Below, piece by piece: positions 1 through 34,437 of a stretch of 34,437 nt of DNA. The position numbers and the translations under genes were made by a program. Location: assembly GCA_016191645.1 (NCBI GenBank), contig JACPVQ010000097.1, forward strand, positions 1 through 34,437. Direction: 5' to 3'. The notes under the pieces are model-generated. The model was not told where the DNA came from, did not search any database, and saw nothing but the letters and a program-made list of their open reading frames with translations. How positions within the stretch are numbered: the first letter of the stretch is position 1; each line of letters begins with the position of its first letter. Origin of the DNA: Candidatus Solibacter usitatus (lineage in GTDB: Bacteria; Acidobacteriota; Terriglobia; Bryobacterales; Bryobacteraceae).

Positions 1-2
1 AT

Positions 3-1490
3 ATGATGAATATCATGAGGCTGATTGCGGTTCTCCTGTTTGTTGCGGCGCTGCTGCCGGCGCAACAGTACAACGCATTTTGGGCCGACGCGTTTCACAG
101 CGGTTACAAGAGCCCTTCGGAAGTGGAGCAACTTCTGGAAAACGCCGCTGCCGCAAAGGCCAACGCAATCTTCGTGCAGGTCCGCCGCAGGGGCGACACC
201 TACTATCTGCGCGGTGTTGAGCCGCAGGTGAAGGAACAGGACTACAATCCGAATTTCGATGCGCTCGATTATCTGATCGACCGCGCGCACGCCAAAGGCA
301 TCGAGGTCCACGCGTGGTTCGTCGTCTCACGTCTGTGGGCGTCCACTACTCCCCCGCCCGATCCAAAGCATCTTTGGTACACCCATGGCCCCAACGCCAA
401 AGGCGACGATATGTGGATTACGCTGACCGCTTTGGGCCAGTACAACACAGGCAGCCTGTCGCTGGATCCAGGCAATCCCGCTGCTTCGCAATATCTTTCT
501 GACTTGATCGTGGCGGTGGCGCGCGACTATCCTGCCGTCGATGGCCTTCATCTGGACTACATCCGCTATCCCGAGGATGCCGACTATGGTTGGAATCCTA
601 AGGCCGTCGAGCGCTTTAACCGGCTGGAGAAATCCGAGGGACTTCCATTGCGTACCGATGCGAGGTGGGCGGAGTTTCGCAGACGGCAAGTGACGGAACT
701 GGTGCGTCAGATCTATCTTCGCGCGAATGAAATCAAACCTTCCATCAAGCTCTCCGCCGCGCTCATCACCTGGGGCGGTGGTCCCTCTGGAAATGATCTC
801 GATGCAGCCTATCGCCGCCTGGACGCTTATTCGCGCGTTTTTCAGGATTGGCGCGGCTGGATGGAGGAGGGGATTCTCGATCTTGGAATCCCTATGAACT
901 ATTTCAACGACACGCGCAATGGAGCATTTCTAGACCGCTGGAGCGCCTATGAGAAGGATCGCCAGTACAAACGCGCGTTGGTCGTTGGTTTGGCAAACTA
1001 CCTCAACCCAATTAACGCCACCCTCGATCAACTGAAGCGAGTTTTCACTCCGACGGCGAATGGAAACTCTCCCGCTGGGATTTGTTTCTACTCCTACGCT
1101 TCCACAAACGAGGACCAGAAAAGCCAGAACAGTGAGTTTTACTCGGCTGTCGGCAACTATTTTTCCAACGCTCCGCGTGTACCCGATCTTCTCTGGAAGT
1201 CCAGCCCGTCAGCAGGTCATCTTTACGGATGGCTGAAGGTGGACGATGGCCCCGATTGGCTCAAGGACAATGTCACCGTGATTGTAGAATCGGACACCGG
1301 CGCGGATTTCAAGCGGCGTCTCGCAACGGATGGCAGCGGATTTTTTGGTAGCGTCGATCTCCCTCCAGACCGTTATTTTGTTCGTCTGGAACGCGAGGGC
1401 CGCGAGTTGTTCCGCACAGTAGCCAAAGATGTTGCCGCAGGCTCAACCATCCCCTTCGAAATTTTCCTCAAAGCCGCCGATTTCCAATAG
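3..1490 (+). CDS. Secreted glycoside hydrolase-like protein, YngK/GHL10 (DUF187) family
   Basis: ORF with N-terminal signal peptide (LIAVLLFVAALLPAQ), then NAFWADAFHSGYKSPSEVEQLLENAAAAKANAIFVQVRRRGDTYY and DGLHLDYIRYP, typical of GHL10. Start may be ATG at 3, 6 or 15. Confidence 0.9.
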   Translation: MMNIMRLIAVLLFVAALLPAQQYNAFWADAFHSGYKSPSEVEQLLENAAAAKANAIFVQVRRRGDTYYLRGVEPQVKEQDYNPNFDALDYLIDRAHAKGIEVHAWFVVSRLWASTTPPPDPKHLWYTHGPNAKGDDMWITLTALGQYNTGSLSLDPGNPAASQYLSDLIVAVARDYPAVDGLHLDYIRYPEDADYGWNPKAVERFNRLEKSEGLPLRTDARWAEFRRRQVTELVRQIYLRANEIKPSIKLSAALITWGGGPSGNDLDAAYRRLDAYSRVFQDWRGWMEEGILDLGIPMNYFNDTRNGAFLDRWSAYEKDRQYKRALVVGLANYLNPINATLDQLKRVFTPTANGNSPAGICFYSYASTNEDQKSQNSEFYSAVGNYFSNAPRVPDLLWKSSPSAGHLYGWLKVDDGPDWLKDNVTVIVESDTGADFKRRLATDGSGFFGSVDLPPDRYFVRLEREGRELFRTVAKDVAAGSTIPFEIFLKAADFQ

Positions 1491-1498
1491 CGATCATT

Positions 1499-1806
1499 GT
1501 GGGGTCAGGTCTCCAGACCTGTCCCTATGGGCCTCGGGGCCCACGAATCGTGATGAAAACCGATGTGGGGTCAGGTCTCCAGACCTGCCGCGGGATCTCC
1601 AGATCCCGCATGGCCTCGCAAGAGGCCATCGGCTGCTTTGCAGCCGCCCGGGAGATTGCGATTACTTCCGGCAGAGCCGGTCTGGAGACCGGCTCGCAGA
1701 TCTGGAGATCTGCCCCACACAAACTCGGGGAATGTCCAAACTCGAGCCGCGGGATCTCCAGATCCCGCATGGCCTCGTCAGAGGACATCGGCTGCGTAGC
1801 CGTTTC
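1499..1806. repeat. Intergenic multi-hairpin repeat cluster A: partial unit at 1499, flank module F2 (1524-1564), near-complete unit A1 (1565-1718, inverted relative to B/C/D), partial unit A2 (1747-1803)
   Basis: gtggggtcaggtctccagacctg...gcgggatctccagatcccgcatggcctcgcaagaggccatcggctgctttgcagcc...gccggtctggagaccggctcgcagatctggagatctgccccac. Modules recur at 3.9, 6.4 and 30.3 kb. Confidence 0.93.
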
Positions 1807-1842
1807 TGAACCGCAGACCTGGAGTGACTGACTGGGGAATGC

Positions 1843-2697
1843 TTACCGTAGCCCTACTTCAATTGGCTCAGCCGTAGCCGCATCCGTACGAACCTCGGCA
1901 TCGGCGTGTCCTTGCACCAGCGTCACCGGATAACCGGCGGAGACCTCGCCCGCCACGGCGACCCGGAAGACTGCCTGATGCCGTGTTCCTCCGGCACAGT
2001 AGAGACGGATTTTTCGCGCCGCCAGGATGTCCCTCATTCCGCATGTTACCGCCATGGGCGGAATGGCCTGCGAATCGCCGCCCGCCGAATGGATGCTCTG
2101 CACAACGATGGAGTCGTCGCCCAGAGGCAGCACGCGCGTCAGAGATTGCCGCATCTCCTCGACGCTGACCCGGTTCCACCGTGAAATCACCGGCTCATTG
2201 AAAGCGACGTGGCCGTGATAGCCGATGCCGCCGAAGCAGCAGTCAGCGCCTCCCACGCGCTCCAGTTTCTCGCTGAATTCGTCGATGCGAAAGGGATGCG
2301 GAGCCACGTGTTGTTCAGGCGGCATCGCCAGCAACGGATCAATCTTCGCAAACAACTCGCTCTTGAGAAAACCGGTGAAACTCAGCGCATGATCTTCCGG
2401 AATCAAGCGCCCCTGCCAGTCCAGAAACTCGTCCATTTGAAATACCCAGACATTGCGCCAGGAAAGTCTCTCGCGATTTGTGATCTCCACCAGCAGAGGA
2501 TATTGCTTCACCGGGCCCACGGGGAGAATCAATCGCGCCGCGCGGTCCTCTTCATTCGCTCTCCGGATCTCATCCGCAATCGTTCGCGCGAAGTCCGCGA
2601 GCAATGCGGGGATGTCCGCGAACAACCGGAAAGGGATGCGCGCACGGCGCTGCAATTCCTCCACGGGAAGGCTCATCAGCACGGCGTGGTCCATCAT
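1843..2697 (-). CDS. Glucosamine-6-phosphate deaminase/isomerase-like protein (NagB superfamily)
   Basis: Translated motifs VFQMDEFLDWQGR and FGGIGYHGHVAFNEP match the NagB family layout. Confidence 0.85.
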   Translation of the reverse strand: MMDHAVLMSLPVEELQRRARIPFRLFADIPALLADFARTIADEIRRANEEDRAARLILPVGPVKQYPLLVEITNRERLSWRNVWVFQMDEFLDWQGRLIPEDHALSFTGFLKSELFAKIDPLLAMPPEQHVAPHPFRIDEFSEKLERVGGADCCFGGIGYHGHVAFNEPVISRWNRVSVEEMRQSLTRVLPLGDDSIVVQSIHSAGGDSQAIPPMAVTCGMRDILAARKIRLYCAGGTRHQAVFRVAVAGEVSAGYPVTLVQGHADAEVRTDAATAEPIEVGLR

Positions 2698-2703
2698 CGT
2701 CCT

Positions 2704-3918
2704 ATGCTAAACAAAATGGACCCGCAATACACCAAGACTCGTTGGGGCGTTCTTGCGCTCCTGTTTCTTTCCATCCTGGTCAACCTTTTGGATCGCCAGG
2801 TCTTGGCGGTGGTCGCGCCGGTCCTGCGCGATGAACTCCATCTTTCCAACACCCAATACTCCTACATCGTGACCGCGTTCATGCTGGGGCTGGCGTTGAT
2901 GCAGGTTCCCTCCGGCATGTTGATCGACAAGATCGGTCCTCGCATCGGCCTCTCCATCCTCATGATTTGGTGGTCCGCTGCAAATGCCCTGCACGCACTG
3001 GCGCGAACCCTGGGGCATTTCATCGGCCTTCGATTTCTTTTGGGAGCGGGTGAATGCGGCAACTATTCGGCCGGAGTGAAAGTAATCTCACAGCGCTTCC
3101 CGCAGAACGAACGCGCGCTCGCCGGAGGAATCTTCAACAGCGGTACGGTGATTGGATCTTTTCTTGCTCCCTACTTCATCGTCAGCATCATGAACGCGTA
3201 CGGATGGCGATGGGCGTTTGTGCTTCCCAGCGTTTTGGGATTGACGTGGCTGGTGCCGTGGCTGCTGTTTTACCGCGATCGCGAATCGGCTTCGCAATCC
3301 GCCTCCGAACCGGCCGTTCCGCTGCTGCCGTTATTGTCGATGCGCCAGGTTTGGGGCGCGATGTTCATCCGCGCATTCATGGGCCCGGCGCAGCATTTCT
3401 ACTGGAACTGGTTGCCGGAGTATCTGAAACGCGAACGTCACTTCTCCATGGATATGATCGGCAAGTATGCGGGCATTCCGTTCCTTTTTGCCGGTTTGGG
3501 CAACCTCGCGGGCGGACTGTTCGCAGGCTATCTCATGCGGAAGGGTCTTAGCGCCGATGCCACGCGCAAGATCATTTTCGGGTTTTGCTGCACGCTCTGT
3601 TTGATCAGCAGCGCCGTGCCCGCCGCGCCGGGAGAGATCTCCGCCATGGCCATGATCTGCACGGCGACATTCGCGCTGGGGGCGGGCGTATCGAATCACA
3701 TCGCACTGCTCACCGATCTGTTTTCTCCACGAGTGATGGCGCGCATGACGGGGCTTGCGGGGATGTGCGAAGGGGTTGTGAACATCGCCGTGACTTTGGC
3801 AACGGGCCGAGTGGTGGATAGCTTCGGATACGTTCCTGTCTTCGCCGCGGCGGGTGTGATGCCGATGATCGCTCTTGCATCGTTGTTCTTTCTCATCCGG
3901 CGCGTGGAGCGCTTGTAG
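2704..3918 (+). CDS. MFS transporter, anion:cation symporter/hexuronate-transporter-like
   Basis: Frame of ORF 2209..3918; the first 165 codons are antisense to the NagB-like gene, so ATG at 2704 (MLNKMDPQYTKTRWGVLALLFLSILVNLLDRQVLAVVAPVLRDEL) is preferred. Many TM segments. Confidence 0.9.
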   Translation: MLNKMDPQYTKTRWGVLALLFLSILVNLLDRQVLAVVAPVLRDELHLSNTQYSYIVTAFMLGLALMQVPSGMLIDKIGPRIGLSILMIWWSAANALHALARTLGHFIGLRFLLGAGECGNYSAGVKVISQRFPQNERALAGGIFNSGTVIGSFLAPYFIVSIMNAYGWRWAFVLPSVLGLTWLVPWLLFYRDRESASQSASEPAVPLLPLLSMRQVWGAMFIRAFMGPAQHFYWNWLPEYLKRERHFSMDMIGKYAGIPFLFAGLGNLAGGLFAGYLMRKGLSADATRKIIFGFCCTLCLISSAVPAAPGEISAMAMICTATFALGAGVSNHIALLTDLFSPRVMARMTGLAGMCEGVVNIAVTLATGRVVDSFGYVPVFAAAGVMPMIALASLFFLIRRVERL

Positions 3919-4052
3919 GGCAGAGCTCCAGCTCTGCGAGACGGTCTCCAGACCGTCTCTGCCGGCAGTGATCGCAATCTCCGATGACGGCTGCGTCGCA
4001 ACAGAAACGGCTGCGTTGCAGCCGATGGCCTCTGATGAGGCCATGCGGGGTC
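3917..4052. repeat. Intergenic multi-hairpin element B (right end degenerate)
   Basis: gggcagagctccagctctgcgagacggtctccagaccgtctctgccggcagtgatcgcaatctcc...ggctgcgttgcagccgatggcctctgatgaggccatgcggggtctggagatttt. Same module order as the other copies. Confidence 0.9.
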
Positions 4053-4060
4053 TGGAGATT

Positions 4061-4903
4061 TTAGTTCTGGCTCTTGTCGCCCGCCGCGACGGTTCTCAAA
4101 CGGGAACTCGGCGGTCCAATGTGAATGTGCGGAGCGGAAGCCTGTCCGCGCACTGCCGTCGAGAATGCAATGTAGTGGATCCCGCCATGATCCAGCCAGT
4201 TGCTAAGCCACTGGCCTTCCGCCGAAGAAGGATTGACGCCTACATCCATGCGTCCGGTGTGGTCAAACCCCAGCGCACGATGAAATGCGGTGTCGCCGCG
4301 CGCCGTCACGGGCAGATCGCGATGAAACACTTTTTCAAAGTCCGCTTCCAGTTGGCGCGCTTTCGACGGCGAGAAAATGCCCGCGCCGGCAGCGTCTTCG
4401 CTCTGTAACGCCGCGGCCCGCTCCGCTTCCAGACTTGCGAAGCGCGCTTGTTCGGCGCGCGCCATCGCCGTCAAATCGCCCCACAGTTTTACCCGTTCTT
4501 CCGCCACGGCGAGTGTCTTCCGCCGGTTGTCGAGTTCTTCCTGTAACGGCTCCAGTGAAGTCCGCGCCGCAACACCTTGATCGACCAGGGCGCGGGCGTG
4601 CTCCAGGCGCGATTGCTGGCCCGCAACGAGTTTGTGCGCGCTCGCCAACATTTGATTTGCCAACTCTTCCGTCAGATCTTCCATGCGCAGGCTGCCGTAC
4701 AAAGTCCTCCGCAGGACGTCCTGGTTCCCGGCTTCAGCCAAAGCCTCACGCGCTTGCTGGAGACGTGAAGGAGGTACTGCGCCTGCTTCCACCAGCTTCT
4801 CGATTCGCGCAATCTCGGCCTTGGCGGCGGTTAGCTCCTGGGTGTTCTGTTGCGCGTCTGCGACAAACGAAGACAGCACTGCAACAATCGCAAACAACCG
4901 CAT
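4061..4903 (-). CDS. Secreted coiled-coil protein with C-terminal putative metal-binding domain (H..GRMD ... HIHIG)
   Basis: Signal peptide MRLFAIVAVLSSFVADAQ, long charged helical region, then FDHTGRMDVGVNPSSAEGQWLSNWLDHGGIHYIAFSTAVRGQASAPHIHIGPPS. The listed ORF start (5344) lies antisense to rsfS, so the start is moved to 4903. Confidence 0.75.
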   Translation of the reverse strand: MRLFAIVAVLSSFVADAQQNTQELTAAKAEIARIEKLVEAGAVPPSRLQQAREALAEAGNQDVLRRTLYGSLRMEDLTEELANQMLASAHKLVAGQQSRLEHARALVDQGVAARTSLEPLQEELDNRRKTLAVAEERVKLWGDLTAMARAEQARFASLEAERAAALQSEDAAGAGIFSPSKARQLEADFEKVFHRDLPVTARGDTAFHRALGFDHTGRMDVGVNPSSAEGQWLSNWLDHGGIHYIAFSTAVRGQASAPHIHIGPPSSRLRTVAAGDKSQN

Positions 4904-4948
4904 TCCTTCATTGTAGTACGATGAAGTAAGGAGCCTCTCCGACACAGT

Positions 4949-5389
4949 TTGCCTGTTAAGAAACCCACCACCAAGCGGACACGCAAGTCCACAACCCGCC
5001 CCGCAGCAACAGTTCGAGCCCGCAAGACATCCACGGCCACAGGGCCTTGGCTGGTTGCAGTCAACGCCGGGCTGGAGAAAAAAGCGTCTGATGTCAGGGT
5101 ATTGGATCTGCGCCCCGTCACAACCTTTGCCGACTACATGATCGTTTGCTCCGGTTCGAACCCGCGCCAGATTCAGACGATCGCCGATGAAGTGGAACTG
5201 AAACTGAAGGCGGTTGGCGAGCGGCCCAAGAGCGTGGAAGGCTATCAGAACGCCGAATGGATCCTCATGGATTACGGCGATTATGTGGTCAACATCTTCT
5301 CGCAGAAGGCGCGCGCCTACTACGATCTGGAGCGGCTCTGGCAAGACGCCCCGGTCGTCGCGCTGCCGGAGTCCACACTCGCTCTATAA
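4949..5389 (+). CDS. rsfS: Ribosomal silencing factor RsfS (Iojap family)
   Basis: ASDVRVLDLRPVTTFADYMIVCSGSNPRQIQTIADEVELKL...EWILMDYGDYVVNIFSQKARAYYDLERLW is a canonical RsfS signature. Probable TTG start. Confidence 0.95.
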   Translation: MPVKKPTTKRTRKSTTRPAATVRARKTSTATGPWLVAVNAGLEKKASDVRVLDLRPVTTFADYMIVCSGSNPRQIQTIADEVELKLKAVGERPKSVEGYQNAEWILMDYGDYVVNIFSQKARAYYDLERLWQDAPVVALPESTLAL

Positions 5390-6202
5390 CGCTGGAAGAC
5401 GGCCGGAAAGAAACTCCGATAGATCGGTTGCCACGAAGCGCAGACCCACAAAAAACGAACCGAAGAGCGCGTACACGGCGCTGACTTCGTCAAAGCGCAT
5501 CTCATAAATGAGGTGCTTAAATACCAGAGGATCGTCGGCAAACAGATCGACTCCCCATTCCCAATCGTCGAAACCAATGGAACCGGAAATGATCTGCCGC
5601 ACTTTTCCCGCGTAACGCCGCCCGATCATGCCGTGCTCTTTCATCATGCGGCCGCGCTGCGCCATCGATTCTTCGTACCAGTTTTTAGTTTCGCCCCGTT
5701 TCCGGTCCATCGGGTAGAAACAGACATAGCGCGAAGAAGGAATATCGGGAAGCAGGCGCGGAAGCATTGCCTCCCGCTGCCGCTGCAGGACTTCCTCGAT
5801 TTTCTTGTCCCATTCTTCGGAGTGCGGTTGAATGCCCTGCTCCATCAGCTGGTCGTATGTTTTTGCAGTCGAATCGTACAGGCCGAGTTCCACCACGGAA
5901 AGATACGAATTCACCGGCTCCAGATAATCGCCGATCGCGAGCCGCGAAAGACTAAGCTGCACTTGCGCCAGTTCCTCGAAGGAAGGACGGAAATGGATCA
6001 GCATCAAATCGGACTTGTGGCCCAACAGCGCGAAGGGCGCGCTGTGTCTGCCGTCTCCCAGAAACGACGCAGTTTCCTCGGCGATTTCTTTTTGGCTGTT
6101 TTCCGGAAGCGCGCGCCAGGCCGCCCACTTCACGCGCATCATCTGATGCAGGACGGCGGACCCGTCGAGCGTCAACGGCATCGCCGGAGCGGACGTGGTC
6201 AT
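5384..6202 (-). CDS. hemQ: HemQ/chlorite dismutase-like family protein (probable coproheme decarboxylase)
   Basis: YPMDRKRGETKNWYEESMAQRGRMMKEHGMIGRRYAGKVRQIISGSIGFDDWEWGVDLFADDPLVFKHLIYEMRFDEVSA. The listed ORF extends upstream through tandem repeats; start set to 6202 (MTTSAPAMPLTL). Confidence 0.9.
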   Translation of the reverse strand: MTTSAPAMPLTLDGSAVLHQMMRVKWAAWRALPENSQKEIAEETASFLGDGRHSAPFALLGHKSDLMLIHFRPSFEELAQVQLSLSRLAIGDYLEPVNSYLSVVELGLYDSTAKTYDQLMEQGIQPHSEEWDKKIEEVLQRQREAMLPRLLPDIPSSRYVCFYPMDRKRGETKNWYEESMAQRGRMMKEHGMIGRRYAGKVRQIISGSIGFDDWEWGVDLFADDPLVFKHLIYEMRFDEVSAVYALFGSFFVGLRFVATDLSEFLSGRLPAL

Positions 6203-6208
6203 TGTGCC

Positions 6209-6401
6209 ACTACTCTCTGAAATCTTTCCAAGCCGCGAAGATTTCCTTGGGTTGCGGTTCCGCTGCCATGTACTACTACTCTGTAGAATCTTCCCAATTT
6301 GCGAAGATTCCCTTTGGTTGCGGCTGCGCTGCTCCGTACTACTAGACTTTGAAATCTTCCTAGGCTGCAAAGATTCTCTTTGGTTGCGGCTGTGCTGCCA
6401 T
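6209..6401. repeat. Three tandem 66-bp repeats, each with an internal inverted repeat (GAAATCTT...AAGATTTC type), upstream of hemQ
   Basis: Anchor ggttgcgg recurs at 6250, 6316 and 6382 (spacing exactly 66). Stems: gaaatctttccaagccgcgaagatttc; gaatcttcccaatttgcgaagattc; gaaatcttcctaggctgcaaagattct. Confidence 0.93.
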
Positions 6402-6634
6402 GTGGGGCAGGCCTCCAGGCCTGCGAGGCGGTCTCCAGACCGCCTCTGTTCCAGCCCATAAGGTTAAGCTGGGTCTGGAGAACCTGATGCACGGTCGACA
6501 ACCCACCCACGGCAACTCCTGCGCGGCCGATGGCCTCTGGCGAGGCCATGCGGGATCTGGAGATCCCGCCGCAGATCTGGAGATCTGCCCCACATCGGTT
6601 TTCGTTATGACTCGTGAGACCCGGGGCCCATGGT
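6402..6634. repeat. Intergenic multi-hairpin element C (6402-6593) plus flank module F2 (6594-6634)
   Basis: gtggggcaggcctccaggcctgcgaggcggtctccagaccgcctctg...gccgatggcctctggcgaggccatgcgggatctggagatcccgccgcagatctggagatctgccccac|atcggttttcgttatgactcgtgagacccggggcccatgg. Confidence 0.93.
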
Positions 6635-6638
6635 ATTT

Positions 6639-7919
6639 TCATACCGTCAGTTTCCACGGGCTGCGGTAGTTATACTCCATCATCTTGCGTCCTTCCGGTT
6701 GCTTGATGGTTTCGCCGTCCCAATCGAGGCGCATTCTGGTGCGCAGCGCGATGTTTGCCAGCAGACAAGTCGCCGTGGAGCGGTAACATTTCTCGATGTC
6801 GGAGATAGGTCTCTGGCGCGTGCGCACACATTCCAGAAAATTTTTCCAATGCGCATCGTTCATCTGGTTGGAGGATTTCACTTCCACTTCCACCAAATCG
6901 GATCCGCGCTCCGGCACTACTTTATACAAGCTGCGATCCACATACAACGTTCCTTGATCGCCATGGAACAGGATGCCGCCGCCTTTGCCGAACATCGACT
7001 GCGCATTACCGTAGCGATTTTCGTAGGTGCAGATGAAGCCGGGATACTCATACGAAGCGTGGATCGTATCCGGTGTTTCGCGATTATCCTTCAACCGGTA
7101 TTTGCCGCCCACGCAGGCGATGCCGGATGGCATAGCCTCGTTGAACGCCATCTGCACAATGTCCAACCAGTGCACGCCCCAATCGGTCATCATGCCGCCG
7201 GCATAATCCCAAAACCAGCGGAAATGGCTGAACGCCTTCGGATCGACGCCAAAACGATTCTTGTTGTACTCGCGCTTCTGCGCCGGTCCCAGCCACATAT
7301 CCCAATCGAGATTCGAAGGCGGCGCTTCATCGGGAGGATTTCCGATGCCTGCCGCTTCGCTCAAGCCGTAGTTCCAAGTGTGCACAGCGGTGACTTGGCC
7401 CAGTTTTCCGCTGCTCACCATCTCCGTTGCTTTTTGAAAATGCGTTCCGGAGCGCTGCATCGTGCCCGCCTGAACCACGCGGTTGTACTTGCGCGCGGCC
7501 TCCACCATCTTCTTGCCTTCATCGATGTAAACGCAGATGGGCTTTTCCACGTAAACATCCTTACCCGCCTTGCAGGCTTCCACCATCATGTAGGGATGCC
7601 AGTGATCGGGCGTCGCGATGCAAACGACATCGACGGACTTGTCCGCCAGAATCTCGCGGAAATCGCGGACGGCTTTCGCTTGCCGCTTCGTCGTCTGATG
7701 TGCCAGTTCCAAATTTGGTTGATAGACGTCGCACACATGCGTGACCGCAACGCTATCCTGCTTCATGGCGAAACCCAGGTTGCTGCGCCCCATGCGTCCC
7801 ATGCCGATAAACGCGGCGTTGTATTTATCGTTGGCGCCCTTCAGGTTGCCGGTGAAGATCTGAGTGGTGAAGGCGGCCGCGCCGGCCTTCAAAAAATCGC
7901 GGCGGTCGTTTTGATTCAT
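6639..7919 (-). CDS. Gfo/Idh/MocA family oxidoreductase with twin-arginine-type signal
   Basis: MNQNDRRDFLKAGAAAFTTQIFTGNLKGANDKYNAAFIGMGRMGRSNLGFA...CDVYQPNLE...EKPICVYIDEGKKMVEAARKYNRVVQAGTMQRSG. Confidence 0.95.
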   Translation of the reverse strand: MNQNDRRDFLKAGAAAFTTQIFTGNLKGANDKYNAAFIGMGRMGRSNLGFAMKQDSVAVTHVCDVYQPNLELAHQTTKRQAKAVRDFREILADKSVDVVCIATPDHWHPYMMVEACKAGKDVYVEKPICVYIDEGKKMVEAARKYNRVVQAGTMQRSGTHFQKATEMVSSGKLGQVTAVHTWNYGLSEAAGIGNPPDEAPPSNLDWDMWLGPAQKREYNKNRFGVDPKAFSHFRWFWDYAGGMMTDWGVHWLDIVQMAFNEAMPSGIACVGGKYRLKDNRETPDTIHASYEYPGFICTYENRYGNAQSMFGKGGGILFHGDQGTLYVDRSLYKVVPERGSDLVEVEVKSSNQMNDAHWKNFLECVRTRQRPISDIEKCYRSTATCLLANIALRTRMRLDWDGETIKQPEGRKMMEYNYRSPWKLTV

Positions 7920-7950
7920 CTGCTGCTCCCTGGAATTCGGAATTTTAGCA

Positions 7951-8640
7951 TTACGGCCGTTGAGCCGTAAAAAAGGCACAGCCGCCGCTGACGGGACAAT
8001 CCGCGCATTTTGGTTTTGCGCGTTTACAAATCTCCTGCCCGTGCCGCTTCAACAGAAGATACGCGCGGCAACGGGCGTCGAACTTTTCTGGAACTTCCGC
8101 CTCGATCGCCGCTTGGGCTTCGCGGTATTGTACGCCATAGTTCTCGCGTTCCCGCGCGTGATGGATACGTTCCAGCACATGCGTACCGTTGGATGGAACG
8201 GCTGCGACCGGCACGATGCTGCCGAAAAGCAAAATGCGATCCGCCCCGGGATCGGCGATGCCGGGAAATGTCTTCAGCGCCTTGCGCACTTTGGCAATGG
8301 GTCCTGATAGGCCTGAGCGCAAGTCGCCGCCAAACTCGTCTTTGACACGGGCCGCGATTTCCTGGAGTCGCATCGCTCTTAGTTCAGGGATCATACCACC
8401 GGGCTTCAGGACATCGGCTAATCGTGAATGCGATGCATCGAGAATGTGCCGCGGCGCGGTTCCTATCTCCCGATTGAGTGACTCCCAACCCTTCGTGCAT
8501 GCGAAGTCACTGGCCGGATAACCACAATGCCACCAGATCAGAAACTCGTATGGATCTGTAGGCCAGCAAGGGTCTTGCGCACCGTAGCGGGACTCCAACT
8601 TATCCAGAAGCTTGAGAAGAGTGAACGCCCGCTTGCGCAT
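7951..8640 (-). CDS. Endonuclease III-like HhH-GPD protein with 4Fe-4S cluster loop
   Basis: HhH-like FPGIADPGADRILLF and C-terminal CKRAKPKCADCPVSGGC (C-x6-C-x2-C-x5-C). Confidence 0.75.
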   Translation of the reverse strand: MRKRAFTLLKLLDKLESRYGAQDPCWPTDPYEFLIWWHCGYPASDFACTKGWESLNREIGTAPRHILDASHSRLADVLKPGGMIPELRAMRLQEIAARVKDEFGGDLRSGLSGPIAKVRKALKTFPGIADPGADRILLFGSIVPVAAVPSNGTHVLERIHHARERENYGVQYREAQAAIEAEVPEKFDARCRAYLLLKRHGQEICKRAKPKCADCPVSGGCAFFTAQRP

Positions 8641-9232
8641 GTTTTGTGGCTTTCAGAAACTCAAGCATAGCCCGCAACGCATGGCCGCGATGACTTACGC
8701 GAAGCTTTTGCTCCTTCGTGGCTTCTCCGAATGTCAGGCCGAAGGGCGGATACAAGAAATACGGGTCATAGCCAAAACCTCCGTCGCCGCGCGCCTCCCG
8801 CAGGATCTCGCCTTCCACATGGCCTTCAAACGTTCCCAGCAGGCGGCCTTCTGTTGCCAGCGCAATCACGCAAACATATCGCGCGTTGCGGTTGTCCTCG
8901 TCCTCGAGTTTTTCCAGCAGCATCCTGTTGTTCGATTCATCCGTCGCGCCGTCCCCTGAAAAGCGCGCGGAATGAACGCCGGGCTCTCCGCCCAACGCAT
9001 CCACCGCCAGGCCGGAATCGTCCGCGAAAACGAGGCCAGCCACATGACGCGAATAGTAGGCAGCCTTCAACGCGGCGTTCTCCGCGAATGTCCCACCCGT
9101 CTCCCGCGGGGGATGGATGCGGCGGAAGTCCGGAAGAAGAGCGAATTCGAATTCACCGGGAAACAATTCTCCAGCGGCGTGTTCAAACTCGCGCACCTTT
9201 CCGGGGTTGGTGGTGGCGCAATACAACTTCAT
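8600..9232 (-). CDS. rdgB: Non-canonical purine NTP pyrophosphatase, RdgB/HAM1 family
   Basis: [16 protein letters not shown]...[28 protein letters not shown]...[41 protein letters not shown]. The listed ORF is over-extended into rph. Confidence 0.95.
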
Positions 9233-9945
9233 CCCGTAAGCGCTTTTTCCTGCAATGCCACCAGTTCCAAAATGCCTTTCCTGGCGAGGGCAATCATCTG
9301 CGCCATTTGCGCGTCGTCGAATGGATTTCGCTCCGCCGTTGCCTGGAACTCGACGAACTTGCCGCTCCAAGTGAGAACGACATTCGCGTCCACCTCCGCC
9401 TTCGAGTCCTCCTCGTAGCAGAGATCGAGGACGGCTTCTCCATCGACGATTCCAACACTCACGGCCGCCACATGATCGGTAACCGGATTCGTCTTCACCT
9501 GCCCGAAGTCCATTAATTGCTTGATGGCCAATACCGCCGCAACGTAGGCACCCGTAATTGCAGCCGTGCGCGTGCCGCCGTCGGCCTGAATGACGTCGCA
9601 ATCGACAATGATAGATCGCTCACCCAACGCCTCCAGGTTTATCACCGTGCGCAGCGCGCGTCCAATCAGGCGCTGGATTTCCATGGTGCGCCCGGATTGA
9701 CGGCCCTTGGACACTTCGCGAGGCGTGCGAGTAACGGTGGCGCGAGGCAACATGGAGTACTCGGCCGTCACCCAGCCTTTTCCGCTTCCGCGCAGGAATG
9801 ACGGAATGGTGTCTTCGATAGTGGCGGCGCACAGCACTTTCGTGTTTCCAAAACTGATCAGCGCCGAGCCTTCCGCCGTCGCCAGATAGCCCGTTTCGAT
9901 GGTCACCGGACGCAACTGGTCCGCTTCTCTTTGATCCACTCGCAT
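9229..9945 (-). CDS. rph: Ribonuclease PH
   Basis: [67 protein letters not shown]; 4-nt overlap with rdgB. Confidence 0.97.
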
Positions 9946-9952
9946 GAAGAAC

Positions 9953-10099
9953 CTATTTCCGTGCGGAGCCCAGAATGGCGTAGAACAACAAAGTCACCAG
10001 AATGATTCCGCCGACAATTAATATGACGCAGGGAACCGCGCCCGGGCCGGTTGCACCGCTGCCGCCTTTTTTCTTTCCGGCGGGCTTGAATTTGGCCAT
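9953..10099 (-). CDS. Small (48 aa) single-pass membrane protein, not in the supplied ORF track
   Basis: Hand translation: [48 protein letters not shown]. Basic N-terminus plus hydrophobic segment; fills the gap between the neighbouring co-directional genes. Confidence 0.65.
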
Positions 10100-10116
10100 A
10101 ACTCCTCATCGTACCG

Positions 10117-11090
10117 CTACCGCGGGCGCAGCGGTCCAAACGAATATTTCTCGCCGGCAACTTTCAGCGCGCGGTCCAACACTGCGGACGCGATGAACCG
10201 CGGCGCATCGGGATCGCCAAACCGCAGGTCGCAGGCTTCCACGCGCACGCCGCCCTCGGGCTTATCCACGGGAGTCGATCGCCAATAGACCGTTTGCGCA
10301 AAATTGAGATAGCGCCGGAACGTTGCGGTTGCGCGCGCTTTTTCGATGGCAGGGTGAGGCTCCGGCTGATACCACGTCTTCCCTCCAGTGGGATCGTACG
10401 CATTCAGCAACGATGTGCGTTGCAGGATGACAGCTTCGCCTGTGTCCACCATGGCGGTCCAGGTGAGCGGATTCGCGAAGTGCGGATATGCCTCCACTTT
10501 CCTCGGCGCGTGTCCCTGGTACAGATGCGCGTCGATGGATGCGACAGCCCTCGCATGCAATGTGAATCGCCCGGCTTCATAAACGAAGAGAAGAACTAAC
10601 GCCGTGATCGCCGCGCCGCGCCCCGTCCCCGATTTCGCCCCCATCTCGCTGCTGACCAATTTGGAGAGCATGGGTCCAGCTACGGCCATCGCGAGAATCG
10701 CCCAGATCCAGATGTCGACGACGTTGGTGATGTCCAGACGAAGCCAGCGATCGGAGAACGGCAGCAGAAGCCGGATGCCGTAGGTGTTCGTCCAATCGAG
10801 TAGAAGGTGCGAAAGAACACCGATGCATCCCGCGGCGATCCCTTTTATCCAAGGCACCGGTTTGCGTCCGGCCAGGCGCACTACTAAAACAACCAACGCC
10901 GCCATAAGAGGAGCGGCGATCAAGGCGTGCGTGTAACCGCGATGGTGATCGAGATAAGTGAGCGAATCCTTCCAGCCCGCAACGACATCGATGTCGGGCG
11001 CATTCGCCGACAGAAGAAGTATCGCCGTGCCGCCGGGGCACCATCGATTCAGGCCCGTGCGCGCCAGCATCAACCCGGTTAGCGTGTGTG

Positions 11091-11103
<13 letters not shown>
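10117..11103 (-). CDS. Membrane-bound metal-dependent hydrolase, YdjM/DUF457-like
   Basis: MDNLTHTLTGLMLARTGL...SANAPDIDVV...HHRGYTHALIAAPLMAALV...LSHLLLDWTNTYGIRLLLPFSDRW. Confidence 0.88.
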
Positions 11104-14052
<2,949 letters not shown>

Positions 14053-14059
14053 TGCCTGC

Positions 14060-14893
14060 ATGGCACTTTCCCGCAGATCTCTTTTTGCCCTTGGCGGCGC
14101 TACTCTCACCTCCGCCTCCCAAAGTTTCGCCCAACCCGTCGATGCTCCATCCGGGTCCTTCGTGCTTGGCGTAGCCAGCTACTCTCTGCGTGAGTTCGGC
14201 CGCGCACTCGCCATCAAGTCGGTCAGGCAGATGGGCGTCTCCAACATCAATATCAAAGAATTCCATCTGCCATACACTTCTTCCAAGGAAGAGCTGGCAA
14301 GGGGTCGACAGGCATTCGAAAGAGCCGGACTAAAAATTCTCGGCGGCGGTACGATCACGCTGACGAAAAATGACGAAGCGGACGTACAGCGGTACTTCGA
14401 ATACGCGAAGAACGCGGGAATGCCATTGATTGTCGCCGCACCCAGCGCGGAGACTCTCGGATTGGTGGAGAAAGCCGCCATCAAATATAACGTCAAGGTC
14501 GCGATTCACAACCACGGCCCGGAAGACAAACACTTCCCCACTCCGCAGAGCGTGCTCAAGCAGGTCAAGAACATGAGTCCTCTGATGGGTCTTTGCATCG
14601 ACATTGGCCACACTGCGCGCACGGGCGTCGATGTGGTGGAAGCCATTGCCGAGGCGGGGCCGCGCCTGCTCGATATGCATGTGAAAGATCTCAAGGACCT
14701 GATGGGCAAGGATTCTCAGTGCGTGGTGGGCGAAGGCAAGATGCCCATCGTCGCCATCTTCAAGCAGCTGAAGAAAATGAATTACGCCGGCGGCGTGATG
14801 CTGGAATACGAAATCGAGGCCGATAATCCGGTCCCCGGCATGATGCGCTCATTCGCGTACATGCGCGGCGTGTTGGCCGGACTAAAGGGCTGA
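14060..14893 (+). CDS. Sugar phosphate isomerase/epimerase (AP endonuclease 2-like TIM barrel), secreted
   Basis: MALSRRSLFALGGATLTSASQSFAQ signal, then VAIHNHGPEDKHFPTPQSVLKQV...GLCIDIGHTARTGVDVVEAIAEAGPRLLDMHVKDL. Confidence 0.9.
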   Translation: MALSRRSLFALGGATLTSASQSFAQPVDAPSGSFVLGVASYSLREFGRALAIKSVRQMGVSNINIKEFHLPYTSSKEELARGRQAFERAGLKILGGGTITLTKNDEADVQRYFEYAKNAGMPLIVAAPSAETLGLVEKAAIKYNVKVAIHNHGPEDKHFPTPQSVLKQVKNMSPLMGLCIDIGHTARTGVDVVEAIAEAGPRLLDMHVKDLKDLMGKDSQCVVGEGKMPIVAIFKQLKKMNYAGGVMLEYEIEADNPVPGMMRSFAYMRGVLAGLKG

Positions 14894-14919
14894 TCCCGCA
14901 CCGCGCTACGCTGGAGGGA

Positions 14920-17376
14920 GTGCACCGGCAGAAGCCCGAAGTAATGAGCCCCGCAGGCTACTGGCCGCAACTGCGCGCGGCTATTGAGGCAGGCGCGGAT
15001 GCTGTCTACCTCGGATTGCAACACTTCACCGCGAGGGCGAAGGTTGGCTTCACAGAGGAAGAACTTCCGGATGTGATGCGCGCGCTGCATGAGCGCGGAG
15101 TGCGCGGGTACGTCACCTTCAACACGCTGGTCTTCGATTCCGAATGGAAAGAAGCTGAGCTTGCGTTGACGGCAATTGCGAATGCGGGCGCCGACGCCAT
15201 CATCGTGCAGGATTTGGGTGCGGCCACGTTAGCTCGCGAAATTGCGCCGGACCTGGAAGTCCACGGCAGCACGCAGATGAGCATCACAAGCGCGGAAGGC
15301 GTGGAACATGCGGCCGGACTCGGCGTGAAGCGCGTTGTGTTGGCGCGCGAGTTGTCGCTGCCGGAGATTCGCGCCATTCGCGCAAGCACCAACATTGGCC
15401 TGGAAATGTTTGTCCACGGAGCATTGTGCGTATCCTATTCCGGGCAGTGCCTTTCTTCGGAAGCGTGGGGTGGACGCAGTGCGAATCGCGGGCAGTGCGC
15501 CCAGGCCTGCCGCTTGCCCTATGCGCTGCTGGTGGACGGAGAAGAAAAGCCCTTGGGTGATGCACGCTACCTTCTTTCGCCGGGCGATTTGTACACACTG
15601 CGGCAGATTCCGGAAATCGTGCGCGTGGGTGTGAGCTCGCTCAAGATCGAAGGCCGTTACAAAGATGCCGAATACGTTGCGTTGACCACCGGCGCTTACC
15701 GCAAAGCTGTCGATGAAGCTTGCGCCGGATCCGGATCCACGCTCTCGGATGTTGAGGAACTGCGGTTGGAGCAGGTTTATTCCCGCGGACTCGGTCCGTA
15801 CTTCGTCAGCGGAACCAATCATCAGGAAGTTGTAAAGGGACGCGCTCCCAGGCACCGCGGAGTCCTGATGGGACGCGTCGCGAATCTTGTGCGCGGCGGC
15901 GTCATCCTTGCGCCGTCCGGCGCTCATTCGTTGGCTCCCCTGAAACCGGGCGACGGCGTTGTATTTGATGCCGCCGATTGGCGCAGCCCGCAGGAGAAGG
16001 AAGAGGGCGGAGCTGTCTATGTGGTGATCGCGGCGGGAAATGGGCAACTGGAGCTTCGATTCGCCAATGACGCTATCGATTGGCAGCGCGTGCGCCTCGG
16101 CGACCAATTGTGGCGTACGCATGACGCCGATATCGACAAAGCGGCGCGCGTTTTTCTGGACCCCGCCGCGCCTGTGCACCGGCAACCCGTCGCCGTTCGC
16201 GTACGGGCATGCGCCGGGGAGCCGTTGCGAGCAATCTGGAAACTTCCGTATTTGCAAGTGAATGTCGAAGGCCCTGTCGTGGAGGTTGCGAAGCATCGAG
16301 CGTCCGATGAGGAATGGTTCCGGCTGCATCTGGGCAAACTCGGCAACACGCCTTATACATTGACGGACCTGCATGCGGAAATCGAAGGCAGCGTCTTTGC
16401 GCCGGCATCCATGCTGAACCAACTGCGGCGCGATGCCGTAGCACTGCTGCAATCGAAGCAAAGGACAGGACGCAAGATTGCGGTCCACGAATCGCATTTG
16501 CAAATCCCCGTTGCGAAAGCGGAACCGGCAAGTTTGCCGAGCCTGCACTTGCTGGTCCGAACCGCGGAACAGTTGGAAGCCGCGATAAACACAAGGCCCA
16601 GCAGCATTACGCTGGACTATCTGGACCTCTACGGATTGCAGCCCGCCGTGGATTGCGTGCGCGAGGCGGGCATCGCCGTTCGCGTGGCCGGCCCGCGCGT
16701 GCTGAAGCCGGGAGAAGAACGCATCGTTCAGTTTCTGCGAAAGCTGGGATGCGGAATTCTTGTGCGCTCCACGGGGTTGCTGCATACCTTGCGCGAAGAC
16801 CGGCAGGCTCCGCTCACCGGCGATTTCAGCCTCAACGCCGCCAACGCATTTTCCACTACGCTGTTACTTTCCATGGGACTCGATCGCATCACTCCCGCGC
16901 ACGATCTGAACGCCGCTCAAGTGACGGAGCTCGCATCCAAAGCCGGCGGAGGACGATTGGAGGTGGTCGTCTACCATCATCTGCCCGTGTTCCATACCGA
17001 GCATTGCGTCTTCTGCCGGTTTCTATCGAGTGGAACCAGTTATCTCGATTGCGGCCGTCCTTGCGAGAAACATCGCGTGGAGCTGCGCGATGAAAACGGG
17101 CGCGCGCATCCTGTGATGGCCGATGTGGGCTGCCGCAATACCGTATTTGGAGCGGAGGCACAACAAGCATCGGCGCATCTGAAACGCTGGCGCGAAGCGG
17201 GCATCGCACACTACCGCCTGGAATTTGTGCACGAATCCGCGCGTCAGGTGGAATCCATTACGACCGCATTTACAGACGCTCTGGCGGGACTCGTTGATAG
17301 GCGTGCTTTGGAGGCCCGGTTGCGAAAACACGCGCCCGGCGGGTTGACCGAGGGCAGCCTACGCATTCTGAACTGA
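14920..17376 (+). CDS. U32 family peptidase with DUF3656 (RlhA/YhbU-like)
   Basis: MSPAGYWPQLRAAIEAGADAVYLGLQHFTARAKVGFTEEEL...MFVHGALCVSYSGQCLSSEAWGGRSANRGQCAQACRLPY. Probable GTG start. Confidence 0.9.
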   Translation: MHRQKPEVMSPAGYWPQLRAAIEAGADAVYLGLQHFTARAKVGFTEEELPDVMRALHERGVRGYVTFNTLVFDSEWKEAELALTAIANAGADAIIVQDLGAATLAREIAPDLEVHGSTQMSITSAEGVEHAAGLGVKRVVLARELSLPEIRAIRASTNIGLEMFVHGALCVSYSGQCLSSEAWGGRSANRGQCAQACRLPYALLVDGEEKPLGDARYLLSPGDLYTLRQIPEIVRVGVSSLKIEGRYKDAEYVALTTGAYRKAVDEACAGSGSTLSDVEELRLEQVYSRGLGPYFVSGTNHQEVVKGRAPRHRGVLMGRVANLVRGGVILAPSGAHSLAPLKPGDGVVFDAADWRSPQEKEEGGAVYVVIAAGNGQLELRFANDAIDWQRVRLGDQLWRTHDADIDKAARVFLDPAAPVHRQPVAVRVRACAGEPLRAIWKLPYLQVNVEGPVVEVAKHRASDEEWFRLHLGKLGNTPYTLTDLHAEIEGSVFAPASMLNQLRRDAVALLQSKQRTGRKIAVHESHLQIPVAKAEPASLPSLHLLVRTAEQLEAAINTRPSSITLDYLDLYGLQPAVDCVREAGIAVRVAGPRVLKPGEERIVQFLRKLGCGILVRSTGLLHTLREDRQAPLTGDFSLNAANAFSTTLLLSMGLDRITPAHDLNAAQVTELASKAGGGRLEVVVYHHLPVFHTEHCVFCRFLSSGTSYLDCGRPCEKHRVELRDENGRAHPVMADVGCRNTVFGAEAQQASAHLKRWREAGIAHYRLEFVHESARQVESITTAFTDALAGLVDRRALEARLRKHAPGGLTEGSLRILN

Positions 17377-18243
17377 TTCGGCGAGTTTCCGCAGCCGCGC
17401 AAAGAGAGCGGCATCGATGGGTTGACGAAGGACCTCCGCAATCACCTCGGTCCAGCCATACAGAAAGCACATCCACCCGTCGTGCACCGACAAATCGCGC
17501 GATGTTTGTTGCGCCAACGCCTGGTGCAGAAACTTTCTTTCGCCGCGATAATTCAGTTCCCAGACGCACGCCCGTTCCGGAAAGAGGACCGCGTTTGTGA
17601 GAGGCGACCCAGGCAAGTCCTTCCCCATGCCGGTCGCGTTCACGATGAGGGAACCGGGCTGCGCTTCGCCCACCAGTTCGTCATTCCTCTCCGCCTCCTG
17701 GTGGCAGTGGAAGCGCGCGCCCAGAGCTTCTACGGCGGACATCCGCATTGGGTTGCGATCAACAATGTGGATCACTTCGGGGCGATCCTCCCGCTCCCTC
17801 AAGTGCGCGGCGAGGGCGATTGCTGCTCCGCCCGCACCCAGACAAACAACCTCCGGTGGAGCTGTGCTGAGCATTCCATCCAAACTCTTTCCGCAACTGA
17901 TGGGATCTTTGGCGTGTCCCAACAACAAGCCTTCCCGCTTGGAGATGCAGGAAATCTCGTTGCAGGTGGTAGCGTACGAATCCAGCCGCTGGAACCGGTC
18001 GCGCGCGGCTTCGAGCAAACGAATCTTGTGTGTCGTGATCAGCGCGCCCAGAATACCTTCGCCGCCTTTGATTTCGTCGACGACGCGGCGATAGTCGTCC
18101 GGTTCGGCGTTCAAGGGAAGATCGACGCCGCGAAGTTCCACGTCGGGACGGCCGAGTTCACGCATCCAAAGAGGAAAGATGCGCATCATGGCCGATTGCG
18201 CCGTCGTCACGCCGATGAAGTGCATCCACTGCCGCCGCACCAC
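17359..18243 (-). CDS. Divergent shikimate dehydrogenase-like (AroE-fold) protein
   Basis: LGALITTHK, YATTCNEIS, GKSLDGML and CLGAGGAAIALAAHL follow the AroE layout. Confidence 0.75.
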   Translation of the reverse strand: MVRRQWMHFIGVTTAQSAMMRIFPLWMRELGRPDVELRGVDLPLNAEPDDYRRVVDEIKGGEGILGALITTHKIRLLEAARDRFQRLDSYATTCNEISCISKREGLLLGHAKDPISCGKSLDGMLSTAPPEVVCLGAGGAAIALAAHLREREDRPEVIHIVDRNPMRMSAVEALGARFHCHQEAERNDELVGEAQPGSLIVNATGMGKDLPGSPLTNAVLFPERACVWELNYRGERKFLHQALAQQTSRDLSVHDGWMCFLYGWTEVIAEVLRQPIDAALFARLRKLAESVQNA

Positions 18244-18288
18244 AACATTCTACGGAATCGTGCTGCAAACCTGCTACGATCTTGGAAA

Positions 18289-18744
18289 ATGAGAATCGCA
18301 CTCGCCATTCTGACTATCTCTCTTGCCGCTTGCGGTGAGAAAGAAGCGCCAAAGAAGGCAGTGCAGAAAAAGACGCCGGTCACAGATGAATCGCAGCGCT
18401 TCCCGAAGAAGGATCTGGTGGATGTGAAAATTGTGGAGGGCGCGATCCTGGGCAAGGAGTTTCTTGGCGGCGGCAACCTGGCGAAATATCGCAAGGGCAA
18501 GACGGAGTTCGAACTGTTTCTGGTGAAGGCGGCAGGCCCGGAAGCGTCCTCCATCCTCATGTTCGATTATAAGAAGCAGCTTGCGAACGCAAAGTTCATC
18601 GCGCATTTTGGGGGCTACTTCGGAAAAGACGGCGACAGGAATGTTTTCCTCTTCGCCAAGGGGCCGTGGCTTGCCGGAATTGCCGGGTTGGCTGAGCAGG
18701 AGGCGGACGCCGTGGCGCGCGAATTTGCCGCGCGTCTGAACTGA
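18289..18744 (+). CDS. Small lipoprotein of unknown function
   Basis: MRIALAILTISLAACGEKEAPKK with lipobox-like LAAC. The upstream part of the listed ORF is antisense to the AroE-like gene. Confidence 0.75.
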   Translation: MRIALAILTISLAACGEKEAPKKAVQKKTPVTDESQRFPKKDLVDVKIVEGAILGKEFLGGGNLAKYRKGKTEFELFLVKAAGPEASSILMFDYKKQLANAKFIAHFGGYFGKDGDRNVFLFAKGPWLAGIAGLAEQEADAVAREFAARLN

Positions 18745-18747
18745 GCA

Positions 18748-19941
18748 TTGCTCTGGCCCGCGGCATTTCTGTTTTGGGCGGTTACTTACAGCGAGGTGGG
18801 GCCCATCCTGCAACGCCGCTGCGTTTCCTGTCATCAGCAAAATGGCATCGCGCCGATGCCGCTGACGAATTACAAAGAGGCGCGCCCCTGGGCGAAGGCG
18901 ATTCAGCAAATGGTGTCCTCGCGGAAAATGCCGCCCTGGTTCGCCGAGACGGCTGCGGTGAGTTTTTCCAATGATCCTCGTCTCAGTTCCGCCGAAGTGG
19001 ATGCGATTGCTAATTGGGTGAAGCAAGGCGCACCGGAAGGACCACGGCTTTCGACCGTTGCCTCTAAGGCTACGCCACCGAGCCCATTCGATCTCACTCT
19101 GCGCATGCCAACGCCGGTGCGCGTGCCCGCCCGGGGCGAAATCCCCTACCAGTTTGTGATTCTTCCGCAACGGTTCGACAAAGACACGTGGGTACGGCGG
19201 GTCGAGGTGTCGCCGGGAGTACGAGGAGTGGTGCATCACGTTGTCGTCTACGTTCGCGAGCGCGGCGGCGCATGGCTCGATGGAAAGCCTGAGGGCGTTC
19301 CTTTCTCCTCGCCGGGCGCGACGAAGAGCGACATCCTCGCCGTCTATGCGCCCGGCCAACCCGCGGCAGAGTTTCCGGAATCGATGGCGAAACTGATTCC
19401 CGCGGGCGCGCAAATCGTTTTGCAGATTCACTACACGCCAAATGGCAAAGCTGTCGAAGACCGCACCGTCGTGCATCTGAGTTACAGCAAATCCACTCCG
19501 TCCAAACGTGTTCTTACGCTGCAGATCGCAACGACGGATTTTCTGATTCCGGCGGGAGAGAGCAACCACCGTGTTACGGCGTTCGGCACGCTGCCCAACG
19601 ACGCGCTCCTGCTGGGACTTTTTCCGCATATGCATTTGCGCGGCAAGGCGTTCGAATATGCGGTTGCGCAAACAGGCGGCCGCATCGAGGTTCTGCTGCG
19701 GGTCAAGCCTTACGATTTTCATTGGCAGTTGTACTATCGATTGGCTGAGCCGCGCCCGCTTCCCAAGGGGACGCGACTGGTTTGCACCGCGTGGTACGAC
19801 AACTCACGCAATAATCCGCGCAACCCGGATCCCGAAGCGGATGTTCGCTACGGTGAGCCGAGCACGGACGAAATGATGGTCGGTTTTTTCGACATCGCCG
19901 TTCCGGCCGCAATGGACAAAAACTCTTTCTTCCAGCGGTGA
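18748..19941 (+). CDS. Cytochrome c-type heme domain fused to a copper type II monooxygenase-like (PHM/DBM fold) domain
   Basis: YSEVGPILQRRCVSCHQQNGIAPMPLTNYKEARPW (CxxCH), then GVVHHVVVYV, QIHYTPNGK and LFPHMHLRGKAFEYAV. TTG start. Confidence 0.82.
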   Translation: MLWPAAFLFWAVTYSEVGPILQRRCVSCHQQNGIAPMPLTNYKEARPWAKAIQQMVSSRKMPPWFAETAAVSFSNDPRLSSAEVDAIANWVKQGAPEGPRLSTVASKATPPSPFDLTLRMPTPVRVPARGEIPYQFVILPQRFDKDTWVRRVEVSPGVRGVVHHVVVYVRERGGAWLDGKPEGVPFSSPGATKSDILAVYAPGQPAAEFPESMAKLIPAGAQIVLQIHYTPNGKAVEDRTVVHLSYSKSTPSKRVLTLQIATTDFLIPAGESNHRVTAFGTLPNDALLLGLFPHMHLRGKAFEYAVAQTGGRIEVLLRVKPYDFHWQLYYRLAEPRPLPKGTRLVCTAWYDNSRNNPRNPDPEADVRYGEPSTDEMMVGFFDIAVPAAMDKNSFFQR

Positions 19942-19953
19942 TAGAGTATCCGC

Positions 19954-22900
19954 ATGAAGCGTTTCTCCTTGATCGCAGTCATCCTGTTGGTCGCGGCAGC
20001 CGCGGTCGTGACCCTCTATCCACAACGCCAGGCCGGCAATGTTGCCCCGCCTGCGCCAGCCAATGGCCCTTCGTTTCGCGTTTTACTCGGCGTGGGAGAT
20101 CGCGAGGCCACCAAGTGGGACGGGAGTGTCGCCTCCACCGGGCGTGTGGCCACGATAAGAGGCTGGCGCTTCGCCGATGGCGATCGGATTCAGGGAAACA
20201 ATTGGCAGGCTTCGACGCGCGTGTCCCTGGGGCGGAAGAAAAAGGTAGAGGGAATTTTCCCGAATGGCGTTGTGATCTCGCTCGCCGCGGACGACCCCGG
20301 GGCGAAGTTCGAAGTGAAAACGGCGCAAGGCAATTTCAGCTTCACCGCGAAGGAGATCGGATTTGGCGTGGAAAAGCCGTTTCTGAACGGCAAGGCAGCC
20401 GTCGATCGCGTGCCCACCACCACGCGCCTCACGCAATCGGGCGATGAACAGGACTTCCCGTCCATTGCCAACAGCGCGGACGCCGTCTACGTCAGCTACG
20501 TCGAGTTTCTGCAAGGCGATCGAAGCAACGACGGCAGACAGCAACTGGATGCGCCGCCCGCCAATTTCGATTCGCTGGCGCGGCCCGCCGGCGGCGATCA
20601 GGTGATGCTGCTGCGTTACTCCAAACAACAGAGCACTTGGAGCGCGCCCATTCCGGTGTCCGCCGCAAAGCAGGACGTGATGCGAACAGCCGTGGCGGTA
20701 GATGGTAAGAAACGCGCCTGGGTTTTCTGGTCGGCGAATCAAAACGGCAACTTCGATATTTACGCGAAGCCCTACGCCGATGGCAAGTGGGGCAACGAAG
20801 TGCGCATCACAAACAACGCCGGCACCGATGTGAATCCGGTTGCGGCGGTGGATTCTCAAGGCCGCGTTTGGGTGGCATGGCAAGGTTTCCGCGGCAACAG
20901 CCTGGACATTTTGGTGGCTGCGCAAAACGGCGACACATTCACCGCCGAATCAGTGGTGTCTGCCTCGCGAAGCGAAAGCGATTGGGATCCGTCCATCGCC
21001 GCGGCATCGAACGGAGAAGTTGCGGTCGCCTGGGATACCTACGATAAAGGCAACTACGATGTCTATTTCCGCCGCATGAAGTGGGATGGCAGCGTGAAGA
21101 TGGAAGCGCCTGTGGCGGCGGCGGCATCACCGAATTTCGAAGCGCGCGCCTCGGTTGCCTATGACGGTCAGAACCGCCTGTGGGTTGCGTATGAAGCGTC
21201 GGGAGCGAAGTGGGGCAAGGATTTTGGCGCCTACGAAACCACCGGCGTTGCACTGTACCAGGATCATGATATCCGCGTGAAATGTTTCCAGGGTTCACAG
21301 GCGATGGTCACCAGCGCTGAGCTGAAGGACGCATTGCCCGGCGCGGCCGCCATTCGTAGAGCGCGCCGCGCGGCTCAAGAGTCGCCCGTTCGTCTGCCCG
21401 ATGCCTCGCTCGCCAGCAAGCGTCCCGCCAGTGGGACGCCGCAGCCAGGCCCGACTCCGTTGAACAGCTTTCCGAGAATCGCCGCCGATGGAAACGGCGG
21501 AATCTATCTTGCATTCCGCAGCCCTTCCGCGGGGTTCACGGCTTTAGGCAGCGGATGGACGCAGCAATTGGTCTTCCTGGATGGCAACGAATGGAAGGGG
21601 CCCGTGCCCGTTCCGAACTCCGATTATTGGATGGACATGCGCGCGGCGATGGCTTCCACAGGCCCCGGCCAGCTGATGATGGTAGCAGCTTCCGATCACA
21701 GGCAGACGGCCGGAGTTGCAGATCCCGCAAATGCCGCCACGAAGGGCAAGAAGAAAGGGAAGGCTGGCGACGGACTGGCACTCGCCGCGCTGCAATCGGA
21801 CCTCTTTGCATCGGTGCTGTCGATTGGCGGCGAAACGCGCACGGCGGCATTGAAGGCCGCGCCCGCCGAGAGAACCGGTAGCGTCGATCCGGAAGTATCC
21901 GCGGAGCGCGCACAAGTCGCTCTGATGCGGAACTATCGCGCGCAGGTGGGCTCGGAGAAATTGCAAATGATGCGCGGCGAGTTCCACCGCCATACGGAAG
22001 TTTCCGGCGACGGCGGACGCGACGGTCCGCTCATCGACGCCTACCGCTACATGATCGACGCCGCTTACATGGATTGGGGCGGCTGTTGCGATCACAACAA
22101 CGGCAATGGACGCGAGTACTCCTGGTGGATCCAGCAAAAGCTGACCGACGCCTACAAACTGGGCACGCGATACGTGCCGATGTTCTCTTACGAGCGCAGC
22201 ATCGTCTACCCCGAAGGGCATCGCAACACAGTGATGGCGCGGCGTGGAGTCCGCCCGCTGCCGCGGCTTGCGCTGTCTCCCGAAACGCCGTCCCAACCGG
22301 CGCCCGATACGCAGATGCTTTACCGCTATCTGAAACATTTCGGCGGCATCGTTGCGTCGCACACCTCCGGAACCAACATGGGAACCGACTGGCGCGATAA
22401 CGATCCGCTGGTGGAACCCGTCGTCGAAATCTATCAAGGCGACCGTCAGAATTACGAAATGCCCGGCGCTCCTCGCTCCAATAACGCTGACGATTCCATC
22501 GGCGGCTGGCGTCCATTGGGGTTCGTTTCGCTGGCGTTGGAGAAGGGTTACCGGCTGGCGTTCCAAGCTTCCAGCGATCACATCTCGACGCACATGTCCT
22601 ACTGCAATCTATGGGTCGCTGCGCCGACTCGGGAGGCGATCATGGAATCGTTCCGCAAACGCCGCGTCTACGGAGCCACGGAAAACATTCTCGCCGACGT
22701 GCGCTGTTCCGGACATTTCATGGGAGAAGAGTTTAGCCTCTCCGAACCGCCGTCAATTTCCGTGAAGCTGTGGGGTACGGCGAACTTCGCGAAAGTGCAT
22801 ATCGTCAAAGATGGCAAGTACGCCTACTCCGTGTCGCCGAACACGAAGACCGTTGACTTCGCGTGGCGCGATGCCAACGCTACGAAAGGTAAGACCAGCT

Positions 22901-22974
22901 ACTACTATGTGCGCGGCGAACAGGCGGACGGCGAATTGGTGTGGGTGAGCCCGATGTGGATCACCTACAAGTAG
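19954..22974 (+). CDS. DUF3604/PHP-like large exported or membrane-anchored protein with N-terminal propeller-like repeats
   Basis: N-terminal hydrophobic helix; repeats such as KKRAWVFWSANQNGNFDIYAKPYADGKW / QGRVWVAWQGFRGNSLDILVAAQNGD; C-terminal MMRGEFHRHTEVSGDGGRDG...GGCCDHNNGNGREYSWWIQQK. Confidence 0.85.
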   Translation: MKRFSLIAVILLVAAAAVVTLYPQRQAGNVAPPAPANGPSFRVLLGVGDREATKWDGSVASTGRVATIRGWRFADGDRIQGNNWQASTRVSLGRKKKVEGIFPNGVVISLAADDPGAKFEVKTAQGNFSFTAKEIGFGVEKPFLNGKAAVDRVPTTTRLTQSGDEQDFPSIANSADAVYVSYVEFLQGDRSNDGRQQLDAPPANFDSLARPAGGDQVMLLRYSKQQSTWSAPIPVSAAKQDVMRTAVAVDGKKRAWVFWSANQNGNFDIYAKPYADGKWGNEVRITNNAGTDVNPVAAVDSQGRVWVAWQGFRGNSLDILVAAQNGDTFTAESVVSASRSESDWDPSIAAASNGEVAVAWDTYDKGNYDVYFRRMKWDGSVKMEAPVAAAASPNFEARASVAYDGQNRLWVAYEASGAKWGKDFGAYETTGVALYQDHDIRVKCFQGSQAMVTSAELKDALPGAAAIRRARRAAQESPVRLPDASLASKRPASGTPQPGPTPLNSFPRIAADGNGGIYLAFRSPSAGFTALGSGWTQQLVFLDGNEWKGPVPVPNSDYWMDMRAAMASTGPGQLMMVAASDHRQTAGVADPANAATKGKKKGKAGDGLALAALQSDLFASVLSIGGETRTAALKAAPAERTGSVDPEVSAERAQVALMRNYRAQVGSEKLQMMRGEFHRHTEVSGDGGRDGPLIDAYRYMIDAAYMDWGGCCDHNNGNGREYSWWIQQKLTDAYKLGTRYVPMFSYERSIVYPEGHRNTVMARRGVRPLPRLALSPETPSQPAPDTQMLYRYLKHFGGIVASHTSGTNMGTDWRDNDPLVEPVVEIYQGDRQNYEMPGAPRSNNADDSIGGWRPLGFVSLALEKGYRLAFQASSDHISTHMSYCNLWVAAPTREAIMESFRKRRVYGATENILADVRCSGHFMGEEFSLSEPPSISVKLWGTANFAKVHIVKDGKYAYSVSPNTKTVDFAWRDANATKGKTSYYYVRGEQADGELVWVSPMWITYK

Positions 22975-23052
22975 AAGGTACTTTAGTACCGCTTCCGGAG
23001 TACTAGAGTCCTGTTCGAATTCACAACCAGCGCACTTATACTGTGGCTATCT

Positions 23053-25521
23053 ATGCCATTTGTGCGCGCGCTTGTCATTCTTATTCTCACAGCCGTGCTG
23101 CCCTGCGCGGCGCAATCGCTGGTCGCCGTTGGTCAGGACACTCTGACGCTTCCATCCGATGTGGACGGCGCTCCGGATTTCAATCCGCCTTTCGACCAGT
23201 TTCAGGCCGTCAACTATTATGCGTACGTCTATCCGTACACCATGCGCACGAACTTCACGAATGCCACGCGAAATCAGTCGTGGCGATCCCTCTACTTGGA
23301 GAATGAGTATCTGCGCTGTACGATTCTGCCGGACCTCGGCGGTCATGTCTATAACTGCTTCGACAAAGTGGCAAAGCGCGACATATTCTATGCCAACACG
23401 GCGATCAAGAAAGGTTGGGTCGGGCTGCGCGGCGCCTGGGCCGCGTTCGGTCTGGAATTGAATTTTCCAAACGCGCACAGCTGGGTTTCCATTTCTCCTG
23501 TCGATTTTGCGTTCAAGCAGAACCCCGACGGCAGCGGATCTGTCTGGGTAGGAAACGTCGATCGTGTCACCGGCATGCAGTGGCGAAGTGAATTCGTACT
23601 GCGGCCGGGAGTTGCCGCTTTGGAGCAGCGAGTCACGCTGGAGAACCGTTCCAATTTCCGGCGTCGATATTATTGGTGGGCGAATGCAGCCGTGCGGCTC
23701 GGCGAACGCGACCGCTTTGTCGTTCCGGCGAACATCACTTCCGGACACGGAACGGGCGTTCTCGATTCCTGGCCGGTGAATACTTCCGGCCGCGATCTGA
23801 GTTCCGTGGCGGCATACACGGGCGGCGAAGGCTATTTCGCGGTCGGATCGAACGAAGAGTTTCTGGGGGTCTATCAGGCGGCGACGCGAACCGGTTTGGC
23901 GCACGTCGCCGATGCGAAAGATGTTCCCGGCAAGAAGACCTGGACGTGGGGAACCGATTCGTGGCCGCGCCAGAATCTGAGCATCGACAATTCGAGTTAT
24001 ACCGAGATTCAAGCGGGCACGACGCCCAGCCAGGAGGTCTACGAATTCCTGGAGCCGCAGCAGATCAAATCGTTCACTGAATACTGGCTGCCCCTGCGCA
24101 ACATGGGCGGCGTAACGAAAGTGAGCCGCAACGGAGCCTTGTACCTAACACGCACAGGCGAGAATGTCGCGGCGGAATTTATGGCCGCAGGCGTCTGGTC
24201 CGGTGCGCTGATGCAACTCACCGATGGTTCGTCAAGTTTGGCGGAAAAGCGCATGGACATCGCTCCCGATACAACGCCTCAGATCGCAAGCACAAGTCCC
24301 GCGTCCAAACCGGTTACCTTCCGCGTGTTGGACAATGCGGGCGCGATTCTCTTCGAGCACACCGAAGGAGCGATGGACGCGCGCGGCACGAAAGAGGTAA
24401 CGCTCGGCAAGCAGCCAAGTCCGCCGTGGATGACCAAACAATCCAGTGAGCCGGACTTTCTCGCAATGGCCGATTACAATGAACGAAACGCGAACTACGA
24501 CGCTGCTCTCCTCAATTACGAAAAAGGCCGCGTGGCGTTTGCCGCATCGCAGGCTCTTGCCGCCGCGCAAGCCAGGTTGCTGGCTGGTCTGGAAAATCCG
24601 GCCGCGGTAAAAGGCGTGGGCGACGATGTTGAAAGTGGTTACTATCGCGCGATCGCGGCGTCCGACGCGAAAGCGCTGGAAGCGTTGCAGAGCGATTCCA
24701 ACTACGGAGTCGCCGCAAGCATTCGACTGGCGGAGTTGCAGGCGGCTTCCGGAGATACCGCCGCAATCGAGGTGTTGCGCCGCGCAGCCGGAGCGAAGAA
24801 TGTTCGCGCCGGAGCGATGGAAGTGACGCTCCTGCGAGCCGCGGGCAATTGGGAAGAAGCGGCATCGCGCGCCGCGCATTGGACGGCACTCGACCCGACC
24901 GATCTCGTTCTGCGCTACGAACTCTTTCGTCTCGGAACCGATGACCCATCCTATTGGCGTCACATGGGGGCGGACATCGAGCGGGTTCTCTTTGTTGCAG
25001 GGCATTTCATCCGCCTTGGACAATTCGCCGATGCCCTGCAAGTTCTGGAGTGGGATTATGCGGCTGTAAATGAGATAGAGCGCGAACCCGGCATCCCGGC
25101 GCCCGCCCGCCACGCCATGCTCTGGTACTACCGCGCCTATTGCAAACAGAAGCTTGGCGAATCCGGCGCGGAGGAATTGCGCAACGCCGCGGCGCAGGAT
25201 GTACGATACGTGTTTCCCAACGGATCCCTTGCGGCGGAAGTCTTGCAGGCGGCGGTGAAGACCAACGCTGCGGATGCGAACGCGCAATGGCTGCTCGGAT
25301 GTGTGTATTTTTCCAGCCGCCGGACGGACGAGGCGATCACGGCATGGGAGCGTGCCCGCACGTTGAAACCGCAGATTCCGTCACTGCATCGTACACTGGG
25401 TCGCGCCTACCTGGAAGTCAAGAGCGACAAGACGAAGGCACTGACGGTCTTGCAGGAAGGGCTCAAGTACGAAGCCGGCAACGCCGATCTTCAGCAGGCG
25501 CTCGCCCGCGCACAGCGTTAA
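23053..25521 (+). CDS. DUF5107 domain protein with C-terminal TPR-like repeats, secreted
   Basis: Signal peptide, then YPYTMRTNFT...LYLENEYLRCTILPDLGGHVYNCFDKVAKRDIFYAN; C-terminal TPR-like DANAQWLLGCVYFSSRRTDEAITAWERARTLKPQIPSLHRTLGRAYLEV. Confidence 0.87.
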   Translation: MPFVRALVILILTAVLPCAAQSLVAVGQDTLTLPSDVDGAPDFNPPFDQFQAVNYYAYVYPYTMRTNFTNATRNQSWRSLYLENEYLRCTILPDLGGHVYNCFDKVAKRDIFYANTAIKKGWVGLRGAWAAFGLELNFPNAHSWVSISPVDFAFKQNPDGSGSVWVGNVDRVTGMQWRSEFVLRPGVAALEQRVTLENRSNFRRRYYWWANAAVRLGERDRFVVPANITSGHGTGVLDSWPVNTSGRDLSSVAAYTGGEGYFAVGSNEEFLGVYQAATRTGLAHVADAKDVPGKKTWTWGTDSWPRQNLSIDNSSYTEIQAGTTPSQEVYEFLEPQQIKSFTEYWLPLRNMGGVTKVSRNGALYLTRTGENVAAEFMAAGVWSGALMQLTDGSSSLAEKRMDIAPDTTPQIASTSPASKPVTFRVLDNAGAILFEHTEGAMDARGTKEVTLGKQPSPPWMTKQSSEPDFLAMADYNERNANYDAALLNYEKGRVAFAASQALAAAQARLLAGLENPAAVKGVGDDVESGYYRAIAASDAKALEALQSDSNYGVAASIRLAELQAASGDTAAIEVLRRAAGAKNVRAGAMEVTLLRAAGNWEEAASRAAHWTALDPTDLVLRYELFRLGTDDPSYWRHMGADIERVLFVAGHFIRLGQFADALQVLEWDYAAVNEIEREPGIPAPARHAMLWYYRAYCKQKLGESGAEELRNAAAQDVRYVFPNGSLAAEVLQAAVKTNAADANAQWLLGCVYFSSRRTDEAITAWERARTLKPQIPSLHRTLGRAYLEVKSDKTKALTVLQEGLKYEAGNADLQQALARAQR

Positions 25522-25558
25522 TTAAGCAAGCGTCGCGCAACCCGCAATCAGAGTCTAG

Positions 25559-26101
25559 TTACTCTTCCCTCGGAGGAGGAGGAGGTTGCCCGTCGCGTGG
25601 AGGACCCTTCTTCCCACCGGGACCACCAAACCCCGGCCCGCCCGGTCTTCCTGGCCCACCGGGTCCACCCGGTCCACCGGGACCACGGCCTGCCGGAGGG
25701 CCGACTCCCATGCCAGGCTCGCGATGCATGCGCTTCTGCAATTCTCTCCATTGCTGCGTCGCCAGCAGCAGGCGCATTTTGAAGCCCATTTGCGAGAATG
25801 TCCGGTTGAGATCGGCGCGAGCCATGACCTGCCGCTCCAGCGCGGAGTTGAACTTGCCCATGTCAGGCTTTTCTTCGTTCATGAGGTCGTTCATGGCATT
25901 CTCGGCTTTTTCCAGGGCGGCGCGCTGGTCCACCAGTTTGTCGCGAAACTCACGAGTGATGGCTGGTATCTGACGCCGCTGCTCTTCGGTAAGATTCAGA
26001 TCGCGCGCAAGCGGACTTTCCCACCACGGGAAGAATTCTCGAGGCTGTTGGGCGAAGGCCGTCGTCAAAAAAATGAGAGAGACAAACAGGACGCGTATCA
26101 T
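25559..26101 (-). CDS. Spy/CpxP-like periplasmic protein with Gly-Pro-rich collagen-like tail
   Basis: Signal peptide; LNLTEEQRRQIPAITREFRDKL helical region; tail RGPGGPGGPGGPGRPGGPGFGGPGGKKGPP. Confidence 0.75.
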   Translation of the reverse strand: MIRVLFVSLIFLTTAFAQQPREFFPWWESPLARDLNLTEEQRRQIPAITREFRDKLVDQRAALEKAENAMNDLMNEEKPDMGKFNSALERQVMARADLNRTFSQMGFKMRLLLATQQWRELQKRMHREPGMGVGPPAGRGPGGPGGPGGPGRPGGPGFGGPGGKKGPPRDGQPPPPPREE

Positions 26102-26112
26102 GATGGCAACTC

Positions 26113-26556
26113 CTATTGCTTGCTTTCCGTTTTGGTCTGGAACAATCCGTGCAACGGTTCCATTGCGTCAGGCTCTGAGTCATAGACCGTCTTGTAGATC
26201 TCCGTCATCAATTGCGCATCCGACAAGCCGGCGTACGCATTTTGAAGCGGCGCGCTCCTTCGCACAGGCATCTGCCAGAGAACAACGAACAGAGCCACTC
26301 CGGCCACTGCGATGGCGGGACTCCAACGCATGAAGTAAGGCGCTACGGGACGCTTGGCCATACGCGCGTACAGGCATTCCCGCTGTGCGGCGAGCATACC
26401 CGCCGGCAAATCGGGTTCCCTCGTAATGTTCTTGCGGGCCGCAAGCCACTCTTCGCGCCGGCGGCGGCATTCCGGGCATTCGTTGACGTGGTTGTCCTCG
26501 GGACCAATCTCATAAAGATGGTTGAGGAAGTCGGATTCGGTCCAGTGTTTACTCAT
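26113..26556 (-). CDS. Anti-sigma factor (zinc-binding, single TM)
   Basis: HVNECPECRRR (H-x3-C-x2-C), TM AIAVAGVALFVVLW, adjacent to an ECF sigma gene. Confidence 0.75.
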   Translation of the reverse strand: MSKHWTESDFLNHLYEIGPEDNHVNECPECRRRREEWLAARKNITREPDLPAGMLAAQRECLYARMAKRPVAPYFMRWSPAIAVAGVALFVVLWQMPVRRSAPLQNAYAGLSDAQLMTEIYKTVYDSEPDAMEPLHGLFQTKTESKQ

Positions 26557-26582
26557 TGTGGTTCCTTCCGTCCATAGGTGGT

Positions 26583-27176
26583 CTACTCTGTTGTTCGGCC
26601 CTTCGCCGACCGGTAGACATCCTCCAACTCCCCGCGCAGTTTCGTGACCGCGCGTGACATGTGAGCCTTAACCGTGCCCACTTCCAATCCCAGAATCTCC
26701 CCAATTTCTTCCAGGCTCTTATCTTCAAAATGCTTCAGCGCAAATACGGCACGCTGGCGCGCGCTCAGGGTTTGCATTGCCATAACCAGTCTGCGCTGGA
26801 TCTCTACCCCGAACATGCGGTCTTCGGCGTTTGGCCCACGGTCTTGCGCCATGGTTAGTATGATCTCTTCGTCCTGCGGGGCAGGGCGTTTCCGCCAAAA
26901 CTGCCAGCGTTTGGAACGCAAACGGTCCAAACAGGTGTTGACGGCGATTCGTGTCAACCATTTCGCAGGCTCGGATACATCCAAGGCCTGACTCTGCAGG
27001 GCCTTATGCGCCTTCAGAAAAACATCCTGCGCCGCCGATTCGGCCTCCTCCCGATCCTGCAGCATTCGCTGACAGAGCAGAAAAATTCGCCTCTGTTCGC
27101 TTATCACCAAGGATGAGAAATCCCGTGCCGCCAATACGGGAGCAACGGCGAGCGGTTGAGCCACGACACCCATCAT
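26583..27176 (-). CDS. RNA polymerase sigma factor, sigma-70 (ECF) family
   Basis: DREEAESAAQDVFLKAHKAL...WLTRIAVNTCLDRLRSKRW...LSARQRAVFALKHFEDKSLEEIGEILGLEVGTVKAHMSRAVTKLRGEL. Start trimmed to 27176. Confidence 0.93.
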   Translation of the reverse strand: MMGVVAQPLAVAPVLAARDFSSLVISEQRRIFLLCQRMLQDREEAESAAQDVFLKAHKALQSQALDVSEPAKWLTRIAVNTCLDRLRSKRWQFWRKRPAPQDEEIILTMAQDRGPNAEDRMFGVEIQRRLVMAMQTLSARQRAVFALKHFEDKSLEEIGEILGLEVGTVKAHMSRAVTKLRGELEDVYRSAKGRTTE

Positions 27177-27191
27177 ACTCTGTACAACGTA

Positions 27192-27209
27192 AATCCCCTC
27201 TGTGGGATT
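27192..27209 (-). terminator. Possible weak terminator or hairpin between the flippase and sigma genes
   Basis: Perfect inverted repeat aatccc-ctctgt-gggatt; no long U tract. Confidence 0.3.
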
Positions 27210-27232
27210 ACAGGCAAAACAGAATCTTCGGA

Positions 27233-28738
27233 TTACACGTACTTTCGGACAAACTGCCGCACCAATCGCCGGTGGTCCGGATGCAGAATCAGGAAGAACG
27301 CGGCCAGAACGTAGAGGGTAACGTAGATGCTGCCCACCACCAGTAGTTGACTCCAAGTAGCTCCTGGAATCAACAACTTGCGCGTCAAGTACAGACACAA
27401 AACACCGGTGGAAGCAAGCGTAACCGGCCAGGCGTAGACGCGCCAAAGGAAGGAAACCGGCCGCAGTTGGAACTCACGGCAATACAAGCGGGCGAGGTTC
27501 AGGCAACGGTTCAATGTCAACAACACCCCCACCAATGCGGCTACATATGGCAGTCCCAAGTTCGGCAAAACCAGCGCCGCACCGGTCAGCGTAAGCACCG
27601 CCTCCAGCAGAATGTAGTTGGAAAAAACGCCGAACTTGCCGATGCCGGTCAGAATCGCCGTGCAAATGGTGAGGCCGGGCCAAAGGGCTTGCCCGGCAGC
27701 CATCACGATCACGAGAGTTTCCGTGTGCGTGGCGAAATCGTCGTTCACCCACAGCCGGAAAAACGAGGTCCCATACACCGCAAGAAAGCTGCACATCGCC
27801 AGCCACGCAACGGCCGCGTAGGAGTTGGCGTAGTAGCCCAGATAAACGATGGCATCCCTCTTGCCGCGAGCCAGCCAATCCGATGTGCGCGGGACGATGA
27901 TGAGGGAAACGCGGCCAATGCCCTCCATGCCGTATTCGAACAGCTTCTGCGTGGCGGTGTAGTAGGTGACAAATCGCACCGGCAGAAAGTAAGCGATCAG
28001 CGCCGGCATACCGGCTGACAAAAGGCGCAACGATACGATGCTGGAGGTCATCTGGCGCGCATACTGGAAGATGTTCAGCGCGGTTTCCTTCGTAACCAGT
28101 GCGAGGCCGATACGCATTCGCGGATACACCAGAATGGCGGCCGTTAGAAAGGCCGCATACGTGGCGATTTGCAGGATGAGCACCGCGTATCCCATTTCGC
28201 GCAGGCCGTATCCCAGATAAATGGTCACCGGCAGCGCGATGCTTCGCAACAAGGAATAGAGCACGAAGACGTGATTCGACAGATCGAAGCGCTGAAAACC
28301 TTCAAGCATGGCGGAGAACGTGTTGAACACCAAACCCATTCCCCAAATGAGGCTAACCACCCTGAGGAGAAACGGAAAATTTGGATCCTGTATGTGAAGA
28401 AAGTCAGCGATGATGTGAGCCGATGACCAGAACCCCAACAGAATCAACCCGCCCATCACCAAGGAATAGGCCGCGGCCGTGCTGAGCAGACTGTTCAAAC
28501 GGTCCCATTGCTCCAATGCGCGATACTCGGCGGTGAGTTTCACGGTTGCGGGGCGCACGCCGAAATCGATGAGCCAGAAATAATCGACCAGGGACAGCGC
28601 AAGAGTCCACACCCCGTAGCGTTCCGCGCCCAGTTGTCGTATAAGAAATGGCGCAACGATGAGTCCGGACAGAATCAGCGCAACCGCACCCACTGAACTC
28701 CAGGCGATGTTCAACAGATACTGGCGGCGCGGCGTCAA
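27233..28738 (-). CDS. Polysaccharide flippase (MOP/Wzx-like) membrane protein
   Basis: NIAWSSVGAVALILSGLIVAPFLIRQLGAERYGVWTLALSLVDYFWLIDFGVRPATVKLTAEYRA, multiple TM segments. Confidence 0.88.
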   Translation of the reverse strand: MTPRRQYLLNIAWSSVGAVALILSGLIVAPFLIRQLGAERYGVWTLALSLVDYFWLIDFGVRPATVKLTAEYRALEQWDRLNSLLSTAAAYSLVMGGLILLGFWSSAHIIADFLHIQDPNFPFLLRVVSLIWGMGLVFNTFSAMLEGFQRFDLSNHVFVLYSLLRSIALPVTIYLGYGLREMGYAVLILQIATYAAFLTAAILVYPRMRIGLALVTKETALNIFQYARQMTSSIVSLRLLSAGMPALIAYFLPVRFVTYYTATQKLFEYGMEGIGRVSLIIVPRTSDWLARGKRDAIVYLGYYANSYAAVAWLAMCSFLAVYGTSFFRLWVNDDFATHTETLVIVMAAGQALWPGLTICTAILTGIGKFGVFSNYILLEAVLTLTGAALVLPNLGLPYVAALVGVLLTLNRCLNLARLYCREFQLRPVSFLWRVYAWPVTLASTGVLCLYLTRKLLIPGATWSQLLVVGSIYVTLYVLAAFFLILHPDHRRLVRQFVRKYV

Positions 28739-29217
28739 TGTTGCGATTGTAGCGTTTTCCGCGCCGGCCGCTTGAGATTCGCTTCGTAACGACGCACATA
28801 TTCTTTCAGCGGCACGCGAGCCACGGCTTGGCCAATGACGTCGAGGGCAAGGTCTTCGACTTTCTTAAAGCGAACGCAACACTTCCCCATGTCGAGCTTT
28901 TTGCCGTTCAACAGGGACTGCACTTTGAGCCACCGGGCCTCGCCGGGATCCTGATAGATTCCCATCATGTAGAGCGACACGTAATTCTTCTGCGAACCAA
29001 GGCAAATGAATGGCAGCGGTTGCTTGGGATCGCAGTGGTAGCCGGCGGGGTAAATGCTGTGCGGAACGACGTAGCCGATCATGCCAATATGCATCTGTTC
29101 CTTGAACCCTTTGGGGAGATTCTTCCGGATCACAGCGCGAACCGTGGCAACCGCTTTGCGCCGGTCTTCGGGGAGCTCTGCCAAATAATCGGCAACGGAC
29201 TTGGCTTTGCTCTGCAT
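28735..29217 (-). CDS. DUF1801 (YdhG-like) protein
   Basis: SVADYLAELPEDRRKAVATVRAVIRKNLPKGFKEQMHIGMIGYVVP...MGKCCVRFKKVEDLALDVIG. Confidence 0.85.
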   Translation of the reverse strand: MQSKAKSVADYLAELPEDRRKAVATVRAVIRKNLPKGFKEQMHIGMIGYVVPHSIYPAGYHCDPKQPLPFICLGSQKNYVSLYMMGIYQDPGEARWLKVQSLLNGKKLDMGKCCVRFKKVEDLALDVIGQAVARVPLKEYVRRYEANLKRPARKTLQSQH

Positions 29218-30131
29218 TATTTCTTCACCTCTGCCTTAGCGTTTTGTGGTGGCCGGAAGCCGAATTGACGAGGCACAGGCTTTGCGCTGACCGTCTCAGT
29301 GAATGCCTTGAGAACCGCGGCCTTCCCTGATTCGCTCACTCCGATGGAATTGCCGGTAAGCTCGAACAACTTCGGATCGATGGCGTAAAGCATCGCCGCC
29401 ATATCGGAAGCTGGGGCGTCGTAGGGCATCTTCTGGAAAGCAGTGTATATATCAACCAGCGGATGCGTTTGGGCCCAGGCGAAATCCTTTTCGATGCTCG
29501 ATGCCGGAAACTTCAGCGACTCGCCCAAGGCGCGGCTACAGTGGACGATCGGAGTCGGCCATCCAGCAAGAACGCGTTTCAAGGATTCGGGATCTTTTGC
29601 CGTGCCTTCTTCGCAGACGATGAGCGACTTAACCTTGACGGCAATGGACTCTCTGGTCGAAGGAAGATCGAGCGCGCGGACCAGATCTTTCGCCGGAGCG
29701 CTGAGGACAATGGACACGGTGCCATTAGGCATTCCCGTGAGCGAATTGCGGATCATCGCCGCAACTTCCGACGTATCGGCGATGCGCTTCACCGCGCGAT
29801 TATAGACGAACGCGCCTTTCTCATCGCGGCGTTCCACGGCCTTTTGAAGCATCGGCGGATTCGCGGGCATCGGGTTGGCAGCCACCAGCCCGACGGGCAG
29901 CAGGCGATTGGAGTTCGCGGCGGGCGCTCCCGCGGCGTAATAGTGGATCAGCAGATCGCAAAAGACGGCGGCGTCCAACCCGGCATCGTTTACGGCGATG
30001 GCGGCGACTCGCGCCTGCCGCTTCGCTTCGTAGGCAAGCAGTAAGGCCAGCGCCAACGCCGCGTCCGGACGGCTCATCGTCGTGAGATAGATGACGGCTG
30101 GAGGCGGCGGCCCTTGCGATCGAAACTGCAT
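29217..30131 (-). CDS. Nucleoside hydrolase-like protein, apparently lacking the Asp-rich active-site motif
   Basis: AVIYLTTMSRPDAALALALLLAYEAKRQARVAAIAVN resembles the family N-terminus; LSAPAKDLVRAL and SDMAAMLYAIDP downstream. Confidence 0.6.
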   Translation of the reverse strand: MQFRSQGPPPPAVIYLTTMSRPDAALALALLLAYEAKRQARVAAIAVNDAGLDAAVFCDLLIHYYAAGAPAANSNRLLPVGLVAANPMPANPPMLQKAVERRDEKGAFVYNRAVKRIADTSEVAAMIRNSLTGMPNGTVSIVLSAPAKDLVRALDLPSTRESIAVKVKSLIVCEEGTAKDPESLKRVLAGWPTPIVHCSRALGESLKFPASSIEKDFAWAQTHPLVDIYTAFQKMPYDAPASDMAAMLYAIDPKLFELTGNSIGVSESGKAAVLKAFTETVSAKPVPRQFGFRPPQNAKAEVKK

Positions 30132-30144
30132 GCTAAAAGCTTCC

Positions 30145-30305
30145 CTGTACTGCTCTTTGAAATCTTCTGCTGCTGAGTACCACTGCCCCTTGAAATCTTC
30201 TGATTCTTTGTACTACTGTCTGAAATCCTCTGCTGCTTTGTACTACTGCCTGAAATCTCTTGCTGCTTTGTACTACTGCTACTCTATGAAATCTTCTGCT
30301 GCTTT
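30145..30305. repeat. Five short tandem repeats, units spaced 30-36 bp, consensus tactactgcctgaaatcttctgctgctttg
   Basis: gaaatc core at 30159, 30192, 30222, 30252 and 30288, with gtactactg/tgctgctttg between. Confidence 0.88.
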
Positions 30306-30552
30306 GTGGGGCAGATCTCCAGATCTGCGAGACGGTCTCCAGACCGTCTCTGCCGGCAGCACGAAAATGCCCGATGCGTGATCTGCAGATCCTTCGGCAC
30401 GGTCGAAAGCCCACCCACGGCGGCCACTTCACGGCCGATGGCCTCTGACGAGGCCATGCGGGATCTGGAGATCCCGCTGCAGATCTGGAGATCTGCCCCA
30501 CAGAGCAGCACGGCCGCAACCAAAGAAAATCTTCGCATCCTAGGACTTCGGA
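30306..30552. repeat. Intergenic multi-hairpin element D (30306-30501) plus inverted F1 flank (30502-30552)
   Basis: gtggggcagatctccagatctgcgagacggtctccagaccgtctctgccggcag...gccgatggcctctgacgaggccatgcgggatctggagatcccgctgcagatctggagatctgccccac|agagcagcacggccgcaaccaaagaaaatcttcgcatcctagga. Confidence 0.93.
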
Positions 30553-30575
30553 ATGGCGAGGGAGCAGCATGGAGG

Positions 30576-31916
30576 CTAGCTCAGCGACAAGCCGGCCAAG
30601 CGGCCTGTGGAATCGCCGACGTGTTTGGGATGCACATCCAGGTATTCCAGCATCGTGGCAAACAGATTCGCCACGGGCGTTTCCCGCTGGTACGTAATGT
30701 GGCGGCCGGTGTCGATTCGTTTTCCCGCGCGGCCCGCGAGCAATGTAGGCAGTTGGTCGTGGGTGTGCACGTTGCCATCGGATAGTCCGCTGCCGTACAC
30801 GATGATGGATTGATCCAGCAGGTTCGAATCGCCCTCTTTAGTTTCTTTCAACTTTTGGAGAAACGCCGCGAACAGCCGCGCATGATAGCAATTGATGTTC
30901 GCGACTTTCTCGAGCATCTCGCGATTGCCCATGTGATGCGTAAGCGGATGGTGGCCGTCGGAAATTCCAATCTCGCGGTAGCTTCGCGTGGACCCTTCGC
31001 GCCCCATCATAAACGTTGCGATGCGCGTCAGATCCGCCTTGAAGGCGATGAGCATCATATCCGTCATGAGGCCGAAGTAATCGTTGAACTCCGGTGGGAC
31101 TCCGAAAGGTTTTTCAATCCCCGGATCGATGGTGAGTCCTTCCTTTTCGGCGCGCTGCACCTGCTGCTCAATCTCGCGAACGGAGGTGAGGTACTCGTCC
31201 AGTTTGCGGCGATCCACCGCGCCGACATTCGACTGTAAGCGGCGCGTGTCATCACCCACTTGATCGAGAATGCTGCGCCTCATGGCAAGACGCCGTAAGT
31301 GATCGGCGGGCGATTCCGCAATGTCCGACCCGAACAACCGTTCAAACAATCCACGCGGATCGGAGATGGGCGGCAGCGGCTGCGATTCCGTCTTCCACGA
31401 GAGATTGTAGGTGTATGCGCAAGAGTAGCCGTTATCGCAATTCCCCGATTGGCGGGCCTCTTCCAACCCGACCTCGAGGGACGGAAGCTTCGTGTTGCCG
31501 CCAATGGCTTTGGCGGCGATCTGATCGGCGGATGTCGTCAACTTCAAATCCGCGCCAGCCGTCCGGTAAACTTCCACGCCGGTCATGTAAGCGGCGGCGG
31601 CGCGTCCGTGATCGCCCGCGCCAACCAACAGCGGCCGTCCCCAATTTGCCGTCAGGTTGGAAAGCAGCAGAATATCTTTTTTGACAGGCTCGAAGGGTTC
31701 CAACATCCGCGGCAGCTTGCCTAGAGGACCGTCGTTTTCCGGCGTCCAATGCCGCATGTCGACGCCATTCGGCACATAGAACCACGCCGCGCGCAGCGGA
31801 GATTTGGTGGCGGCGGAGAGCGCCGGAGTCATCGCGTCGAGAAAGGGCAATCCGATGGCCGCGCCGATCCCGCGCAAAAACGTACGCCTGGGGAGCGCTT
31901 TCCGCGTGATGATCAT
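30576..31916 (-). CDS. DUF1552 domain protein
   Basis: RRTFLRGIGAAIGLPFLDAMTPALSAATKSPLRAAWFYVPNGVDMRHWTPENDGPLGKLPRMLEPFEPVKKDILLLSNL. Confidence 0.93.
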   Translation of the reverse strand: MIITRKALPRRTFLRGIGAAIGLPFLDAMTPALSAATKSPLRAAWFYVPNGVDMRHWTPENDGPLGKLPRMLEPFEPVKKDILLLSNLTANWGRPLLVGAGDHGRAAAAYMTGVEVYRTAGADLKLTTSADQIAAKAIGGNTKLPSLEVGLEEARQSGNCDNGYSCAYTYNLSWKTESQPLPPISDPRGLFERLFGSDIAESPADHLRRLAMRRSILDQVGDDTRRLQSNVGAVDRRKLDEYLTSVREIEQQVQRAEKEGLTIDPGIEKPFGVPPEFNDYFGLMTDMMLIAFKADLTRIATFMMGREGSTRSYREIGISDGHHPLTHHMGNREMLEKVANINCYHARLFAAFLQKLKETKEGDSNLLDQSIIVYGSGLSDGNVHTHDQLPTLLAGRAGKRIDTGRHITYQRETPVANLFATMLEYLDVHPKHVGDSTGRLAGLSLS

Positions 31917-34192
31917 TTCCTAGCCGTCTCCTTGTTAACTCTATTATTGTCTATTTTCGTTGGCGGAACCGGACCAGCCTCACCGCGCCGCGCCTGGAAG
32001 GGCAGGCTGCGCACGATGCCCGCAATCATTGGCTGAAGGCGGTATTCCTTAGCCGCCATCTGGCGTACGATATCGCGAACGGCCGCGCGGTCAAAGCGTT
32101 CCACGCCACGGCCCAGAGCATATGTGAGCATTTTTTCCGTGAGGCAAGACGCGAACTCCGGCAGATTCGCCGTTAAGAGTTTCTTCATCTCAGCGGGAGT
32201 GGCAAACGATTTGCCGTTAGGAAAAGTCCCGCTGCTATCGACGGGAAACTTTCCGTCCATTGTGCGCCAGCGGCCGATGGCATCGTAGTTTTCCAGCCCG
32301 AAGCCCAGGACGTCCATGCGCGCGTGGCAGGAAGCGCAGACGGGATTCGTGCGATGCTGCTCCATCTGTTGCCGCAGCGATTTCGCCGTTCCCACCTCTG
32401 CCTCATCGAGTGCCGGAACTTCCGGAGGAGCGGCCGGTGGGGGAGCGCCGAAAATATTTTCCAGCAGATACTTACCGCGAAGCACCACCGATGTACGCGA
32501 TGGATAACTGGAGACCGTGAGTACGCTGGCATGAGTCAGAATACCTCCACGCTGATCGGTGGCGAGATCGACACGCCGGAATTCCGGACCCTTCACGCTG
32601 TCAATTCCGTAATGCTTCGCCAGCGGCTCGTTCAGGAACGTGTATCTCGCATCGATGAAATCGGAGATGGGCCGGTTTTCGCGAAGCATATGATCGAAGA
32701 ACAACTGCGTCTCAGACCGCATGGCTTCGCGCAGATCCGTAGTGTATGCCGGAAACTTTGCTGGATCGGGCTTGACGGCGTCGAGGCTGCGCGTTTCCAA
32801 CCACTGGCTGGCGAAGTTCTCCGCCAATGCGATCGCCTTCGGCGACAACAGCATGCGGCGCAATTGCGCATCGAAAACAGTGGGTTGGCGGAGCATGCCT
32901 TTTTCGGCGGCTGTCAGCAATTCATCGTCGGGCATCGAGCTCCAAAGGAAGTAGCTCATGCGCGTCGCAAGCTCAAGATCCGATATGCGCGCGTAAGTGC
33001 CCGGCAGCGGGCTTCGTTCGATGCGGAAAAGAAATTGCGGCGAGACCAGCATCGCGGCAATAGCGAATTGCAGGCTCTGCCCCGGCGTGTATCCCGCCTT
33101 CAAAGCGCGCTGATGCACCGCAACCAACTTATTGACCTCCGAAAACGTCGCCGGTCTTCGATACGCGCGCCGCGTGAGCGGACTGAGAATACGAGTGACG
33201 CAAGCAACGCCGCTCGCCGGATCGCATGTCAAGATCTTCTTGCGCACGGGCGGCAATTCCGTCGAAGGGAACGGTCCGGCGATTTCAAAGGTCTCGGGGT
33301 AGATATTCTGGCTTGGATTAAACCGTGCCTGGCCTTGCAGTTTCCTGCCGATCTCGTCATTGAGAAATTCCGCTTTGTACGTGTGGCGGCCCTGCGGCAG
33401 GAACATGCGGTGCGATTCGTAGACGCGCTGCGTCGCCCCGCCTTGCTTGTTCACCAAAGTGATCGCCGATTCCACAGGCACGGTCTTGAGCGGCTTGCCA
33501 TCCACGGAGATCTGCAAAGTTACCGGCTTGCCCTCACTGCCGCGATGGCCGGTGATCAGCACGCGAATATCGTATTCGGCGTCGTAAAGCACTTCATCGT
33601 TGACCTCGATGCCTTCCCCCAGGCGTTTCACTTTGCCACGTTTATTAAACAGCCCCGGCTTCGGGAGCGGATCGGCGCCAATGGCTCGCGCGGCGATTTG
33701 CTCGCCGGCGGAAAGATATTTCTGCATCAACGTTGGTGAGACGGTGAGCACTTCGCTGATGTTGTCAAATCCATAGCTCGCGTCATCCGCGGGGAACTCG
33801 CTGGTCGCGCTGAAATCGACTCCCAAGAGGTCGCGAACCGTCGCTGCGTACTCGACACGATTCAAGCGGCGCGCAGTTACGCGGCCGGGGTCGGGCTTGA
33901 CGGCGCGGTCGGCTCGGTCGAACTCTTTCTCGACAAAATTCACCAGCGCCTCGCGATTGGCGTCCGTCAATGCCGGAGCGCCTTGCGGAGGCATTTCGCC
34001 GCCACGCAACTTGGATACAACTTTTTCCCACACCTCGCGGCCTTTCGAAAGCGAAGAAGAATCGAAGAGCGGTTGAACATTAAGGTTGCCTGATGCGAGT
34101 TGCTGGTTATGGCAAGCAAAACAGTTCTGGCGCAGCACCGGCTTCACAGTGGTGTCAAACGTTTGGCTCCAAACGGGTGTCCAAAGAAGCAC
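31913..34192 (-). CDS. Planctomycete-type cytochrome c protein, DUF1587/1592/1588/1585/1595
   Basis: TFDTTVKPVLRQNCFACHNQQLASGNLNV; LNRVEYAATVRDLLGVDF; RMSYFLWSSMPDDELL; NPVCASCHARMDVLGFGLENYDAIGRWR. GTG start at 34192; the N-terminus may be incomplete. Confidence 0.92.
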   Translation of the reverse strand: MLLWTPVWSQTFDTTVKPVLRQNCFACHNQQLASGNLNVQPLFDSSSLSKGREVWEKVVSKLRGGEMPPQGAPALTDANREALVNFVEKEFDRADRAVKPDPGRVTARRLNRVEYAATVRDLLGVDFSATSEFPADDASYGFDNISEVLTVSPTLMQKYLSAGEQIAARAIGADPLPKPGLFNKRGKVKRLGEGIEVNDEVLYDAEYDIRVLITGHRGSEGKPVTLQISVDGKPLKTVPVESAITLVNKQGGATQRVYESHRMFLPQGRHTYKAEFLNDEIGRKLQGQARFNPSQNIYPETFEIAGPFPSTELPPVRKKILTCDPASGVACVTRILSPLTRRAYRRPATFSEVNKLVAVHQRALKAGYTPGQSLQFAIAAMLVSPQFLFRIERSPLPGTYARISDLELATRMSYFLWSSMPDDELLTAAEKGMLRQPTVFDAQLRRMLLSPKAIALAENFASQWLETRSLDAVKPDPAKFPAYTTDLREAMRSETQLFFDHMLRENRPISDFIDARYTFLNEPLAKHYGIDSVKGPEFRRVDLATDQRGGILTHASVLTVSSYPSRTSVVLRGKYLLENIFGAPPPAAPPEVPALDEAEVGTAKSLRQQMEQHRTNPVCASCHARMDVLGFGLENYDAIGRWRTMDGKFPVDSSGTFPNGKSFATPAEMKKLLTANLPEFASCLTEKMLTYALGRGVERFDRAAVRDIVRQMAAKEYRLQPMIAGIVRSLPFQARRGEAGPVPPTKIDNNRVNKETARK

Positions 34193-34203
34193 AATGGCAG
34201 CAA

Positions 34204-34437
34204 GCCAAGTATTCCGACGGGTCTACACGCGTGGTCAACCAGCTTGCGCTGTACATGACCAACAACAAAAATACGGCGGACATTGACGACAACGGCGTAG
34301 TGACCGCCGGCAAGCGCGGCGACACGTTTGTCTTCGCTCGCTTCGCCAAGTTCACCACCGGAGCGGAAGTCATCGTACTTCCGAACGACAAGAATTTCAA
34401 GTGGCCGAAACTCGCCGCGAACAACTACATCGACGAC
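34204..34437 (+). CDS. Partial ORF, Ig-like (BIG2-type) segment leading into a DUF1549-like start; runs off the window
   Basis: Hand translation: AKYSDGSTRVVNQLALYMTNNKNTADIDDNGVVTAGKRGDTFVFARFAKFTTGAEVIVLPNDKNFKWPKLAANNYIDD. No plausible start or signal peptide upstream. Confidence 0.6.

Follow-up and report, generated by a model that had tools for sequence, protein, structure and literature searches.

The closest described relatives of the repeat family reported here are systems in which hairpin repeats accompany the genes of REP-associated tyrosine transposases (RAYTs). The RAYTs described by Nunvar et al. (2010) were all gammaproteobacterial (PMC2817692). RAYT-like genes with long terminal repeats, some of which are double palindromic and some of which carry the motif GGGGWSAS, have been reported as TIRtrons or TIRYTs (Di Nocera et al. 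2013, PMC3733652); such TIR-associated transposases are reported from Acidobacteria (Koribacter, Terriglobus, Granulicella, and Acidobacterium), and some of the TIRs constitute repeat families. According to the summary contained in the same paper, GTAG-tagged REPs are cut by the Escherichia coli enzyme (PMC3733652). Approximately 600 hairpins associated with TnpAY1 class 3 have been recorded in one genome of Solibacter usitatus (Ten-Caten et al. 2018, PMC6006769).

The window (the whole stretch of 34,437 nucleotides analyzed here) was originally predicted to harbor four composite elements with the common module order H1-H2-middle-H3-H4-H5. Direct reading of the window confirmed that all four, designated A to D, are present and that their modules are ordered as described. 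These elements and their neighbors are as follows:

1499..1522, forward strand: extra terminal hairpin GTGGGGTCAGGTCTCCAGACCTG, joined to element A by a spacer and forming a BIME-like array with it
1565..1719, reverse strand: element A, a complete 154-bp copy in reverse orientation
1565-1588 (H5), 1590-1609 (H4), 1610-1629 (H3), 1674-1695 (H2), and 1696-1718 (H1), reverse strand: hairpins of element A
1746..1815, reverse strand: partial second element (H4, H3, and inner hairpin), linked to element A by a spacer
about 3915..4059, forward strand: element B, with a GTAG tag and a right end truncated in H4
6203..6400, forward strand: F2, a 66-nt repeat, in three tandem copies abutting element C
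6402..6593, forward strand: element C, a complete 192-bp copy
30306..30501, forward strand: element D, a complete 196-bp copy
30501-30545, reverse strand: F2 at the end of element D

The start sequence previously ascribed to all four elements is shared by A, C, and D (GTGGGGCAG), with B instead starting with GTAGGGCAG; likewise, the full module set is found in A, C, and D but not in B, which lacks an intact H4 and H5. In addition to the element at 1565-1719, cluster A comprises the flanking hairpin and the partial element. One terminal hairpin of element A carries the variant GTGGGGTCAGG. Each of the elements A to D displays the 5′ GT(A/G)G head and ensuing GC-rich palindrome typical of REP elements, and both forms of this head occur in the family, GTAG in element B and GTGG otherwise. 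Element B extends into the gene at 2209-3918, which encodes an MFS transporter, the TAG of the element's GTAG tag serving as the stop codon. Elements occur in either orientation, and the hallmarks of a BIME, i.e., a mosaic of palindromic units whose orientation alternates and between which spacers recur, were evident in cluster A (1499-1815) and in two arrays elsewhere (L015 and L024). Folding of element D as single-stranded DNA yielded −70.9 kcal/mol, compared to −36.3 ± 3.6 kcal/mol for shuffled sequences (z = −9.7), while element B reached a z score of −4.9 versus shuffles.

Of the 11 copies of the F2 repeat (TGTACTACTAGACTCTGAAATCTTCC...GGCTGTGCTGCTC) in a 412-kb sample, 6 lie within 4 nt of an element end, always in the same orientation relative to that end. 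It was considered as a part of the element and rejected in that role, as it adjoins only some ends and is also found alone; it is possible that F2 represents an insertion target or an outer BIME module. A tandem repeat of approximately 30 nt (CTGCTGCTTTGTACTACTGCCTGAAATCTT) at 30137-30303, directly preceding element D, has words in common with F2, and two more recurring spacers, ATCGGTTTTCATCACGATTCGTGGGCCCC (1527-1564 and 6595-6631) and ACAAACTCGGGGAATGTCCAAACTCGAG (1719-1745), join or border elements.

The terminal hairpin, GTGGGGCAGNNCTCCAGNNCTGC, was found in at least 284 exact matches (146 + 138) in the 4.47-Mb genome from which the window derives, while the reversed-pattern control gave none; further copies, whose count had been called for at the outset, are thus present, and at a number consistent with REP families, which usually exceed 100 copies. 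Among the 32 distinct complete sequences collected from this genome, the modal length is 153 bp (range, 101 to 243 bp), the unit being of essentially fixed size (approximately 153 bp) with perfect terminal inverted repeats of approximately 23 bp. Several copies are 97 to 99% identical to one another over H3 to H5, and several contigs of the assembly terminate at or near an element, as expected of a dispersed repeat.

A search of the same genome with the Y1 transposase family (PF01797) retrieved two genes, located on contigs C62 and C167, with hairpins of the present family and of a sister family, respectively:

contig C62 (locus L052), H1 19-41, H2 42-63, RAYT 72-650, then an inner hairpin and H3-H4-H5 to 735: RAYT-bearing element
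L053:2049-2154: sister family with TTCA/TGAA loops, beside the second RAYT

The C62 locus constitutes a complete H1-H2-[RAYT]-H3-H4-H5 element in which the RAYT gene occupies the place of the filler. A RAYT beside similar termini, which the original prediction had proposed to seek across the genome, was therefore found inside an element, and the REPtron arrangement of a RAYT gene between two inverted repeat copies is seen both here and in relatives. The protein encoded on C62 scored 83.1 bits against the NCBIfam equivalog NF047646 (REP-associated tyrosine transposases; cut-off, 80), and its histidines H107 and H109 (HUH motif, NHVH) and Y166 of the YI..NP motif are invariant in an alignment of 17 relatives. 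We take these three residues to be catalytic on the basis of what is known of the family. One copy of the family RAYT enclosed by the same ends was found in this 79% complete MAG. The second RAYT, on C167, adjoins a sister hairpin set with the loop TTCA in place of TCCA, of which the genome holds few copies, at least five of them tagged. The possibility that the filler of the short units represents a RAYT remnant was considered and rejected; the fillers bear no resemblance to the RAYT gene beyond approximately 12 nt beside H2, most of them scoring as shuffles do, and an origin of the short units by deletion from a RAYT-bearing copy is, therefore, without support.

The arrangement of a GT[AG]GGG tag followed by hairpin 1 and hairpin 2, often on both sides of the gene, is repeated at the RAYT loci of relatives. 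RAYT homologues are encoded by 72 of 150 genomes of the family, the best named relatives belonging to the Bryobacterales, Bryobacteraceae, and Solibacteraceae, which points to a Bryobacteraceae acidobacterium as the probable host, and the RAYTs of the Bryobacteraceae are flanked by similarly built double hairpins, each in its own sequence dialect. The tag and double hairpin were present at 24 of 31 family RAYT loci versus 6 of 818 control stretches, at 18 of 42 further named RAYT loci, and at 1 of 38 more distant loci, with a single tagged hairpin being present at some of the more distant RAYTs. Hairpins 1 and 2 on the same side have a common apex (similarity of 0.68 versus 0.37 when shuffled; 0/5,000), and their loops are identical in 15 of 56 cases, against 1.8 expected. 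The dialect of the window, characterized by TCCA termini, amounts to 284 termini in its own genome and 0 to 31 in each of the 149 other family genomes. The CCCT dialect is absent from that genome and reaches up to 188 copies in others, and all 12 genomes with at least five copies of it are RAYT positive (P = 9 × 10−5); for the CCCT dialect, repeat abundance thus tracks the cognate RAYT. Exceptions are genomes G082 and G152, which were negative in the RAYT search yet carry 6 to 11 TCCA-type termini.

According to a simple home-made gene caller, whose omissions include a real gene at window positions 1843-2697 and make all position counts approximate, 98 of 99 copies are intergenic, in line with the extragenic location of REP elements. 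The 79 copies that could be placed lie in 38 convergent, 37 tandem, and 4 divergent gaps, against 30, 60, and 44, respectively, among all 134 gaps; copies are accordingly rarer in divergent gaps (Fisher P = 10−6) and commoner in convergent gaps (Fisher P = 10−4). The median distance from a copy to the 3′ end of a gene is 58 nt. Among 31 intact copies, the strongest flank preference is a T before and an A after the element, and a target duplication of at least 3 bp, which had been sought as a mark of insertion, accompanies none.

Empty orthologous sites, also sought on the basis of the original prediction, were encountered in two cases. Orthologues of the gene at 2209-3918 end differently in nine congeners, eight of which lack such an element downstream of it, a comparison that covers only the 3′ end of the gene to the left of element B, as the right-hand gene is not syntenic in the congeners. 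In the ninth (G010, locus L209), an element of a different dialect follows the orthologue, hinting at reused insertion sites. The second case concerns a copy within a coding sequence:

G000:C10:31812-31912 (L185:2001-2101): 101-bp copy, in frame inside a gene for a YfhO-like membrane protein

YfhO-like homologues in tens of genomes align to approximately residue 365 and resume at approximately residue 406, and the 101-bp in-frame segment is missing from all eight usable aligned homologues.

The enclosure of a RAYT by the same ends, the intergenic location of the copies, the lack of target duplications, the vacant sites, and the compensated stems together identify the elements as non-autonomous and of the REP/BIME type. 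It is, therefore, proposed, with a probability of approximately 90%, that they belong, as non-autonomous members, to a REP/RAYT (REPtron) system of the Bryobacteraceae. This upholds the REP/BIME- or MITE-like reading offered originally, to which the GT[AG]G tag, the GC-rich palindromes, the hundreds of intergenic copies, and the RAYT inside one full copy all correspond. Each unit of approximately 100 to 200 bp, most often 153 bp, would carry at either end a GT[AG]GGG tag, a terminal hairpin (H1 or H5), and a further hairpin (H2 or H4) repeating its apex, with inner hairpins and a variable filler completing it. The RAYT, a predicted Y1-type HUH single-strand endonuclease, would act on single-stranded DNA, recognizing the tag together with the terminal hairpin and cutting and rejoining at these positions, whereby short units could be copied or moved in trans. 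The short units were probably moved by the RAYT in this manner, and for the C62 RAYT we infer binding, cutting, single-stranded intermediates, and current activity. A broader model, which we advance tentatively, holds that Bryobacteraceae RAYT ends consist of a tagged outer and an untagged inner hairpin with a common transposase-specific apex, that this apex or loop (TCCA, TTCA, CCCT, TTGG, and others) may serve as a recognition code evolving with the RAYT, and that the mobile unit may be the five-hairpin cassette rather than the single REP.

The strong folding of the elements and their position a short distance (median, 58 nt) downstream of gene 3′ ends, with few copies in divergent gaps, would also be expected of a structured RNA module or 3′-untranslated-region element, such as a terminator or mRNA stabilizer, retained for its RNA fold. 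This alternative, raised in the original prediction, is now considered very unlikely, since no Rfam family was matched (at the gathering score for the window and at E values of up to 0.1 for cluster A), the elements lie in either orientation, and a RAYT gene is found between these same ends. The stems likewise argue against it. Among 120 matches to CAGNNN-TCCA-NNNCTG with all Ns free, 117 were paired; of the 351 H1/H5 stem cells, 348 were Watson-Crick pairs, none G-T, and two A-C, although RNA would tolerate G-U, and recurrent changes on both arms represented Watson-Crick compensation. Such a pattern fits selection at the DNA level, or arm-templated correction, better than selection for an RNA fold. 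The perfect terminal inverted repeats of approximately 23 bp and the fixed unit of approximately 153 bp are equally reminiscent of a MITE derived from a DDE-type insertion sequence unrelated to RAYT, an explanation that is highly improbable and largely refuted by the lack of a target-site duplication in all 31 intact copies; moreover, each end is itself a GT[AG]G-tagged hairpin, and such ends enclose a RAYT here and in relatives.

A further explanation accepts the same REP/RAYT anatomy but holds that the RAYT has since become domesticated or fallen idle and that the repeats are relics of past spread kept by a host role, e.g., transcription punctuation. It is a refinement of the proposed REP/RAYT membership, from which it differs solely on present activity, and we regard it as possible, if doubtful. 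The single RAYT copy, the non-random position behind 3′ ends, and the description of RAYTs as stable single-copy genes (PMC6006769) are compatible with such relics, whereas the 97 to 99% identity of several copies over H3 to H5 and the limitation of the high copy number to one species in the sample suggest recent spread.

The significance of the REP/RAYT assignment lies in connecting a specific transposase with an abundant intergenic repeat from a soil phylum that has received little study. The dozens of RAYTs with hairpin ends of their own represent a natural series for the study of hairpin choice (by tag, stem, or loop), and the in-frame copy is a tangible example of a protein into which a repeat of this kind has entered. 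The repeat sequence itself is not mentioned in the cited REP/RAYT, REPIN, TIRtron, and TnpAY1 papers, and the fixed-size five-hairpin cassette, the apex common to both hairpins of an end, and the breadth across the Bryobacteraceae are without counterpart in that literature. Among named repeats, a match exists only at superfamily rank (REP/RAYT), Rfam having returned no family in the searches given above. Because REPtrons, REPINs, BIMEs, and double-palindromic TIRtrons precede it, the family is not an unknown kind of element.

In common with the REPtrons (PMC2817692), the family displays a GT(A/G)G head, a GC-rich palindrome, more than 100 mostly extragenic copies, a RAYT gene bounded by two inverted palindromic units, and compensatory changes that preserve the palindromes, but it differs in its two apex-sharing hairpins per end, its inner hairpins, and its acidobacterial host. 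TIRtrons (PMC3733652) similarly combine a RAYT-like gene with terminal repeats that are in part double palindromic, whereas the family described here has the GT[AG]GGG tag, hundreds of copies, and fixed-size five-hairpin units, the two being set apart by their description rather than by TIR sequences; the GGGGWSAS motif is fitted by GGGGTCAG of the element A variant and not by GGGGCAGR, and the GT[AG]G tag is present here, while TIRtron repeats are unrelated to GTAG REPs. TnpAY1 class 3 of S. usitatus (PMC6006769) shares a related host group and an HUH transposase, yet is defined by a CnGA foot and YV..EQ, in contrast to the GT[AG]G and YI..NP found here, as in class 2. REPINs (Bertels and Rainey 2011, PMC3116915) consist of two inverted REPs that form a non-autonomous mobile unit for which a RAYT acts in trans, as proposed here; a REPIN, however, is a REP doublet, whereas five hairpins, with at least three types of stem, make up the present unit. 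The principle is already covered by REPtrons, REPINs, and BIMEs, and the family is an Acidobacteria branch of the REP/RAYT system.

Follow-up and report, generated by a model that had tools for sequence, protein, structure and literature searches.

Four repeat copies lie in a 34,437-nt stretch of the genome of a soil acidobacterium (the window, meaning the whole stretch that was analysed). They are very probably (about 0.85) non-autonomous REPIN/MITE-like members of a REP-RAYT family in this Bryobacterales-type host, with ends whose hairpin arms covary under selection for pairing. The enzyme that presumably mobilises them in trans is a Y1 (HUH) REP-associated tyrosine transposase (RAYT), whose gene lies on contig C62 of the same genome. 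The position of the C62 gene and analogy with known systems suggest that its product acts on these hairpins. Ends shared with a RAYT gene would explain why the arms may change while the pairing holds and the tip stays fixed.

The genome that holds the window is a 4.47-Mb draft (79% complete, 267 contigs). Stretches totalling 1.74 of the 4.47 Mb and containing 181 element regions were sampled; they were picked partly for element content, so densities in this sample are biased upwards. Whole-genome counts were obtained by pattern searches and not from the sampled stretches.

Element copies and the rules of their ends

The window contains three complete copies (A, C and D) and one truncated copy (B) of an element that consists almost wholly of hairpins, in the canonical layout GTGGGG-H1-H2-spacer-(H6)-H3-H4-H5-CCCCAC. 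About 150 copies, with a unit length of approximately 100-200 bp, are present genome-wide. The span of 6402-6593 from which the initial annotation started is exactly one element, GTGGGG to CCCCAC. The features of the window are as follows.

6402-6593, plus strand: copy C, a complete gene-less element, GTGGGG-H1-H2-spacer-H3-H4-H5-CCCCAC
6402-6406, plus strand: left REP tag of copy C, GTGGG (GT[AG]G convention as in PMC2817692)
6407-6424, plus strand: H1 hairpin of copy C, GCAGGCCTCCAGGCCTGC
6425-6446, plus strand: H2 hairpin of copy C, GAGGCGGTCTCCAGACCGCCTC, apex 20 nt from the H1 apex
6530-6549, plus strand: H3 internal hairpin of copy C, ATGGCCTC-TGGC-GAGGCCAT, with a loop that differs among copies
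6550-6569, plus strand: H4 hairpin of copy C, GCGGGATCTGGAGATCCCGC
6571-6588, plus strand: H5 hairpin of copy C, GCAGATCTGGAGATCTGC, apex 20 nt from the H4 apex
6589-6593, minus strand: right REP tag of copy C, CCCAC (GTGGG on the other strand)
6204-6403, plus strand: a 66-bp repeat in three tandem copies, directly adjoining copy C on its left (flanking module M1)
1565-1718, minus strand: copy A, a complete element
1499-1524, plus strand: partial end adjoining copy A, a single tagged hairpin, GTGGGGTCAGGTCTCCAGACCTG
1749-1768, plus strand: isolated H4-type hairpin fragment beside copy A
3915 to about 4060, plus strand: copy B, truncated at its right end, tag GTAGGG
3920-3937, 3938-3959, 4008-4024 and 4025-4044, plus strand: H1, H2, H6 and H3 of copy B, with H4 present in part
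30306-30501, plus strand: copy D, a complete element
30311-30328, 30329-30350, 30438-30457, 30458-30477 and 30479-30496, plus strand: H1, H2, H3, H4 and H5 of copy D

The two ends of the element are near-perfect inverted repeats of each other, and both strands look alike. The apices read CTCCAG in H1 and H2 and CTGGAG in H4 and H5; moving inward from either end, one therefore meets a tag and then two hairpins, both with the apex CTCCAG. GT[AG]G-tagged hairpins were collected from the 1.74-Mb sample without any requirement on the loop, and 264 were found, with the apex CTCCAG in 212 (203 tagged GTGG and 9 GTAG), CTTCAG in 8 and CTGGAG in 2. The ratio of 212 CTCCAG to 2 CTGGAG indicates a strict apex polarity. 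Two different hairpins share one apex at each end, and in 233 of 235 ends their apices stand exactly 20 nt apart. This spacing is built in two ways: at H1-H2 ends by an abutting second hairpin of 22 nt, and at H5-H4 ends by a 20-nt hairpin and a 1-nt spacer. A pattern search of the full 4.47 Mb returned 299 double-hairpin ends (149 and 150), versus 0 for the reversed pattern.

Recent spread could be a partial cause of the conserved apex. However, the H3 and H6 hairpins of the same elements have paired arms and freely varying loops (TTGC, TGGC, TGAC and others; AAA, ATG, AAC and others), which implies that the fixed outer apex does not result merely from recent copying.

All four window copies lie between genes, and elements in the 1.74-Mb sample are depleted in open frames, in what is a blunt test with spurious frames being common. 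Open frames do run through elements on the minus strand of the window (1525-1788, 6199-6657 and 30133-30570); these are probably spurious, and annotation would wrongly list them as hypothetical proteins, with motifs such as DLQICGGISRSRMAS. Many contigs of the draft (C82, C11, C176, C53, C137 and others) end within an element. The repeats thus interrupt this assembly, and the true copy number is probably higher than that counted. The core of the 66-bp repeat (GGTTGCGGCTGTGCTGC, GTACTACTA) also occurs near element ends elsewhere, with 41 of 44 copies at most 200 nt from one, and where it flanks an element it always points towards the end (33/33 and 42/42). Two further flank modules behave in the same way, and such directed modules indicate that the elements often sit within larger mosaics.

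Matched arm changes across the genome

The initial annotation had reported that both arms of a hairpin change together around a fixed centre. This is exact in all four copies, where the centre is CTCCAG, and every arm pair that it quoted was found. The H2 arms are GAGACGGTCT/AGACCGTCTC in B (3938-3959) and D (30329-30350), with GAGGCGG in C (6425-6446) and GAGCCGG in A (1674-1695, on the minus strand of the window). The H1 arms are GCAGATCT in A (1696-1713) and D (30311-30328), GCAGAGCT in B (3920-3937) and GCAGGCCT in C (6407-6424); those of H5 are CAGATCT in C (6571-6588) and D (30479-30496) and CAGGTCT in A (1572-1587).

The matching arm changes are real and genome-wide. In 421 kb, 142 perfect hairpins have a 2-nt loop, and the centre is CTCCAG/CTGGAG in 113 of them. 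The 181 element regions of the 1.74-Mb sample yielded 592 apices, counted over the three main types of hairpin. Among them, pair 4 of H1/H5 is AT in 194 cases, GC in 85 and TA in 2, with 8 mismatched cells; 87 double changes were seen at this pair, versus approximately 29 predicted under independence. Over pairs 3-4 of H1/H5, 108 double-changed cells were found versus 14 mismatched, one-sided intermediates thus being rare. Arm changes include transversions, for example G-C to C-G. Among the matches listed for the H4 pattern (GATC or GGTC with GATC or GACC), only matched pairs occur.

A formal count was made on 76 distinct ends that were chosen by tag and apex positions alone, leaving the arms free. 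Paired cells made up 96.6% of this set, versus 82.9% after shuffling and at most 38% after sliding, double-changed cells numbered 205, versus 75.6 and at most 25, and the covariation score was 0.379 versus 0.139; the shuffled and slid controls take no account of relatedness. The number of distinct Watson-Crick states nevertheless requires at least 20 double changes (7+6+7), whatever the tree. In alignment A1, helix 2 combines hairpins of the H2 and H4 types and so shows inflated covariation; helix 1 is free of this problem. A tree of the inner region (64 columns, mostly unresolved) served for one pair of elements, L057_7173 and L068_3144, and not for counting events; the two have identical inner sequence and a perfectly matched difference in H1.

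At H1-H2 ends, neighbouring stems avoid having the same upper stem (AT/GT 65, GT/AT 21, GT/GT 2, AT/AT 0; Fisher p of about 3e-18 with relatedness ignored), and at H5-H4 ends AT/AT is the commonest combination. The avoidance at H1-H2 ends could reflect subfamily linkage or avoidance of cross-pairing.

Matched double changes could also arise in the absence of selection for pairing, by arm-to-arm homogenisation, in which a template switch during replication rewrites one arm of a (quasi)palindrome to match the other. Such switching is documented (PMC7202029, PMC8604942), and the rarity of one-sided intermediates, the transversions and the matched H1 change of L057_7173 and L068_3144 are all in keeping with it, although this last change could equally have come about by exchange between copies. 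Homogenisation alone would, however, frequently flip the short spacer from CC to GG, which is at odds with the apex polarity of the tag-proximal hairpins, and it leaves the tag, the 20-nt spacing, the apex common to two different hairpins, the transposase and the free H3/H6 loops unexplained. Conversion between arms, which the initial annotation had offered as its alternative, may therefore well supply the double changes, but it is improbable as their sole explanation.

The RAYT gene and its relatives

A Pfam Y1_Tnp search of the genome gave two genes above the cut-off, on contigs C62 and C167. The C62 gene lies between the copies' own ends, GTGGGG-H1-H2-[RAYT]-H6-H3-H4-H5-CCCCAC (C62:18-735), and this is the only copy that carries a RAYT gene. 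Its left end reads GTGGGGCAGGTCTCCAGACCTGC GAGGCGATCTCCAGATCGCCTC TGCCGGAAGT and is followed by 192 codons and a stop; its right end reads CGGCCGC TAC GCGGCCG (H6), ATGACCTC TGAC GAGGTCAT (H3), GCGGGATCTGGAGATCCCGC (H4), C, GCAGATCTGGAGATCTGC (H5), CCCAC. The inner edges of this copy (TGCCGGAAGT on one side, the H6 and H3 hairpins on the other) are also found in gene-less copies, suggesting that the copies without a gene derive from internal deletion. The 192-aa protein scores 83.1 bits against the NCBIfam equivalog NF047646, REP-associated tyrosine transposase (curated cut-off 80), and 39.8 against Pfam Y1_Tnp (cut-off 23), its sole Pfam domain. It contains the HUH motif NHVH, FWQ and Y-x-x-x-N-P (YIAANP).

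The C167 protein is 51% identical to that of C62, and its gene adjoins an element of the same layout with another apex, CTTCAG (GTGGGGCAAGCTTCAGCTTGC; L137:2605-2716 and 1977-2525, minus strand). Dispersed CTTCAG copies are few (8 tagged hairpins in the sample), and some have CTCCAG-family stems. A broken RAYT relic was also noted at C66:14475-14794 (L049); it lies on the opposite strand to a CTCCAG element, approximately 40 nt beyond that element's tag. A search of the same genome for empty sites, using joined flanks, returned no convincing empty site; its 18 spanning matches came mostly from one window copy and fell on other element copies or flanking modules.

Among the closest known systems are the REP-RAYT (REPtron/REPIN) systems of Pseudomonas, Stenotrophomonas, Marinomonas and E. 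coli. As in these, a GT(A/G)G tag stands 5' of the palindrome, at the foot of a perfect hairpin, the hairpins form inverted doublets in high copy number, mostly between genes, inverted copies of the same hairpins flank a cognate RAYT-type Y1 transposase with HUH and catalytic Tyr, and compensatory changes occur. The likeness would extend, by analogy, to recognition by loop and pairing (PMC2817692, PMC3116915, PMC8266576). For a group-3 TnpA_REP, swapping the stem had a moderate effect on cleavage and a stem mismatch or loop change reduced it strongly (PMC8266576); for such an enzyme, pairing and the letters of the loop matter far more than those of the stem, and covarying arms are therefore predicted. 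Compensatory changes are indeed common in REPINs (PMC3116915). The elements described here differ in having two tandem hairpins per end, with one shared apex and a fixed 20 nt between them, whereas the classical REP definition has no second hairpin; they also differ in their units of approximately 100-200 bp with internal H6 and H3, and in that gene-less copies share inner sequence with the RAYT copy.

Double palindromic terminal inverted repeats (TIRs) around some Y1 genes, acidobacterial ones included, are described in PMC3733652. The acidobacterial cases among the TIRYT/TIRtrons (Koribacter and Terriglobus; Di Nocera et al. 2013) likewise combine a Y1 transposase with flanking TIRs, some of them doubly palindromic, and some ends here (GTGGGGTCAG or GTGGGGACAG) fit the GGGGWSAS motif given there for TIRYT ends (PMC3733652). 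In contrast, the gene here is adjoined by GT(A/G)G-tagged hairpins and its protein passes the REP-type equivalog model. The HTH-tailed subclass (2.1), which takes in 20 of 26 TIRYTs, was rejected: in the 192-aa protein Pfam finds Y1_Tnp only and no additional C-terminal domain, and tagged hairpins stand at both ends. The class 3 TnpA-Y1 of Solibacter usitatus, with approximately 600 hairpin copies, the foot CnGA and a Y----Q motif (Quentin et al. 2018), shares the acidobacterial host and the high-copy secondary structures around a Y1 gene; it was set aside on the foot GT(A/G)G and the motif Y-x-x-x-N-P (YIxxNP) found here. IS200/IS605 transposases (IS608, ISDra2) share the HUH Y1 enzyme and subterminal hairpins read as single strand, but the C62 protein fails their equivalog model (30.1 bits, cut-off 55).

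In the nearest genomes, RAYT homologues with 45-59% identity are flanked by GT(A/G)G and two tandem hairpins, and in most cases the two have an apex motif in common (such as CCCC, TTCA, GTC, GGC or CTCG). The apex spacing ranges from 17 to 21.5 nt and is equal or nearly so on the left and right (19/19, 18.5/18.5, 21/21). A wider scan detected 40 tagged ends in the acidobacterial set, 28 of them with two hairpins, versus 2 of 49 detected elsewhere; an apex 3-mer was common to both hairpins in 24 of these 28 double ends. A second hairpin turned up in 2 of 970 shuffled flanks. A quick protein tree needs 3 changes to account for the double layout, versus a shuffled mean of 15.1, and places 17 of 18 double-layout cases in one acidobacterial clade (SH-aLRT 94).

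REP, RAYT and REPIN systems, REPIN covariation and double palindromic TIRs are already published. What is new here is the two tandem same-apex hairpins per end and their 20-nt spacing; a search of the open-licence literature, covering the text of PMC3733652, found no description of same-apex paired hairpins at a fixed register as the rule of a clade.

Pairing at the DNA level and the proposed recognition of ends

The hairpins might instead be protein-binding or cruciform sites kept by the host (for gyrase or HU, or terminator-like) with no role in mobility. The location of all four window copies between genes would suit such sites, and classical REPs bind host proteins (PMC2817692); but a RAYT gene sits between the same ends, and a survey of 200 genomes of the family showed abundant CTCCAG double ends in this one only (299), one other genus having 11 and G001 having 2, which is unlike a conserved host function. 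This explanation is thus very unlikely. A terminator reading was rejected, as a T5 tract stands just outside an end in just 2 of 181 elements.

Least probable of all is a structured RNA (a regulatory RNA, 3' UTR or attenuator) in which selection acts on a transcribed hairpin array: compensatory changes are a classical RNA sign and the elements fold stably (as single-stranded DNA far better than shuffled, z = -5.6 for C and -9.3 for D), but the mismatches on the CTCCAG strand are 39 G.T and 43 A.C, so that G.U is not in excess on either reading, the window has 0 Rfam matches at the gathering threshold, T-tracts are scarce and the strands look alike, with ends that are near-perfect inverted repeats. 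RNA selection would tolerate G.U, and the symmetry of the mismatches, free of any wobble bias, consequently carries no RNA signature. A tRNA search found none. Of the selection for pairing that the initial annotation had proposed for an RNA hairpin or a DNA cruciform, the pairing constraint is upheld and the RNA level is not; these observations and the RAYT gene between the same ends point to DNA handled by a transposase.

If the elements belong to a REP-RAYT family as proposed, their ends would fold in single-stranded DNA, such as the lagging-strand template. The RAYT would read the tag, the apices and the spacing between them, requiring paired stems and little stem sequence; it would then cut at the tags and spread the segment, gene-less copies included. 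Covarying arms around a fixed centre would result from selection for pairing; template switching from arm to arm, which alters both arms at once, probably supplies the changes. More tentatively, and at slightly worse than even odds, the recognition unit in one acidobacterial RAYT clade may be a tandem pair of hairpins that present one apex word twice at a set distance and are read together as a two-loop address. Word and spacing would differ with each transposase, amounting to a swappable loop code on drifting, covarying stems.

What began as an odd sign of covariation is traced to a defined mobile-element system, a caution against taking covariation in genomic repeats as proof of RNA. The approximately 300 ends in one genome, together with related elements that have other apex words, form a natural library of the stem and loop variation that a REP transposase accepts. 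With a fixed 20-nt two-apex layout in one transposase clade, the reading of two hairpins at once by RAYTs becomes testable.
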